This document shows, one piece after another, positions 1-64,000 of a DNA stretch of 64,000 nt. The first letter of the stretch is position 1, and each line of letters starts with the position of its first letter. A model generated the notes under the pieces. That model was not told the origin of the DNA and searched no databases. It saw only the letters and a list, made by a program, of their open reading frames with translations. The translations under genes were made by a program, and so were the position numbers. Origin of the DNA: Solibacillus sp. FSL H8-0538 (GTDB taxonomy: Bacteria > Bacillota > Bacilli > Bacillales_A > Planococcaceae); assembly GCF_038003525.1 (NCBI RefSeq), contig NZ_JBBOPI010000001.1, positions 3,244,501 to 3,308,500 of the forward strand, in the 5' to 3' direction.

Positions 1-810
1 GAAGCCATCTACTAAATTATTCGCACGATCGCTTTCAATAATATCCCCGAATGATCGCTCATGTACATTCCCTAAATTAATAACTCCTTCACCGTCTAAA
101 CAGCAAGGGACTACAGAACCGTCCACTAAAATAGCGGCATGTGTACGAAGCGCATGGCAGAACCCTTTACCTTCATCCGCTTTTTCAAGTAAGCTTGGCC
201 AGCGGAATTCATGGTCTTGATTTAAGTAAATATTTTTCGCGATTTTTACACCCTTACCTGGTTCTACTCTTTCTTCAATACGATAATCCAGTTCATACTC
301 TTTTTCTAAAATATCGAGCGTTTCACGGTTTCGACGCGCTGCAAGATCTGTCACATGCTCGCGTTGCAGGTTCCATAAACGATACGAAATGATGACATTA
401 TGCTGGCGTACATCGCGTACAAACTCTAAAATATCACCTAAATATTTCTCGCGGTTTTCAGAGCCCTCATGCCCATCAAAGCTATGCAGCGAGAAATTAA
501 TTTGCCGTAGTGCCGGCTTACCAAGTAGTTTGTCACGGTTTTTCTTGATAAGCGTGCCATTTGTTGTAATATTAACTTTAAAGCCCTTCTCATGCGCAAT
601 ATCAAGTAGTTGGCCAATCCGTGGATGTAACAGTGGCTCACCTTTTACATGTAAATAAATATATTTTGTATACGAACTAATTTCGTCTAAAATATTCGCA
701 AACTGTTCTACTTTAATGAGACCCTTCGCGCGCTCAGTCGGTGGACAAAAGCTACAAGCTAAATTACATACACTTGTAATCTCAATATAAACTTTCTTAA
801 ATGTTTTCAA
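1..810 (-). CDS. Radical SAM/SPASM domain protein, C-terminus outside the window
   Basis: This is a radical S-adenosylmethionine enzyme of unknown substrate. The [4Fe-4S]-binding CNLACSFC motif lies near residues 15-22 and is followed by a GEP-type motif (VKGEPLLHP). A cysteine cluster with a Cys-Cys pair (VVPCCLDGEG) near residue 240 looks like the start of a SPASM auxiliary cluster domain. The frame is open for 270 codons up to the left window edge, so the stop is not seen. I chose the TTG start because GGGGAG lies about eight bases upstream and no ATG precedes the cluster motif. The family call is firm. Whether it modifies a peptide or acts as an anaerobic-sulfatase-maturase-like enzyme cannot be told. 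Confidence 0.85.
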   Translation of the reverse strand, partial: MKTFKKVYIEITSVCNLACSFCPPTERAKGLIKVEQFANILDEISSYTKYIYLHVKGEPLLHPRIGQLLDIAHEKGFKVNITTNGTLIKKNRDKLLGKPALRQINFSLHSFDGHEGSENREKYLGDILEFVRDVRQHNVIISYRLWNLQREHVTDLAARRNRETLDILEKEYELDYRIEERVEPGKGVKIAKNIYLNQDHEFRWPSLLEKADEGKGFCHALRTHAAILVDGSVVPCCLDGEGVINLGNVHERSFGDIIESDRANNLVDGF

Positions 811-1060
811 AGCACTTGCTCCCCGTTCTATAAAAGGTTTCAATTACGCCCTAGCGTACTTTCCATTGTAACAAATTTCAAACATTGACGTTAAAAAAGT
901 GACTTCCGGCGAAATTGGGAAATCACCATTCTAGTTGTTATGTATATTTACTTATGTTGTACGTTTCACTACGACAAAAAAGAATAAAGGGAAAAGAGCT
1001 AGGGATTGTCCTATTTCTCCAGTACCTTTATCCTTTGGGTTTACAAGATACTTCTTTAAA

Positions 1061-1255
1061 CTACATACGTGGTTGATTTTCTTTTTTTACTTCCTCAATA
1101 TTCGTATCACTATAAACTGCCGTTCCATATCCACCTTTTTTTGCAAGCATTTCTTTTACTTCATTATAAGACAAGCCTGACTCTGCATTTTTTCTTTTTA
1201 CTTCATCAATATCGGTTCCAGAAGACGTAAATTCCCCTTGGTTGTTATTGGTCAT
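1061..1255 (-). CDS. Gamma-type small acid-soluble spore protein
   Basis: This 64-residue hydrophilic protein is Asn/Lys/Glu rich and has two imperfect repeats, GTDIDEVKRKNAESG and SDTNIEEVKKENQ. That arrangement is typical of gamma-type SASP (SspE-like), which act as amino-acid reserves degraded at germination and do not coat DNA. An ideal GGAGGTG site lies five bases before the ATG. The gene stands alone, which is usual for ssp genes read late in the forespore by sigma-G. I see no clear sigma-G promoter by eye. Only two repeats and a short C-terminus make it slightly shorter than B. subtilis SspE. Confidence 0.75.
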   Translation of the reverse strand: MTNNNQGEFTSSGTDIDEVKRKNAESGLSYNEVKEMLAKKGGYGTAVYSDTNIEEVKKENQPRM

Positions 1256-1335
1256 AAAGACACCTCCAATTCCATATGCCTTTATGTTCCCTCAAAAAAA
1301 ATATATTATGAATCGGCTATTTTGATGAAATTAGT

Positions 1336-1569
1336 TCACTTCTTATTTTTTTTACTTTTATCGATTCTGTGGTATTCGGAAATTTGAATTACCCGGACAT
1401 TTCTTGTATTCAGGTCGTGATAAATTCCTCTACTATCCGTAAAAACTATATATTGATCCCGTTCACTTTGAATTAACCGTTCTGCATTTTCTTGCGATTC
1501 CACATGAATAAACCTTCTGATATAATGCGCTTCGTCAAAGAAGTACGTTATTTTAAATTCCTTCATCAT
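1336..1569 (-). CDS. Conserved small hypothetical protein, 77 aa
   Basis: I do not recognise a named family. The protein is soluble and mixed charge, starts MMKEFKITYFFDEAHYIRR, and ends in a lysine-rich tail (DKSKKNKK). The pattern of alternating hydrophobic residues suggests a small alpha/beta fold. AAGGAG lies seven bases before the first ATG, which supports translation from that codon. It sits between a spore-protein gene and a cell-wall transpeptidase gene on the opposite strand. It is probably a real gene because of its ribosome binding site and amino-acid composition, but its function is unknown. Confidence 0.6.
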   Translation of the reverse strand: MMKEFKITYFFDEAHYIRRFIHVESQENAERLIQSERDQYIVFTDSRGIYHDLNTRNVRVIQISEYHRIDKSKKNKK

Positions 1570-1759
1570 AATTTTTCTCCTTAAATGTATTCCCTATAAA
1601 CAGGTGCATCCACTTTTCTTTTATGCTACCCAAAATGAAACACTTAAAGTCAATACCAGCATCTGACTTAAGGAAGTTTGAAAAAATGCGTCATTTGGAC
1701 ACTCTCTTCATAATGAACATAATATGTAGTGACAGCTATTTTGAACGGAGGTGGTTACA

Positions 1760-2254
1760 TTGATTCACAAAGTTAAACCTGCGGAAACACTGACTCAAAT
1801 TTCAAGAGATTATTGTACGCCACTATCCACAATCCTTAGTGCAAACTCAACTATTAATCCGAATGTAATTTATATTGGTCAATCCATTATTATACCTGGA
1901 TTCCCTAATCCGAATACAATTCCATATCAACTCGAAATTTCAATCACTAATCGTTGGTTACGATTAGTAAAAGAAGGTGCAATACAAAAACAGTACCCAA
2001 TTGCTGTTGGAAAAATGCTTTCCAATACACCTGTAGGAAATTACATTATCATAAAAAAGGAGCCTAACCCCGGCGGCTCATTTGGAACAATGTGGATAAA
2101 ATTATCAAAAGAACATTATGGTATTCACGGAACAAATAACCCAAGTTCAATTGGTAAAGCAGCATCACATGGGTGTATTCATATGCATAATGAGGACATA
2201 GATGAGTTAGCACGTATGATTGCTATCGGAACCATAGTTTTAATACATGCCTAA
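1760..2254 (+). CDS. ykuD: L,D-transpeptidase with N-terminal LysM domain (YkuD)
   Basis: This enzyme forms 3-3 cross-links or attaches proteins in peptidoglycan, and is probably active in spore cortex or stationary-phase wall. Residues 1-50 form a LysM peptidoglycan-binding motif ([13 protein letters not shown] ... IGQSIIIPG). The YkuD catalytic domain follows, with [10 protein letters not shown] and the active-site sequence SHGCIHMHN carrying the catalytic cysteine. Length matches B. subtilis YkuD (164 aa) and the alignment is nearly end to end. I place the start at TTG because GGAGGTGG lies five bases upstream; a GTG nine bases earlier overlaps that site. There is no signal peptide, as in B. 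subtilis YkuD. A strong terminator follows. Confidence 0.9.
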
Positions 2255-2257
2255 TTG

Positions 2258-2316
2258 CAAAAAGAGGTTACTAGCAAAAGTCAGTAAAATCGACTTTTTG
2301 TGAGTAGCCCCTTTTT
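2258..2316. terminator. Bidirectional intrinsic terminator between ykuD and spoVR
   Basis: A long imperfect hairpin has arms AAAAAGAGGTTACT and AGTAGCCCCTTTTT, with an inner AAAAGTC/GACTTTT stem. It has U-rich tracts on both sides and lies between convergent genes, so it can stop transcription from both. Confidence 0.7.
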
Positions 2317-2359
2317 ATGGCTAAATTTTTTTCAAACAACACATTTTCGTGTTTAATGT

Positions 2360-3751
2360 TTATCGAGAATTCTTTTTCCCGTCATATGAATAAATTATCA
2401 GTTTACCTTCTTTATATGTCTCTACATGAACAGGACGCCCCCATAGCTGATAAATATACGGGAGGACATGTTCTAAATAATGCGGATCTAGCTCCATTCC
2501 TTCGTAGCCGTGTTTTAAATACAATTCACCATTTCGTAAATAATCGCCATTTTCTACGACGATATATGGAAAACCACCATTCACCCGCATCAATACAAGT
2601 TGATCACGTACTTGTTCATAATCTTTATCTGTAATTCGATATTCATTTCCCTTTTTTTCAAATAAATACAGATCTTCTTGCTTCACCAAGTCCTTTGTTA
2701 AATAGTTTCGGATAAAGGAGATGTCTGATTCAATTTCCCGTACTTCAAACATTTTTTCACGACCAGAATTCGGGGTGACTCCCGCTTTTCGCATTTCTTC
2801 AGTTGGGTGATTGTATCTGTTCTCGATATCTTCAAAAATTTTCAGTCCCAAATAATATGGATTTATTGTTGTTTTTGACGGTTGAACAACCCCGGCATTT
2901 AACTTCGCATATTCAATTGTTTCTGTCGTTGTCAAATTTAGTTCCCTCATGATACGTTGATGCCAGTAGGAAGCCCAACCTTCATTCATTATTTTTGTTT
3001 CTAACTGTGGCCAAAAATAAAGCATTTCCTCACGCATCATCGTCAATATATCTCGTTGCCATTCTTCTAGCTCCGTGCTGTACTGTTCAATAAATAGTAA
3101 TAGATCCTTTTCAGGTTTTGGTGGGAACCGTTTCTTTTTTGGAAGGATGGGCTTCTCTTCTCTGTCTTTTTGATCTAGGCCCCAAAGATCATCGTATCGT
3201 GTTTTTGGCACAATGACCTCCTCTTCAACTTCTTCATAATCGCTCTTTAACAGCTTTGGTCGTAGTATAGATGGATCAATATGCTCTTGGATAGCTAATA
3301 CGGCATCTAAAAACCGTTCGACTTCATCTTTCCCATAAAGCATTTCATAGCCTGCTATTCGTTCAGCTGTTGCCGTCATACTCTCGACCATATCTTTTCT
3401 TGTATTGGAGAAACGAATATTATTTTTAAAAAAGTCGCAGTGCGCCAAGACATGCGCAATGATTAACTTATTTTGTGTTAACGAATTTGAGTCGAGTAAA
3501 AATGCATAACAAGGATCTGAATTAATAACAAGCTCGTAAATTTGACTTAATCCTAAATCATATTGTAGCTTCATTTTATGGAATTGTTTTCCAAAGCTCC
3601 AATGGGTAAAGCGCGTAGGCATACCATATGCTCCAATTGTATAAATGATATCTGCAGGACAAATTTCATAACGCATTGGATAAAAGTCAAGACCAAACCC
3701 GGCGGCAATTTCCGTAATTTCATTAATTGCCCGGTGAAGCTCTTTTTCCAT
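2360..3751 (-). CDS. spoVR: SpoVR family protein
   Basis: SpoVR is needed for normal spore cortex formation in B. subtilis, and its E. coli homologue is YcgB. Its biochemical activity is unknown. The 463-residue product has the family's full length (B. subtilis 468). It carries the conserved stretches ending [15 protein letters not shown] near residue 45 and [13 protein letters not shown] near residue 255. No membrane segment is visible. It is the last gene of a same-strand run prkA, yhbH, spoVR, the same association as E. coli yeaG, yeaH, ycgB. AAGGGA precedes the ATG. The family call is very secure. Confidence 0.95.
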
Positions 3752-3812
3752 TAATCTAATCCCTTCGCGTGAATTTTTAAAGAATGAATAATTGACACTA
3801 ACCAGTTCTAGA

Positions 3813-4970
3813 TTATGTCTCCACTTTATGGAATAAACTTTTCAATGCTTCATAAACATCACTTTTTTGTTTCAAAATATAATGACGAAACTTCGGATTC
3901 TCAATTTTTTTATAAGTTGCCATTAAAGTCGAATAACGGCTATGTGTATTTACTTCTCCATACCCGAACATACTCGATACTTCCATTAACTCCTGGACTA
4001 ATTTAAAGCATCCCTCATTGTCCCCTGACATGTTTTCTCCGTCTGAAAAATGAACAGGATAAATATTATATTGGACTGGATTATATTTCTGCCTAATAAG
4101 CTCTAATGCCACTATATAGGCGGACGAACAAATCGTTCCACCGCTTTCTCCTTTCGTAAAGAATTCTTCCTCTGTCACAACTTTTGCTATCGTATGATGA
4201 GCGATAAATTCAATTTCAACGGTTTCATACTTGGAACGTAAAAATCTTGTCATCCAAAAGAAAAAAGTTCGCGCGCAATATTTCTCAAATTTCCCCATGG
4301 AACCACTTGTGTCCATCATCGCAAGGACTACTGCCTTCGATTCAGGCTTCACAACCTCATCCCATGTTTTGAATCGTATATCGTCATTATGAATAGGGGC
4401 AATCGCTGCTTCCCCTTTCATGGCATTACGTCTAATAGCTGATAAAATTGTTCGCTTCTTATCGATATTGCCCATAAGTCCTTTTTTTCGTATATCGTTA
4501 AATTCAATTTTTTCGGTTGTAGTATCCGACTTTTCTTTCTGTTGTAGGTTGGGTAACTCTAATTCACTAAATAACATGTTTTGTACTTCTTCCATGCTGA
4601 CTTCTGCCTCATAGTAATCTTCCCCAGCGGTATCTCCTGCTTCTTTTCCTTTCCCAGGTCCTTTATTACCTGGCTGAGCTTCGCGGGCTACTAAATCGCC
4701 TACTTTACTATCTCCTTGTCCTTGACCAACATGTTTTGATGTATCGTTGTTATAACGAATTTTATATTCGTCTAAAGACCGGATAGGAATTTTAATAACC
4801 TCACGTCCATTAGACATAACAATACTTTCTTCAGTTATTAAATCCGGCAAATTATTTTTAATCGCTTCTTTTACTTTTTCTGTATGACGCTGTTGATCCT
4901 GATACCCTTTACGATGGAGAGCCCAATCTTCCTGAGAGATGATAAAATGCTTATTCTGATGTTCACTCAT
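3813..4970 (-). CDS. yhbH: Sporulation protein YhbH (DUF444, VWA-like)
   Basis: YhbH is the homologue of E. coli YeaH and the usual partner of the PrkA kinase. The N-terminal half has a charged, glycine-rich region ([14 protein letters not shown]). From about residue 220 a von Willebrand factor A-like domain begins with a MIDAS-type DTSGSMG motif. I place the start at the internal ATG ([12 protein letters not shown]) because it matches where B. subtilis YhbH starts and has GGGGTGGGA upstream. A TTG 39 bases earlier would add an unconserved leader. It lies just upstream of spoVR with a 61-base gap, so the two are probably co-transcribed. Confidence 0.93.
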
Positions 4971-5084
4971 TTTTAATCCCACCCCATCAAATCGATTTCG
5001 CTTCACCAAATTTCTACTGCCCTTCGATGAAAACGACCTTTCTTATAATATGAGAATTTTCAGACTTCTTTAACTAGATTTAGA

Positions 5085-5130
5085 AAATAAAAAAAAGAGC
5101 GGTCCCCAAACTTTATTGGACACCCCCCTT
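5085..5130 (-). terminator. Probable terminator after prkA
   Basis: Read on the minus strand, an imperfect GGTGTCCAA/TTTGGGGACC stem is followed by GCTC and eight Ts. It lies directly after the prkA stop. The stem has two mismatches, so it may be leaky and allow read-through into yhbH. Confidence 0.5.
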
Positions 5131-5136
5131 TAAACA

Positions 5137-7038
5137 TTAACGATTGAGTAAACTACCGACATATTGCAATAATTCATTTGCCGATGTTGAATTGTATCCA
5201 TGTTCATTAACAAGCGTTGCAATCACTTCATTCATTTTTTTAAGCTGCGATTCATCCGGTGTTTTTGATGAAGTCGTAATTTTTACAACGTCTTTTAAAT
5301 CCGTAAACAGTTTCTTTTGAATCGCTTCTCGTAATCTTTCATGAGAGTTGTATTCAAAACGTTTTCCTTTTCGTGCAAATGCTGAAAGGCGAATTAAAAT
5401 TTCCTCGCGAAAAGCCTTTTTCGCATTTTCTGAAACACCGATTTGCTCTTCTATTGAACGCATTAATTTTTCATCTGGATTCATTTCTTCCCCTGTTAAA
5501 GGATCTCGAATTTTATTTTTATTACAATATGCCTCTACATTATCGAGGTAATTATTCATTAATGTTTTCGCAGATTCCTCATACGAATACACGAACGCTT
5601 TTTGCACTTCATTTTTCGCAATTTCATCGTATTCTTTTCGAGCAACTGCAATATAATTCATGTATTTCGCCCGATCTTCCTGAGAAATCGACGCATGTTG
5701 ATCGAGTCCATCTTTCAGTGAACGTAACACGTCTAATGCATTAATCGATGGTACTTCTTTACGAATAATGGCAGAAGAAATCCGATTAATAATATAACGC
5801 GGGTCAATCCCATTCATACCTTCGTTCGGATACTCTTTTTTCAATTCCTCTACATCAACTGAGTTAAATCCTTCTACACTTTCACCGTCGTACAGACGCA
5901 TTTTCTTCACAAGATCAATACCTTGTTTTTTCGGTACGTCAAGCCTTGTTAAGACGGAGAAAATTGCAGCGGCCTTTAATGCATGCGGCGCGATGTGAAC
6001 ATGAGACAAATCGCTTTCCTTAATCATTTTTTGATAAATCAGTTCTTCCTGGCTCACTTTTAAATTATAAGGAATTGGCATCACGATAATTCTAGAGTGG
6101 AGTGCCTCGTTCTTTTTATTTGAAATAAACGAACGATACTCCGTTTCATTCGTATGTGCAACAATTACCTCATCTGCACTAATTAATGCAAATCTACCCG
6201 CTTTAAAATTGCCCTCTTGCGTTAATGATAATAAGTTCCATAAAAACTTTTCATCTAGTTTAAGTATTTCTTGGAATTCCATCATGCCTCTGTTTGCCTT
6301 GTTTAATTCTCCATCAAAACGATACGCACGCGGATCTGATTCAGAACCGAATTCTGCAATTGTTGAAAAATCAATGCTTCCTGTTAAATCTGCAATATCT
6401 TGAGATTTTGGATCAGAAGGAGTGAATGTACCGATTCCAACTCGTTTGTCTTCCGAAAAAATAATACGCTCAATCATGACATTTTCTATACGTCCATCGT
6501 ATTCCTGTTCAAGTAACAGCGTATTTAAAGGAGATAAATTCCCCTCTATACGAATTCCATATTCTTGAAAAAAATCCTCACGCAAATGATGCGGAATAAG
6601 GTGGAGTGGATCCTCATGCATCGGACATCCTTTTATGGCATAAACTGCCCCTTCGTCCGTACGCGAGTATTGCTCAAGCCCTCGTTTTAACAAAGTGACA
6701 ATTGTGGATTTCCCCCCACTTACGGGTCCCATTAATAATAAAATTCGTTTTCGAACATCCAATCTTCTAGCTGCTGGGTGGAAATATTCCTCCACTAGTC
6801 GTTCAAGTGCTGTTTCAAGCCCAAAAATTTCCTGACCAAAAAAGCGGAATAATTTTTGTCCGTTTCGTTCCTCTAATCCGGCGACTTTGATCATATTGTA
6901 CACACGTGAATGAGCTGTTTGAGCAACTTCTGGTCTTTCTCTCAAAATCCTTAAGTAATCCGCAAATGTCCCTTCCCACTTCAGTCTGTTCTCTTCTTCC
7001 CGGTAGTTCTTGACCTTATCTAGAATGTTGATTGTCAT
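5137..7038 (-). CDS. prkA: PrkA serine protein kinase / AAA+ protein
   Basis: PrkA (E. coli YeaG) is a AAA+ ATPase with a C-terminal kinase-like region, expressed in stationary phase and sporulation. The Walker A motif GPVSGGKST lies near residues 104-112, in a strongly conserved block with EYFHPAARRLDVRKRILLLM. From the ATG given here the length is 633 residues, against 631 in B. subtilis. The start is awkward. GGAGGG sits only one base before this ATG, whereas an ATC codon six bases further on has seven-base spacing and aligns with the B. subtilis initiator. A longer reading from an ATG at 7143 has no ribosome binding site and an unconserved leader. yhbH and spoVR follow. Confidence 0.93.
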   Translation of the reverse strand: MTINILDKVKNYREEENRLKWEGTFADYLRILRERPEVAQTAHSRVYNMIKVAGLEERNGQKLFRFFGQEIFGLETALERLVEEYFHPAARRLDVRKRILLLMGPVSGGKSTIVTLLKRGLEQYSRTDEGAVYAIKGCPMHEDPLHLIPHHLREDFFQEYGIRIEGNLSPLNTLLLEQEYDGRIENVMIERIIFSEDKRVGIGTFTPSDPKSQDIADLTGSIDFSTIAEFGSESDPRAYRFDGELNKANRGMMEFQEILKLDEKFLWNLLSLTQEGNFKAGRFALISADEVIVAHTNETEYRSFISNKKNEALHSRIIVMPIPYNLKVSQEELIYQKMIKESDLSHVHIAPHALKAAAIFSVLTRLDVPKKQGIDLVKKMRLYDGESVEGFNSVDVEELKKEYPNEGMNGIDPRYIINRISSAIIRKEVPSINALDVLRSLKDGLDQHASISQEDRAKYMNYIAVARKEYDEIAKNEVQKAFVYSYEESAKTLMNNYLDNVEAYCNKNKIRDPLTGEEMNPDEKLMRSIEEQIGVSENAKKAFREEILIRLSAFARKGKRFEYNSHERLREAIQKKLFTDLKDVVKITTSSKTPDESQLKKMNEVIATLVNEHGYNSTSANELLQYVGSLLNR

Positions 7039-7271
7039 CCCTCCATTCAGGGTGATTTTTATAACATAGTATGAAATAGGAGAAATTATGATGCCTAATA
7101 CTGTTTCATTATTGACTTTTCTTTCGATAACAAAAACTTCCATATAACAATTATTAATTTAAAGGACGAACAGAATAGGCATTTTACGCATTCCCACCGC
7201 TTTTGCAATGGCAATAACAAGCAAAAAGAATAACAGCTAATTTTTTGGGTGTTTATCAAAAAATGCGCTTT

Positions 7272-7454
7272 AATTTAAAAGAAAGTGTACAACTTTATAA
7301 GCACATGGAACGGAAGGCGGGGACTCCTGCGGGAAAAGCGTGAGCCTTGAGACCCCGCACGAAGCGAAGCGGAGGAGGAGGCTCAAGCCACGCCCGCGGA
7401 AAGCGTCCGCCTGGAGTGTAATGTGCTGTCAAGTACAAATTTTGTTGTAGAGCC
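7272..7454 (+). repeat. R3 dispersed GC-rich repeat, copy a (fullest form)
   Basis: AT-rich flanks (AAAGAAAGTGTACAACTTTA on the left, GTCAAGTACAAATTTTGTTG on the right) enclose a GC-rich core with many short palindromes such as GAGACCCCGCAC and CCGCGGAAAGCGTCCGC. AGCACAT on the left is inverted as ATGTGCT on the right, and TGTAC/GTACA pair outside these. The element fills most of the 450-base gap between prkA and yunC. Related copies lie near 13.6, 19.7 and 28.4 kb. Confidence 0.8.
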
Positions 7455-7592
7455 ATTTTTATAAGCCAATATTTTTTTTAGTTTAAAATAAAACGACGAG
7501 CATCTACGTGTTGTAGTATGTCGTCGTTAAGAATGATTTGCAGTAAACTTTTCAGCGTTTACTATTTCAATATTTGTTGGTCTTAAAAGAGT

Positions 7593-7895
7593 TCAAATCA
7601 TTTTTAACAATGCTTCTTCTCCAATCATTCCTTTAACAATTCCATGTTGCTCTGCCTCATAGGTGATGGACTCAAGTGGTGCCTGTAACAACTGATCAAT
7701 CGTTTTTACACCAACCGCACGACCCGCAATTATTTTCCGATCTGCTAACTGACTATTCAAAAGTCCAACATCCAATGCACCACACATAATATAGCCAATG
7801 TCATTTGAAACCGTTAACAACGTCGTTTTCGGTAAATAAACAGTAACAGCAGTAAACATATGACCTTGAATATTTAGTGTTTCCGTTGAAACCAC
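7593..7895 (-). CDS. yunC: YunC family protein (DUF1805)
   Basis: This 100-residue protein matches B. subtilis YunC (101 aa) over its whole length, with the family signatures GYIMCGALDVGLLN and GRAVGVKTIDQLL. The function of the family is not established. The start is GTG with AGGGGTG about eight bases upstream. The gene is isolated here: the yunB and yunD neighbours known from B. subtilis are not beside it. Next to it on the prkA side are the R3 repeat and AT-rich sequence with no recognisable gene. Confidence 0.88.
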   Translation of the reverse strand: MVSTETLNIQGHMFTAVTVYLPKTTLLTVSNDIGYIMCGALDVGLLNSQLADRKIIAGRAVGVKTIDQLLQAPLESITYEAEQHGIVKGMIGEEALLKMI

Positions 7896-7999
7896 CTAAT
7901 TCACCCCTTCCTTCTATATACATATGGGATTGGGCAAAAGGTGTGCTTATTTTTATGATGATTTACCTTATAGACGTGAAAATGCGTTTTGAAAATACC

Positions 8000-8686
8000 T
8001 TAATGCCATTGTCTAATTGGCACTCTTGTATATTCGTAGCGCTTAATAATCACACTGATCTTTTGATGCCAGTCATTACAGAGCTTAAATACTTCCTTAT
8101 ATTCATCCGAATCTTTAGTCAGTGATTCTTCATTTTCCATAAATACATATTCTACGGTAGGGTTTGATAGATCATTGACTACCATTTTCAAACTAAGTTT
8201 TGAAACGGTTTCATCCTCCGATTCTTTATTTGCCTCATCATTTGAATTTACAACATAAATTTCAGGACCTCGCTCTCTTTCCCCCCCAAGTAACCCATCC
8301 TTAGGAAATAGAGATAGAATACGTCCATCTTCTACAATTGCTGCTTCTAGTATTTTAGTAAAAGGGTATTTTTTCCTTTCAAAACGAGAATCTACATCTT
8401 CTCTGTTTGCTATATAGAGCGTAGTTGTCACTTCATCCATTATTAATGCATTTAAAAAATCGGAGGATAATATATATTCGGTATATGAAACTTCTTCCAC
8501 CAATTCTTCAGCACGCCTTCTAATTTCAGCATTTCTTCTATCAGTCTGGATTTTTGTCTCTATTCTGGCCCATAGCAACATCCCTAATGAAATGATTAAG
8601 AAAAACACGAATGCTCCAGTAGTATTCATTGATAATGCTAAGAGAAAACTAACCGTGCATAATACATATAAGAGTACTATTTTCAT
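8000..8686 (-). CDS. Membrane-anchored hypothetical protein, 228 aa
   Basis: I do not recognise a characterised family. Residues 3-22 and 25-42 form two hydrophobic helices separated by a short MNTTGA turn, so the protein is an N-terminal hairpin anchor. A charged helix follows (ETKIQTDRRNAEIRRRAEEL). The remaining roughly 180 residues are soluble and presumably cytoplasmic, with YPFTKILEAAIVEDG and LFPKDGLLGG in the middle. Similar two-TM proteins with such a tail occur as uncharacterised proteins in Firmicutes. R1 repeats lie upstream. The gene ends about 100 bases from yunC on the same strand, so joint transcription is possible. Confidence 0.65.
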   Translation of the reverse strand: MKIVLLYVLCTVSFLLALSMNTTGAFVFFLIISLGMLLWARIETKIQTDRRNAEIRRRAEELVEEVSYTEYILSSDFLNALIMDEVTTTLYIANREDVDSRFERKKYPFTKILEAAIVEDGRILSLFPKDGLLGGERERGPEIYVVNSNDEANKESEDETVSKLSLKMVVNDLSNPTVEYVFMENEESLTKDSDEYKEVFKLCNDWHQKISVIIKRYEYTRVPIRQWH

Positions 8687-8721
8687 TCACATTCCACCTC
8701 ATCACTCATATTCGTTTTTAA

Positions 8722-8800
8722 CAGACACAACTTGTCCAAAATAGGGAAAGTTCATGTCCTTACTTCGGTGCATGAGAAAGCTATACTTCCTTATCCACTA
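8722..8800 (+). repeat. R1 double-hairpin repeat, copy a (diverged)
   Basis: This is a decayed copy of the R1 family. It keeps ACACAACTTGTCC, the ATGTCCTTACTT linker, GAGAAAGCTATACTTCCTTA and the terminal TATCCAC. Hairpin 1 pairs poorly because its right arm has changed to GGGAAAGTTC. It lies about 110 bases before a second, well-formed copy in the same orientation. Confidence 0.65.
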
Positions 8801-8907
8801 ATAACGTTCAACTATTATAGAGAATACTATTCATAAAATTCTATTTATATTCTCATCTTAAAAAAAACATATGATTTGTATTAATTATTTGTAAGTTGTA
8901 AATACTT

Positions 8908-8991
8908 ATTAGAAAGACACATCTCGTCCAATATAGGGCGAGATGATGTCCTTACTTATGTAGATAAGAAAGTTATACTTTCTTATCTATC
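8908..8991 (+). repeat. R1 double-hairpin repeat, copy b, abutting the DUF1540 gene
   Basis: Both hairpins are well formed. Hairpin 1 is ATCTCGTCC/GGGCGAGAT and hairpin 2 is a perfect TAGATAAGAAAGT/ACTTTCTTATCTA. Both differ from the consensus at paired positions on both arms. The repeat ends less than ten bases before the GGAGGTG of the DUF1540 gene, so it probably lies in that gene's 5' untranslated region. Confidence 0.8.
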
Positions 8992-9013
8992 ATAATAGGA
9001 GGTGTGATATTTT

Positions 9014-9181
9014 ATGGCTACAGATGTGCTATGTGAAGTTAACAACTGTACGTATTGGGGCTCTGGAAACAAGTGTAATGCAGCTGCTATTTATGTTGTA
9101 ACGAATCGTCTTGATAATGAAGCAGCTAATAGCGAGGAAACGGATTGCAAAACATTTGAAATGAAAGAGCACCATTCCTGA
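9014..9181 (+). CDS. DUF1540 domain-containing small cysteine protein
   Basis: This 55-residue product begins MATDVLCEVNNCTYW and carries four cysteines in the DUF1540 pattern: C7, C12, C21 and C45, within NCTYWGSGNKC and ETDCKTF. DUF1540 proteins are short, probably metal-binding proteins common in spore formers. Their role is unknown. GGAGGTG lies about ten bases before the ATG, and codon use and the conserved cysteine spacing leave little doubt that it is real. It is preceded by two R1 repeats and followed by an inverted half R1 that can act as its terminator. Confidence 0.85.
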   Translation: MATDVLCEVNNCTYWGSGNKCNAAAIYVVTNRLDNEAANSEETDCKTFEMKEHHS

Positions 9182-9400
9182 GGGAACCACTAAGTGATTT
9201 CCTTATACTTCCTACTAAATGTTTTCATTCCCCGAGGCTCATGAATTTATAATTCCTGAGCTTTCCCTTTAGATTTGCTGTGGATTCATAGGTCCTTTAT
9301 ATACTTTAGTTTGTACTAGTAGTCAGCTAGTTTTGAAATTCTATAAAATGCCTCGTGTATTTGTGCAATGAGTAGGCGCAATTTATTTTTAGTGGCTAAG

Positions 9401-9443
9401 AAAGGACATCAACTCGCCCTATTTTGGGTGAGTTGTGTCTTTT
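9401..9443 (+). terminator. Inverted R1 half-copy acting as a terminator
   Basis: Only hairpin 1 of R1 is present here, in the opposite orientation to all other copies. It forms AAGGACATCAACTCGCCC / GGGTGAGTTGTGTCTTTTT. The stem is long and directly followed by a T-run, so it makes a good intrinsic terminator for the DUF1540 gene. The rest of the gap from 9182 to 9539 shows nothing else I can support. Confidence 0.65.
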
Positions 9444-9539
9444 TAATATTTAATAAGCGTTTTGTATAAGGCGAAAAGCGAAAAGCTATACTAACAATTA
9501 TAGTAGCATGAGGAAACGAGTAGCTAGGAGGAACTAATT

Positions 9540-11204
9540 TTGAGCATGAATGAAAATGCATTGTCCATTTTTGCCCTAGGTGGCATAAGTGAAATCGGTA
9601 AAAACATGTATGTTGTACAATACGCAGATGATCTCGTCATCATCGATTGTGGCGCTAAATTTGCGGATAAAAACTTGTTAGGAATTGATTTAATTATTCC
9701 CGATATTTCTTATTTACAAGAGAATAAGGATAAAATTAAGGCTTTAGTCGTTACGCATGGACATGAGGACCATATTGGAGGCATTCCTTTCTTTTTAAAA
9801 AAATTAAACGTCCCCATTTATGCCACTCGTTTTACACTCGGATTAATTGAGATAAAGTTAAAAGAGCATAAACTACTTAGGGAAACAGAGTTGATTGAGA
9901 TTAATTCAGATTCCCATTTAGACTTTGGGGAGATTGTTGTGAGCTTTTTTAAAACGAGCCACAGTATACCTGATTGTCTAGGAATCGTCCTTCATACACC
10001 GGAAGGAAAAGTTGTTCATACTGGCGACTTTAAATTTGATTTAACCCCAGTAAATAATCAATATTCAGATATTCATAAAATGGCTAAAATCGGTTCACAA
10101 GGAGTGCTAGCCTTAATATCCGAAAGTACCAATGCCGAGCGCCCTGGTTCTACCCCATCCGAACAACTAGTTGGGGAGCATATTGAAGAAGCGTTTATGA
10201 AAGCAAAGCGCAGAATCTTTATTTCTACCTTCGCTTCGAATGTAAGTCGTATACAACAAATCGTTGATGCAGCAATTAAAGCGAATCGTAGGCTTGCATT
10301 GCTCGGTCGTAGTATGGTGAATGTCGTTTCTGTTGCAATGGAACGTGGGTATTTAAACGTTCCAAATTGGATGTTGGTCGATGTACGTGATGTCAGTAAA
10401 CTCCCGCCTGAAAAAGTCGTGATTTTATGTACCGGAAGTCAAGGGGAACCATTAGCCGCACTTTCTCGCTTATCAAGTGGAAACAATCGTGATATAAAGA
10501 TTATTCCTGAAGATACCGTTATTTTCGCAGCGTCACCGATACCTGGAAATGAAAAAGGTGTCTCAAGTATTGTAGACAACCTGTTTCAATTAGGAGCCAA
10601 TGTCATTTATGGGTCGTCAACTATAACAGGAATGCATGTGTCTGGTCATGGTTATCAGGAAGATTTAAAACTTATGCTTACCTTAATGAAACCAAAATAT
10701 TTTATTCCAGTTCACGGAGAGTATAGAATGCTTCACCTCCACCGGTTGTTAGCTGAATCAGTAGGAGTAGAAAAGGGAAATACATTCATTTTAAAAAATG
10801 GTGAGGTTGTTGATATTAAAAATGCGCTGGCTCGTCAAACTCGAAAAGTACCTGCTGGAGATACTTATGTAGACAATATGGAAATCGGCGAGGTTGGGGA
10901 GATTGTGCTACGCGACCGTAGACAGCTTTCTGAAGACGGAATGGTCGTAATTGTTATTACAATCAATAAGATTGACGGAACATTGGTTTCTGAACCTGAT
11001 ACGACTTCCCGCGGATTCGTATATGCTAAGCGTTCTAGAGAGCTCATCGATAACATGAATGAAGTTACGAAAGCTACTGTAAATAATTTCAATGAAGTGA
11101 ATATCATTGGCATGAAAAGGGCTATTAAAAAGTCAGTCGGACAATTTATATTTGAACAGACGAAGAGAAAACCTATGATTTTACCGATAATTATTGAAAT
11201 CTAA
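9540..11204 (+). CDS. Ribonuclease J family protein
   Basis: RNase J is a metallo-beta-lactamase/beta-CASP ribonuclease with endo- and 5'-exonuclease activity in mRNA turnover and rRNA maturation. The Zn-binding motif HGHEDH is at residues 73-78, HSIPD near 140 and HTGDFKFD near 160. The phosphate pocket (SGHG) and the HGEYRM motif lie near 370-395, and the family's C-terminal signature TKRKPMILPIIIE is intact. Length (554) equals B. subtilis RnjA and RnjB. Features of both are mixed, and the gene lies in neither usual context, so it may be a third paralogue. The start is TTG because AGGAGG is eight bases before it; an ATG two codons later is too far. Confidence 0.9.
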   Translation: MSMNENALSIFALGGISEIGKNMYVVQYADDLVIIDCGAKFADKNLLGIDLIIPDISYLQENKDKIKALVVTHGHEDHIGGIPFFLKKLNVPIYATRFTLGLIEIKLKEHKLLRETELIEINSDSHLDFGEIVVSFFKTSHSIPDCLGIVLHTPEGKVVHTGDFKFDLTPVNNQYSDIHKMAKIGSQGVLALISESTNAERPGSTPSEQLVGEHIEEAFMKAKRRIFISTFASNVSRIQQIVDAAIKANRRLALLGRSMVNVVSVAMERGYLNVPNWMLVDVRDVSKLPPEKVVILCTGSQGEPLAALSRLSSGNNRDIKIIPEDTVIFAASPIPGNEKGVSSIVDNLFQLGANVIYGSSTITGMHVSGHGYQEDLKLMLTLMKPKYFIPVHGEYRMLHLHRLLAESVGVEKGNTFILKNGEVVDIKNALARQTRKVPAGDTYVDNMEIGEVGEIVLRDRRQLSEDGMVVIVITINKIDGTLVSEPDTTSRGFVYAKRSRELIDNMNEVTKATVNNFNEVNIIGMKRAIKKSVGQFIFEQTKRKPMILPIIIEI

Positions 11205-11253
11205 TAAAAAAGTAAGTGAAAAGTCTATTTAGAATTTTTCACTTACTTTTTTG
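11205..11253. terminator. Strong intrinsic terminator after RNase J gene
   Basis: AAGTAAGTGAAAA and TTTTTCACTTACTT form a long stem around an 11-base loop, with A6 before and T6 after. It follows the RNase J stop directly and could also work on the opposite strand for the DUF2252 gene. Confidence 0.85.
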
Positions 11254-11331
11254 TGCATGGCTAAGAGGCTGAATCAAACATCGGTTTCCACAAACTTTTG
11301 GGACAGCCCTTCTCACATTCAAATAAAATTT

Positions 11332-12672
11332 TTATTTCCTATTAAATCCTTCTTGCACCCACTGACAAAACAACTCATAATCGCTTTTTACTTGTTCTTT
11401 ATATGTGATTGAAGCGAAAATAATTTGAGCGCAAAATGTTTCAAAATCATCACCAATTGCATTCAAAATTTCTTCCTCGCTATGATGGGAAAACAATTCC
11501 GATTCAAAATCAACATCTGCTCGAGCATGAATCTTCGCTGTAATTTTCCCCATAATTTCTAGCGTCGCATCAAAATCTTTTAGCGTTACTAGTTGATCTG
11601 CTTTTACTTTCTTTTTATAAGGTGATCTTTCACGAACGTAGAAATGGCGGTCATCTATTGTCAAATAACCTAAGTGCGGGTCTTCTAAATGGTGCATGGC
11701 CTTTTGTGTTGCCACTACTCGTTCCCCTTGATGTTCATATTTCGTCCAAAACTGTTCTCTATACGGTAGAAAATAGGCCGGAACAGGCGAACGTACTTCT
11801 TTTACTTCTAGTACTAAATCATCTACTCCATTCGCTTCCTTACCACCTTCAATTAGAATATAGTAACGATTTAAACCGATTGAAGCAGTTCCAGTGCCAT
11901 ACTTTCGTGCGATATCTTTAATGACATAATAGGATTGATCTTGTTTATTATTGGCATCTACAGATTGTAAATAAGCTTCAGTTAAGGATTCAAAAGTTTT
12001 AAATTCAGCCTCACTGACTTTCTGTATTTCGTCTGACCAAGCAAACACTCGCTTGTTTTCCTCATTTATTTGTGTAATATCATTTAAAAGGTGATTTCTT
12101 TGTCTTTTCGCTAGTTTTTTTAATACCTTTCGAACAGGTCCCTTTGTATTATCGGCAGTAAAGGCTAAAGTGAAGGGGTTGTCCTTCCCATTCTTAAATC
12201 GTTTCAACTGCTTATAATACGCTTCGAGATAATGAGCAATTCTCTCTCTCTGTTCCTGTCCACTAAGTGACTGTTCCTCACAATACAAGGCAATACTAAC
12301 AGACATACGCAACACGTCAAATAGATAGGATCCAATATAGCCTTCATCAAAATCATTTACATCATAAACAATTTCACCGTTTTCATTTTGAAATGCACCG
12401 AAATTCTCCATATGCAGATCACCTTGAATCCAAGTTGGTTTATCCTCTGCTGTATGAAATGAAAATGGAACTTTCATCATATCAAAATAAAACAAATAGG
12501 CGCTCCCGCGGAAAAACCGAAATGGACTTTCCATCATTTGAGTATACTTTACTGTTCTTTGATCACGAGCTAGGTTCATACACTCTTCATCAAACTCATT
12601 CAATATGGTTTCAATAATGTGTTCACGCAATACTTTTCTTGTATTTTTAACACGATCAAGCAGGACTTCCAT
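11332..12672 (-). CDS. DUF2252 family protein
   Basis: DUF2252 proteins have a protein-kinase-like/aminoglycoside phosphotransferase fold and unknown substrates. The catalytic-loop-like GDLHMENFG is near residues 84-92, and NDFDEGYIG near 106 resembles a metal-binding DFD. The motif FFRGSAYLFYFDM near residue 53 is the family's N-terminal signature. At 446 residues it is full length. The gene stands alone, with the RNase J gene convergent and a SET-domain gene upstream on the same strand beyond a terminator. The family assignment is firm; the function is unknown. Confidence 0.88.
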   Translation of the reverse strand: MEVLLDRVKNTRKVLREHIIETILNEFDEECMNLARDQRTVKYTQMMESPFRFFRGSAYLFYFDMMKVPFSFHTAEDKPTWIQGDLHMENFGAFQNENGEIVYDVNDFDEGYIGSYLFDVLRMSVSIALYCEEQSLSGQEQRERIAHYLEAYYKQLKRFKNGKDNPFTLAFTADNTKGPVRKVLKKLAKRQRNHLLNDITQINEENKRVFAWSDEIQKVSEAEFKTFESLTEAYLQSVDANNKQDQSYYVIKDIARKYGTGTASIGLNRYYILIEGGKEANGVDDLVLEVKEVRSPVPAYFLPYREQFWTKYEHQGERVVATQKAMHHLEDPHLGYLTIDDRHFYVRERSPYKKKVKADQLVTLKDFDATLEIMGKITAKIHARADVDFESELFSHHSEEEILNAIGDDFETFCAQIIFASITYKEQVKSDYELFCQWVQEGFNRK

Positions 12673-12805
12673 TCGGACTTGCTCCTCTCATTTAGGTTTA
12701 TACTACCTAATAACTCTATTATACTACTCGTATAACCAAATATTTATAAGTCGGTAATTAAATTACATTTTTCTTCTTCGTGTATTTTTATAATTTCCTT
12801 AACAC

Positions 12806-12846
12806 TAAAAAAAGCCTGTGAAGAGAGCGTCTCTTTTACAGGCTTT
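12806..12846 (-). terminator. Terminator of the SET-domain gene
   Basis: On the minus strand, AAAGCCTGTAAAAGAGA and TCTCTTCACAGGCTTT form a near-perfect stem ending in T7. The hairpin overlaps the last codons of the SET-domain gene. A similar hairpin follows dgkB. Confidence 0.85.
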
Positions 12847-13465
12847 ATCGCTGGATGCGGATGGTCTCTTTATTGGCCGGTCTGTTAAAGTAAAGTTTCT
12901 TAATAGAATCCAACAAAATTTGTTTTTTAGCTGCCGTCTCAATTTTCCCCATAAATTCCGGTCGGATGAGATGCAGAAGCGGTTGTTCTACGTCATAAAA
13001 ATAGCGCATCGCTTTAATTACCTTTTTATCCCATTCTTTGTAAAACTTCAGTAAATCATCTGGGTACACCATTTTCCGCTCTGTTCCTTCTTCTGGAATA
13101 CAAAGAAACGGCTCGTCGATATTTAATGTACCGTAATCGTCCGTCAATTGCTCCCCCGGATAAATGTCCCGAATCGCAATTTCAAACTCGTATGCAGTTC
13201 CCATACAGTTTGCATGAAAACTATGATTAACGAATCTCCCCAAATCCCAACAAAGAATATATTTCCCTTCTTCGTTGCGATACGAATATTTCTGAATGTC
13301 CGCCCTACTATATGAGTCTGCCGCTTCCACAACTTGTGGCTCAAGAATTTGATCGAACTGATCTAACACCCATGTAATTGTTCCCTTAGGAATAAATTCC
13401 TTGGCAAATACACCGAATCCAATTTGTTCATTTATATATCGGAGTTCTGTATGTGGATGAATCAT
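12845..13465 (-). CDS. SET domain-containing protein
   Basis: This is a probable protein lysine methyltransferase-type SET protein. The SAM-binding signatures are GRFVNHSFHANC near residue 85 (canonical NHS) and GEQLTDDYG near residue 115 (canonical ELTxDYG). The N-terminal GFGVFAKEFIPKGTITW is the usual SET I motif. No post-SET cysteine cluster is apparent. The second ATG is taken as start because TAGGGATAAGGGG precedes it; a first ATG eight codons upstream has no purine-rich site. Bacterial SET proteins of this kind are known in Bacillus relatives, but their substrates are not. The terminator overlaps its 3' end. Confidence 0.82.
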   Translation of the reverse strand: MIHPHTELRYINEQIGFGVFAKEFIPKGTITWVLDQFDQILEPQVVEAADSYSRADIQKYSYRNEEGKYILCWDLGRFVNHSFHANCMGTAYEFEIAIRDIYPGEQLTDDYGTLNIDEPFLCIPEEGTERKMVYPDDLLKFYKEWDKKVIKAMRYFYDVEQPLLHLIRPEFMGKIETAAKKQILLDSIKKLYFNRPANKETIRIQR

Positions 13466-13604
13466 ACCCCTTATCCCTACCTTACCCATAAGTTTTATTT
13501 GTTATCTTATGCAGCAATAAAAGTAAAAACAGGGCTATATTTTTGTGGGCACTGAAAAACCTCGAAATCGTATTTTTATGCTTCTGCTTTATTTTATTCA
13601 AAAA

Positions 13605-13722
13605 GCATGGGTGCGGCGGCACGAAACTCCTGCAAAGAAAAGCGGTACAGGTGAGACCCCGCAACGAGGAGGCTTGCCACCACCCGCTAAAAAGCGAGTG
13701 CCAGAGCAACAGTGACCTATCA
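13605..13722 (+). repeat. R3 dispersed GC-rich repeat, copy d (highly diverged)
   Basis: The order of blocks matches R3 copy a: a GCGGCGGCACG left part, then CTCCTGC, AAAAGCGG, GTGAGACCCCGCA, CGAGGAGGCTTG, CCACCACCCGC and AAAGCGAGTGCC. Many substitutions separate it from the other copies, and the AT-rich outer flanks are not recognisable. It lies upstream of the SET-domain gene. Relationship to R3 is likely but not certain. Confidence 0.55.
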
Positions 13723-14196
13723 CTATTTAGTGTATTATTATCAGAATTTTCAGTATAAATTATCTTTTTCATTGCCCCCATATTTTCCTAACGAGTTCAC
13801 TTTAGATGTGCAAACAAGAAAATAACATTGCTAATCACAAAAAGATTCGCAACCAAAGCAGTAGGGCAATTCGCAACTGAATTTCGCTCCTGCTGTTTGT
13901 TATTCAACTAACGCCACTTTATTTTAAATAAGAAAAAGATGTTGGAAGTTAGTCGAAGTCATGATTATGTAAAGTGTAATTTAGGCATTTTCTATCAATT
14001 TACACAATTGAATCTACAATAAATTTCATCTCGATGCATTTGGGTGAGTTTCTCTACTACTTTCTTTATATTGGACAGTTGTTGATTTTTTTTATTAAAA
14101 TTATTGAAAACTAGGGAAAAATATAAAGCACTGTATTTTTTAGTACATACAATATTATAGATAAATAACAATTAAATGGATTGGCGGAGGAGAAAC
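13723..14196. other. Gene-free stretch upstream of the ArsB/NhaD-type gene
   Basis: This stretch is AT-rich. I see no protein-coding signal, RNA gene or riboswitch in it. It must hold the promoters of the diverging transporter and SET-domain genes, but I cannot assign -35/-10 boxes with confidence. Confidence 0.4.
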
Positions 14197-14289
14197 GTGA
14201 ATTATTATTCTAACTCGGTTGTATTTCTATTTGTTTTTAAAAAATACGCAAGGATGAGAGGTAGAATTATATGCAATCAATGGTTTTGA
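14197..14289 (+). CDS. Possible 30-aa leader peptide overlapping the transporter start
   Basis: A GTG codon preceded by GGCGGAGGAG at good spacing opens a 30-codon frame (MNYYSNSVVFLFVFKKYARM...). It ends in TGA 19 bases inside the following transporter gene. The peptide is hydrophobic in the middle with a basic end. The transporter has its own, weaker GAGAGGT site, so the upstream frame may couple translation or may be a leader. It could also be chance. The strong ribosome binding site is the only solid evidence. Confidence 0.35.
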   Translation: MNYYSNSVVFLFVFKKYARMRGRIICNQWF

Positions 14290-15611
14290 TAACCATTCTT
14301 TCATTTTTGTTCACCCTAATTTTTATTCTTTGGAGACCTAGGGATATCAATGAGGCAATCCCAGCTACAATAGGCGCGATTATTGTAGTCATGAGTGGAA
14401 GCGTTACACTTACAGATTTAGGAATTATTACGGAAACTATAATGGATGCCGCTATTACTATTATGGCAACGATAGTCATGGCAATTGTCTTAGAAAGCTT
14501 TGGTTTCTTTAACTGGGTCGCCGAGAAATTAGCAGAAAAAGCAAAGGGATCAGGCATTAGATTGTTTTGGTATGTAAATCTATTAAGTTTTCTCATGACA
14601 CTCTTTTTTAATAATGATGGCAGTATATTAATCACAACTCCAATTCTCATCATGCTACTAAACAATATGGGCCTAAAAAACCATCAAAAAATTCCTTATT
14701 TACTCTCTGGTGGATTAATCGCTACCGCTTCAAGTGCTCCTATAGGAGTTAGTAATATTGTTAATTTAATCGCCCTAAAAATCGTGGATATGAGCTTGTA
14801 TTCACATACAGCAATGATGTTTGTTCCCGCAACGCTTGGTTTATTACTTTTAGTTGTACTTTTGTTTCTACGGTTTAAAAAAGATTTGCCAAAAACAGTA
14901 CCAGCTAAAGTAACTGGCCTTTCACTCACTTCATACCATCCTCTTAAGCAAAATTTATTACAATCTTCTGAGAAAGATCGTTCAAAGTTTATGCGAAATA
15001 TTCTACTATTCGTATTCGCAGTCCGAATTAGCCTCTTTGCTGCTTCATTTGTTTCCATTCCAATCTCTACAATGGCAGTTTTTGGGTCACTTGTACTTTT
15101 AGGATGGAGATGGGTTTACCTAAAAATACCTCCAAGCGATATGTTGAAAAAAACACCGTGGTATATCATCATTTTTGCTTTTAGTATGTATGTCATAATT
15201 TATGGTCTCAATAACATTGGATTAACTGACTGGTTAATTGGAATAATGAGTCCTATGGTTTCTGGTAGCCTACTTCATACGAGTGTGTGGATGGGGATTT
15301 TACTAACTATTCTATCCAATATATTCAATAACCACCCAGCCCTAATGGTAGGAACACTCACTTTAACGAATATGCCTTTAGATACAATTTCCTTGAAGGT
15401 CGCCTATCTAGCTAACGTAATTGGAAGTGACATAGGATCTTTAATTCTTCCGATGGGGACGCTAGCTACTCTAATGTGGATGCACATTATAAAAAGCGGA
15501 AATATAAAGATTACTTGGTTCGAATATATAAAAGTTACAATAATTGTTATTCCTCCTACATTGTTATTTACATTAGTCGTTTTATACTTCTGGGTTACTT
15601 GGCTTTTTTAA
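14271..15611 (+). CDS. ArsB/NhaD-type ion transporter
   Basis: This is a polytopic membrane protein with about eleven hydrophobic helices in the ion transporter superfamily that includes ArsB arsenite pumps and NhaD. Conserved intramembrane motifs are FFNNDGSILITTP near residue 117 and the second half-repeat NIFNNHPALMVGTL near 350. ArsB members extrude arsenite or antimonite, and B. subtilis YdfA is a comparable orphan. No arsR, arsC or other arsenic gene is beside it, so the substrate is uncertain. A short open frame with a strong ribosome binding site overlaps its start. Confidence 0.78.
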   Translation: MQSMVLITILSFLFTLIFILWRPRDINEAIPATIGAIIVVMSGSVTLTDLGIITETIMDAAITIMATIVMAIVLESFGFFNWVAEKLAEKAKGSGIRLFWYVNLLSFLMTLFFNNDGSILITTPILIMLLNNMGLKNHQKIPYLLSGGLIATASSAPIGVSNIVNLIALKIVDMSLYSHTAMMFVPATLGLLLLVVLLFLRFKKDLPKTVPAKVTGLSLTSYHPLKQNLLQSSEKDRSKFMRNILLFVFAVRISLFAASFVSIPISTMAVFGSLVLLGWRWVYLKIPPSDMLKKTPWYIIIFAFSMYVIIYGLNNIGLTDWLIGIMSPMVSGSLLHTSVWMGILLTILSNIFNNHPALMVGTLTLTNMPLDTISLKVAYLANVIGSDIGSLILPMGTLATLMWMHIIKSGNIKITWFEYIKVTIIVIPPTLLFTLVVLYFWVTWLF

Positions 15612-16017
15612 TATAAAACCACTCCTCAATTTTGTAATAATCGTCTAAGTATAATAACCACTATCCTTTAACCCTTTTCCTAACAGTTTAGGGGGAATAT
15701 CATAATGTGGTTAACTGCATACTAAAACCTATTTACTGAGGTTGTTAATATTCATGTACTTACGTTCCTATTGAAGGAAGTTAGAAGCACCTAAAATCAA
15801 CAAGGGGCACTTGATGAAAGAATCCTTTCAAATCGATGAGCCCGCATTACAGAATCACTTTTAACTTAATTTTCTAATAAAGTCTCCTAAGTGCTCAAGT
15901 AACTGAATCTAAAATATACAACTAACGGGCGGGTTTGTTGTATTTTCGGTTCTCGAAATAATTATGCAACGTAAGTCTTGGTTCTAAATAAGAACCGGGT
16001 CTTTTATTTTTATCTTA
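15612..16017. other. Gene-free stretch with one hairpin near its end
   Basis: No coding frame or RNA gene is evident. Near 15979-16010 a GGTTCT/AGAACC hairpin is followed by GGGTCTTTTATTTTTA, a plausible plus-strand terminator. It lies far from the transporter stop and immediately before R1 copy d. Confidence 0.4.
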
Positions 16018-16102
16018 TTAGAAAGACACAACTCGCCCAAAATAGGGCGAGTTGATGTCCTTACTTATGTGGATGAGAAAGTTATCCTTGCTTATCCACA
16101 TA
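16018..16102 (+). repeat. R1 double-hairpin repeat, copy d (near consensus)
   Basis: Hairpin 1 is CAACTCGCCC/GGGCGAGTTG around AAAATA, extended by AGACA/TGTCCT. Hairpin 2 is TGTGGATGAGAAAG/CTTGCTTATCCACA. A terminator-like hairpin starts at once after it. Confidence 0.85.
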
Positions 16103-16103
16103 A

Positions 16104-16136
16104 GAGGCCTCTACTTGCGCAGAGCCTCTTCTTGGC
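16104..16136. terminator. Terminator-like hairpin abutting R1 copy d
   Basis: AAGAGGCCTCT and AGAGCCTCTT form a stem around ACTTGCGC with one bulged C. The T-run is weak on both strands, so termination activity is uncertain. Confidence 0.45.
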
Positions 16137-16190
16137 ATAATCGAGAATAATTTTTCACTATAGGTCAAGGAGTATGTAGAAATAAAATAT

Positions 16191-16227
16191 AAGAAGGTGA
16201 CTCCTGTCAACCAGGAATCACCTTCTT
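16191..16227. terminator. Intrinsic terminator downstream of the 50-aa gene
   Basis: AAGAAGGTGA and TCACCTTCTT form a perfect outer stem, with an inner TCCTG/CAGGA stem. U-rich sequence lies on both sides. It can serve the minus-strand 50-residue gene. Confidence 0.7.
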
Positions 16228-16304
16228 TAATTTGCCTAGATTTTTTTTAAAATGATCTACATTTTAAATTATCAAGGCGCGATTTCACTTTTTTTCCATG
16301 ATGG

Positions 16305-16457
16305 TTAAAACTGTCGGGCTTTGGCTTCAGATCTCAAAAGCCGGTTATGGAGAGTTATTTCCGTTTCACCATTTTGTTGAGATTTTTGATGCTTAACACT
16401 TGTCCAGTTCTGGTGGATTTTTTGAGATTTTGGATCTAATTTATCGGGTTTACTCAT
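16305..16457 (-). CDS. Small hydrophilic protein, 50 aa, sporulation-like
   Basis: A 50-codon frame starts MSKPDKLDPKSQKIHQNW and ends LLRSEAKARQF. GGAGGCGG lies five bases before the ATG, a strong site for so small a frame, and a terminator follows. The composition (Lys, Gln, Asn, Glu; no Cys, no membrane segment) and the NGETEITLHNRLLRSEAKAR tail remind me of minor Bacillus spore proteins such as the YpzG type. That resemblance is weak and from memory. The function is unknown. Confidence 0.6.
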   Translation of the reverse strand: MSKPDKLDPKSQKIHQNWTSVKHQKSQQNGETEITLHNRLLRSEAKARQF

Positions 16458-16643
16458 CTTTTCCGCCTCCTAATCATCGTCTTAGATCAAAAGTGAAATC
16501 TTTAAAAGTATGGCTCATTTATTATTTATTATGCGCCGTTGAAGAAATCAAGGTGCAATGGATATTTTTACAACTGAAAATCCTTTTCGTCCACAACATT
16601 CTTATTCCTATATACGTTTTAGCTCAACTGCTTAGTTGTTTTC

Positions 16644-17165
16644 TTATCCCCGATATTTTAAAGCTAAACCTTTTAAGAAATTCCTTGCAAATCGATCGCC
16701 GCACTCTTTGTAATTACGATGGCCTTCTTTTCTTAAAAGAGCACCTAATTCACCTTTTGTTACAACGACACCGCCCTCGTACAATATTTCAAGCATTTCC
16801 TCCGTCGTTAATGCTAATGCTATTTTTACTTTTTTTAACAGCATATTATTCGGACTTTCCTTACCTGTTACAGGCATTACCGGACTTTCAGGTTGCCCCG
16901 GTCTCGGCTTCTGAGGTCCTCTTTTGAAAATAATGAAGCCGTTTAAAAATGATTCTAACATTTTATTATTACATTTTATGTGATCTTCATTTTCCTCTAC
17001 CTCAACATCCACTTCATCTTCGTACTCATCTTTTGATTTTGTAAGAATCTTTAGCACTTCTTCTTTTGTGAATTTCATACTACCAAGTTTAAAAATCTCT
17101 ACCATATCATTATTTTTTATATCAAGTGCATATCTAAGTCGAATTAATATATCGTTATTAGTCAT
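16644..17165 (-). CDS. YehS family protein (DUF1456)
   Basis: The protein consists of two copies of the DUF1456 helical repeat, residues about 1-82 and 107-172, each starting NxxLxRLRYAL / NNMLLKKVKIAL and ending FLNGF / FLKGL. This matches the two-repeat layout of E. coli YehS (156 aa). A linker of acidic residues (DEYEDEVDVEVEENED) inside the first copy and a Pro-rich linker between copies make it a little longer. Function is unknown. GGAGG lies eight to nine bases before the ATG. No neighbour suggests a role. Confidence 0.85.
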   Translation of the reverse strand: MTNNDILIRLRYALDIKNNDMVEIFKLGSMKFTKEEVLKILTKSKDEYEDEVDVEVEENEDHIKCNNKMLESFLNGFIIFKRGPQKPRPGQPESPVMPVTGKESPNNMLLKKVKIALALTTEEMLEILYEGGVVVTKGELGALLRKEGHRNYKECGDRFARNFLKGLALKYRG

Positions 17166-17420
17166 CTAAAAAACCTCCTGTAATATTGACTATTTACATA
17201 GTTGTTTCACCATTTGTATTTTTACTTTTCAGCAACGTTATTTACTCTACATGTTTGGCGTGAAATTGGCAACATACTTGGTATTGGTCGGTTTATCTAC
17301 GCTCAAATGTTGACCTAAACTTAAGATTACCTTAGTATTTGGAGACTGTTTACTTTTTTAAACTCATGACGCTAAAAACCAGCCATACCGTTGTTGTAAA
17401 TGAAATTAATTAGCTCACAA

Positions 17421-17466
17421 TTTAAAAAGGAATGGGCGTGAACAATTCACACTCCATTCCTTTGAT
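17421..17466 (-). terminator. Terminator of the luciferase-like monooxygenase gene
   Basis: AAAGGAATGG and CCATTCCTTT with an inner GTGAA/TTCAC stem form a strong hairpin. On the minus strand it is followed by TTTTTAAATT. Confidence 0.75.
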
Positions 17467-17508
17467 TTAGGCTTTGTGAAAAACATCTTCTCTTCTAAAG
17501 GGTAACAC

Positions 17509-18570
17509 TTACGCTTCCCCCTCACCACCAGCTTCCCACTTAGCTATTTCTGCCCTCACGATAGGAGCTACTTCTGTACCTAATAATTCAATTGCTTTCA
17601 TAACGTCCTCATGCGGCATTGATCCTACTGGTACATGCAGCATAAAGCGTGTAATGCCTACATTTTTACGCAGATAAATAATTTTTTCTGCTACTGTATT
17701 GGCATCTCCTACGTATAAAGCTCCTTCTAAACTACGTGCAGAATCAAAAGTTGAACGAGTATATTCGCCCCATCCACGCTCTCTTCCCAAAACATTCATG
17801 GCCGCTTGAGTTGGTGGGAAAAACTTTTCTACTGCTATATCGGTACTCTCAGCGACGAATCCGTGTGAATGAGAAGCTACCTTCAGTTTCGACATATCAT
17901 GACCCGCCTGCTTTGCTGCTTTCTTATAAAGTTTAACAAGTGATGCAAAGCGAATTGGACTACCACCAATAATTGCTAACACGAGTGGTAGTCCAAGGAT
18001 ACCTGCACGAACAGCCGATTGCGGAGTACCACCACTAGCAATCCAAACAGGTAAAGGATCTTGAACCGGACGTGGATAAACACCGCGGTTTTGAATGGCT
18101 GGACGATGCTTGCCATTCCAATTCACAATTTCGGAATCACGTATTTGTAATAACAAATCTAATTTTTCATCGAACAGCTCATCATAATCCTCTAAATCAT
18201 AGCCAAACAGAGGAAAAGATTCGATAAATGAACCTCGCCCCGCCATGATTTCTGCGCGCCCATTCGAGATAGCATCAAGCGTAGAAAATTCTTGGAAAAC
18301 ACGCACTGGATCGTAAGAAGATAACACTGAAACGGCGCTTGTGAGTCGTATCTGTTTTGTCTGTGACGCCGCAGCAGCTAGTAATACGGCTGGTGCCGAA
18401 CAGGCGTAATCTTGTCGATGATGTTCTCCTACACCAAATACATCGAGCCCAACTTGATCCGCTAATACAATCTCTTCTACTACCTCACGTAAACGCTCAG
18501 CATGACTAATTACTTTACCAGTTTCTACATCTGGTGTAGTTTCAACAAATGTTGTAATACCAATTTCCAT
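17509..18570 (-). CDS. LLM class flavin-dependent oxidoreductase
   Basis: This is a bacterial luciferase-like (FMN/F420-type TIM barrel) monooxygenase of unknown substrate. Signatures are [12 protein letters not shown] near residue 38, [20 protein letters not shown] near 78-97, and [21 protein letters not shown] near 104-124, followed by the PVWIASGG block. At 353 residues it has typical length. I start at an ATG ([10 protein letters not shown]) with AGGTGGA five to seven bases upstream, because the 22 preceding codons (MIDVDIRK...) are not part of the domain. It is an isolated single-gene unit. Confidence 0.88.
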
Positions 18571-18859
18571 TATGCTCCACCTTTTTTTGTATCTCTCATA
18601 ACTTACAGAAAATTTTCTTATATCAACATCAATCATACAATATTGCCTAAACTACTTTCAAAGTTAGGCACTTTTCTTCACTGAAGGTTTTTTTCATCTG
18701 GAAAAAATGTAAATTAATAATTTGAATCCATCCTCTAAAAAAGCGCTTTTCTATTCCATTGAGCATTCGCTTATTATGGCGGTAAAGAAAAATGCATCCT
18801 CTCTTTTTGGTGCAATGTTTTAAAACAAGATTTTCTTCTTTAGGCGAAATTGACCTACG

Positions 18860-18903
18860 ACTTATTCGAAAATAAGCGTAGTTTCACTTATTTTCGAATA
18901 AGT
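18860..18903. repeat. Perfect 17-bp inverted repeat in a gene-free stretch
   Basis: ACTTATTCGAAAATAAG and CTTATTTTCGAATAAGT are exact reverse complements around a 10-base loop. There is no T-run, so it is not a standard terminator. The surrounding sequence from 18571 to 19039 has no gene I can support. Confidence 0.7.
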
Positions 18904-19039
18904 TGTATGTTCAAATCGGTTATTTTCATTTTTCGAGGATTAATATAATCCTTTATATAATGCACTTTGAATTTTTATTGTTACTATTTCGAGGAATGGT
19001 AAGAGTGTAGTGACATGAATACAAATTACTAAAGAAAAG

Positions 19040-19137
19040 AGCATTCGCGCCCGGTTGCATGAGATAGCCCGAAGCGACCTCGATCGTGCGGCCCGAATGC
19101 CTAGACAATATTAAAAAGTGATCCTTTCTTATCCACT
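19040..19137 (+). repeat. R2 dispersed repeat, copy a
   Basis: The element starts GCATTCGCGC and its core ends CCCGAATGCCTAGACA, so its ends are inverted repeats. The interior shares CCCGAAGC-ACCTCGA-CGTGCGGC with copy c. It continues into AAAAAGTGATCCTTTCTTATCCAC, which resembles the right arm of R1 hairpin 2. A terminator-like hairpin follows at once. Confidence 0.7.
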
Positions 19138-19184
19138 AAAAAAAATAGAGTTATACCTAGTAGATAGGTCAACTCTAATTTTTT
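19138..19184. terminator. Intrinsic terminator abutting R2 copy a
   Basis: AATAGAGTT and AACTCTAATT pair, with an inner CCTA/TAGG stem. A7 on one side and T6 on the other make it symmetrical and possibly bidirectional. No gene ends immediately beside it. Confidence 0.6.
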
Positions 19185-19283
19185 ATGTTGATAAATGGTT
19201 TGCTTATCTCGTTTGCTCCTTAGTGTAAACATTTTGGTAAAATTAATTTTATAAACACCCGTGAAGCTTAACATCACCATTAT

Positions 19284-19326
19284 TAAAAACGGGTGTGACA
19301 AGTAAGAAAAGACTTTCGTCACACCC
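19284..19326 (-). terminator. Terminator of tlp
   Basis: GGGTGTGAC and GTCACACCC form a perfect stem with an 18-base loop, followed by GTTTTTAATAA on the minus strand. It lies directly after the tlp stop. Confidence 0.75.
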
Positions 19327-19336
19327 TCTAGGATAC

Positions 19337-19579
19337 CTATTTAAAACTGTTTTTTCGAGCTACTGCTGCCGCTTCGTCTCTCTTTTGCTTTTTCATTATG
19401 TCTATCGAGTGTTCACGTCGCTCATTTTTTTCCTCTAGGTTTTCGAGTTCTTCAGGACCAGCAAATTCCATACTGATTTCTGCTTCTTGAATATTCTTTT
19501 TCGTATTTTCAATCATACGTTCCAAACTTAATGCATTAGTAGATTTGCGATCAATTTCTTGATTCTTTTGATTCGACAT
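19337..19579 (-). CDS. tlp: Small acid-soluble spore protein Tlp
   Basis: Tlp is a minor thioredoxin-like-named spore protein made in the forespore. The 80 residues align with B. subtilis Tlp (83 aa) in the diagnostic region ENTKKNIQEAEISMEFAG and in KNERREHSID. The rest is charged and helical. GGAGGTCC lies before the ATG. A strong terminator follows, giving a monocistronic unit as expected for a late sporulation gene. The name refers to historical similarity only; no CxxC is present. Confidence 0.88.
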   Translation of the reverse strand: MSNQKNQEIDRKSTNALSLERMIENTKKNIQEAEISMEFAGPEELENLEEKNERREHSIDIMKKQKRDEAAAVARKNSFK

Positions 19580-19682
19580 TCATGGACCTCCTTATTCATT
19601 TTTTTCAAATTACGGTATTAGTTTGTTTTTCTCTGTACAATTTATACCGTAATGAAATATGAAAAAAAAGGATTCAAATTTC

Positions 19683-19785
19683 TGCTCTGCACCAAACTCT
19701 GTACTTGACAGCACATTCCACTCCAGGCGGACGCTTTCCGTTCCATGTGCCTATAAAGTAGTACACTTTCTTTTAAAGTACAGAA
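19683..19785 (-). repeat. R3 dispersed repeat, copy b (internally deleted)
   Basis: Both AT-rich flanks and both outer ends are present, but the GC-rich core is missing. On the minus strand GCACATGGAACGG is joined directly to AAAGCGTCCGCCTGGAG. A deletion between the short GGAA-type repeats of the full form would give this product. Confidence 0.78.
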
Positions 19786-19832
19786 CATTTTTTTGGTAAA
19801 GACCCCAAATTTACGAATAATTTCTCGGCACT

Positions 19833-20228
19833 CTATTTTGCATTCACATCTGGTTGGTGAATTCCTATTACATTTCCTTCAGTATCATTATAATATCCTT
19901 GCCAAGCCATGCCGGGTAAGGCGTATTTCGGCAATGCTACTTTGCCTCCGTTGTCCAAAATTTTCTGTTCGGTCAAATCGTAATCTCCTACGCCCATTGT
20001 ACAAACGAAGCCATTCATCCTCTGATTTACTTCTGGTGGAGGACCTTGTCGTTGCATTAAGGCACCATCGATTCCAGGTTCATTTTTATCCCCTGTTACT
20101 GCTCCATAGTAAGGCAATCCTGCATAATCACTCCAATCTTCGAATGACCATCCGAATACCTCTCCGTAAAACTTCTTGGCACGTTCCATGTCATCTACAT
20201 GAATTTCAAAATGAACTAATCTTCCCAT
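19833..20228 (-). CDS. VOC family protein (glyoxalase/dioxygenase-like)
   Basis: A single vicinal-oxygen-chelate domain of 131 residues begins GRLVHFEIHVDDMERAKKFYGEVFGW and ends with the typical metal-ligand region DTEGNVIGIHQPD. His6 and the Glu in the last strand (NDTEGN) are likely metal ligands. The substrate is unknown; members include glyoxalase-like and antibiotic-resistance proteins. GGAGG lies six bases before the ATG. A decayed short-chain dehydrogenase gene lies just upstream. Confidence 0.85.
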   Translation of the reverse strand: MGRLVHFEIHVDDMERAKKFYGEVFGWSFEDWSDYAGLPYYGAVTGDKNEPGIDGALMQRQGPPPEVNQRMNGFVCTMGVGDYDLTEQKILDNGGKVALPKYALPGMAWQGYYNDTEGNVIGIHQPDVNAK

Positions 20229-20281
20229 TGTTACCTCCTAATTATTAAAAGTTTTCAAAAAATACCTATAAATTATCTAGT

Positions 20282-20524
20282 ATGTGTTCAAAAATGATTT
20301 ACACCAATCGTCAGTTCGAATAGATGGCAAGGAAGCCAGATCCAATGGCAGTGTTTCAATTCGGATACTCTTCGTAATTGCCATGGTTTATTCTCGTTTC
20401 GATTCGCTTTTGGAATATCGCTGCATGCCAATACCAAGGAGGATACTTTTACTGTCAGGTTGTCAGCCATTTACTTCCCTAAACCTAAGTTTGCTCCGGT
20501 TATTAGGATGAACTTGTCTTTCAT
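20282..20524 (-). pseudogene. Decayed short-chain dehydrogenase (SDR) fragment
   Basis: The minus strand opens MKDKFILITGANLGL, the SDR Rossmann start (TGAxxGIG), then runs into a stop and shifts frame. A second frame gives LVLACSDIPKANR, the VxxACR...KA segment. A third gives IETLPLDLASLPSIRT, the LDLASLxSIR segment. All three occur in the right order within 243 bases, so this is the 5' part of a broken SDR gene. Nothing of the catalytic YxxxK part remains. Confidence 0.7.
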
Positions 20525-20599
20525 TTTAGCCACTATTAACTACTTCTATGTCCCTCCAAAATATACCTGCTTATTCCATTAAGGCCACCACTTAATTTA

Positions 20600-20716
20600 A
20601 TAAGTAAAAAATCTGTTTTTACTCTTTATACTAACTGCAACCATGCAACCGCTTTACAGAAAGCAGCGTGTGTATGGCAACACATGGTCGATCGCTCGGT
20701 TTAACACCTTCTTTTG
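20600..20716 (-). repeat. R4 relic of an RlmCD-like 3' end, copy D
   Basis: Read on the minus strand, a TGT AAA GCG GTT GCA TGG frame gives CKAVAWLQLV and a stop, close to the HCEAVAWLELG end of RlmCD. An AGTAAAAA/TTTTTTACT terminator hairpin follows. Upstream it keeps GTGTTGCCATACACACG like the other relics. It lies in a 370-base gap with no intact gene. Confidence 0.6.
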
Positions 20717-20892
20717 AAAAAATGCCACAGTAAATTTTAGTTCTATATACAAACGTCTATTCTTTTCTGTTCATTAGTTTATTTTGTTTCGAAAATCGAA
20801 TCTTTTACAAACACTCTCTTTAGAATAGAAGTAATCATTCAGAATAAAACCTACTTTACTGAGCACATTAGACTTTAGGAGGTGAAGATGTC

Positions 20893-21036
20893 ATGGCAAA
20901 GAAAGGTAAAACAAGCTTCAAGAAGAAAAAGAAAGAAAGTAATAACAACAAAAACAACAATCGCGAAGAGTATTCAGCCGAATTTAATCAAGTTATTCAC
21001 AATAACGTTCAACAACAAAACCAACAAAATCAGTAA
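20893..21036 (+). CDS. Small basic Asn/Lys-rich protein, 47 aa
   Basis: The frame MAKKGKTSFKKKKKESNNN... is extremely rich in Lys, Asn and Gln and ends in a QQNQQNQ tail. GGAGGTG lies about eight bases before the ATG, an excellent site. An overlapping ATG two bases from the end of that site would start another frame and is less well placed. The composition resembles small spore or spore-coat-associated proteins of Bacillales. I do not recognise a named family. An IS66 remnant begins 14 bases after the stop. Confidence 0.6.
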   Translation: MAKKGKTSFKKKKKESNNNKNNNREEYSAEFNQVIHNNVQQQNQQNQ

Positions 21037-21049
21037 AACAGCGTGAAAA

Positions 21050-21265
21050 AAATGGCTTTATTCTGTAAGTGAGGCCGATGCAAAAGTGAACTCCATTTGT
21101 TTGAGTATCGTAGAAACAGCCAAAAGTAATGGCGTTGATTTCTACAAATATATAAAGAACCTTTTTACAGACCTACCAAATCTGAGCACCCACCAAAACC
21201 CTGAAATATTATATGAATACATGCCCTGGTCAAAATCGATTCATGCAGCATGTAGCACAAAATAA
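21050..21265 (+). pseudogene. 3' remnant of an IS66 transposase (TnpC) gene
   Basis: About 70 codons remain, beginning WLYSVSEADAKVNSICLS and ending EYMPWSKSIHAAC. They align without gaps with the C-terminus of the intact IS66 transposase near 60 kb (WLFSVSEAGAKANAICLS ... NYMPWSKNIQATC), at roughly 60% identity by eye. The catalytic region and the 5' genes are gone. An AGCCGTATAT/ATATACGGCT hairpin directly after the stop occupies the same place as the hairpin after the intact copy. It marks an old, related but distinct IS66 insertion. Confidence 0.85.
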
Positions 21266-21484
21266 AATAAGCCGTATATTCGATTGATAACATCGTTATA
21301 TACGGCTATTTGTAATACGTACTGGAAAGGTGCACTTATTTTTTTATAATTTTGGCTTACATGAAAAGCAAAGTTTAATGACAAAAAACAACTTACAAAA
21401 TTATCGACAGAGGGTGCGTTTATAAAATAAAAAGATAAAAAATAGACCGTTTTTAGTTGTCTAGCTTTTATCTTTTTACTGTAA

Positions 21485-22207
21485 TTACTTAGAAATACGT
21501 GGACATGTCTTACAATACTTTTGACTTTTGGTTAAATGAGAATAACAGCAAGTAATTCTATTCCTACATATAGTTCTTACCTCTCCTTTATAATATCTTG
21601 CTAAAGGATTTTCACTATAATCCCCAAAAAGCTTACTCGATGGGGATGAAATAATATATTGAAAGTCTTCCTGTGCACGTTTTACAATATTTCGAGAAAT
21701 TTCTTCCTCTAGTATGACCGTTTCATACAACCAAAAAATATAAACTGCAATATTTTCCCATAAAACTAACTTCGACACTTTCGTAACATTAGATAGAATA
21801 TCAAGTATTGGCGATATGTGTTCTTTAAAAAGAAGCTCTATACAACTTGCTCGCCATTCCTGTCGATTCCCTTCGAGAGCTTGCACTTCTAAATGGTGAA
21901 AGTAGAAGAAAGGAAGCCAAATTTCATTACTATCTTTAGTTTCTAAAGAGACATTATCAAAAGAGATATTTAATCTTTTATTATTAGTCATTGTATACAA
22001 ATAAATAACAGACAAAAATGCATATCTTTTTATAAAAATAGACGCCGCTACTTTTATATTAGTTGCCCCAATGTTTCGCTGAAGGGCAACTATATATTCC
22101 TTTAAGTATGATTCATCCAAGAGTTTTGTCGTTTCAATTGAAAGAGAAGCGTTCATTTTTTCTGTAGTCAAACGTAATTTACGGAGCTTATCGAGATTTA
22201 AATCCAA
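21485..22207 (-). CDS. FhuF-like siderophore-iron reductase
   Basis: The C-terminus carries CRNRITCCYSHLTKSQKYC plus KTCP, matching the CC-x10-C-x2-C [2Fe-2S] motif of FhuF-type ferric siderophore reductases. The N-terminal 200 residues are helical, as in that family, without membrane segments. It is the last gene of a four-gene minus-strand transcription unit encoding an iron-siderophore importer, and its start codon abuts the stop of the ABC ATPase gene. It probably releases iron from imported ferric siderophore in the cytoplasm. Reduction is inferred from motif and context. Overall identity to FhuF is too low to name it. Confidence 0.75.
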   Translation of the reverse strand: MDLNLDKLRKLRLTTEKMNASLSIETTKLLDESYLKEYIVALQRNIGATNIKVAASIFIKRYAFLSVIYLYTMTNNKRLNISFDNVSLETKDSNEIWLPFFYFHHLEVQALEGNRQEWRASCIELLFKEHISPILDILSNVTKVSKLVLWENIAVYIFWLYETVILEEEISRNIVKRAQEDFQYIISSPSSKLFGDYSENPLARYYKGEVRTICRNRITCCYSHLTKSQKYCKTCPRISK

Positions 22208-23020
22208 TTAAACTCCTACTTCCTTTAGAATGCATCTTCCCTTACCAAATGGAATACATAATGGCGTACCAAACAGAGGATCTTTTGTAATCTGACAATC
22301 CATACCAAACACATGCTTTACTAAAGAACAGCTAATAATACTCTCAGGTTTACCCTGCGCATAGATTTCCCGATCCTTAATCGCAACAATATTTTCCGCA
22401 TATCTGCATGCTAAATTTAAATCGTGTAGCACCATTACTATCGTTCGTTTCTCTTTTTCGTTTAGTTCATAAAGTAAATCAAGAATCTCAATTTGATGTG
22501 TCATATCAAGATAAGTAGTTGGCTCATCCAATAGGATAATGTCTGTATCTTGAGCTAATGTCATGGCAATCCATGCTCTTTGACGTTGCCCTCCGGATAA
22601 AGAATCCACCGGTCGATCTTTTAGGCCTTCAATACCTGTTGCTCTTAAGGCATTCAACACTTTTTCTTCATCTTCCTCTGTCCATTGCTTTAACCATGTT
22701 TGGTAAGGATATCTTCCTTGCTTCACTAATTGAAGCACAGTTAATCCTTCAGGGGCAATTGGAGATTGTGGAAGAATAGACATTTGTTTCGCAACATCCT
22801 TAGTGGACATTTTAGATATCGCGCTTCCTTCTAGCAATACTGCTCCATTTTTTGGCTTTAACAATCGAGCAATTGAACGAAGAAGTGTTGATTTTCCACA
22901 CCCATTACCACCAATGAAAACAGTAATTTCCCCTTTTGGTATTTGAAGATTTAAATCATCTATAATAATACTCTCCCCATACGAGAGGGTTAAATTTTGT
23001 GTCTCAATCACTTGTTTCAT
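22208..23020 (-). CDS. yusV: Iron-siderophore ABC transporter ATP-binding protein
   Basis: This ATPase energises the importer formed with the two permeases upstream. It has Walker A GGNGCGKST near residue 37, signature LSGGQRQRAW near 140, Walker B IILLDEPT near 160 and the H-loop VMVLHDLN. It belongs to the FecE/FhuC/YusV group and ends in a short cysteine-containing tail (GKGRCILKE). I start at the ATG preceded by AAGGAGTG rather than nine codons earlier, where the frame overlaps the permease gene. The yusV name is by function and family, not by a confirmed orthology test. Confidence 0.88.
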   Translation of the reverse strand: MKQVIETQNLTLSYGESIIIDDLNLQIPKGEITVFIGGNGCGKSTLLRSIARLLKPKNGAVLLEGSAISKMSTKDVAKQMSILPQSPIAPEGLTVLQLVKQGRYPYQTWLKQWTEEDEEKVLNALRATGIEGLKDRPVDSLSGGQRQRAWIAMTLAQDTDIILLDEPTTYLDMTHQIEILDLLYELNEKEKRTIVMVLHDLNLACRYAENIVAIKDREIYAQGKPESIISCSLVKHVFGMDCQITKDPLFGTPLCIPFGKGRCILKEVGV

Positions 23021-23046
23021 TTCAATACACTCCTTCCATTGACGCA

Positions 23047-24102
23047 TTATGCATTCCTTGTTTTAAATAATAAATAAATAAAATAAGGTGCTCCTATTCC
23101 TGCCGTAAATACACCCGCAGGGATTTCCAAAGGAGAAAACATCGTTCTTCCGATTAAATCAGCCAACATAACCAATATTCCACCGATTAATGCTGACACA
23201 GGTAAAAGTGCTCCAAATGACGAGCCTACTAACCTTCTTGCCATATGAGGAGCCATTAAACCGACGAATCCGATACCACCCGCAAATGCTACAGCCCCTC
23301 CTACAAGAGCAGTACTTATTAATAATAAGAAGAATCGTTGTCGTTGAATACGTCCTCCCACTCCTGTAGCTATATCATCTCCAAGCTCTAAAATATTTAT
23401 ATTCTTCACCGTAAAGAAAGCAATCGTAACAAAAATAATCGTCCATGGCACTAATATAGCTACATTATTCCAACTAGAACCATAAACAGTACCAGTAATC
23501 CATATATTCGCCTGACTCGCCCTATAAATAGGTCCCATAATCATCATCAGTGTAGTTAATGCTTGCATGAGAGCTGAAACTCCTATTCCAATAAGCACTA
23601 TTCTTATAGGAGATACGCCGTTTTTCCAAGCTAGAATGTATACCAGTAGTGCAATTACCCCGGCTCCAACAAATGCAGCTAGAGGTAACCATTTAATACT
23701 TACTGTCAGAGAATTATTTGTATCACTAAAAATGGACAAAAAACTAACAACAGCCACGGATGCTCCACCCGTTATTCCTAAAATGTCTGGCGAAGCCAAA
23801 GGGTTTCGAATCATTCCTTGTAGGATTCCACCTGCCACTGCTAAACCTATCCCCACCATTAATGCAACAATAATTCTAGGCAAACGAAAGGATTGGACTA
23901 CAAGCTGTTCCATATCGCTTCCGCCACCAAAAAGAACGTTCAAGACGGTTAAAGGGCTTAATTTCATATCACCGAGACCTGTGCTGACGATAAAAACAAC
24001 ACCTGTTATTACTAGAAAACTTATTAATACGAATATAGCTTTTTTATCTAATAAAAAGGATACTTTTCCTTTCAACTTCCTAAAACTTTTATATTGATTC
24101 AT
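23047..24102 (-). CDS. yfhA: FecCD-family iron-siderophore permease (second subunit)
   Basis: This is a membrane permease with about nine to ten hydrophobic helices in the BtuC/FecCD family. Conserved motifs include RLPRIIVALMVGIGLAVAGG near residue 75, RNPLASPDILGI near 100, and GIGFVGLMAPHMARRLVG near 275, the ATPase-coupling loop. A basic 20-residue N-terminus precedes the first helix. Its start overlaps the stop of the other permease gene by four bases, so translation is coupled. In B. subtilis the equivalent pair YfiZ-YfhA imports schizokinen-type hydroxamates with YfiY; the same substrate here is an inference. Confidence 0.87.
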   Translation of the reverse strand: MNQYKSFRKLKGKVSFLLDKKAIFVLISFLVITGVVFIVSTGLGDMKLSPLTVLNVLFGGGSDMEQLVVQSFRLPRIIVALMVGIGLAVAGGILQGMIRNPLASPDILGITGGASVAVVSFLSIFSDTNNSLTVSIKWLPLAAFVGAGVIALLVYILAWKNGVSPIRIVLIGIGVSALMQALTTLMMIMGPIYRASQANIWITGTVYGSSWNNVAILVPWTIIFVTIAFFTVKNINILELGDDIATGVGGRIQRQRFFLLLISTALVGGAVAFAGGIGFVGLMAPHMARRLVGSSFGALLPVSALIGGILVMLADLIGRTMFSPLEIPAGVFTAGIGAPYFIYLLFKTRNA

Positions 24103-25103
24103 CGTGCATTAAACCCCTTTCTTGCAATGTAGATGAAGAATGGAGTCCCTATAATAGCAGTCATTACTCCTACAGGAACCTCTTGTGGCATAATGACATA
24201 TCTAGCCAATATATCTGCTACAAGTAACAAAATTCCTCCTAGAACACCTGAAAAAGGTATAAGCCAACGATGATCGATACCAACAAGAAATCTAGTAAGA
24301 TGTGGAATCACAATACCAACAAAGCCAATTGGTCCCGCAATAGCTACCGATCCTCCGGCTAATAGTATGACGATAATAGCAACTATGATTTTTAACGAAC
24401 CAGTATTCACCCCTAGCCCTTTGGCAACATCTTCTCCCATAGATAGAATATTCATTTTAGAAGCTATAAAAATTGATCCTAACCAACCTAACAGTAAATA
24501 TGGTAAAACATTTAAAAGTACTTCCATCTTTCTACCTTCAACAGATCCAGCTAGCCAAAATAGCACCTGCTCAAAAGCAGCTTCATTAATGACAAGAAAT
24601 CCTTGTGTAAAAGAAGCAAACATAGCTGACATGGCGGCTCCAGCTAAAGTTAATTTCATTGGTGTAAGTCCATCTCTTCCTACTGAACCAATAGTATAAA
24701 CGGAAATTGCTGCTACAGCCGCTCCTAAAAATGATATCCAAGTGAATGCTTGAAGATTACCTACCGAGAATAGAGTAACTGCTAATACTACTGCAAATCC
24801 GGCTCCAGCATTCACACCAAAAATCCCAGGCGATGCAAGTGGATTTTTCGTAAGAGTTTGCATCAAGACTCCACAAATGGCTAAGCTACTTCCAACAGCA
24901 ACTGCTATTAGAGCCCGTGGCAATCTAACTGTTTCAATTACGATATGTTCATTGGACCCATTATTAAATTGAAAAGCATCTAGTACCATCTTCCATGATG
25001 TTTGTGTATATCCGTACACAATACTTGCGCACATTAATAAGACTAAAATAGAAACGACAATGATTAGACCAAGTAGTCTTTGCGTATTTGTTTTTAATAA
25101 CAT
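24099..25103 (-). CDS. yfiZ: FecCD-family iron-siderophore permease (first subunit)
   Basis: It is the first gene of the minus-strand iron uptake unit. It is a nine-to-ten-helix FecCD permease of 334 residues (B. subtilis YfiZ 333). Motifs RLPRALIAVAVGSSLAICG near residue 60, KNPLASPGIFGVNAGAG near 85 and GPIGFVGIVIPHLTRFLVG near 258 are intact. Together with the second permease it should form the heterodimeric channel. Expression is very likely Fur-repressed because two Fur-box-like palindromes lie between it and the divergent binding-protein gene. Confidence 0.88.
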   Translation of the reverse strand: MLLKTNTQRLLGLIIVVSILVLLMCASIVYGYTQTSWKMVLDAFQFNNGSNEHIVIETVRLPRALIAVAVGSSLAICGVLMQTLTKNPLASPGIFGVNAGAGFAVVLAVTLFSVGNLQAFTWISFLGAAVAAISVYTIGSVGRDGLTPMKLTLAGAAMSAMFASFTQGFLVINEAAFEQVLFWLAGSVEGRKMEVLLNVLPYLLLGWLGSIFIASKMNILSMGEDVAKGLGVNTGSLKIIVAIIVILLAGGSVAIAGPIGFVGIVIPHLTRFLVGIDHRWLIPFSGVLGGILLLVADILARYVIMPQEVPVGVMTAIIGTPFFIYIARKGFNAR

Positions 25104-25185
25104 AACAGTAACCTTCCTAGGATCCGTAAAATAAACACTATTTACCCCATAGTCTATTGCATGTTAAAAAGAGTGTCAATGAGTT

Positions 25186-25264
25186 TGATAATCATTTTCA
25201 AATAAGTTGTTGACATAAATTAATTAGAGAACTATTATAAATTTTGTACTGAAAATGATTATCA
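25186..25264. promoter_or_regulatory. Divergent promoter region with two Fur boxes
   Basis: TGATAATCATTTTCA (25186-25200) and TGAAAATGATTATCA (25250-25264) each fit the Fur 7-1-7 palindrome TGATAATNATTATCA with one or two mismatches. Between them TTGACA at 25210 and TATTAT at 25233, 17 bases apart, make a good sigma-A promoter for the binding-protein gene. Fur bound at the two sites would cover both divergent promoters. Confidence 0.85.
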
Positions 25265-25293
25265 TTAACATTTAAATTTAGGAGGCAAGCTTC

Positions 25294-26277
25294 ATGAAGA
25301 ATATTAAAAGGTTTTGCGCTATTATTTCAATATTTTCTTTATTGCTATTAGCAGCGTGCGGACAAACGAAAGAAGACACTACTACAACAGGTAAAGAAAA
25401 CCAAGAAGACACAAGCTATACAGTAGAACATGCAATGGGTACTACAACGCTTAAAAAAACACCTGAAAAGGTTGTAATTCTTACTAACGAAGGTACGGAA
25501 GCCCTACTAGCTTTAGGAGTAACACCTGTTGGTGCTGTTCAATCTTGGCTAGGCGATCCTTGGTATGACCACATCAGTGATAAGATGAATGACGTAGAAG
25601 TTGTAGGCGTAGAGCAAGAGGTAAATTTAGAAAAGATAGCTGCATTGAAACCCGATTTAATTATAGGAAATAAATTACGTCAAGAAGCTGTTTACGAACA
25701 GTTAAGTGCAATTGCCCCAACTGTATTTTCTGAAACATTACGAGGCGATTGGAAAGAAAACTTTACATTATACGCTAAGGCATTAAACCTTGAAGAAAAA
25801 GGTGTTGAAGTATTAGGTCAATTTGATGCACATCTTGAAGAAGTAAAACAAAGTCTAGGTGATAAAGTTGACCAAGAAATTTCTGTTGTACGCTTCATGG
25901 CAGGAACATCTAGAATTTATTATACAGACTCGTTCTCTGGAGTTATTTTTGATCAATTAGGATTTAAACGTACTGCACAGCAAACTGAACTTTTTGCTGC
26001 GGATAGCAAGCTTGGTAATTTAGCTATTGAGGTAGGGAAAGAAGTTATTCCAAAAATGGATGGGGACGTACTTTTCTATTTCACATATGCACCACAAGGT
26101 GATCAAGCTGCCCTAGATACTGCCACAGAATGGACGAATGACCCTCTTTGGAAAAATTTAAATGCTGTAAAAAGCGGTAATGTTTTTGAGGTAAGTGATG
26201 CTATTTGGAATACAGCAGGTGGTGTTTTAGCAGCAAATATTATGTTAGATGAAATTGAAGATATCTTTAGTAAATAA
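25294..26277 (+). CDS. yfiY: Iron-siderophore substrate-binding lipoprotein
   Basis: This lipoprotein captures ferric siderophore outside the membrane for the divergent permease/ATPase genes. A signal peptide with lipobox LLAAC places the lipidated cysteine near residue 22, followed by a Thr/Glu-rich linker. The periplasmic-binding-protein-type III fold starts with VEHAMGTTTLKKTPEKVVIL and TNEGTEALLALGVTPVG. A further block is KPDLIIGNKLRQEAVYEQL. Length (327) and sequence pattern fit B. subtilis YfiY (325). GGAGGC precedes the ATG. A strong terminator lies about 190 bases downstream, and in that gap I see no gene. Confidence 0.87.
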   Translation: MKNIKRFCAIISIFSLLLLAACGQTKEDTTTTGKENQEDTSYTVEHAMGTTTLKKTPEKVVILTNEGTEALLALGVTPVGAVQSWLGDPWYDHISDKMNDVEVVGVEQEVNLEKIAALKPDLIIGNKLRQEAVYEQLSAIAPTVFSETLRGDWKENFTLYAKALNLEEKGVEVLGQFDAHLEEVKQSLGDKVDQEISVVRFMAGTSRIYYTDSFSGVIFDQLGFKRTAQQTELFAADSKLGNLAIEVGKEVIPKMDGDVLFYFTYAPQGDQAALDTATEWTNDPLWKNLNAVKSGNVFEVSDAIWNTAGGVLAANIMLDEIEDIFSK

Positions 26278-26469
26278 TAATATATTTAAAGATAAAAGAA
26301 GAATTAATAGATAACAAAATTAGCGCTCATCAGGTTAAGAAAACTAAAGTTGATGAGAAGACTCAGTAATGTGTAAATGAAAATTATGCGGTCCTTCTAC
26401 GAAAAAAACTAAAGGATGTTCTAACCCTAGAAGAGTTAACGCAGAAAATTCTTCATTATAACCAATAAG

Positions 26470-26520
26470 ACCCTATAAGATAGACCTTTTTAAAGTGTCT
26501 ATCTTATAGGGCCTTTTTTA
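26470..26520. terminator. Strong terminator downstream of the binding-protein gene
   Basis: CCCTATAAGATAGAC and GTCTATCTTATAGGG are exact complements around an 11-base loop, followed by CCTTTTTTA. The 15-bp stem is among the strongest in the window. Confidence 0.88.
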
Positions 26521-26614
26521 TATTATCTATACTTGCCTTTAAATTATTGCGCCATCTAATTTACCTATACATTTTTTAATTTTTTTTAAGGAAGTTCGGT
26601 CACTCTTCATGCGT

Positions 26615-26750
26615 TACGCCTAAATTACCAAAACGAATTCTTCCCTTGAGAATCCGTTCTGGAATAAGTTTGCTAACTCCAACTACGCGACTGCTTCAAC
26701 AGTGTATGGAGTGTTTGTGGCAACACAGATGAGCTGGTGAGTTGATGCAA
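26615..26750 (-). repeat. R4 relic of an RlmCD-like 3' end, copy C
   Basis: On the minus strand the frame reads VEAVA, TAG, LELA where RlmCD has CEAVAWLELG; the Trp codon TGG has become TAG. GGATTCTCAAGGGAAGAATTC followed by GTTTT is the same terminator block as in copy A. An open frame extends upstream of the relic to about 26815 but I cannot identify it. The relic lies just downstream of the MFS gene. Confidence 0.6.
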
Positions 26751-26847
26751 AACGATTGGTCAACTTAGAATCATGCACTTTAATTTCCTGAAAATTCATT
26801 TCAACAATAGCTCCCATTCAAGAAACATCACTCTTTAATTATACTAT

Positions 26848-28125
26848 TTAAGAAATGTGGCTATTCGTTTTATGCTCTGCTCCCTGACGCTTTTCTCTAT
26901 ATAAAATCACTCCGATCAAGCCAATGATGGAGAAGAGAACTGGCGTGAAGAAACCATAGTAGTATCCCTCAACTAGACTACCTGAAGTAGATTGAAAATG
27001 ATCCAATATATAGCCAAAAATGATCGGCAGCAATACAGCACTTAGAAAGCCACCCGTATTTGCAAACCCCGATACAATGCCCGATTCCGTTAAAGGAAAA
27101 GATTGACGTACAGCTGCAAAAGTTAATGCACTGGCCCCATATCCAAAGCCAATGATAAAGAAAAGTATTATTAGCAAAAAGAGTGACGGATACCCTTTAA
27201 ATAATACGAAAGTAAACCACCCCACTAAAACAGTGATTTGAACGACAATATATGGCCTTTTAATTGTTTCTAACCGACTTGAAATCCAACTAGCTAGAGG
27301 TGCTCCAATAAGTGCCCCGATAAGACCGATCATAATCAGCTGGCTTGCATCTGAACGGGTCGTTTCATACATCTTCATCCCATATGGTACTGCCCACGAA
27401 CTGATAAACCCTACATATCCGCCGACAACCCCAAAATGGCAAAAGAATAACGCCCATGCTTGCCGATTTGAAAATATTCTTCGTAATAATACGGATGTTT
27501 TTTCACGTCGTACTTCTTCTATTATAATTATCGGTTCTTCCACAAAGATTCGTTTTGTTTTTTTTACAAGGACAAAATACAAGAGAACGCCACATATACA
27601 TAATAGTAGTCCCGCTGAGAAAAATGTTGCCCTCCAACCAAATAACTGGATCCAAGTAGAGAAAGGGACCGTCGCCAATAAGAAACCAAGACTTCCTGTC
27701 ATACCCGCCAGACCAATTAATCGAACAAATTCCCTTGTATGAAACCATTGAGCCAAAATTAGCACCATATTAACCCATATGGTGGCATCCCCTATACCCG
27801 TTAGTATTCTGGCAAAAAACAGGACGAATTCATGTGTACCAAGACTATAAATGATTGTACCTAAACCTGTAAGTGTGGCACCAATAATTAGAAAAAAGTT
27901 GGGGCCAAAACGATCCGCCAAAATCCCCATCGGAATTTGCAAAATGGTGTATACAAAAAATTGTATACTCGTCAATAATCCAATCGTTGATGCTGTTACT
28001 TGAAAATCCCTCATCAATTGGTCTGTAATCAATCCTGGAGCAGTTCGTTGACTCGCCATTAACAAATAAGTAAATAATACAGAAACAAATACAACCCATC
28101 TGTATTTGCTATTTTGTTTGTCCAA
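26848..28125 (-). CDS. MFS transporter
   Basis: This major facilitator superfamily protein has 425 residues and twelve predicted membrane helices. The loop 2-3 signature GILADRFGPN lies near residue 67, and a RILTGIGDA stretch follows in helix 4. A charged central loop (KKTKRIFVEEPIIIIEEVRREK) separates the two six-helix halves. The pattern resembles the sugar-phosphate/anion:cation symporter and oxalate-formate branches, but no substrate can be named. It is single-gene and followed by R4 copy C, which brings a terminator. The 195 bases before the R3 repeat upstream show nothing further. Confidence 0.88.
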   Translation of the reverse strand: MDKQNSKYRWVVFVSVLFTYLLMASQRTAPGLITDQLMRDFQVTASTIGLLTSIQFFVYTILQIPMGILADRFGPNFFLIIGATLTGLGTIIYSLGTHEFVLFFARILTGIGDATIWVNMVLILAQWFHTREFVRLIGLAGMTGSLGFLLATVPFSTWIQLFGWRATFFSAGLLLCICGVLLYFVLVKKTKRIFVEEPIIIIEEVRREKTSVLLRRIFSNRQAWALFFCHFGVVGGYVGFISSWAVPYGMKMYETTRSDASQLIMIGLIGALIGAPLASWISSRLETIKRPYIVVQITVLVGWFTFVLFKGYPSLFLLIILFFIIGFGYGASALTFAAVRQSFPLTESGIVSGFANTGGFLSAVLLPIIFGYILDHFQSTSGSLVEGYYYGFFTPVLFSIIGLIGVILYREKRQGAEHKTNSHIS

Positions 28126-28320
28126 AGATTTCTACTCCCATTAGCTTTTATTCTATATATATGAATTTCATGTAACAATAAAAACCTGTTTGCCAAAGTA
28201 GTTTTATGATTTGAGTTGGGTCGGAAAAACTTTTGTCCGGTGAAATCCATCATTTTAACTACCGATGAAGTAATATTAGTGAGTCAATACGTTAGTTTCG
28301 AAATTCTTCAACTTATTTTC

Positions 28321-28602
28321 TGGCTCTACACCAAAATCTGAACTTGACAGCACATTCCACTCCAGACGGTCGCTTTCCGCGGGCGTGGCTTGAGCCTCCT
28401 CGGGCCAACACGATGTTGGTCACGAAGGCGTTGCCACAGGACGTGGCGTTCTTAGCCTTCGTTCCTAAACGCGTCGTGCGGGGTCTCAAGGCTCACGCTT
28501 TTGCCGCAGGAAGCTTTGCTCTGTAGCGAAAGGCGAATGCCGTCAGCTACACTCGCCGCCTTCCATTCCATGTGCTTATAAAGTTGTACACTTTCTTTTA
28601 AA
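28321..28602 (-). repeat. R3 dispersed repeat, copy c (expanded core)
   Basis: Both AT-rich flanks match copy a closely. The core is larger than in copy a: one insertion lies between CGAGGAGGCTCAAGCC and GAGACCCCGCACGA and contains its own GGCCAACA/TGTTGG hairpin; a second extension lies near the left flank. An open frame of 60 codons across it is an artefact of GC-rich sequence. Confidence 0.8.
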
Positions 28603-28661
28603 GTAAAGCACATGTTTTGGTAAATACCTTATTTTCTTCATGTTTCAATACCCTCAACAAC

Positions 28662-28790
28662 AAAAAAACGAATTCTTTTTTTAGAATTCTTTCTTTAAAT
28701 TTATTAGACTAACTCCAACCAAGCAACAGCTTCACAATGTGTAGAGTGTATGTGGTAACATATGTGGTGCTGGTGGGTTCAATACCGCAT
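28662..28790 (-). repeat. R4 relic of an RlmCD-like 3' end, copy A
   Basis: On the minus strand the last codons read HCEAVAWLELV then TAA, almost identical to the RlmCD C-terminus. A GAATTCT/AGAATTC hairpin with T7 follows, so the relic carries a working-looking terminator. Upstream, the 25-base spacing between CCA and GTGAA is shared with the other relics and is four bases longer than in rlmCD. It lies immediately after the dihydrouridine synthase gene and may serve as its terminator. Confidence 0.7.
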
Positions 28791-28846
28791 TCATTCCTGC
28801 CAATTTATTGCTTAATAAGCTCTAACTTTTTTGCGGTTACATCATT

Positions 28847-29827
28847 CTACCGTCCGTCATCAATCAACATTGTTGCTTCAAAATTATCAAGCAATGTACG
28901 TACTTCATCCGTTGATTTCGTGTTCATCAATTGATTTCTTAATTCACTTGCCCCACGGAATCCTTTGACATATATTTTGAAGAAGCGATGAAGTGCTGTA
29001 ACTGAACGTGGCAATTCTTCAGAGTATTTGTCTTGAAGATCAAGTTGCAGTCTCAAAAGATCAAGGTATTCCGCACTGCTATGCTCTTTCGGCTCTTTTT
29101 CAAAGGCAAACGGATTTTTAAAAATACCGCGCCCTATCATCACGCCATCAATACCATATTGTTCAGCAAGCTGCAGCCCAGTTTGACGATCAGGAATGTC
29201 ACCATTGATTGTTAATAGCGTATTTGGTGCAATTTCATCACGCAATTTCTTAATTTCCGGAATAAGCTCCCAGTGCGCATCTACTTGACTCATTTCTTTT
29301 CTTGTACGTAAATGAATAGAAAGGTTCGCTATATCTTGTTTCAAAATATGCGTTAGCCACTCTTTCCACTCGTCGACGTCCTTATAGCCAAGTCGAGTTT
29401 TTACACTGACAGGTAGTCCTCCCGCTTTTGCTGCTTGAATAAGTTCTGCCGCAACTTCAGGATGTAGAATAAGGCCGCTACCTTTCCCTCTCGTTGCTAC
29501 ATTCGGTACAGGACATCCCATATTAATATCCACGCCTTTAAAGCCTAGCTCTGCCATCCCGATACTCATTTCACGGAAATATTCTGGATTGTCCCCCCAA
29601 ATATGTGCAACCATTGGCTGTTCATCTTCTGTAAAAAGCAAACGTCCTCGCACACTTTTCCGCCCCTCTGGATGACAATAGCTATCCGAGTTTGTAAACT
29701 CCGTGAAAAATACATCTGGTCTACCTGCTTTACTTACGACATGACGAAACACAACGTCCGTCACATCTTCCATTGGTGCAAGTACAAAAAATGGTTTCGG
29801 TAAATCGTTCCAAAAATTTTCTTTCAT
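28847..29827 (-). CDS. tRNA-dihydrouridine synthase
   Basis: This FMN-dependent enzyme reduces specific uridines in tRNA. It starts [23 protein letters not shown] and has the catalytic-cysteine motif [12 protein letters not shown] near residue 95-106. A TIM-barrel FMN site is indicated by [12 protein letters not shown] near 135 and [13 protein letters not shown] near 225. It resembles the B. subtilis YfjN branch more than DusB next to lysS. I use the ATG that matches the YfjN start; a TTG four codons earlier is possible. In B. subtilis a second RlmCD-like methyltransferase gene lies beside yfjN, which may bear on the R4 relic directly after this gene. Confidence 0.9.
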
Positions 29828-30034
29828 TTTTAAATTCAAATCCTCTCACTATGGATACAACTTCAAACTCTCGATCAAAAAAATATAAATCCAAATGTTC
29901 CACTTCTTTTACACTTATATCATGCTTAATAACTTATTATCAAACACAAGTACCTTTATAAGTTGTAAAAACTATTGTGAAAATCAGCAATGTTTATTTT
30001 AACGAAAATCGATCCTGAATGGTATTTTTATAAA

Positions 30035-30135
30035 CAAAAAAGCAGATGGTATAGATTTTTTCTATACCCACTGCTTTTCTATTATACTAACTCCAACCAA
30101 GCCACCGCTTCACAATGTGGTGAGTGCTGATGGTG
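30035..30135 (-). repeat. R4 relic of an RlmCD-like 3' end, copy B, with terminator
   Basis: The minus strand reads HCEAVAWLELV then TAA, exactly as in copy A. A long AAAGCAG-GGTATAG / CTATACC-CTGCTTT hairpin with T6 follows, a strong terminator. The first DUF262 gene ends about 90 bases upstream. The remaining gap from here to 29828 has no gene I can support. Confidence 0.7.
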
Positions 30136-30221
30136 GTGCAAAATTTAAAAATGGATGTAGTAGAGTCACCTAATAAAAAAATATATTGCTTGGACAATAA
30201 AACGAAATTTATATACCATAA

Positions 30222-32018
30222 TTACTTTGAAAGTTCATTACTTAAGATATTAAACATTTCATCCTTATGTTTTTCTGAAACTTCCTGATCCCATTTGCCA
30301 CCATTTAAAATCATCATTTGATCCATGATTTTTAACTTAAGACTTTGCTGTATAACACTAGAATACGAATTTACTTTTGAATTTGGTAGTAAGTTTGAGA
30401 ACTTCGAATTTCCAGAAACCGTAATCAAAGCCAAATTCCCAAAAGCATTCAAATCATTTTGTCCCCATTTTAAAGTTCGTTCTCCTTCTACCGGATTCTG
30501 TGGGTGAAAATGTTCGATAGAATTTCTAAATTGAAATTGCCAGTCATCTTTGAATGGTGAAATTATTAGCTTTTTTTTATACGAATAGCCATCTCTATAT
30601 AGAACATAATCTAAATAAGTAAACACAATTCGCTCAAAATTAAATCCACTTGCACTTTCATACTTAGATGATTTTATTTTATCTTTACAGTACTTCTCTA
30701 ATATTTCAATTAGATTACTACCCTTATCATCCATTACATCTTTTAATGCCAATGAAATCCAATGCATCGTTTTTGGTGAAGTGTACGTAATACGTAAGCA
30801 AGATTGTAAGGTTCTTAGGTGCTTATTTTTATTATCTTCTCCATTAAAAGTCCCAACATAGGTAGGTCTCCAACTCCGATTTCCATCTTTATAGGATTTA
30901 AGCCGTTGCAACGACCATTTCCCCTGTTCTTTATAGTCTTTTACAAATTCCCTCTTAATAATAAATCGGTCAAATAAGACCCTACATTTTAATAAACTAA
31001 ATAAAAAGTGTTTGGAATTCTCTTCACTATCCCAGTTATTTCTTAGGTTCACTAGAAAATTCTTATCATCCAGCATAGACTCGTCTTCCGCATCTTTTGA
31101 AATTACCTTATTTACTTGTAAAATAAAATTAGGAAATGAGATAATCGATTCAAATCGCTCATTTTCTTCAAATGTCTGTGAATCTTCGTTTTTGGTAAGT
31201 TTACCATCAGTTAGAATTTCCAACAATGTCTTGGTACCTTCAGTTGTTAAATCCGCTTGTTTAGTAAGCATTTTATCCCGAGCTTTGTCAAAGGTATCAA
31301 TTTGTAAATCCAACATAGTCCAATCTCTTAAAAAAAGTTCAGCTCTCGTTTTTAAATCAAAATTCATTTGTATATAGCTGTCCATGTTAGCGCAAGCATC
31401 CCAAATAAGTGAGCCAGCTTTCTTATCCTCTTTTGTTTTCAACTTACTTAATAACTTGGCTTTGGCTATTTCATGAAACTCTAGCTGTTCTCCACGAGTA
31501 TTCATAATTTCAAAATAATGATTTAAATCTATATCTTGCGGAACTTGTATTCGAATTAATTGTACGTTAGACAGTTTTTGCTTGAAGCTACTCGGATCAA
31601 TCTTACTACTATTAAAGTAATCTTTAATAATATCAAAACCGCGCATCAGCTCTTCCGATTGCAATTCTTCTAGTACATTATTCATTTCTTCTGTTCCGAT
31701 AATTGAAAGTGTTCGATTTGATTTTTCTCTAGCCTCAAAATATAATGAATCTTTTAATATATTTATCTCTAAATATTTTTCTAATAAATACAAGGTAGTA
31801 AGGCGCTGCTGTCCATCAATTACTTCATAAATATCCGTATCTTTTTGATTAACAATTAAAGTTCCTAAAAAATAACTGTCATTTGATGTATATATATCAT
31901 CAATTAATTGTTGAATATGCGTTTCTTCCCAGGCATAATTTCTCTGATATATAGGAATTGTATACTTTACATCACTAAATATCTTTTCTATTTGTAAAAT
32001 CTTTAATTTATCCTCCAT
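30222..32018 (-). CDS. DUF262 and DUF1524 domain protein (GmrSD/SspE-like)
   Basis: The N-terminal DUF262 domain has IPIYQRNYAWEE near residues 21-32 and the ParB-like nucleotide-binding signature YEVIDGQQRLTTLYLL near 64-79. The C-terminus has a DUF1524-type HNH-like nuclease region: IEHFHPQNP at 501-509 and FGNLALITVSGNSKFSN near 526-542. This two-domain order is that of type IV modification-dependent restriction enzymes such as GmrSD fusions. The middle 300 residues are helical. Its ATG is three bases after the stop of the upstream DUF262 gene, so the two are translationally coupled. A defence function is inferred, and the modified-DNA target is unknown. Confidence 0.85.
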   Translation of the reverse strand: MEDKLKILQIEKIFSDVKYTIPIYQRNYAWEETHIQQLIDDIYTSNDSYFLGTLIVNQKDTDIYEVIDGQQRLTTLYLLEKYLEINILKDSLYFEAREKSNRTLSIIGTEEMNNVLEELQSEELMRGFDIIKDYFNSSKIDPSSFKQKLSNVQLIRIQVPQDIDLNHYFEIMNTRGEQLEFHEIAKAKLLSKLKTKEDKKAGSLIWDACANMDSYIQMNFDLKTRAELFLRDWTMLDLQIDTFDKARDKMLTKQADLTTEGTKTLLEILTDGKLTKNEDSQTFEENERFESIISFPNFILQVNKVISKDAEDESMLDDKNFLVNLRNNWDSEENSKHFLFSLLKCRVLFDRFIIKREFVKDYKEQGKWSLQRLKSYKDGNRSWRPTYVGTFNGEDNKNKHLRTLQSCLRITYTSPKTMHWISLALKDVMDDKGSNLIEILEKYCKDKIKSSKYESASGFNFERIVFTYLDYVLYRDGYSYKKKLIISPFKDDWQFQFRNSIEHFHPQNPVEGERTLKWGQNDLNAFGNLALITVSGNSKFSNLLPNSKVNSYSSVIQQSLKLKIMDQMMILNGGKWDQEVSEKHKDEMFNILSNELSK

Positions 32019-32021
32019 GTT

Positions 32022-33326
32022 CTACCACCCATTTATCCTTTGTAATCGATTCCATACTTTTGCATATTTTTCTTTATCAATTACCCTCGTCACGTCTACT
32101 CGTTCAAATATAATGAAATTTAATTCATCTGGTTCTTGCATCTCACTTATTTTAGTGAAGAGATCCATGTCATAGTTAATTCTTTCGTGATATCCAATAG
32201 CATATTTATTTGTAGATTCTGGATATACAGATTTCATTATTACTCTAAGTGAATAACACCAAGTATATATTTGATTTAACACTGTATCCGTTAATTCAGC
32301 TTCACCAAATCTATCTGCAAAAAACAACAGTGTATTTTCATAAAGTTGCTTTATGTACATGTCCCCAGACCGCTTATCAGGAATTTCATCTGAGTCTTTA
32401 TGAAAATCAAAAATTCTTTTTTGAATCTTCTCAAGTAAACTAGCGTAATGAAGTGTATATGCAAAAAACCTTCTCCCTGCAATGACCGGTTGGATTAATT
32501 GAAATTGGTTCAACGTTTTCGTCGCAAATATTTCCATACTTCCATTACTATTCATTTGTTCTACGTAAAGATTCGTTGCTTTATGATAAACTGCATAATT
32601 GTAAATATAGTTGTTTTTTACACCTTTGAATGCTGCGATTTTCTTACTTGAGTAATCTAAACCGTCTTTCCATTTATACCATTGTGTTAATGGATAGAGG
32701 TACAACTTAAATAACTCTTCCAACTTTTGTTGGTTTTTATTTTCCCACTCGTTAATAGCCTTTATTTTTAAACCTTCATCAGCAGTATTCATCTCTCTTA
32801 AATGATAGGACTTTAGTAAATCGTGTGGCGCTAATTCTTTACCTCGTGAATTTTGTGAATCAAAAAATTGAAAGGCTTCTTGTTCCTCATCTGTTACGAT
32901 TTTTACGATTGAACATTTTTGAAGCAGATACGACATGTAATCTGTGCGTTCATTTTCTTGCAAATCGGCAACTTTTCTAAAAAGGATGTCTAAGTTATGC
33001 AAAATTGCATTTGTTGAAAGCGAACTATACCGTTCATTGAGCAAGCCTTTTTCCTTCTCGTCAAGACAATAAAGTAAAATCGATAATGTTGTGAGACGTT
33101 GTTGCCCATCCACAATATAATAAGTTTCACCCTCCTTATGGAGGATAACTGATCCTAGTCTATATTCTTCAAGTCCCTGACAATACGCATTATAAGTATC
33201 CATAAACAACGTATTGGTTGAAGCTATACTCCAACTATAAGGCCTTTGATACTCTGGAATAGCTAACTTTAAACTAAATAATTCTTTTGCAGTAACAATT
33301 GATAATTCATTTTGAATCAACCCCAT
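32022..33326 (-). CDS. DUF262 domain protein without nuclease domain
   Basis: This protein has the DUF262 hallmarks IPEYQRPYSW at 23-32 and YYIVDGQQRLTTLSILL near 68-84, plus DSQNSRGKELAPHDLLKSYH near 156-175. No HNH or DUF1524 motif is visible in its 434 residues, unlike the partner downstream. It may be the regulatory or nucleotide-hydrolysing half of a two-protein system. It is the first gene of the pair. Both genes are more AT-rich than the neighbouring rlmCD and carry no link to core pathways, which suggests horizontal acquisition. DUF262 alone cannot tell restriction from other roles. Confidence 0.83.
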   Translation of the reverse strand: MGLIQNELSIVTAKELFSLKLAIPEYQRPYSWSIASTNTLFMDTYNAYCQGLEEYRLGSVILHKEGETYYIVDGQQRLTTLSILLYCLDEKEKGLLNERYSSLSTNAILHNLDILFRKVADLQENERTDYMSYLLQKCSIVKIVTDEEQEAFQFFDSQNSRGKELAPHDLLKSYHLREMNTADEGLKIKAINEWENKNQQKLEELFKLYLYPLTQWYKWKDGLDYSSKKIAAFKGVKNNYIYNYAVYHKATNLYVEQMNSNGSMEIFATKTLNQFQLIQPVIAGRRFFAYTLHYASLLEKIQKRIFDFHKDSDEIPDKRSGDMYIKQLYENTLLFFADRFGEAELTDTVLNQIYTWCYSLRVIMKSVYPESTNKYAIGYHERINYDMDLFTKISEMQEPDELNFIIFERVDVTRVIDKEKYAKVWNRLQRINGW

Positions 33327-33518
33327 ATTTTCACCCTTTTACTCATTTAAAGTATTTGGCATAGCACGACATTACTATCTATATTTACATTTCAAATTGC
33401 AATAGATTAACAAAACTCAATTAAAATTTGTTGAATAAGATTCAACAAGGAATATTTTAGTATATCCACTTATAAATGTAACTATAATTCTCCTTTTTAT
33501 GTACCCCATAATACAAAT

Positions 33519-33553
33519 CGACCCATCTCATCAATTCCAGATAAGATGGGTCT
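33519..33553. terminator. Hairpin downstream of rlmCD
   Basis: GACCCATCT and AGATGGGTC, with an inner ATC/GAT pair, form a good stem. The T-rich side (TCATTTTATATT) lies on the plus strand; the minus-strand tail is GATTTGTATT, weaker. Confidence 0.6.
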
Positions 33554-33574
33554 CATTTTATATTGAAATAAATA

Positions 33575-34939
33575 TTATCCTAATTCCAACCACGCGACAG
33601 CTTCACAATGTGTCGTGTGCGGGAACATGTCTACCGGCTGCACTTCCTGCGTTTTATAACCGCCGTCCTCTAAAATACGTAGATCGCGGGCGAGTGTGCC
33701 TGGGTTACATGAGACGTAAACAACGCGTTTTGGTTTTTGTTCGATAATTGTATTTAGTAGTGCTTCATCACAGCCTTTACGCGGTGGGTCAACTACTAAA
33801 ACGTCTGCTTCTTTCCCTTCTGCGTACCAACGCGGGATGACTTCTTCTGCCGGTCCTGCCTCGAAATATGTGTTCGTAAAGCCGTTTAGTTCGGCGTTAC
33901 GTTTTGCATCTTCAATTGCTTGAGGTACAATTTCAACCCCCATGACTAGCTTTGCTTGTTGCGCTAGGAATAATGAAATCGAGCCAATGCCGCAATACGC
34001 ATCGATGACTGTTTCTGTACCTGTTAGCTGTGCATAATCAAGCGCTTGTTTATAAAGCACTTCTGTTTGCTCAGGGTTGACCTGATAAAACGAGCGCGCT
34101 GAAATTTCAAAGCGTACATTGCCAATTGTGTCTTCAATAGCATCCTTACCCCAAAGTGTCACTGTCTCGTTGCCAAAAATAACGTTTGTTTTGTCACCGT
34201 TGACGTTTTGCACGATTGACGTCACATTCGGTACAAGCTCGCGTATTTTCTCAACAGCCGCTTGTGCTTGTGGGAACTTACGTGATTTTGTGACGAGCAC
34301 GACCATCACTTCATTTGTTGCACGGCCTTTACGCACTACAACGTGACGTAGCATCCCTTGATGAGATTTTTCATTATACGTACGAATCCCTAGTGTAGCT
34401 AATTCATCCTTTAATTGACCCATAATCGCATCTGCTTCGCCTGTTTGAATTAAACAGCGCTCCATATCAACAATATTATGTGACTTTGTTTTGTAGAAAC
34501 CGGCAATTGCTTCCCCTGCTTCATTTTGTGCGAACGGGATTTGCGCTTTATTGCGGTAGTTCCACGGATTGTCCATACCTTTTACAGGAAGTACAGGTGC
34601 GTCGATTTTACCTAGACGTTTCATGACATTTGCCACCATGTTTTGCTTCCATTTTAACTGGCCCTCGTATGAAAGATGTTGTACTTGGCAGCCACCACAC
34701 TGAGAAAAATACACACATGGTGCTTCAACACGGTCTGACGATGGCTCAAGGATTTCCACTACTTTAGCGAAACCATAATTTTTCAATGTTTTTAAAACGT
34801 GGATTTCTACTGTTTCCCCTGGCAATGCGCCTTGGATAAATAACGGATAGCCATCTATTTTTGCGACTCCGTTTCCGTCATGTGTTAAATCCTCTATATA
34901 AACTGTTGTACGATCATTTTTAGTAATTGGTGCAGTCAT
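33575..34939 (-). CDS. rlmCD: 23S rRNA (uracil-5-)-methyltransferase RlmCD
   Basis: RlmCD methylates two uridines in 23S rRNA (U747 and U1939 in E. coli numbering). The N-terminal TRAM domain covers about residues 8-65. An iron-sulfur cysteine set CVYFSQCGGC lies near 75-84 with a fourth cysteine (MERCLIQ) near 162. The SAM-binding motif VIDAYCGIGSISLFLA is near 311, and the catalytic cysteine is in VSCNPGTLARD near 412. The last residues HCEAVAWLELG are the sequence echoed by the four R4 relics downstream. In B. subtilis rlmCD (yefA) lies close to dgkB, as here. Confidence 0.95.
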   Translation of the reverse strand: MTAPITKNDRTTVYIEDLTHDGNGVAKIDGYPLFIQGALPGETVEIHVLKTLKNYGFAKVVEILEPSSDRVEAPCVYFSQCGGCQVQHLSYEGQLKWKQNMVANVMKRLGKIDAPVLPVKGMDNPWNYRNKAQIPFAQNEAGEAIAGFYKTKSHNIVDMERCLIQTGEADAIMGQLKDELATLGIRTYNEKSHQGMLRHVVVRKGRATNEVMVVLVTKSRKFPQAQAAVEKIRELVPNVTSIVQNVNGDKTNVIFGNETVTLWGKDAIEDTIGNVRFEISARSFYQVNPEQTEVLYKQALDYAQLTGTETVIDAYCGIGSISLFLAQQAKLVMGVEIVPQAIEDAKRNAELNGFTNTYFEAGPAEEVIPRWYAEGKEADVLVVDPPRKGCDEALLNTIIEQKPKRVVYVSCNPGTLARDLRILEDGGYKTQEVQPVDMFPHTTHCEAVAWLELG

Positions 34940-35144
34940 TTTCCGTCCTCCATTTCAATTCTTCTATTGTAGCATGTGACCGGAAAAATGCATTAACTAA
35001 ACGTTTACCATTTACAATTTTGCTAAATTCCTTAAATTAAATTATTTCATCTTCCTACTATTTAAAATCATTCTTTCATATGATAATACGAGCAAACCTG
35101 CGGATTAACATTTTCCCAAATCATATGAAGGGTGTTGACTGGTA

Positions 35145-35519
35145 GTGGGTGCAAAATGGGTGAAAATTGCAGCTGTCTATTTCATCCTCGGAATTAGTTA
35201 TGGTTTGTTTATGCACTACACGATTCAACTTCAATGGGGGGCTACACACGCCCATATTAATGTAGTTGGATGGTTATCAACAGGACTTATTGGGGTCATT
35301 TATTCAGTGTACCGTGATGCGGGTAATAGTAAGCTAGGGAAATGGCATTTTTGGTTACACAATATTGGATTACCGTTTTTATTTTTAGGGATGATGTTTA
35401 TTCATATTGATGTGCCACGTTACATGATGGAAATTTGCGTATCTGGTGGCGGTATCGCATTCGCATTATCTGTGGTTTTCTTTATATTAAACGTATTCCA
35501 AAATGTAAAATCAACTTAG
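35145..35519 (+). CDS. Small membrane protein related to heme-copper oxidase subunit I
   Basis: The 124-residue protein has four hydrophobic helices. The stretch ATHAHINVVGWLSTGLIGVIY near residues 33-53, with two histidines ahead of a helix, resembles the heme-ligand helix of NorB/cytochrome oxidase subunit I. Stand-alone proteins of this kind occur in Bacillales and are often labelled cytochrome oxidase-like. It is far too short to be an oxidase. It starts at GTG with GAAGGGTG upstream and ends before a bidirectional terminator shared with the convergent cytochrome bd genes. The function is unknown. Confidence 0.65.
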   Translation: MGAKWVKIAAVYFILGISYGLFMHYTIQLQWGATHAHINVVGWLSTGLIGVIYSVYRDAGNSKLGKWHFWLHNIGLPFLFLGMMFIHIDVPRYMMEICVSGGGIAFALSVVFFILNVFQNVKST

Positions 35520-35564
35520 ATTAGGGTAATATAGGTTTGCTCTTTATGAGATGATCATTTGCAT

Positions 35565-35597
35565 GAAAAAGGTGCCCCTCGTTTGGGGCACCTTTTC
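35565..35597. terminator. Strong bidirectional terminator
   Basis: AAAAAGGTGCCCC and GGGGCACCTTTT form a GC-rich stem around a six-base loop with A and T runs on both sides. It separates the convergent small membrane gene and the cytochrome bd unit and overlaps the cydS stop. Confidence 0.9.
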
Positions 35598-35700
35598 ATT
35601 TCTTCTTTACTAACTTATCTAGTGGTGCAGTATAAAAAGCCACAATAATCGATAAAACAACTAAAATAAACGGGGCGATGAAGATGAGAAATGTCTTCAA
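35596..35700 (-). CDS. cydS: CydS-like small subunit of cytochrome bd oxidase, 34 aa
   Basis: A single-helix peptide, MKTFLIFIAPFILVVLSI followed by IVAFYTAPLDKLVKKK, is encoded 12 bases after cydB. It matches the form of Geobacillus CydS (MSTFLIMYAPMVVVALSV...): a short start, one membrane helix with a Pro near residue 10, and a charged tail. CydS binds alongside CydA helices in the bd oxidase structure. I start at the second TTG because GGAGGG is seven bases upstream; a TTG six bases earlier is too close. It is too short for routine gene calling. Confidence 0.75.
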   Translation of the reverse strand: MKTFLIFIAPFILVVLSIIVAFYTAPLDKLVKKK

Positions 35701-35712
35701 TGGCAATCCCTC

Positions 35713-36738
35713 CTAAACATGATCTTCACTTGAACCTGATACGTATTCTTTATTAAACAGGAACAACTTAAACAATAAATAAAGCGATGGGATTAGAAGA
35801 CACGCCCCTAGTACAAAAGCAATGACAAGCGCAATCGCCATCGCTTTATTCGTAAAGCTGTCATGAATGGTTAAATACGGGTAAAGTAAATACGGATAAT
35901 GTGAAATGCCGTAAGCGAAAAACGCAAAAGCAAATTGGCTAAAGAGTAAAATAACTGCTAACCCGTATTTTTTTCTCTTCCAAATGAGACCTATTGTAAA
36001 AAGGAATATTACCGCAGATATTCCAAACATCCACCACAAGTCGACCATATTTTGAAAGCGCACGGGGTTATGCCCTTTGAATTCCACAATAATACCCGCT
36101 GCCGCTATTACAAGCGGAGCTGCCCATATCAGCGCGTATCTTCTCATCAAATCAGAAGCCCGTAAATCATTTGCTTTCCATGCATACCATGTTAAAAAAA
36201 TAGACGAAATATACAACACGGCAACAATACTCAGCACAACGATACTCCATGTTAACGGGCTTTGAAATAGCGCTGTATAATCTAGCTGTGGCTGCCCATT
36301 TACCATGTTGACAAAGCCACCTTCAGAAATTGTAAAGACCACTGACAAGGAAGCTGGAATGAGGAGTCCTGCAATACCGTAAGCCGTTACATAACCCTTG
36401 TGTCCAGTTGTGCCGTATGCTTCAAACGCGTAATAAGCACCACGAATTGATAGTAGGAGTAGTGATATACTTACCGGCACGAGTAAAGTGGTCCCATAAT
36501 AAAAGGCGGTTTGTGGGAAGAATCCCACCATTCCAACAAAGAAGAATACAAGAAATACATTCGTTACTTCCCATACTGGAGATAAATAGCGTTTTATTAT
36601 TTTGCTTAAAATATCCGAACGATTGGTCAGTACACTATATGCATTAAAGAAGCCTGAACCAAAATCAATCGAAGCCACAATGACATACCCAAACAGAAAT
36701 GCCCATAATACTACAATGCCGAGAATTTCTAAACTCAT
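35713..36738 (-). CDS. cydB: Cytochrome bd-type quinol oxidase subunit II
   Basis: CydB is the second large membrane subunit of the bd oxidase. It has about nine helices in 341 residues, starting MSLEILGIVVLWAFLFGYVI and with the conserved acidic residue in SIDFGSG near 24. Length and sequence type agree with B. subtilis YthB (340 aa) of the ythAB pair rather than the main CydAB. The start overlaps the cydA stop by four bases (ATGA), so synthesis is coupled. A cydS-like frame follows directly. Confidence 0.9.
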   Translation of the reverse strand: MSLEILGIVVLWAFLFGYVIVASIDFGSGFFNAYSVLTNRSDILSKIIKRYLSPVWEVTNVFLVFFFVGMVGFFPQTAFYYGTTLLVPVSISLLLLSIRGAYYAFEAYGTTGHKGYVTAYGIAGLLIPASLSVVFTISEGGFVNMVNGQPQLDYTALFQSPLTWSIVVLSIVAVLYISSIFLTWYAWKANDLRASDLMRRYALIWAAPLVIAAAGIIVEFKGHNPVRFQNMVDLWWMFGISAVIFLFTIGLIWKRKKYGLAVILLFSQFAFAFFAYGISHYPYLLYPYLTIHDSFTNKAMAIALVIAFVLGACLLIPSLYLLFKLFLFNKEYVSGSSEDHV

Positions 36739-38081
36739 ACCAAATCACCGCCCTTCGCTGCTGTACGATCTGCAATTTCCCGCTCAATTGAATTTTCCTT
36801 GAACATGCGGTGAAGCGCTAAAATACTACCAATTGCGAGCAAAATATAAAGTAAGCAAAATAAGATAAGCATCATATCAACACCATCACTTGTTGTCGCT
36901 CCTTCTTCTGTTCGCATAATGCCGCGCAGTATCCATGGCTGCCTTCCTACTTCTGCAAGCCACCAACCCGTCTCTATTGCAATAATGGATAACGGTCCCC
37001 CGGCAACAATCAGCCAGTTATACCATTTAGACTGAACAAATACCCAACCACGCCATTTCGCAACTAAGTAAACCAAAGTCAATGCGGTCATAAAAATACC
37101 AATAAACACCATGATATTAAATAAATAATGGATATATAGCGGTGGAATTTCATCCTCTGGGAACTGATCTAGCCCAATTACCTCAGCATTAGGATTATTA
37201 TGCGCTAAAATACTTAGCCCCCAAGGAATTTTAATCGAATATTTTACTTTTCCGTCCTCTAATATTCCAAATAAAACAAGTGATGCACCTGCCTCTGTTT
37301 CAAAATGCCACTCCGCTGCGGCAAGTTTCTCTGGCTGATACTCTGCTAAGTATTTTCCCGAAAAATCACCAACTCCAATTGTTGCCACAGAGAAGATGAA
37401 CCCGAGCTTCATTAATAAATATAATGCCTTCTTATGATAAATATGGTCCGATCCACGTAGTATGCGATAGCCTGCAATAGAAGCTAATACAAAAGCGGAT
37501 GTCATATACGCTGTTGTTAATACATGTGCAACCTTTGTTGGCATTGCAGGATTAAACATCGCTAATAGTGGTTGGATATTCACAAGCTGTCCATTCACTA
37601 CGTCAAACCCTTGCGGCGAATTCATAAAGGCGTTCACAATGGTAATAAATACTGCGGACATCGATGCACCAATTGCTACTGGAATGAGTAAGAGCATATG
37701 CTTTTTCTGGCTATCAAAGCGATCCCATGTGTATAAATAAATGCCTAAAAAAATAGCTTCAAAAAAGAAGGCGAACGTTTCCAAAAATAGTGGTAGCGCA
37801 ATGATTTGCCCGGCTAGTTGCATAAAATTCGGCCACAAAAGGGAAAGTTGAAGGCCAATTGCTGTACCGGTGACAACACCAACTGCTACGGTAATGACAA
37901 AGCCGCGCGCCCAACGTCTTGCCAATAAAATATAATGCTCATCGCCACTTTTATAGCCTACCCACTGTGCAATCATAATCATGAGCGGTATACCGACCCC
38001 AATTGTTGCATAAATAATATGAAAAGATAACGTAATCTCTGTTAGTACGCGACTCCAAAATACTGCGGATTCATTTATCAA
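36735..38081 (-). CDS. cydA: Cytochrome bd-type quinol oxidase subunit I
   Basis: CydA carries hemes b558, b595 and d and oxidises menaquinol. The first conserved histidine is in SFHIIYATIG near residue 21, and the GRQPW motif (EVGRQPWILRGIMRTEEG) is near residue 390. The quinol loop is short. The 448 residues fit the YthA type (B. subtilis 442). Start is TTG, because GGGGAG lies seven bases upstream and no ATG is in position. A 31-codon membrane ORF ends 12 bases before it. Such alternative bd oxidases help under low oxygen or inhibitory conditions; this is known for the family and not shown here. Confidence 0.92.
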   Translation of the reverse strand: MINESAVFWSRVLTEITLSFHIIYATIGVGIPLMIMIAQWVGYKSGDEHYILLARRWARGFVITVAVGVVTGTAIGLQLSLLWPNFMQLAGQIIALPLFLETFAFFFEAIFLGIYLYTWDRFDSQKKHMLLLIPVAIGASMSAVFITIVNAFMNSPQGFDVVNGQLVNIQPLLAMFNPAMPTKVAHVLTTAYMTSAFVLASIAGYRILRGSDHIYHKKALYLLMKLGFIFSVATIGVGDFSGKYLAEYQPEKLAAAEWHFETEAGASLVLFGILEDGKVKYSIKIPWGLSILAHNNPNAEVIGLDQFPEDEIPPLYIHYLFNIMVFIGIFMTALTLVYLVAKWRGWVFVQSKWYNWLIVAGGPLSIIAIETGWWLAEVGRQPWILRGIMRTEEGATTSDGVDMMLILFCLLYILLAIGSILALHRMFKENSIEREIADRTAAKGGDLV

Positions 38082-38093
38082 TTTCCATCTCCC

Positions 38094-38189
38094 CTAACTA
38101 CCAAAAATTCGGCCTACAATGGATAGCAACATAATTGCTGCAACAAAAAAACTTAAAATGATTAAATATTTCTCCTGTTTTTTATACAT
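38094..38189 (-). CDS. Tiny single-helix membrane protein, 31 aa, upstream of cydA
   Basis: The frame MYKKQEKYLIILSFFVAA continues IMLLSIVGRIFGS and stops 12 bases before cydA. A basic N-terminus of seven residues precedes one hydrophobic helix. AGGGAG lies nine bases before the ATG, and a longer frame reading through it from further upstream has no site. Its place at the head of the cytochrome bd unit suggests an accessory subunit or assembly peptide. I know no named family that fits. Confidence 0.55.
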   Translation of the reverse strand: MYKKQEKYLIILSFFVAAIMLLSIVGRIFGS

Positions 38190-38249
38190 ACACCCAACTC
38201 CCTTACTTGCACTATATCCATTTATAAGACGTTTAAATACTTCACTACA

Positions 38250-38297
38250 TAAAAAAGAACCTGTAAAAAGAGCGATACACCGCATCTCTTTACAGGC
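38250..38297 (-). terminator. Terminator of dgkB
   Basis: CCTGTAAAGAGATGCG and CGCTCTTTTTACAGG pair, followed by TTCTTTTTT on the minus strand. It lies just after the dgkB stop and resembles the SET-gene terminator. Confidence 0.8.
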
Positions 38298-38304
38298 TAA
38301 AATT

Positions 38305-39219
38305 TTATATTCGGTCCTCTTCACGAATATCGTCAATTGGTACGAATACTTCTATATGTCGTTTTAAGTTTTGGAAAATAGCTGGTGCATCGCCGCCGTA
38401 TTCGCCGTCTAGATTTAAATGAACTTCTTCATCTGACGTCACAAAGACTCGGCTTGCTTTGCGGTAAATCACTCGCTCATCATTTAAATGCTCGCCTCGT
38501 AATGTAAGGGAGGCAATGCGAACAAAATCTGCAATGGAGCATTCTTTTAATACCATTACGGTGAACAGCCCATCATTAATCGATGCATCTGGTGCAATTT
38601 TTTCAAAGCCGCCCACAGAGTTTGTCAGGCCACATAAAAACATCATTGCATTACCATCAAAGATCTCATCGTCTATTTCAATTCTCATATGCGTTGCTTT
38701 AATTGATGGAATCATTTCAATCCCTTTTAAATAATAGGCAAGCTGACCAAGTACCGTTTTCATCTTACTGGGTACCTCATACGTTAACTCCGTAATACGA
38801 CCACCCGCCGCAATATTAATAAAGTAACGGTTGTCATTTAATAGGCCGACATCAACAGGAATCGTGTCGCCTTTCGTAATAATGTCCACCGCTTCCTCAA
38901 TTTTACGTGGAATATGCACTGCACGTGCAAAATCATTCGTTGTCCCCATTGGAATTAAGCCTAGCTTTGGTCGCTTTTCGTACTGGCTAATACCGGCAAC
39001 GACTTCATTTAATGTTCCATCGCCTCCAACAGCAATAACAATATCAAATTCGCGTTCTACTGCAATTTTCGCTGCATTTTCCGCGTCACCCGCGCAAGTT
39101 GTGGCGTGACAAGACGTTTCATAGCCTGCAATCTCTAGCTTTTCGAGTACTTCTGGTAAATGCTTTTTAAACACCTCTCGTCCAGACGTAGGGTTGTAAA
39201 TAATTCGCGCTCTTTTCAT
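38305..39219 (-). CDS. dgkB: Diacylglycerol kinase DgkB
   Basis: DgkB phosphorylates diacylglycerol released during lipoteichoic acid synthesis and returns it to phospholipid synthesis. The DAGK catalytic signature IAVGGDGTLNEVVAG is near residues 64-78, the N-terminal RIIYNPTSGRE near 5-15, and GTTNDFARA near 95. At 304 residues it is the size of B. subtilis DgkB (303). I take the third of three close Met codons because CAGGATGATG lies before it and it matches the B. subtilis start. In B. subtilis dgkB also lies near gatCAB and rlmCD. Confidence 0.93.
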   Translation of the reverse strand: MKRARIIYNPTSGREVFKKHLPEVLEKLEIAGYETSCHATTCAGDAENAAKIAVEREFDIVIAVGGDGTLNEVVAGISQYEKRPKLGLIPMGTTNDFARAVHIPRKIEEAVDIITKGDTIPVDVGLLNDNRYFINIAAGGRITELTYEVPSKMKTVLGQLAYYLKGIEMIPSIKATHMRIEIDDEIFDGNAMMFLCGLTNSVGGFEKIAPDASINDGLFTVMVLKECSIADFVRIASLTLRGEHLNDERVIYRKASRVFVTSDEEVHLNLDGEYGGDAPAIFQNLKRHIEVFVPIDDIREEDRI

Positions 39220-39265
39220 GTTCATCATCCTGATTTTCGTATTTAAAAATATTACGTATTAGGCT

Positions 39266-39298
39266 AATAAAAAGTTCCTACACAAGAGTAGGAACTTC
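39266..39298 (-). terminator. Terminator of the thioredoxin-like gene
   Basis: AAGTTCCTAC and GTAGGAACTT form a perfect stem, followed on the minus strand by TTTTTATTAG. It lies directly after the stop. Confidence 0.85.
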
Positions 39299-39303
39299 TC
39301 CAT

Positions 39304-39867
39304 TTATCTTTTTAATGCAGTATTTACTTTTGCTTTAAAATCTTCATAAACGTAAGACCATAGTTGTGGATTCTCTACGTATTGTTTACGCATATTATCA
39401 TACATCGCTTTTTGCGCTTCTTCAAATGATGCGTCTTCTTTATCAGGTAAGTTTGCACGCATGTCCATTACAAATTCTTGTAGTTGCGGTGCACGAGGAC
39501 CCCACTGACCAACGACTTCCCCTGCTTCATTTAAAAGAAGATAAATCGGAATAGCACGTCCACCATTTGTTAAATAGCGGTCGATTAAGTCTGTATCTGC
39601 ATCACGAAGCACTGTTCGCACTTCTAAATCAGCTGCTTCTGCAGTTTTACGGATAATTGGATTGTTAATCATTGCATCGCCGCACCAGTCTTCCGTAATC
39701 GCTAAAATGTGGATGTTTTTTGCCGTTAGCTCTTCAATAAACGCGTCCCCTGCTGGCACTTCGAAGCCTTTATAAATAGCAAAGCTTTGTTCTTTTAATT
39801 GAGACATGCCGTCCATATAGTCAGCCATTAACTGGCCTTGCTCAAAATATTGTTGTTCTGTTTTCAT
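39304..39867 (-). CDS. Thioredoxin-family protein (Thioredoxin_9-like)
   Basis: The protein has a thioredoxin-like fold with AITEDWCGDAMINNPI near residue 58-73, where canonical thioredoxins have WCGPC. Only one cysteine is present (WCGD), so disulfide reductase activity is doubtful. A cis-proline motif is seen in GGRAIPIYLLL near 103-113. About 187 residues is typical for this subfamily, which is widespread but uncharacterised in Bacillus. GGAGGG lies upstream of two adjacent ATGs; the second has better spacing. An R1 repeat and the terminator of the P5C dehydrogenase gene lie upstream. Confidence 0.8.
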   Translation of the reverse strand: MKTEQQYFEQGQLMADYMDGMSQLKEQSFAIYKGFEVPAGDAFIEELTAKNIHILAITEDWCGDAMINNPIIRKTAEAADLEVRTVLRDADTDLIDRYLTNGGRAIPIYLLLNEAGEVVGQWGPRAPQLQEFVMDMRANLPDKEDASFEEAQKAMYDNMRKQYVENPQLWSYVYEDFKAKVNTALKR

Positions 39868-39927
39868 CATTTATCCCTCCACTACTAGTATTAACCATAT
39901 TGTGCATGGAATTTCTCCAAAATACAA

Positions 39928-40010
39928 TTAGAAATACACAACTCGCCCAAAATAGGGCGAGTTGATGTCCTTATTTATGTGGATGGAAAATTTCACTTAC
40001 TTACCCACAA
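39928..40010 (+). repeat. R1 double-hairpin repeat, copy e
   Basis: Hairpin 1 is at consensus (CAACTCGCCC/GGGCGAGTTG). Hairpin 2 is decayed: TGTGGATGGAAAAT against TTACTTACCCACA. The repeat ends where the terminator of the P5C dehydrogenase gene begins. Confidence 0.82.
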
Positions 40011-40044
40011 ATAAAGCCGTACCAAAATATCATGGTACGGCTTC
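40010..40044 (-). terminator. Terminator of the P5C dehydrogenase gene
   Basis: AAGCCGTACC and GGTACGGCTT form a perfect stem with a 10-base loop. The minus-strand tail is TATTTG, so the T-run is modest. Confidence 0.75.
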
Positions 40045-40069
40045 TCTCGTTTATGAGTGATTCGTGAGA

Positions 40070-41614
40070 TTAAAACATTTCAGAAGTTGTTTTTGCTTGT
40101 AAATGCAGTTGTAAGTAATCAGGACCACCAGCTTTTGAATCGGTGCCTGACATATTGAATCCACCAAATGGTTGGTAACCTACGATTGCACCTGTACATC
40201 CACGGTTGAAGTAAAGGTTTCCTACGTGGAATTCTTCGCGCGCATATTCTAAATTCAGACGATTTTTTGTAATAACAGCCCCTGTTAACCCGTACTCTGT
40301 GTCATTTGCAATCGAGATTGCCTCTTCAAATGAATCTGCTTTTGCAATGGCTACGACTGGTCCGAAAATTTCTTCTTTCATAATGCGCGCTGATGGTTCT
40401 ACATCGACGAAAACTGTTGGTTGTACGAAATAACCAACTGAATCATCCGCTGTTCCCCCTGCTACAAGACGCCCTTCTCCTTTACCGATTTCAATGTACT
40501 CAGAAATTTTCTTGAATGCATTTTGATCGATTACTGAGTTTAAGAAGTGTGATGGATTTGTTGGGTCTCCAACTGTTAACTCCTTTGTAAGCTCTGTTAC
40601 GCGAGCTACCACTTCATCGTACACATCTTTTACGATGACTACGCGTGAACAGGCAGAACATTTTTGACCTGCAAAGCCGAATGAAGATTTCACAATTGAT
40701 TGTGCAGCTAATTCTAAATCCGCTTCTTTATCAACAACAATCGTGTCTTTTCCACCCATTTCAGCAATGACACGCTTAATCCAAATTTGGCCATCGTTTA
40801 ACACAGACGCACGCTTGTTAATACGTAGTCCGACATCACGTGAACCAGTGAAACTAATGAAGCGTGTTAGTGGATGATCAACTAAATAGTCCCCTACCTC
40901 CGCACCATTTCCAGGTACAAAATTGACTACCCCTGCTGGAAGACCGGCTTCTTCTAGCACTTCGATAAATTTATATGCAATAACAGGTGTTGTAGATGCT
41001 GGCTTTAATAATACGGTATTGCCCGTAACAACTGCCGCTACCGTTGTTCCTGCCATAATGGCAAACGGGAAATTCCATGGTGAGATCACAATACCGATAC
41101 CTAATGGGATGTAGTCATAACGGTTGTATTCATCAGGGCGACTTTCAACAGGTTGGCCATCTTTTAAACGCAACATTTGGCGACCATAATATTCTAAGAA
41201 ATCGATTGCTTCCGCTGTTTCAACATCTGCTTCGTTCCAAGACTTACCAGCTTCTTTTGTTAATAGAGCTGAGAATTCATGCTTGCGACGGCGAATAATT
41301 GTTGCCGCTTTAAATAATACATCTGCACGTACTTCCGGTTTTACTTTTTTCCATGTTTTAAATGTTTCATTCGCAGCTTGCATTGCTTTTTCAGCTAGTT
41401 CTTGATCCGCTTTTGATACGCGACCGATTAATTGCGCTTTGTTTGCTGGGTTATAAGAATTTATTTTGTCTGCTGTAGTGATGCGTTCACCACCAATAAT
41501 TAGTGGATAATCAGCACCTAATTGTTGCTCCACCTTTGCTAATGCCTCTGTATACGCTTGTTTATTCTCTTCCACACTAAAATCTGTAAATGGCTCATGT
41601 TTATAGTTAATCAT
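40070..41614 (-). CDS. pruA: L-glutamate gamma-semialdehyde (P5C) dehydrogenase
   Basis: This NAD-dependent aldehyde dehydrogenase performs the second step of proline catabolism and the last step of arginine catabolism, making glutamate. At 514 residues it matches the B. subtilis RocA/PutC pair (515 each). It contains the substrate channel [12 protein letters not shown] near 170, the catalytic Glu block [12 protein letters not shown] near 284, and the catalytic cysteine in [15 protein letters not shown] near 316-330. It is divergent from the regulator gene and close to putB and putP, so it is part of a proline-use locus. GGAGG precedes the ATG. Whether it is the PutC or RocA type cannot be decided by eye. 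Confidence 0.93.
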
Positions 41615-41648
41615 TTAAAATTCCTCCTAATGTTTAGCGCAATATAAT

Positions 41649-41687
41649 ATTGCACTCTATTATTCTTAATTAACTCAATTGTGCAAT
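41649..41687. promoter_or_regulatory. Candidate operator: inverted GTGCAAT boxes
   Basis: ATTGCAC (41649-41655) and GTGCAAT (41681-41687) are exact inverted repeats about 25 bases apart, between the P5C dehydrogenase gene and the divergent regulator gene. The same GTGCAATAAT core occurs about 100 bases upstream of putB. This is a plausible binding site for the local regulator. Confidence 0.5.
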
Positions 41688-41791
41688 AATTCGTTGCTTA
41701 AATCAACATTTTTTTCTGTTTTATTTAAAATAATCCGAATTTTATATCAGGCATGCTAAAATAATAAAATAGAGAAGGAGCTGAAAAGTGT

Positions 41792-43090
41792 ATGAAACCT
41801 AGCGATCTTAGCAAGGTATATGAGTTCATGACAGAACAAATCCAAACTGGCTTATGTGCAATCGATGAAAGCGGTCGAGTCATAATATATAATAAAAAAA
41901 TGCGTGAACTAACGGGTGAGTCGATTCAAGAGGTTGCACAACGATTTGTTTCAGAATCATTAGACTTCAATCATGAGCACAATATTTTACATAACGTACT
42001 CCAATCTGGACAGTCCTTATGCCATGTTAAACATACATTTTGGAATAAAAAAGGTGAAGAAGTAACAATTATTAGTGACTACTTTCCACTTGTCCAAGAG
42101 GATGGTTCAAAAATTGCTATTCAGTTTGCTCGTGATGTTTCACAACTAGAGTTTTTAATGGATCGACCACTGAGTCGCTATGGTGCGCCGTTAACATTCG
42201 ATATTATTACGGCAGTTTCAACAGCAATGCGTCAAGTTATTCAGCAAGCAAAAATTGCTGCCATGGGTCGGATTCCAGTTTTGTTAATTGGTGACTCCGG
42301 AACCGGAAAAGATATGATTGCAGAAGGGATTCACCATGAGCTAGCAGAAAAAAATGAAATGTTCATTACGCTTATTTGTCACCGCAATGAAGATATGTTA
42401 TTAAAACAACTAGAAACCTATATTGCCGAAGCTGAAAATTACACCTTCTTTGCAGTACGTATAGAGTATCTTTCAATGTCAGCACAAGATCGTATTACAA
42501 AACTGCTCGAAGCACATAAAGAGCGTAAACATGTGTTTATTGCAAGTATTGGTGAAGACCCAATTGACTTAATTCAGCAAGGACGATTATCCAAAAATTT
42601 ATACTATTTATTTTCAAATTTAACTATTAAAGTACCGTCATTACATGAAAGACGTGAAGATATTATGCCCTTCATCGAAGACTATTTTTCTCGTAGACGC
42701 ATCAACTATGGGATTCATGTAAAAGGCTTATCAAAAGAAGTCGAACAAGTTTTTCTAAATTATGATTGGCCAGGTAATTTAAAAGAACTTGAGGTTTTGC
42801 TTGATGATATTAGTCTACTCCTAACAAATGAAGAATATGTGGAAATGTCGATGTTACCCGCCTATTTCAAGTGGAAACTAAAGCAAACACAGTCACCAAA
42901 AGAAAGTAATCCACTCTTATTGAACTTTAATAATGAGCAGGGGTTACGTCCATTAGATGAGTATTTGCGTGAAGTAGAAGACTACTATATTGCATATGCG
43001 CTGCAACTCAATGACGGCAATATTTCACAAACAGCAAAAGCGCTAGGCATTCATCGCCAAGGCTTACAATACCGTCTAAAACGAAAATAA
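41792..43090 (+). CDS. PAS/AAA+/Fis-type regulator lacking GAFTGA, likely of proline use
   Basis: The domain order is that of RocR-type activators: a PAS sensor (residues about 10-115), a sigma-54-interaction AAA+ domain with Walker A IGDSGTGKDMIAEGIHHE near 167-184, and a C-terminal Fis helix-turn-helix (NISQTAKALGIHRQGLQYRLK). The sigma-54-contacting GAFTGA loop is absent, and the Walker B position reads FFAVRIEYLS instead of an acidic pair. It therefore cannot work as a classical sigma-54 activator. Its position between the P5C dehydrogenase gene and putB-putP points to control of proline catabolism. B. subtilis PutR belongs to a different family. Confidence 0.82.
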   Translation: MKPSDLSKVYEFMTEQIQTGLCAIDESGRVIIYNKKMRELTGESIQEVAQRFVSESLDFNHEHNILHNVLQSGQSLCHVKHTFWNKKGEEVTIISDYFPLVQEDGSKIAIQFARDVSQLEFLMDRPLSRYGAPLTFDIITAVSTAMRQVIQQAKIAAMGRIPVLLIGDSGTGKDMIAEGIHHELAEKNEMFITLICHRNEDMLLKQLETYIAEAENYTFFAVRIEYLSMSAQDRITKLLEAHKERKHVFIASIGEDPIDLIQQGRLSKNLYYLFSNLTIKVPSLHERREDIMPFIEDYFSRRRINYGIHVKGLSKEVEQVFLNYDWPGNLKELEVLLDDISLLLTNEEYVEMSMLPAYFKWKLKQTQSPKESNPLLLNFNNEQGLRPLDEYLREVEDYYIAYALQLNDGNISQTAKALGIHRQGLQYRLKRK

Positions 43091-43097
43091 GGACAAC

Positions 43098-43134
43098 CGG
43101 CTCCCCCTTCATTAAGGAAGGAGTCTTTTTTTAT
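43098..43134 (+). terminator. Terminator of the regulator gene
   Basis: GGCTCCCCCTTC and GAAGGAGTC form an imperfect stem around ATTAAG, followed by T7. It follows the regulator stop by a few bases. Confidence 0.7.
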
Positions 43135-43420
43135 GCAAAAAATTAATGCGTTTATATATTAAGAAATTAAAGAATAGATAAATTATACAAAAAAGGAGAA
43201 TAAATATTCATAAACTAGTATTTTCCTATAACTTTTGTGCAGATTTACTATTTCTAAAATTATAAAAAATAAAATTATTCAGGCTAAAAACCTTGATAAA
43301 TCAACATTATAAAGTGCAATAATCTGAAAATAAAAAAAACAATATTCCCTTTTTAAAATTTTTACTATATACTCACTTCAACGTTAACTTATTTTTTATA
43401 CACTAGGAGGATACATTCAC
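43135..43420. promoter_or_regulatory. AT-rich control region of putB with one GTGCAAT box
   Basis: This roughly 290-base region has no gene. GTGCAAT at 43314-43320 repeats the motif found as an inverted pair upstream of the P5C dehydrogenase gene. I see no convincing sigma-54 type GG/GC promoter and cannot fix the sigma-A boxes; TATACA near the 3' end is one candidate. Confidence 0.4.
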
Positions 43421-44395
43421 ATGAAGTTAAAGGACCTTTTTATTTCTCTTTCGGAGAATAGAACATTAAATTCTGCTGCACAAAAGTACGGTCTTAAATT
43501 CGGGGCGCAAAATGTCGTTGCAGGTACAAATATCGACGAAGCAATCGAAAGCATCAAGGAATTAAATAAACATGGCATTTCATGCACAATTGATAATTTA
43601 GGCGAATTTGTTTTCGAAAAATCTGAAGCACTTGCAGCAAAACAGCAGATTTTAGCTGTGATTGAACGAATTAATGCCGACCAAGTGGATGCACATATTT
43701 CACTTAAACCTTCTCAGCTTGGTTTAGATATTGATTATGATTTTTGTTATGAAAACTTAAAAGAAATCGTGTCAATTGCTCATCAGTATGGTATATTTGT
43801 TAATTTCGATATGGAAAATTATACTCGTCTTCATACGTCATTCCAATTGCTAGAGTCATTAAATGAGCACTATGACAATGTGGGTACAGTTATTCAAGCG
43901 TATTTCTTCGAATCAGATCAAAATATTGAGCGTTATAAAAACTTCCGTCTACGTCTGGTTAAAGGGGCATACAAAGAAGACCCAAGTGTAGCATTCCAAA
44001 CGAAAAAAGAAATTGATCAAAAATTTATCGAGCAAATTGAGTATCATCTACTCCACGGTAAGTTCACGTCGATTGCTACACATGACCACAATGTGATTAA
44101 CCATGTAAAGCAGTTTGTTAAACAGCATCAGATTTCGAATGAGAAATTTGAGTTCCAAATGCTGTATGGCTTCCGTAAAGATATGCAACTCAGCCTTGCC
44201 AAAGAAGGTTACAACTTCTGTACTTATTTACCGTTCGGAAGTGATTGGTACGGTTATTTCATGCGTCGCCTAGCTGAACGCCCACAAAATTTAACGCTAG
44301 TAACAAAGCAAGTATTTAATAAAAAGACCAATATGCTACTTGGTATTGGTACAGCCGCATTTGTCCTAGGACGTGTTACAAAACGTAAGTCGTAA
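43421..44395 (+). CDS. putB: Proline dehydrogenase
   Basis: This FAD enzyme oxidises proline to P5C, the first step of the pathway completed by the P5C dehydrogenase in this locus. The TIM-barrel PRODH motifs are HISLKPSQLGLDIDY near 92-106, VNFDMENYTRLH near 126-137 and FRLRLVKGAYKE near 176-187. The C-terminal substrate/flavin region FGSDWYGYFMRRLAERPQN is near 275-293. At 324 residues it is about 20 longer than B. subtilis PutB because of a short hydrophobic tail (MLLGIGTAAFVLGRVTKRKS). AGGAGG lies before the ATG. putP follows 49 bases later, so an operon is likely. Confidence 0.93.
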   Translation: MKLKDLFISLSENRTLNSAAQKYGLKFGAQNVVAGTNIDEAIESIKELNKHGISCTIDNLGEFVFEKSEALAAKQQILAVIERINADQVDAHISLKPSQLGLDIDYDFCYENLKEIVSIAHQYGIFVNFDMENYTRLHTSFQLLESLNEHYDNVGTVIQAYFFESDQNIERYKNFRLRLVKGAYKEDPSVAFQTKKEIDQKFIEQIEYHLLHGKFTSIATHDHNVINHVKQFVKQHQISNEKFEFQMLYGFRKDMQLSLAKEGYNFCTYLPFGSDWYGYFMRRLAERPQNLTLVTKQVFNKKTNMLLGIGTAAFVLGRVTKRKS

Positions 44396-44444
44396 TAAGG
44401 AAAAAGAGGAATGGTTCAACATTTAAAACAAGGGGGGCATTTAT

Positions 44445-45932
44445 ATGTCAGATATGAGTTTCCAGCTACTCGCGATCGTCATTTATATGATTGCGATGTT
44501 AGCAATTGGTTGGTATGCATTTAAGAAGACTAGTAATTTAACAGATTATATGTTAGGTGGACGCGGACTTGGTGCGACTGTAACAGCTCTTAGCGCAGGG
44601 GCCGCAGACATGTCTGGTTGGCTACTAATGGGGTTACCAGGTGCTATTTATTTATCTGGTTTAGTAGAAGTTTGGATTGCGATTGGTTTAACTATTGGTG
44701 CTTATCTAAACTGGTTATTGGTAGCGCCGCGCTTACGTGTTTATACACAAGTAACGAAAGATTCGATTACAATTCCGAGTTTCTTAGATAACCGTCTGCG
44801 TGACAATACAAAATTACTACGTATTGCATCAGGGCTTATTATTTTAGTATTCTTTACGTTCTATGTATCATCAGGTATGGTATCCGGCGGGAAGTTCTTT
44901 GAAAGTTCATTCGGCTATGATTATCATACAGGATTACTAGTTGTATCCGCTGTTGTTGTAGCTTACACATTATTTGGTGGATTCTTAGCGGTTAGTTATA
45001 CAGACGTTATTCAAGGCTTAATCATGGTAATCACGTTAATCGCTGTTCCTGTATTTGGGATATTCCTAACTGGTGGTATTGGTGAAACAATCAACTCAAT
45101 TAAGCAAGTAGATCCTGAGCTATTAACATTACTTCCGGCATCGGCTTCTGCTGCTGCAATTATTTCTTCCGTTGCATGGGGCTTAGGTTACTTCGGTCAA
45201 CCACATATTATCGTACGTTTTATGGCGATTAGCTCTGTAAAAGAAACGAAAAGTGCACGCCGCATCGGGATTGGCTGGATGATTTTCAGCTTACTTGGTG
45301 CCATTGCGACAGCATTTGTTGGCATTGCTTACTTCCAACAGCAAGGTATCGAACTAAAAGATAGCGAAACTGTATTTATCGTACTTGGTCAAATTTTATT
45401 CCACCCGTTCATTGCAGGGATTATACTTGCAGCTATTTTAGCAGCTGTAATGAGTACGATTTCTTCACAATTAATCGTAACATCTTCAGCTTTAATTGAA
45501 GATATTTATAAAGCTTTATTCAATAAAACAGCTACAGATACGCACTATGTATTCATGGGGCGAATGTCTGTACTTGTTGTATCAATCATTGGAGCAGTTA
45601 TTGCTTGGAATCCAGAAAGCTCAATTTTAGGCTTAGTTGCATTTGCATGGGCAGGATTTGGTGCTTCATTCGGTCCAATTATATTACTTTCATTATTCTG
45701 GTCTAAACTAACAAACTATGGTGCATTAGCTGGAATGGTATCCGGAGCTGTAGTTGCCTTCGTTTGGGGGAAAATGGAAAACTTAACAAGTATGCTTTAT
45801 GAAATTGTACCTGGCTTCTTAGTATGTTTAGTTGTAGCAGTGATCGTCAGCCTGATCACTTATAAACCAAACAAAGAAATTGAAGAAGAATTCGCTGAAA
45901 CAAAACGCATTATGAAAGAAGAACAAAACTAA
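44445..45932 (+). CDS. putP: Sodium/proline symporter PutP
   Basis: PutP imports proline with sodium, feeding putB upstream. The 495-residue sequence has about thirteen membrane helices of the solute:sodium symporter family. TSNLTDYMLGGRGLG near 29-43 and ALSAGAADMSGWLLMGLPG near 48-66 hold the sodium- and proline-binding residues of helix 2. A second sodium-site stretch, MSTISSQLIVTSSALIEDIY, lies near residue 333. AAGGGGGG precedes the ATG. An R1 repeat starts within ten bases of the stop and is followed by the shared gatB terminator. Confidence 0.94.
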   Translation: MSDMSFQLLAIVIYMIAMLAIGWYAFKKTSNLTDYMLGGRGLGATVTALSAGAADMSGWLLMGLPGAIYLSGLVEVWIAIGLTIGAYLNWLLVAPRLRVYTQVTKDSITIPSFLDNRLRDNTKLLRIASGLIILVFFTFYVSSGMVSGGKFFESSFGYDYHTGLLVVSAVVVAYTLFGGFLAVSYTDVIQGLIMVITLIAVPVFGIFLTGGIGETINSIKQVDPELLTLLPASASAAAIISSVAWGLGYFGQPHIIVRFMAISSVKETKSARRIGIGWMIFSLLGAIATAFVGIAYFQQQGIELKDSETVFIVLGQILFHPFIAGIILAAILAAVMSTISSQLIVTSSALIEDIYKALFNKTATDTHYVFMGRMSVLVVSIIGAVIAWNPESSILGLVAFAWAGFGASFGPIILLSLFWSKLTNYGALAGMVSGAVVAFVWGKMENLTSMLYEIVPGFLVCLVVAVIVSLITYKPNKEIEEEFAETKRIMKEEQN

Positions 45933-45939
45933 ATATTAC

Positions 45940-46019
45940 AAAGGCACAACTCGACTAAAATAAGGCGAGTTGATGTCCTTACATATGTGGATAGGAAAGG
46001 TAACCTTTCTTATCTACAA
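45940..46019 (+). repeat. R1 double-hairpin repeat, copy f
   Basis: Hairpin 2 is GTGGATAGGAAAGG/CCTTTCTTATCTAC. Compared with the consensus AAAGT/ACTTT, both arms have changed together (T to G and A to C), a compensatory pair. Hairpin 1 has substitutions in its upper stem. It fits exactly between the putP stop and the gatB terminator. Confidence 0.82.
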
Positions 46020-46022
46020 ACG

Positions 46023-46063
46023 AAAAACTCGGAGTAAGCACAGTGCTTACTCCGAGTTTTTCA
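46023..46063. terminator. Bidirectional terminator between putP and gatB
   Basis: AAAAACTCGGAGTAAGCAC and GTGCTTACTCCGAGTTTTT are perfect complements around a two-base centre, with A and T runs at the ends. It serves the convergent putP and gatB. Confidence 0.92.
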
Positions 46064-46073
46064 TTTGGAAAAA

Positions 46074-47501
46074 TTAACGTTTATTAATTTCTTCCATAAG
46101 GATTTGGTTTGTCAGTTGAGGATTTGCTTGTCCTTTTGAAGCCTTCATAATTTGGCCAAGTAGCGCTTTAAGTGCACGCTCTTTACCATCTTTAAAGTCA
46201 GCTACTGATTTTTCGTCTGCATCAAGTACAGTCGTAACAAAACCACGAATCACTTCAGGATCAGAAATTTGAACTAAGCCTTTTTCTTTTACGATTTTCG
46301 TAGCTTCACCGCCGTTAGCCACTAACTCAGTGAAGACTTTTTTCGCGATTTTTGATGAAATCGTACCATCAGAGATTATTTTAATCATACCAGCTAAGTT
46401 TTCAGGTGTAAGTGCTGTCTCGTTTAGGTCCTTGCCTTCCGCTTTTAAGTACGCAGAAACATCTCCCATTAACCAGTTGGCAGCTAACTTCGCATCCGCA
46501 CCAGCAGTTACCGTTGCATCAAAGAAATCAGATATGTCTTTACTTACAACAAGTACAGCTGCGTCATAAGGCGTTAAACCAAGTTCTGATTCATAACGCG
46601 CTCTACGTGCATCTGGAAGCTCAGGAATTTCAGCTTTTACACGCTCTAACCACGCATCATCAATTGAAAGATGTACTAAGTCTGGTTCAGGGAAGTAACG
46701 GTAATCATCCGTACCTTCTTTTACACGCATAAGAATTGTTTTACCAGTTTTCTCATCAAAACGACGAGTTTCTTGGCCAATTTCTCCACCGCTAGAAAGA
46801 ACTTGTGCTTGTCGAATTTCTTCATGCTCAAGACCTTTACGAACGAATGAGAATGAGTTTAAGTTTTTCAGCTCTGCTTTTGTACCGAATTGTTCTTGAC
46901 CATATGGACGTAGTGAAATGTTGGCATCACAACGTAATGAGCCTTCTTCCATACGTACATCTGAAACGCCTGAATACTGAATGATTGATTTCACTTTTTC
47001 AAGATAAGCATATGCTTCAGCAGGAGTACGGATGTCTGGCTCAGAAACGATTTCAACTAACGGTGTACCTTGACGGTTGAAGTCAACAAGTGAATAACCA
47101 TCTGCGTGAGATAGTTTACCAGCATCTTCTTCCATATGAAGACGTGTAATACCGATACGTTTTGTATAGCCGTCTACTTCGATATCAACCCAGCCATTTT
47201 TACCAATTGGTTTATCAAATTGTGAAATTTGGTAAGCTTTCGGATTGTCCGGATAGAAGTAGTTTTTACGGTCGAATTTTGTTTCTTGTTCGATTTCCAT
47301 GTTTAATGCAAGTGCTGCACGTATAGCGTAATCTACTACGTTTTTGTTTAACACAGGTAAAACGCCTGGGTAACCTAGGTCGATTACAGATGTGTTTGTA
47401 TTTGGCTCAGCACCGAAATGGTTAGGTGATGAAGAGAAGATTTTAGAGTTTGTTTTTAACTCAACGTGTACTTCTAAACCAATAATCGTTTCAAAGTTCA
47501 T
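46074..47501 (-). CDS. gatB: Asp/Glu-tRNA amidotransferase subunit GatB
   Basis: GatB binds misacylated Glu-tRNA(Gln) or Asp-tRNA(Asn) and its kinase site activates the side chain for amidation with ammonia from GatA. The 475 residues begin [16 protein letters not shown]. They contain the phosphorylation-site region [19 protein letters not shown] near 83-101 and [19 protein letters not shown] near 138-156. The C-terminal YqeY-like tail domain ends NQILMEEIN. It is the last gene of gatCAB, starting one base after the gatA stop. This pathway is essential where GlnRS is missing, as in Bacillales. Confidence 0.97.
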
Positions 47502-47502
47502 A

Positions 47503-48966
47503 TTATTTTACCTCCCAAATTTGAGGTGTTTTTGTATTGAAATCCGTTGCTTGCTCATAAGCATAAGCAGTACGGTAAATTGTTTCCTCATCGAAGTGTT
47601 TACCGATAATTTGTAAGCCTAGTGGTAGACCGTTTTCAAATCCACATGGGATCGAAATTGCAGGAACACCAGCTAAGTTGATAGGAATTGTTAAAATATC
47701 GTTTGCGTACATTGTCATTGGATCTTCTACGTTTTCACCAATTTTGAATGCTGGTGTTGGCGCAGTAGGTCCGATGATTACATCGTAGTCTTCAAATACT
47801 TTGTCGTAATCTGCTTTAATTAATGTACGTGCTTGTTGCGCTTTTTTGTAGTAAGCATCGTAAGTTCCAGCACTTAGAGAGTAAGTACCAAGCATAATAC
47901 GACGTTTTACTTCATCACCGAAGCCTTGTGCACGTGATTCTTTGTAAAGTTCCATTAAGTTTTTCACGCCTTCAGCACGGAAACCGTAACGGATACCGTC
48001 GAAACGAGAAAGATTTGAAGAAGCTTCTGATGATGAAAGAATGTAGTAAGCTGCTAGTGCGTATTTAGAATGAGGAAGTGATACTTCTTCAACTGTAGCG
48101 CCTAATTTCTTTAATACTTCAAGTGCGTCTAAAACAGATTGTTTCGCTGCTTCGCCAACACCTTCACCTAAAAACTCTTTTGGAACAGCAATACGCAGGC
48201 CTTTAATATCGCCATTAAGTGTTGCTGCGTAATTTGGTACTTCAACGTTAGCTGAAGTTGAATCCATTGGATCTACACCTGAGATTGCTTCAAGTAATAG
48301 AGCGTTGTCGCGTACGTTGCGTGTAATTGGTCCAATTTGGTCAAGAGATGATGCAAATGCAACAAGACCGAAACGTGATACACGTCCGTAAGTTGGTTTC
48401 ATCCCTACAACGCCGCAATATGCTGCTGGTTGACGAATAGAACCACCTGTATCAGAACCAAGTGAGAATGGTACTTCACCAGCTGCTACTGCTGCTGCAG
48501 ATGCACCTGAAGAACCGCCTGGTACGTGAGCCAGACTCCATGGATTTTTTGTTGTTTTGTAAGCAGAGTTTTCGTTTGAAGAACCCATTGCGAACTCATC
48601 CATGTTTAATTTCCCGATTGTTACCATACCTGCTGCGCGCAGTTTTTGTACAACCGTTGCATCGTAAATTGGCATGAAGCCTGCAAGAATTTTAGAAGCA
48701 CATGTTGTTTCTAATCCTTCTGTTACGATATTATCTTTAACCCCGATAGGAAGACCGAAAAGTGGTCCGCGTTCCTCGAAAGGTACTTTATCCATTTCAG
48801 CAGCTTGAGCAGTTGCTTGTTCTTCATTTAATGCTAAGAATGCTTGTACTTCACTGTCTAATGCATTAACGCGTGCGTATGCTTCTTTTGTTAATTCAGC
48901 AATCGTTAATTCGCCGTTATGTAGGCTTTCTTGTAATTCAGTTGCTGAGCGTTCAAATAACGTCAT
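47503..48966 (-). CDS. gatA: Asp/Glu-tRNA amidotransferase subunit GatA
   Basis: GatA is the glutaminase subunit of the amidase-signature family. The catalytic Ser-cis-Ser-Lys triad sits in IGVKDNI near residue 75, and [19 protein letters not shown] with [16 protein letters not shown] near 150-185. Length (487) is standard. It lies between gatC and gatB, with 63 bases separating it from gatC and one base from gatB. GGAGG precedes the ATG. Nothing unusual is seen. Confidence 0.97.
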
Positions 48967-49029
48967 GAAAGATCCTCCTTTTTTATAATCAAATTCGCCG
49001 GAAACTTAGATAGTATGAAGCATACTATT

Positions 49030-49320
49030 TTAGTCTAAGATTGATGGTACTTTAACTTGACCAGCTTCTTGTTCTTTAACGTTTAGCATCATTTTTTCAC
49101 GATCTAAACCTTTGCCTGCAACGTCTTCGCGCATTACGTTTACTAATGGTAATACGTGTGTAGTTGGTTCTACATTCGTTGTATCTAATTCGTTCAGCTG
49201 CTCAGCGAAATCTGTAATTTTACCAAGTTGTTCAGCAAATTTTTCCGCTTCTTCTTCTGTAATAGCAAGACGCGCTAAATGAGCTACGTGCTTCACTTCT
49301 TCTTTTGATAGTTTTGCCAT
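49030..49320 (-). CDS. gatC: Asp/Glu-tRNA amidotransferase subunit GatC
   Basis: GatC is a 96-residue belt subunit that stabilises the GatA-GatB complex. It begins [18 protein letters not shown], and the [22 protein letters not shown] block near 44-65 is diagnostic. It is the first gene of the gatCAB operon on the minus strand. GGAGGTG lies before the ATG. Upstream is a gene-free gap holding R2 copy b and the camS terminator. Confidence 0.96.
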
Positions 49321-49473
49321 TGTTTACACCTCCAGATTCGATAAACCATGCCCATTATCATACCATTTTTCATTTTAAAAATCACAACTTTACATAAAAT
49401 AACGCAAAGTGACGCTCAGAATTTGACGAATTACCGCCATTCGATGAACTAAAGTACTACCGCAATTGAAATG

Positions 49474-49590
49474 CTCATTCGCGCTAGTTTACACCCGAAC
49501 GAAAAAACCGTCGCATCCACGGGACATTGCCGGAATAACTTACATGGTTACGCCCCAACTTTTAAGGAGTAGCGCGAATGCTTAGACAGA
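49474..49590 (+). repeat. R2 dispersed repeat, copy b (diverged interior)
   Basis: It begins TCATTCGCGCTAGTTTACAC and ends GCGCGAATGCTTAGACAG, so the inverted ends are conserved. The interior has diverged and contains CCGTCGCATCCACGGG and TGGTTACGCCCCAAC, unlike copies a and c. It sits directly beyond the T-run of the camS terminator. Confidence 0.65.
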
Positions 49591-49591
49591 T

Positions 49592-49625
49592 AAAAACAGT
49601 GCCACGCAAGTAGCATGACACTGCA
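49592..49625 (-). terminator. Terminator of camS
   Basis: CAGTGTCATGC and GCGTGGCACTG pair around TACTT, followed by TTTTTATC on the minus strand. Confidence 0.85.
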
Positions 49626-49634
49626 ATTTCCAAT

Positions 49635-50810
49635 TTATTCATAAATATGAACGAATGGCTCATCATTATTTCGTTCTTTTTTAATAAGCGCCTCTGGACC
49701 ATTCACTGATGTAATACTTACATTAATATTTAAATCTTTTGGCAGTTGCTTTAGCATGACCCCTGTTAAATATTGTGTAAAGCCAATGAGCTCAGCTGTG
49801 CCGTAAAATTGTATCGGAATTTCAATTTCAAGCGTTTGGATTTTTTTGTTTTGATAAAAGCCAGTACCGATTACACTCGTAAAGTTTGAGAAGTACTGAT
49901 CCACGTCTTGCTTAAAGTTTTGAAAGCTCGTGTTCATATCACGGTAAATATCATCCGGCGAGGACATCGGAAAGGTAACGTATTTTTCGTCAATCGTTTC
50001 CCAGTCACCGAGGCCATTTTTCCCTGCATCGACTACATTATAAGCAAAGTACGTCCCCGGAACAATTGAGTTACGTGCTTCCTGCTTAAATAATCCAATG
50101 ACAATTGGGATATCTGCAAGTTCCGTGCGTGCACGTAAGCGCGTAATAACTTCTGCTGCAATTTTCTTACCAGCCTTTTCAAGCTCGGCCTCTGGAATCT
50201 TTTGCTCATAAAACTCTCCGTACTGTTCTTTTTGATAATAATAAATCGAATTGAGCGCAAGGCCAATAGACATCCCAGCAAGCTTTACTTTATTATCATC
50301 TGTTTTCATTAAATAGTTTTGCTCGATTAAATGGGCGACATAAATAGGGGCTTCAACTGCCTTTATCGACGGATCCATTTCTGCACCTGTTTTTGCATCA
50401 AGACTAGAAGGGTTTAAGCCTTGTAAATCAGGACCTTTATCTTTTGTTTGATTGCTACGAGCTAGCCAGTTACTGACCGTATTTTCCGATAAATACTGGC
50501 CTTCCTGGAAGTAATAATTTTCGGTATCAAATTCGGCTTGAGAAAGACGCATTAAGCCATTTTCGACTTCCTTCATATCATATTTCGTATTAATATTTGA
50601 TACGACGAGGCCACGACTGGCGCTCTCTTTATAAGGAATCAGTGTTTTATAATAGTTTTCACTTAGTTGAAGATTCGGGATGATAGTTGTTTCCACTTCT
50701 TCTGCTTCATCTGACTGTTGCAATACCTCTGTATCCTCTTTAAAGGATGGTGTACAACCAGCTAGCATCGCAAGGGCGATCATCGCCGGTATCCAGCGAA
50801 ATCGGGTCAT
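49635..50810 (-). CDS. camS: CamS family lipoprotein (YerH)
   Basis: CamS-type lipoproteins carry, in enterococci and staphylococci, a peptide pheromone within the signal sequence; the rest of the protein has no known activity. A lipoprotein signal with lipobox MLAGC puts the lipidated cysteine near residue 19, followed by an acidic linker (KEDTEVLQQSDEAEEVE). The domain matches B. subtilis YerH in YKTLIPYKESASRGLVVSN near 54-72 and in SPDDIYRDMNTSFQNFKQD. It is the last gene after pcrB-pcrA-ligA, 15 bases from ligA, as in B. subtilis. No pheromone role should be assumed. Confidence 0.9.
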   Translation of the reverse strand: MTRFRWIPAMIALAMLAGCTPSFKEDTEVLQQSDEAEEVETTIIPNLQLSENYYKTLIPYKESASRGLVVSNINTKYDMKEVENGLMRLSQAEFDTENYYFQEGQYLSENTVSNWLARSNQTKDKGPDLQGLNPSSLDAKTGAEMDPSIKAVEAPIYVAHLIEQNYLMKTDDNKVKLAGMSIGLALNSIYYYQKEQYGEFYEQKIPEAELEKAGKKIAAEVITRLRARTELADIPIVIGLFKQEARNSIVPGTYFAYNVVDAGKNGLGDWETIDEKYVTFPMSSPDDIYRDMNTSFQNFKQDVDQYFSNFTSVIGTGFYQNKKIQTLEIEIPIQFYGTAELIGFTQYLTGVMLKQLPKDLNINVSITSVNGPEALIKKERNNDEPFVHIYE

Positions 50811-50825
50811 GAGAACAGGTCTCCT

Positions 50826-55099
<4,274 letters not shown>

Positions 55100-55139
55100 C
55101 TTGCACCGTCCTCCCACAAACATTTGTTCTTATTATATA

Positions 55140-55832
55140 TTAAATAACTATATTTTTCACTGCGTTTACCGTTTTTAGAGCAGCTTGTAGGTCTTCATAT
55201 AAAATATTGCCTACTACAATCGTATCGGCATACGTTGCCATTTCTGCGGCCTGCTCGACAGATGCAATTCCCCCACCATAAAATAGTTTTGTTTCTTCTA
55301 GCACTTCGCTCACTTCCTTGACAATTTCAACATCGCCGTAAGCCCCGCTATATTCTACATAAAAAATCGGTAGCTTGAAATACTTTTCCGCCATACGTGC
55401 GTAGGCAATCACATCATCTGTAGTTAAATCTGTTTTCGCATTTGTTACCTCGGCGACTTTGCAATCCGGATTTAATACACAATAGCCTTCTGCAACCAGC
55501 TCTTCCCACACCATAATATCACCATATTCTTTAATGGCCTCATGGTGCAAATCCTTCACCCATTTGGTATCCGTACTATTTAATACTGATGGAATAAAAT
55601 AATAATCATAGCCTGGCGTTACAGATTCAATATTTGAAATTTCTAATGCAACCGGTACCGAGTAGCGACGTACGCGAACTAAAATATCCAGCACATTATC
55701 AAGCGTAACATTATCCGTACCCCCAACTAAAATAACATCTGTTCCTGATTCACAAATGAGCTCTAACGCTTCATCTGAAATTTCCTTTGCAGGATCAATT
55801 TTAAATACATGCCGCCATTTTAAGTAGTCCAT
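55140..55832 (-). CDS. pcrB: Heptaprenylglyceryl phosphate synthase PcrB
   Basis: PcrB is a TIM-barrel prenyltransferase that joins heptaprenyl diphosphate to glycerol-1-phosphate in Bacillales. Signatures are [14 protein letters not shown] at the start, [17 protein letters not shown] near 24-40, [10 protein letters not shown] near 82, [12 protein letters not shown] near 163 and [13 protein letters not shown] near 187. I begin at the ATG that has AGGTGG eight bases upstream; a GTG within that site is unlikely. The 230 residues compare with 228 in B. subtilis. It is the first gene of the pcrB-pcrA-ligA-camS unit. Confidence 0.95.
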
Positions 55833-55902
55833 TTCTATTTCCACCTATCCATTTATTTTTCATCTATCGTCGTTATAAGTATAGCGAATTTATAAGAAAA
55901 GT

Positions 55903-55981
55903 TCATTCGCGCTCGTTTACACGCGACAGCTGCTTGCGAACCCGAAGCAACCTCGAGCGTGCGGCGCGAATGCCTAGACAT
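55903..55981 (+). repeat. R2 dispersed repeat, copy c
   Basis: It starts TTCATTCGCGCTCGTTTACA and ends GCGGCGCGAATGCCTAGACA. The interior CCCGAAGCAACCTCGAGCGT matches copy a. AAAAAGTTATAGTTTCTTATC follows, resembling an R1 hairpin arm, and then a complete R1 copy begins. Confidence 0.72.
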
Positions 55982-56008
55982 TATCAAAAAGTTATAGTTT
56001 CTTATCTC

Positions 56009-56092
56009 TTTAGAAAGACACAACTCGCCCAAAATAGGGCGAGTTGATGTCCTTACTTATGTGGATGGGAAAGTTATACTTTCTTATCCACA
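56009..56092 (+). repeat. R1 double-hairpin repeat, copy g (consensus-like)
   Basis: Hairpin 1 is CAACTCGCCC/GGGCGAGTTG with the AGACA/TGTCCT extension, and hairpin 2 is TGTGGATGGGAAAGT/ACTTTCTTATCCACA. It directly abuts the yerC terminator on one side and the R2 copy c tail on the other. Confidence 0.86.
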
Positions 56093-56095
56093 AAT

Positions 56096-56128
56096 GAAAA
56101 GACTGAGCTAAAACTCTGCTCAGTCTAC
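56096..56128 (-). terminator. Terminator of the yerA-yerB-yerC unit
   Basis: AGACTGAGC and GCTCAGTCT are perfect complements around AGAGTTTTA, with TTTTCATTTG following on the minus strand. Confidence 0.85.
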
Positions 56129-56138
56129 TATTTAGAAA

Positions 56139-56456
56139 TTATTTAGGTGCTGTGAACGGCTTTTCCTCTGGATAAAGTCGTCCTAGCATTTCATCGTACG
56201 TATCATTTCCATAATCGAAGCAACGGCGTACACGTGAAATCGTCGCAGTAGATGCACCGGTTTCTTTTTTTATCGCTTCATACGTTTTCTTTAAACGTAG
56301 TAAATGGGCAACTTCAAAACGTTGTGCTAGCGACTGAATTTCGCTAATTGTACATAAGTCATCAAAAAACTTATAGCACTCTTCGATATCATTCAATTCT
56401 AATACTGCTTTAAATAACTGGTCCGTTTGATGACCACGAATTTTTTCGATTTGCAT
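56139..56456 (-). CDS. yerC: TrpR-like DNA-binding protein YerC
   Basis: YerC is a small Trp-repressor-like protein of the YerC/YecD family. The helix-turn-helix TYEAIKKETGASTATISRVRRCF lies near residues 58-80, and QSLAQRFEVAHLLRLKK precedes it. The 105 residues match B. subtilis YerC in size. Its targets and ligand are unknown, and the family lacks an established tryptophan response. It is the third gene after yerA and yerB and ends at a strong terminator. The R1 and R2 repeats separate it from pcrB. Confidence 0.92.
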   Translation of the reverse strand: MQIEKIRGHQTDQLFKAVLELNDIEECYKFFDDLCTISEIQSLAQRFEVAHLLRLKKTYEAIKKETGASTATISRVRRCFDYGNDTYDEMLGRLYPEEKPFTAPK

Positions 56457-56475
56457 TCATTTCACCCTTTCCTCT

Positions 56476-57525
56476 CTATTCTGAATATGTGACAGATGCT
56501 GCAAGTCCAGGTGATGCTGGTACAAAGTGAATCCACGTTTTACCAGGAACTAACTTTACTTCGCTACCATCTTCTTCAATTGCTACAAGTAAGCCATCTG
56601 TATTTTTCCATTGTATTTCACGCATAACCCCTGCTTGGAACACATATGCGCCGCCACCTTTCGTTATATCAATATCACGTCGTCCGACATTATCAATAAT
56701 CCGATGAGGCATTTCAAAAAATAGCACATTCGATAGCGAAACATATTCATCTGTTGAATAGTCCACTGTCGCTACATTGGCTGAATGTCTAGTATAGCTA
56801 TTTGTTTGTGCATCATAAATATACTCGCTATTAAAAGTACCTTGATTGCTATATTTAATGGCTACTTGATTTGCCTTCACACCTATTTTAACACTATCTA
56901 GCGCTTCATAAAATGAATATGAGACTTTTTTCTGATAAAGTAATGAAGCGCCGACTTTTTCTGCCCCCGCAATGACGTTATCTCCAGAAATATATGAATT
57001 ATGTGGCGCCTTGCGATCTGATGAACGCTTGAAATACGTGCCATCATAATGCATCCCATTAATATTGTCCGCTACCCTTTGTTCGAGCATTGATTTTGCT
57101 TCTGGGCTATAACCATGCGCGATATAAAATGCATCGAGCCCCTTTGCTATATCAATAAAGTACGAGCGCGCACTACGAATCGGGCCAATCGAACTTGGAA
57201 TTTCTGATTGGAATAAGGCTAATAAACGTGTAACCTCTCCTTCAGCAAGCATTTCATAAACAACATCTGCATCGGCAATACCAGACTGTGGACGTGCCTG
57301 TGGATGATTATTAATCGTCACAAGTACCGGTCTTGTTGTCACTTCTTCTGCCACACGTTCACCTGTAAATGGTGTAACATAAGGCAACTCTGCTTCAGTT
57401 GCAATTTCTTCGTCCTCAACTTCTTTGGCAGTTATTACTTCTTCCTGCTCTTCTTTTTTAGAGCAGCCTGTAATTAATATAATCGAACATACGGCTGCGG
57501 CAAACATTGTTTTTGTGTTGAACAT
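56476..57525 (-). CDS. yerB: YerB family lipoprotein (DUF3048)
   Basis: This is an exported lipoprotein of unknown function. The signal sequence ends with lipobox ILITGC, giving a lipidated cysteine near residue 21. The DUF3048 N-terminal domain contains VLVTINNHPQARPQSGIADADVVYEMLAEG near 66-95, and its C-terminal domain contains the WIHFVP block near the end. At 349 residues it is full length. It lies between yerA and yerC, spaced 15 and 19 bases, so the three are probably one operon as in B. subtilis. A role in the envelope is likely from the signal only. Confidence 0.92.
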   Translation of the reverse strand: MFNTKTMFAAAVCSIILITGCSKKEEQEEVITAKEVEDEEIATEAELPYVTPFTGERVAEEVTTRPVLVTINNHPQARPQSGIADADVVYEMLAEGEVTRLLALFQSEIPSSIGPIRSARSYFIDIAKGLDAFYIAHGYSPEAKSMLEQRVADNINGMHYDGTYFKRSSDRKAPHNSYISGDNVIAGAEKVGASLLYQKKVSYSFYEALDSVKIGVKANQVAIKYSNQGTFNSEYIYDAQTNSYTRHSANVATVDYSTDEYVSLSNVLFFEMPHRIIDNVGRRDIDITKGGGAYVFQAGVMREIQWKNTDGLLVAIEEDGSEVKLVPGKTWIHFVPASPGLAASVTYSE

Positions 57526-57540
57526 TCTCTTCTCCCCTTT

Positions 57541-59271
57541 TTAGCGCATGACAGATGGTAGCATAACCGTATTTTTCATGACGTCAAAAATTCCCCTAGG
57601 TGTAATTCGAATATATGGTAAATGCGTTGATTGCAAGAATAATAAAGTATAAACCGGCTCTGACTGTGTATAACCTCTTGCCACTAATGCTTCTTTTAAG
57701 GCCAGCTCTTTTTCTGTTAGAGCTTCGACATCTCCGTCATACAGCGTACCACCGATCGTTAGTGGAATGGCCGTTACAACTTGTCCATCCTCTACTAGCA
57801 CAATACCGCCTTTCATTTTCTTTAATTCATTAAAGGCCTGCTTCATGTCTTTGCTATTTTTCCCGATTAAAATAATATCTCCAGTATTGGAGTACGACGA
57901 AGCAAAACCTTTAACGCTTTTCGCAAAACCTTTAATCATCGTATTAATACGCCATTTTCCGTTGCGATCAACGAGCATTAAGTAGCTTTCATTGTGATCC
58001 GTTGACAAATCTTTTTTACGGGAGTGCATCGCAATGCTATATGGCTTCGTAATAACATCATTGACCATCTCAATTCCAATTGGCATTGAAAATTGAAAAT
58101 CATCGTCCGTTAAATCAAAGTCTAAACTTAAATTCGCAATGCTCGACCAATCGACTTTTGGTAAAGCTTGAACTTTTTTGCCGTCACGCTTTAGCCAAAC
58201 ACCTTTAGAAAGCACGGCTTCGGGTGTAGGTGAAAATTCGTCTACTAAAATATTTATATTGGCAAAGCGCCCCGTGGCAACTAGTCCATGCAGGTTTGAC
58301 ATATTGTAATAACGCGCCACATTATACGTGGCCATATTATACGCATCAATTGGCGCCACACCTTGATTTAATGCCACTTGAATACACTTGTCCATTACTC
58401 CGTCTATATGGAAGCTTGGTGTTGAGCCATCCGTTGTCATCATTAAATGATCAAAAATATTTAGTTCGCGCTCCACAATGCCTTTTAACAAATGCGGTAA
58501 ATCTGGACGTATCGATGAATGACGTAACGTAACTCCGTAGCCGTGCAAAATACGACTCTCTACTTCATCCACTGTCATCGCTTCATGATCACCATCTGCC
58601 CCGAATAATCGCATTCGTACAAGTGTACGCTCGGAAGCCCCGGGGAAATGACCTTCAATCTTTTTACCCTTGTTTTTCGCCGCCTGCATCCAGTACAGCA
58701 TTTGATCGTCACCGCGCACCAATCTTGGCCAGCCCGTAAGCTCCCCTCCAAGCAGCACATCCTGACGCTCCAACCATTCACATACAGATGCATTCGAATA
58801 AAGTTCTTCTTCATTATCTCGTTCTGTTTGCGAGTCAAAGCGTGCCCACCAGTAAAAAGAAAACGGCGCCTTACTGAGCTCATCTAAAATTGGAAACGCT
58901 TTCTTATTTTGTAATAATAAAACGAAGGTCATATTGTCAGAAATGAACGTTGTTGTCCCTGTTTGTGCACTAAAATCGGCAAAGCTTTGCGGATTGTAGA
59001 GTTGGAAAGGATGTACATGCGGTTCAATATAGCCAGGCACAATTGTTTTGCCTGCAACATCAACAACCTCCGTATTCGTTAAATTTGTTGGCATTTCAGA
59101 GCCAACATAAACGATGCGGTCGTGTAAAATCCAAATGTTCCCTGTCATCCATTGCTTAAACATACTATGTAAATATCGTGCATTTTGAAGTACGATTGTC
59201 GGTGCTTTTTTTCCATCAATAACACTTACTTGCTCACGGATATTATTAATTTTCCATTTAATTTCTGGCAT
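57541..59271 (-). CDS. yerA: Adenine deaminase-related protein YerA
   Basis: YerA is an amidohydrolase of the adenine deaminase family. The metal-binding HVHPF (EPHVHPFQLYNP) is near residue 90. Other typical blocks are GHFPGASERTL near 195 and the DGDHEAMTVDEV segment after it. The C-terminal domain of the AdeC type begins near 420. True adenine deaminase activity has not been shown for YerA, and the sequence is distant from AdeC. I begin at the ATG with GAGAGGAG nine bases upstream, giving 576 residues (B. subtilis about 580). A longer frame of 51 more codons has no supporting site and is AT-rich. Confidence 0.9.
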   Translation of the reverse strand: MPEIKWKINNIREQVSVIDGKKAPTIVLQNARYLHSMFKQWMTGNIWILHDRIVYVGSEMPTNLTNTEVVDVAGKTIVPGYIEPHVHPFQLYNPQSFADFSAQTGTTTFISDNMTFVLLLQNKKAFPILDELSKAPFSFYWWARFDSQTERDNEEELYSNASVCEWLERQDVLLGGELTGWPRLVRGDDQMLYWMQAAKNKGKKIEGHFPGASERTLVRMRLFGADGDHEAMTVDEVESRILHGYGVTLRHSSIRPDLPHLLKGIVERELNIFDHLMMTTDGSTPSFHIDGVMDKCIQVALNQGVAPIDAYNMATYNVARYYNMSNLHGLVATGRFANINILVDEFSPTPEAVLSKGVWLKRDGKKVQALPKVDWSSIANLSLDFDLTDDDFQFSMPIGIEMVNDVITKPYSIAMHSRKKDLSTDHNESYLMLVDRNGKWRINTMIKGFAKSVKGFASSYSNTGDIILIGKNSKDMKQAFNELKKMKGGIVLVEDGQVVTAIPLTIGGTLYDGDVEALTEKELALKEALVARGYTQSEPVYTLLFLQSTHLPYIRITPRGIFDVMKNTVMLPSVMR

Positions 59272-59462
59272 AACAAAATACTCCTCTCTCTTTTTTTCGT
59301 GTATTTTTTGTAAAAGAACATATACTAAGTTCGTTCTAATTTGCTTTATATATGCGTTTATGATGTATTTTTGCTTTAACATTTTAATCGTATCATAGCA
59401 CTTTAATAAAGCAAAGTGTTTCAAAGGGATATTTTTACTTTTCTAGAAAAGGAGTGGTGGTT

Positions 59463-59732
59463 TTGCTTCAAGAAAACATTTCTGAACAAAATGCATTTAT
59501 CCGCCTTATTTGTGGTATTGCGCTGACCGCGTTCGGGACTGGACGAATCTCACGTGATCCACACTGCACGGCTGGTCGACTGATGATTTTGGCTGGCGCA
59601 ATGAAAGTAGCGGAAGGTATTTATCAGTACTGCCCGATTACAGCAATGGCAATGTCTACTTCTGAGAACGAAGACTATTCTGTCCCAGGATGCGGCTGCG
59701 ATCATGATCACAATCATAGTGATAAAAAGTAA
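59463..59732 (+). CDS. YgaP-type two-helix membrane protein (DUF2892)
   Basis: The protein has a DUF2892 hairpin of two hydrophobic segments: FIRLICGIALTAFGTG and AGRLMILAGAMKVAEG, joined by a short loop with a cysteine, then TPI-like YCPITAMA. The tail is rich in Cys and His (GCGCDHDHNHSD) and may bind metal. DUF2892 is found in rhodanese fusions and small Bacillus proteins of unknown role. I start at TTG because AAGGAG is eight bases before it; two GTG codons overlap that site. A strong terminator follows. Confidence 0.75.
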   Translation: MLQENISEQNAFIRLICGIALTAFGTGRISRDPHCTAGRLMILAGAMKVAEGIYQYCPITAMAMSTSENEDYSVPGCGCDHDHNHSDKK

Positions 59733-59752
59733 TTAGCAGACAAATCCAATGA

Positions 59753-59792
59753 AGGCTGCCTCAAAAATCATTTTTTGAGGCAGTTTTTTATT
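59753..59792 (+). terminator. Terminator of the DUF2892 gene
   Basis: GCTGCCTCAAAAA and TTTTTGAGGCAG form a strong stem around a short loop, followed by TTTTTTATT. Confidence 0.88.
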
Positions 59793-59909
59793 GGAGTGAA
59801 TTCGTGTGGCTATGATTGTTTTTTTAATATCGGATTTTCGGTAAACACGCTTTATATTGTAAGCCCGAAATATAAAAAAGCGCACCTTTTCGGTACGCAC
59901 GACGAATGG

Positions 59910-59942
59910 CCATCTATCTGAAATTTTTTCGGATAGATGGCT
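59910..59942 (-). terminator. Hairpin at the 3' end of tnpC
   Basis: GCCATCTATCTGAAA and TTTCGGATAGATGGC pair directly after the tnpC stop, inside the element. The tail lacks a clean T-run. A hairpin of different sequence but the same position follows the IS66 remnant near 21.3 kb. Confidence 0.6.
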
Positions 59943-61503
59943 ATTTAGCACATGTGGCTTGGATATTTTTTGACCAAGGCATGTAGTTAATTAAAATTTG
60001 GGGTTGCTGATGGATCGGTAAATTCGGCAGCTCTGTCATTAACGTTACTAGGTATTGATAGAAGTCGATACCATTTGCTTTTGCTGTTTCAGCCAAACTT
60101 AAGCAGATCGCATTCGCTTTAGCACCAGCTTCACTAACAGAGAAAAGCCAGTTCTTTCGGCCGATCACATTAGGGCGAATCGCATTTTCAGCTGGATTAT
60201 TATCGATTTCAATGCGACCATCGAGCAGAAAAGCTTTTAACCCATGTACACGATTTAATGTATATTCGGCAGCTTTTGCCAAGGCATTTTTTCCGAAGAA
60301 AGGGGATTCATCTACCCATTTTAGAAACTTTTCTACAATCGGTTTCGAATGTTTTTGCCGTGCTTTTCGTCGTTTACCTGGTGAAAGATGCTTAAATTGA
60401 CGTTCTAAGTGATACAGTTGGTCACAGTAATCCACACCAATTTGACCGTTTCTGCTATCAGCTTTCAGCCAATAACGTCGTACATGCGCCCAACAGTTGG
60501 CGAACGTGACATCAGGTAGATTGCCGTATGCAGAATATCCATCACAAATCACGGTTCCTTTAAAGCCAGCTGTAAAGTTTTCTAATACAGAACGACTTCT
60601 CGATAAAGCACTTTGGAAAAGAACGATGATTGGTCCTTGGCTTGGCACGCTTCGGAACACCCAATTGTAGGCATTCGATTGACCTGATTTACCATCTGAT
60701 CGTTTAATAATTTGCGCATACGTTTCGTCCACATGCAGAACAGATTTTGCTGTTAATGTCTGCTTCATCTGCTCATAAACCGGTAGAAGCCAATCTTCTG
60801 CTGCACGAATGACCCAATTCGATAAGTTTTTGTCATTGGTAAGCAGACCAAATCGGTCCCACTCCTTCACCTGGCGGTAAAGAGGTAAGTACTGGATGAA
60901 CTTATCGTAGATGAGTTTTGCTAAAACAGTAGGTCCTGCAATGCTACGTTGAATGGCAGCTTGCGGTGCTTTTCCACGTTTCATCTGCGCTTTTTGAGTA
61001 GTATCTTTTTTACAATGCCTACACTCATAAGCGTGTTCAATATGTTGAACACGCTTCATTGTAGCCGGAATGAATTTTGCTTCCTCACGCGCAATGGTCG
61101 TACCAGCTTCGGTCATTTGACCAAGGCAACAGTCACATTGCGTGTTTTCAGGATGATGGTGAATTTCTTCTATTTCAATCCCGTCACGAAAAGAATCATT
61201 CCGTTTTTTCTTATGTAATTTACGGACAACGGTATACGTAATCATTGCCGTGCTTTGTTCTTCTGTCTGCTCAGAATCGCTAAAAGACGGATCGTCTTCG
61301 AATAAAGAACCTTGTCCGTCTGGTGCTTTATACTTTGATTTTTCCGATTTTGAACCGTATAAAGCCTTGGTTAATTGGCGAACTTGTTCAGTCAACGCTT
61401 CGATTTGTCGATTTGACTGAGCTAATTGTTGCTCAAGCATTCGAATTAATCGTTCATTTTGATTTTCTTGCTTAGGAGAAACGTTCGTCAAATCATTCAC
61501 CAC
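59941..61503 (-). CDS. tnpC: IS66 family transposase TnpC
   Basis: This DDE transposase has 520 residues. A coiled-coil start (NERLIRMLEQQLAQSNRQIEAL) leads to a zinc-finger-like region with QCDCCLGQM and ECRHCKKD near 117-165. The DDE residues are in HVDETYAQIIKR near 254, VICDGYSAYGNLPDV near 312 and NNPAENAIRPNVIG near 436. The C-terminal tail IDFYQYLVTLMTELP is typical of IS66. It starts at GTG with a weak site and lies 51 bases downstream of tnpB. It shares its C-terminus with the remnant near 21.1 kb, though the two are clearly diverged. Confidence 0.95.
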   Translation of the reverse strand: MVNDLTNVSPKQENQNERLIRMLEQQLAQSNRQIEALTEQVRQLTKALYGSKSEKSKYKAPDGQGSLFEDDPSFSDSEQTEEQSTAMITYTVVRKLHKKKRNDSFRDGIEIEEIHHHPENTQCDCCLGQMTEAGTTIAREEAKFIPATMKRVQHIEHAYECRHCKKDTTQKAQMKRGKAPQAAIQRSIAGPTVLAKLIYDKFIQYLPLYRQVKEWDRFGLLTNDKNLSNWVIRAAEDWLLPVYEQMKQTLTAKSVLHVDETYAQIIKRSDGKSGQSNAYNWVFRSVPSQGPIIVLFQSALSRSRSVLENFTAGFKGTVICDGYSAYGNLPDVTFANCWAHVRRYWLKADSRNGQIGVDYCDQLYHLERQFKHLSPGKRRKARQKHSKPIVEKFLKWVDESPFFGKNALAKAAEYTLNRVHGLKAFLLDGRIEIDNNPAENAIRPNVIGRKNWLFSVSEAGAKANAICLSLAETAKANGIDFYQYLVTLMTELPNLPIHQQPQILINYMPWSKNIQATCAK

Positions 61504-61554
61504 ATTTCCGTTCAGTATAAGTTATGGATGATTATACCACCTTAATAGGTGGGT

Positions 61555-61908
61555 TTAAAAGACACCTTTTGCAGATTTCGCAATCGCTTTTGGCTGCTGA
61601 AGCGATAAACCTTCTAACAGCCAGCGAAGTTCCTTTTGTGAAAGGTTACGTACTTCCTTTTCATCTTTTGGCCATTGCAGTTTGCCATTATCTAATCGTT
61701 TATAAAGCATGGCGAAGCCATCTCCATCAAAATACAAACATTTATAACGGTCTTTACTCGTTCCAGAAAATAAGAAGATGGAATCACTATATGGATCAAG
61801 TTTAAAAGAATCCTGAATGAGTGTTGCGAGACCGTCAATACCTTTACGCATATCGGTCTTACCGCAAATAATGTAGATGTTCTGCACGCTCGTAAAATCA
61901 TGCTTCAT
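61555..61908 (-). CDS. tnpB: IS66 family accessory protein TnpB
   Basis: This is the IS66 Orf2-like protein, needed for transposition though its role is unclear. It has 117 residues with the family motifs YIICGKTDMRKGIDGLATLI near 12-31 and FLFSGTSKDRYKCLYFDGDGF near 45-65. RLDNGKLQWP is near 72. Its ATG overlaps the stop of the tnpA-like gene by four bases, so translation is coupled. The sequence looks intact and typical. Confidence 0.93.
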   Translation of the reverse strand: MKHDFTSVQNIYIICGKTDMRKGIDGLATLIQDSFKLDPYSDSIFLFSGTSKDRYKCLYFDGDGFAMLYKRLDNGKLQWPKDEKEVRNLSQKELRWLLEGLSLQQPKAIAKSAKGVF

Positions 61909-62099
61909 TGATTATTCAGCTCCTTCACGATCGTTTGGATGATGTGCTCATCTACGCCATTGAAGAAAGAGATTACTGCGGTAGCTGTTTTAATTACGCA
62001 GCTTGGATCAGAAGGAGATTGCGGTGAATTTGTAAATGAAGATTCGTCAATGATAGGGTCTAGCGACACGGGGACAATTGTTAGTTTAGTTGTTGGCAT
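61905..62099 (-). CDS. Short TnpA-like accessory ORF of IS66
   Basis: The 64-residue product (MPTTKLTIVPVSLDP... VKELNNQ) occupies the tnpA position and overlaps tnpB by four bases. Its end (TAVISFFNGVDEHIIQTIVKEL) resembles the C-terminal part of IS66 TnpA. The N-terminal helix-turn-helix half normally present is missing, and only about 80 bases remain between its start and the element end. GGGAGGTG lies six bases before the ATG, so the short form appears to be the natural one and not a broken gene. Confidence 0.7.
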   Translation of the reverse strand: MPTTKLTIVPVSLDPIIDESSFTNSPQSPSDPSCVIKTATAVISFFNGVDEHIIQTIVKELNNQ

Positions 62100-62309
62100 A
62101 GAAAACACCTCCCTTATTTGATATATCTATCGTACCGGGAGGTGCCTGTCATATATATGCGTTATTTGATTACGGGCTTACTTTATATTTAGTGATTATT
62201 CAGAAAAATAATCTTCATACCACCCATTCAGTCAAAAAAATTAACAACGAAAAAAGCGATGCACACTACTTGCATCGCTTGAATATTTAATATATTTATT
62301 CCTATTTTA

Positions 62310-64000
62310 TTAATAGACTAGTTCTTGCCATTCATCTTCAATTTGTTCTACACCTTGATAGTTACTTGCAAAATTTATAAACACCTTCACAGAACCTCGT
62401 GCATTTTGAATTTTTCCAAAACGACCTTTTAACCACTTATAAAATTCAACATTTGCTGTTGAATATAAATATGCCTTTATATTTACTATATAATAGATTT
62501 CATCACCATTCTCAAGTTGTTCATCTAAGAACTGTGGGAACATATCCAAAGTTTCATTACAAACAAAATAGATTTCTCTTTCTTCCCCATTTACTTCCAT
62601 AACAAAAATACTATCACCAACTTGATATGGTGACGATTCATCAAGAGTAATTAAATAATCCCTCAGTTTTTCACTATAATAATTAAAATCTCTATCTACG
62701 TGTCCTTTTTTTAGCGGCTCCACTATGTCATATTTGACACCTGTTATTTGCAATAATCGGTATGCACCTAAATCCGTAATATAATATCCCTTTTTATTTC
62801 TAGCATCATGAACAATAAGCGTTTTATTTTGAAGGACCTTTATTACTTCTGTCTTTTCAATATCCAGACTCGAATATTCTATTCCTTTGTCATTTAGCTG
62901 TTGAATTAACTCTGGCTTTTGAATTTTAGGTTGCTTTGCGACGATTTCTAATATTGAAAATTCAATATCACTTATTGTATAGTAATCTACATATTTTGTG
63001 TCATGCTCAACTTCTAGGCCATTAATTCTTTTATTACAGATCATTAATAGACGCTCATAATTTTCTAACAGCATTCCCTGCTTCGGTTGACTTTTTCGTT
63101 GTGCAAAATATTCTATTGCTTGCTCAAATTGATTTTCCAACATACTTATTCTAGCTAATTCATATAGTGCCTGATCGTACTTATACCAACTACGGAATTG
63201 TTTAGCCAATTCATTCATTTCTAATAAAAATTGAATTGCTTCTCCGTTTTTTCCTAAATGGCGTAGTTGATCTGCTTTCACTTTATAAGCATAAATGAGA
63301 CCTCGATCATTACTCATTTCTTTACATATGGCAATCTGCCTATCAATACAGGATACTGCTTCAAAAAACTTCCCTTTTCGCATTAATATATCAGCACGGT
63401 TATTTAAGGCATACTGTAATCCCATAAGATAATTGTACTTCTCGCAAATTTCAATCTGCTCTTGCAATACTTCTAACGCTTCATCACTCTCTGAAAGCTT
63501 ACCTAAAATTGTTGCCTTTATTCCTAATCCTTGTTGCAGAAAATCCATTAGTTTTAAACGGCGACAAATTTCAATTTGCTCTTTTAAATACAATTTTGCC
63601 GGTTGGTATTGTTTCCATTTAAAATTAAACTTTGCTTTCTGAAGATACACTTGCTGCATATAATCCGCATTACTTATTTTTCGTGAGATTATCTCAGCCC
63701 TTAATAACATTGAATTTACATCCCGTTTTGAGTATTGATTCGATGTTTGCTCTAGAATTCGAAGTTGATTTAATAAACTATTAACTCTTCCTATCTGATA
63801 GCCTAGTTGTGTACAAATTCTCTCCTGTTCTTTATAGCATTCCAATGCCTCCGATTCATAATTTTGTATTCGGTAAATGGTTCCCTTTATACTAAGTATC
63901 TCTTGCAAACCATATTGCGAACCAATTTCATAACAGATTTTTTCCGCACGACGTTGCAAGTCCATAGCTTTCTCATAATTAAGTAAGATAATCTGCACTC
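62310..64000 (-). CDS. TPR-repeat protein with winged-helix-like and C-terminal domains, N-terminus outside the window
   Basis: The visible 563 codons start at the right window edge, and the frame remains open there. Residues 1-330 hold tandem TPR-like repeats of 38-42 residues with the recurring pattern ALxxKAxIL...GxxxEAxxxxxxQIEICxxL (for example EALEVLQEQIEICEKYNY). From about 345 a region EFSILEIVAKQPKIQKPELIQQL looks like a winged helix. The last 130 residues are an alpha/beta domain I do not recognise. Proteins of this kind are often the sensor half of NTPase-TPR defence or signalling proteins, but no NTPase is visible here. The family is unassigned. Confidence 0.65.
   Translation of the reverse strand, partial: VQIILLNYEKAMDLQRRAEKICYEIGSQYGLQEILSIKGTIYRIQNYESEALECYKEQERICTQLGYQIGRVNSLLNQLRILEQTSNQYSKRDVNSMLLRAEIISRKISNADYMQQVYLQKAKFNFKWKQYQPAKLYLKEQIEICRRLKLMDFLQQGLGIKATILGKLSESDEALEVLQEQIEICEKYNYLMGLQYALNNRADILMRKGKFFEAVSCIDRQIAICKEMSNDRGLIYAYKVKADQLRHLGKNGEAIQFLLEMNELAKQFRSWYKYDQALYELARISMLENQFEQAIEYFAQRKSQPKQGMLLENYERLLMICNKRINGLEVEHDTKYVDYYTISDIEFSILEIVAKQPKIQKPELIQQLNDKGIEYSSLDIEKTEVIKVLQNKTLIVHDARNKKGYYITDLGAYRLLQITGVKYDIVEPLKKGHVDRDFNYYSEKLRDYLITLDESSPYQVGDSIFVMEVNGEEREIYFVCNETLDMFPQFLDEQLENGDEIYYIVNIKAYLYSTANVEFYKWLKGRFGKIQNARGSVKVFINFASNYQGVEQIEDEWQELVY

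What the first reader, a model, noticed from the sequence alone, without database searches (positions are those of the whole stretch)
30222..33326. Two-gene DUF262 module: candidate GmrSD/SspE-like defence system
Two adjacent, translationally coupled DUF262 proteins are present; only the second has the DUF1524/HNH-like region (IEHFHPQNP ... FGNLALI). Both keep the DGQQRLTT nucleotide-binding signature. Related proteins restrict modified phage DNA (GmrSD) or phosphorothioate-linked defence (SspE). A split pair with one nuclease-free partner is not the classic GmrS/GmrD split and may be a distinct arrangement. It lies immediately downstream of rlmCD and is closed by an R4 relic.
Basis: partly seen in the sequence, partly recalled or inferred. 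Interest (0 to 1): 0.62.

Follow-up and report, generated by a model that had tools for sequence, protein, structure and literature searches.

The report
TgvAB-type phage-restriction gene pair
Two neighbouring bacterial genes encode what looks like a known two-protein enzyme that cuts phage DNA carrying chemically modified bases; the pair seems to have arrived as a small block that slotted into the end of a ribosomal-RNA methylase gene, a spot where many related bacteria carry other such blocks.

Summary
Both ORFs are at the stated coordinates. A (434 aa) has DUF262 and no nuclease; B (598 aa) has DUF262 plus DUF1524 with an intact His-Me site; they lie 3 nt apart. [quoted passage not shown] A's C-terminal half is Pfam DUF7834. 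B follows A in 77 of the 79 best-scoring loci fetched, A and B diverge together (Mantel r 0.95 over 37 pairs), and in Vibrio aerogenes the pair directly follows hsdS, as tgvAB does. I file it as a TgvAB homologue; VC1767/VC1766 were not compared and activity is untested. It is not core: 7 of 261 family genomes exceed the DUF7834 cut-off.

Less expected is how it arrived: as cargo of a 3.5-kb, low-G+C insertion at the 3' end of rlmCD that displaced the old end (R4); two relatives show the empty site. Tail-bounded units lie downstream of rlmCD in 18 of 40 sampled relatives (32 tails with the window's, 0 in both controls); 17 of those 29 units hold one or two genes. What moves them is unidentified.

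The parts
32022..33326 (-). Gene A (TgvA-like): DUF262 (res. ~16-175; QR 27-28, DGQQR 73-77, FxxxN 155-159) + helical DUF7834 (res. ~187-413); no nuclease domain found
30222..32018 (-). Gene B (TgvB-like): DUF262 (QR 25-26, DGQQR 68-72, FxxxN 169-173) + helical middle + DUF1524 His-Me nuclease (H503, N528, N537)
33573..33620 (-). Inner junction: rebuilt 3' end of rlmCD (attL-like; role inferred)
30080..30127 (-). Outer junction R4: displaced old rlmCD 3' end (attR-like; role inferred)
30128..30170 (-). Class II outer arm next to R4 (GGTGACTCTACTACATC...), recurring beside rlmCD tails in other genomes; approximate limits
33520..33552 (-). Terminator-like hairpin between rlmCD and gene A
30048..30068 (-). 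Terminator-like hairpin beyond R4; in two relatives with an empty site the matching sequence directly follows intact rlmCD
33575..34939 (-). rlmCD host gene (23S rRNA uracil-5-methyltransferase), insertion target

Best explanation
The pair is a TgvAB-type, two-protein, modification-dependent (type IV) restriction system of the GmrSD superfamily. Inferred working: A and B act together; their two DUF262 (ParB-like NTPase) domains sense modified bases in incoming phage DNA and use NTP binding or hydrolysis to license the DUF1524 His-Me nuclease of B, which cuts that DNA. A adds a second DUF262 sensor and a helical DUF7834 domain that probably serves as partner or target-reading module. Shown here: domain make-up, invariant catalytic and NTP-site residues, fixed gene pairing, joint divergence, and presence as one unit inserted at the 3' end of rlmCD. 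Inferred: complex formation, modification dependence, DNA cutting, anti-phage effect.
For: Domains. Motif residues invariant in 38 of 38 A and 37 of 37 B sequences (the window plus 37 and 36 of the 79 loci, picked by me for diversity). In the B model H503 ends a strand, N528 lies in the short turn before the next strand and N537 in the following helix, much as described for TgvB. A matches SspE (Z 14.8 over residues 1-163), DndI (Z 13.3) and weakly BrxU (Z 7.3); B matches SspE (2.3e-7) and BrxU (6.8e-4). B follows A in 77 of 79 loci (a few with a broken A or B frame) and in 6 of 6 family loci; spacing -32 to +9 nt in 73 of 74 measured pairs. Mantel r 0.95, 0 of 5000 permutations as high. Same gene order as TgvA-TgvB; V. 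aerogenes has hsdR-hsdM-hsdS-A-B. Other pairs sit near abpA or viperin. Published: both Tgv proteins, both DGQQR motifs and the TgvB His-Me residues are needed against T-even phages.
Against: VC1767/VC1766 were not compared directly; the link rests on domain make-up, order, motifs and the hsdS-adjacent V. aerogenes relative, whose A is only 137/421 identical. The papers I read test Gram-negative systems only; I saw no experiment on a Gram-positive member. PADLOC's best stretches lie within the first ~210 residues of each protein (HEC-06, Orf5, SspE, 25 of 29 families shown for A); NCBIfam gives none. The modification recognised here is unknown. Expression is untested; promoter-like matches are no more frequent than in shuffles (17 against a mean of 19.6).
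Confidence: 0.78

Rival explanations
1. B alone is an ordinary single-chain GmrSD/BrxU-type enzyme, and A is a dispensable regulator or a shield against phage inhibitors.
For: B has the full GmrSD architecture; PMC11411939 itself raises the inhibitor-shield idea for TgvA.
Against: A is found with B in 77 of 79 loci, its NTP motif is invariant, and TgvA is required in the published system. The survey was seeded with A, so B-alone genes were not counted.
Confidence: 0.12
2. An SspE/DndI-like sensor that depends on phosphorothioate marks of host DNA.
For: SspE and DndI are the best structural matches.
Against: No match to the DndC model TIGR03183 in the genome; weak evidence, since no control genome exceeded that model's cut-off and Ssp models were not run.
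Confidence: 0.04
3. A decayed or silent passenger at an insertion hot spot with no present function.
For: A relative (G002) has only a stop-ridden A remnant at the same place, downstream of rlmCD; promoter-like matches are not above chance.
Against: Both frames are intact and the motif residues are kept.
Confidence: 0.06

Closest known systems
TgvAB (Vibrio cholerae VPI-2; PMC11411939, passages and section 9 read)
   Same: Gene order; DUF262-only partner first, DUF262+DUF1524 second; QR, DGQQR, FxxxN in both; His-Me site in the second
   Different: Not inside a type I R-M operon; chromosome of a probably Bacillota host (inferred), at the 3' end of rlmCD; A about a third identical to that of the hsdS-adjacent V. 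aerogenes relative tested
GrwAB (PMC12137116, passages read)
   Same: Two DUF262 proteins, one with DUF1524
   Different: There the partner is encoded second and has a longer C-terminus of other domains; here it comes first and ends in DUF7834
GmrS1/GmrSD2 of E. coli ECOR17 (PMC12373910, passages read)
   Same: Doublet with only one nuclease-bearing protein
   Different: Sequence not compared here
Single-chain GmrSD / BrxU / SspE
   Same: B alone has this architecture; SspE and BrxU are its best structural matches
   Different: Those act as single proteins (SspE with its modification genes); here a second DUF262 protein is encoded with B
rumA/rlmCD-inserted elements (Streptococcus ICEs, PMC4701971; Listeria prophages, PMC8386393; passages read)
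   Same: Insertion at the same host gene; in the ICEs it changes the end of RumA
   Different: Those ICEs carry a serine integrase and the Listeria elements are prophages; here a 3.5-kb unit holds two genes and no recombinase

Membership tests
TgvAB homologues (two-gene family, VC1767-66 type) | Adjacent genes: nuclease-free DUF262 protein first, DUF262+DUF1524 protein second | tested here: met
[quoted passage not shown]
TgvAB homologues (two-gene family, VC1767-66 type) | His-Me H...N...N site with beta-beta-alpha layout in the second protein | tested here: met
   H503, N528, N537 invariant in 37 of 37; predicted model
TgvAB homologues (two-gene family, VC1767-66 type) | Sequence homology to VC1767 and VC1766 themselves | tested here: inconclusive
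   Only by proxy: V. aerogenes hsdS-adjacent pair, A 137/421, B 224/562 identical
TgvAB homologues (two-gene family, VC1767-66 type) | Both proteins required; acts on phages with modified cytosine | not testable with these tools
   needs phage assays
Five-gene hsd + tgvAB operon (VPI-2 form) | Embedded in a type I R-M operon | tested here: not met
   Neighbours are rlmCD and dus. Not required for the authors' two-gene family, reported 1,341 times
GrwAB | Nuclease protein encoded first, partner second with extended C-terminus | tested here: not met
   Order reversed; A is 434 aa ending in DUF7834
SspE / DndI | Companion phosphorothioation genes in the genome | tested here: inconclusive
   No DndC (TIGR03183) match in the genome, but no control genome over its cut-off either; Ssp-specific models not run
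Classic two-chain GmrS + GmrD | DUF262 on one chain, DUF1524 on the other | tested here: not met
   B carries both
Autonomous ICE/prophage at rumA/rlmCD | Integrase gene inside the inserted unit | tested here: not met
   Besides A and B the ORF list shows only short ORFs there, 121 aa at most

The most novel reading that the evidence does not exclude
The pair is one item in an unrecognised gene-capture system of this bacterial family. Small units, mostly without their own recombinase, stack up at the 3' end of rlmCD. Each brings a replacement rlmCD end on its inner side, and many carry one of at least two conserved outer arms, so the methylase gene is rebuilt at every insertion and the array keeps the order of arrival. 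An unidentified enzyme acting in trans moves them, much as integrons handle cassettes or Ccr recombinases handle SCC elements at rlmH (both recalled). TgvAB, Gabija, OLD-type and metabolic genes are among the cargo.
Probability: 0.3. Interest if true: 0.75.

Novelty: new member of a known kind. Interest (0 to 1): 0.42.

Why it matters
In the papers I saw, two-protein GmrSD-like systems were tested only from Gram-negatives. This is an intact copy from a probably Bacillota host, suited to B. subtilis tests, and it points to DUF7834 as a marker domain of the nuclease-free partner, whose role the TgvAB authors leave open. The insertion site keeps a relative order of gene arrivals at one locus and poses a testable question: what moves recombinase-less units into the end of rlmCD?

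Tried and rejected
Close relatives of A in IMG/VR viral contigs: none confirmed (a single-protein query, which finds close relatives only). A in 50,697 phage records: none at 1e-5. B there: 2 records, 9-12% of the query.

PADLOC and NCBIfam as direct classifiers: N-terminal stretches only, or none.

A palindrome upstream of A (TTGTTGAATCTTATTCAACAA) as a conserved operator: not found upstream of the 24 other A genes checked (exact 8-nt arms).

DUF7834 as a degenerate DUF1524 or as B's helical linker: profile comparison aligns only the DUF262 parts (A residues 5-197), so no support. The fold searches gave no clear hit for that half on its own; it was not modelled alone, so a known fold is not excluded. 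'DUF7834' occurs in no paper of the library.

Large serine recombinase as the mover: one lies right after rlmCD in L166 and one in L149, with a short weak match in L170. But of 21 genomes that have a tail or arm, only 9 have any PF07508 match, two of them only with stops inside, and G031, with five class I arms, has none. A tyrosine recombinase was not searched for.

Outer arms downstream of B in other TgvAB loci: of 27 checked, a class I arm in G201 (L037), about 130 nt after B and not beside a recognised rlmCD tail; one poor class II match in L038; neither arm in the other 25 (L062 offers only 170 nt there). So TgvAB is not tied to these arms in general.

Literature: two-gene DUF262 systems. 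rlmCD arrays: 'rlmCD, integration site, serine recombinase, rumA, attachment site' (20 of 102 papers listed), 'rlmCD, genomic island, hotspot' (20 of 1,251 listed), 'rlmCD, gene cassette, Lysinibacillus, Planococcaceae, integrative element' (none). They show rumA/rlmCD as a known target; I saw no recombinase-less arrays in the listings, but the lists were capped and the library lacks most subscription journals.

The host's name was not established: the tools give none. 'Probably Bacillota' is inferred from A's best named relatives and the gene content.

Full report
Observation. Two ORFs fill 30222-33326 on the minus strand: A (32022-33326, 434 aa) and B (30222-32018, 598 aa), 3 nt apart. Pfam gives A GmrSD_N (DUF262) plus DUF7834, and B GmrSD_N plus GmrSD_C (DUF1524). 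They are the only two PF03235 matches in the 3.93-Mb genome, which is the only one held for its genus.

Family. With DUF7834 as marker, 8 of 261 genomes of the same family match, 7 over the cut-off, the own genome included. In the six others over cut-off, whose wider loci I fetched (L037-L042), a B-like gene directly follows A. A B-like frame follows A in 77 of 79; L099 ends at the contig edge and L083 shows no B; in some others the A or B frame is broken (for instance L060, L077, L082, L104). Of 74 pairs whose spacing could be measured, 73 lie between -32 and +9 nt; the exception, L082, has a broken A frame. A and B distances correlate at r = 0.95 over 37 pairs (the window and 36 of the 79 loci), no permutation of 5000 above 0.41. 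Nine A homologues scanned all carry both GmrSD_N and DUF7834. In plasmids, A matches 1009 of 72,556 records, 912 of them Klebsiella, all under 60% identity. I opened six of these records: in each a DUF262 gene follows A at once; in Picosynechococcus that second gene is split and interrupted by a transposase. In E. asburiae the pair lies between a methyltransferase-helicase pair and abpA, in Pseudoalteromonas downstream of a viperin gene, in V. aerogenes directly after hsdS.

Anatomy and working. QR, DGQQR and FxxxN are invariant in 38 A and 37 B sequences, and E502, H503, N528, N537 and N542 in B. Models: A mean pLDDT 89.3, B 86.8. A's DUF262 domain matches SspE (Z 14.8, rmsd 2.5 over 159 residues), and most of A overlays DndI loosely (Z 13.3, rmsd 6.6, 336 residues); BrxU (Z 7.3) and ParB-type CTPases (about Z 4-6) follow, both below the Z of 8 under which the tool says a match may be only a common arrangement. 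B's best matches are SspE and BrxU. Profile comparison of A and B aligns only DUF262 (99.7%). By analogy with TgvAB, the pair should sense modified bases through both DUF262 domains and cut with B's His-Me domain. That step is inference.

Known or new. PMC11411939 (section 9 in full, other passages) describes TgvA and TgvB with the same domain make-up and order, both needed against T-even phages, and 1,341 tgvAB hits in 41,142 genomes. GrwAB (PMC12137116, passages) is a second such class with a different partner; PMC12373910 (passages) found a doublet in ECOR17. I file the pair as a TgvAB homologue with one membership row open (no direct comparison with VC1767/VC1766).

How it arrived. R4 (30080-30127) repeats the rlmCD 3' end. 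Of 40 relatives examined, 9 have dus within about 11.5 kb downstream of rlmCD; in G093 and G085 (L152, L156) intact rlmCD is followed at once by a hairpin and dus, and the matching sequence lies on the far side of R4 here. The simplest reading: a unit with A and B was inserted at the end of rlmCD, which was rebuilt, and the old end became R4. The unit's G+C is 31.0% against 37.6% for the window, lower than every same-length stretch taken at 250-nt steps. The 40 relatives were chosen by me from 254 family genomes with rlmCD: the closest first, then a spread of genera. A profile of 12 residues near the RlmCD C-terminus finds, at threshold 14, 32 tails on the same strand (29 in 18 of the 40 genomes, 3 here), none on the opposite strand and none in reversed sequence. 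The 29 units span 0.9-6.9 kb, median 2.2 kb; 13 hold one gene and 4 hold two. Outer ends include two recurring arms. Class I occurs in 37 of 261 genomes with 0 in the control, sometimes beside sequence that does not read as an rlmCD tail. Class II, which bounds this pair, occurs 12 times forward and never reverse in the 40 relatives plus the window, 6 times right before a recognised tail, the window's R4 among them. Cargo: two of 74 unit proteins match Old models, and GajA- and GajB-type Gabija proteins are present; the Pfam families shown (25 of 85) are otherwise mainly metabolic, transport or peptidase families, with rve transposase cores as the only recombination-related ones among those shown.

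Same site elsewhere. G002 has a stop-ridden remnant of A downstream of rlmCD. Among the 79 loci, Lactococcus formosensis (L064) has intact rlmCD directly before A, with no tail copy found, and Streptococcus orisasini (L071) has an rlmCD end, a tail relic (E 1e-5), A, B and a possible second relic that is not significant on its own (E 2.3). In G099 a tail lies just upstream of A although rlmCD is about 120 kb away. In G201 the pair ends at a class I arm at another site. Against a general link: 77 of 79 loci lack rlmCD directly upstream of A, and 25 of 27 TgvAB loci checked show neither arm downstream of B.

Verdict. A real, intact, rare TgvAB-type restriction pair, horizontally acquired by the evidence of insertion, composition and patchy spread: a new member of a known kind. 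The insertion array at rlmCD is the more open question; rumA/rlmCD is a known insertion site for ICEs and phages, but I did not find recombinase-less tail-bounded units described in the capped listings.

Noticed in passing
window 28709-28756, 26673-26698, 20632-20670; contig C2:157247: Further rlmCD-tail relics downstream of rlmCD, bounding the dus segment and perhaps the MFS segment, and one on the second contig. The 26673 copy (26 nt, E 0.31) and the 20632 copy (14.6 bits) are weak.
   Followed up: partly
L144, L145, L148; L146, L150, L151: Similar cargo in different genomes: a zinc alcohol dehydrogenase unit with class I outer arm (with a Crp-type regulator in L144 and L145), and a GDSL lipase/acyltransferase pair (L146, L150, L151). 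Grouping read from gene starts and lengths, with family tallies.
   Followed up: partly
L150 unit downstream of rlmCD: Gabija-like GajA and GajB side by side in a tail-bounded unit. tallies the matches without naming the member; the assignment to L150 is my reading.
   Followed up: no
E. coli K-12 yfjM; L049: A 269-nt stretch annotated yfjM is 95.5% identical to the 3' end of the TgvB-like gene that precedes abpA in E. asburiae, so yfjM looks like a TgvB remnant.
   Followed up: no
L044 (CP079755.1, 'Klebsiella grimontii' pNY3A): Pair with A 59.7% identical to the window's, among genes that look Bacillota-like to me; possibly a mislabelled or contaminating plasmid.
   Followed up: no
L166, L149 downstream of rlmCD: Large serine recombinase gene right after rlmCD in two of 40 relatives.
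   Followed up: partly
L181, L187: Class I arm followed by what reads like inverted rlmCD sequence, suggesting inversions at the site (read, not tested).
   Followed up: no
own genome C1:3203493-3204815: Second RlmCD-like gene, 41% identical.
   Followed up: no
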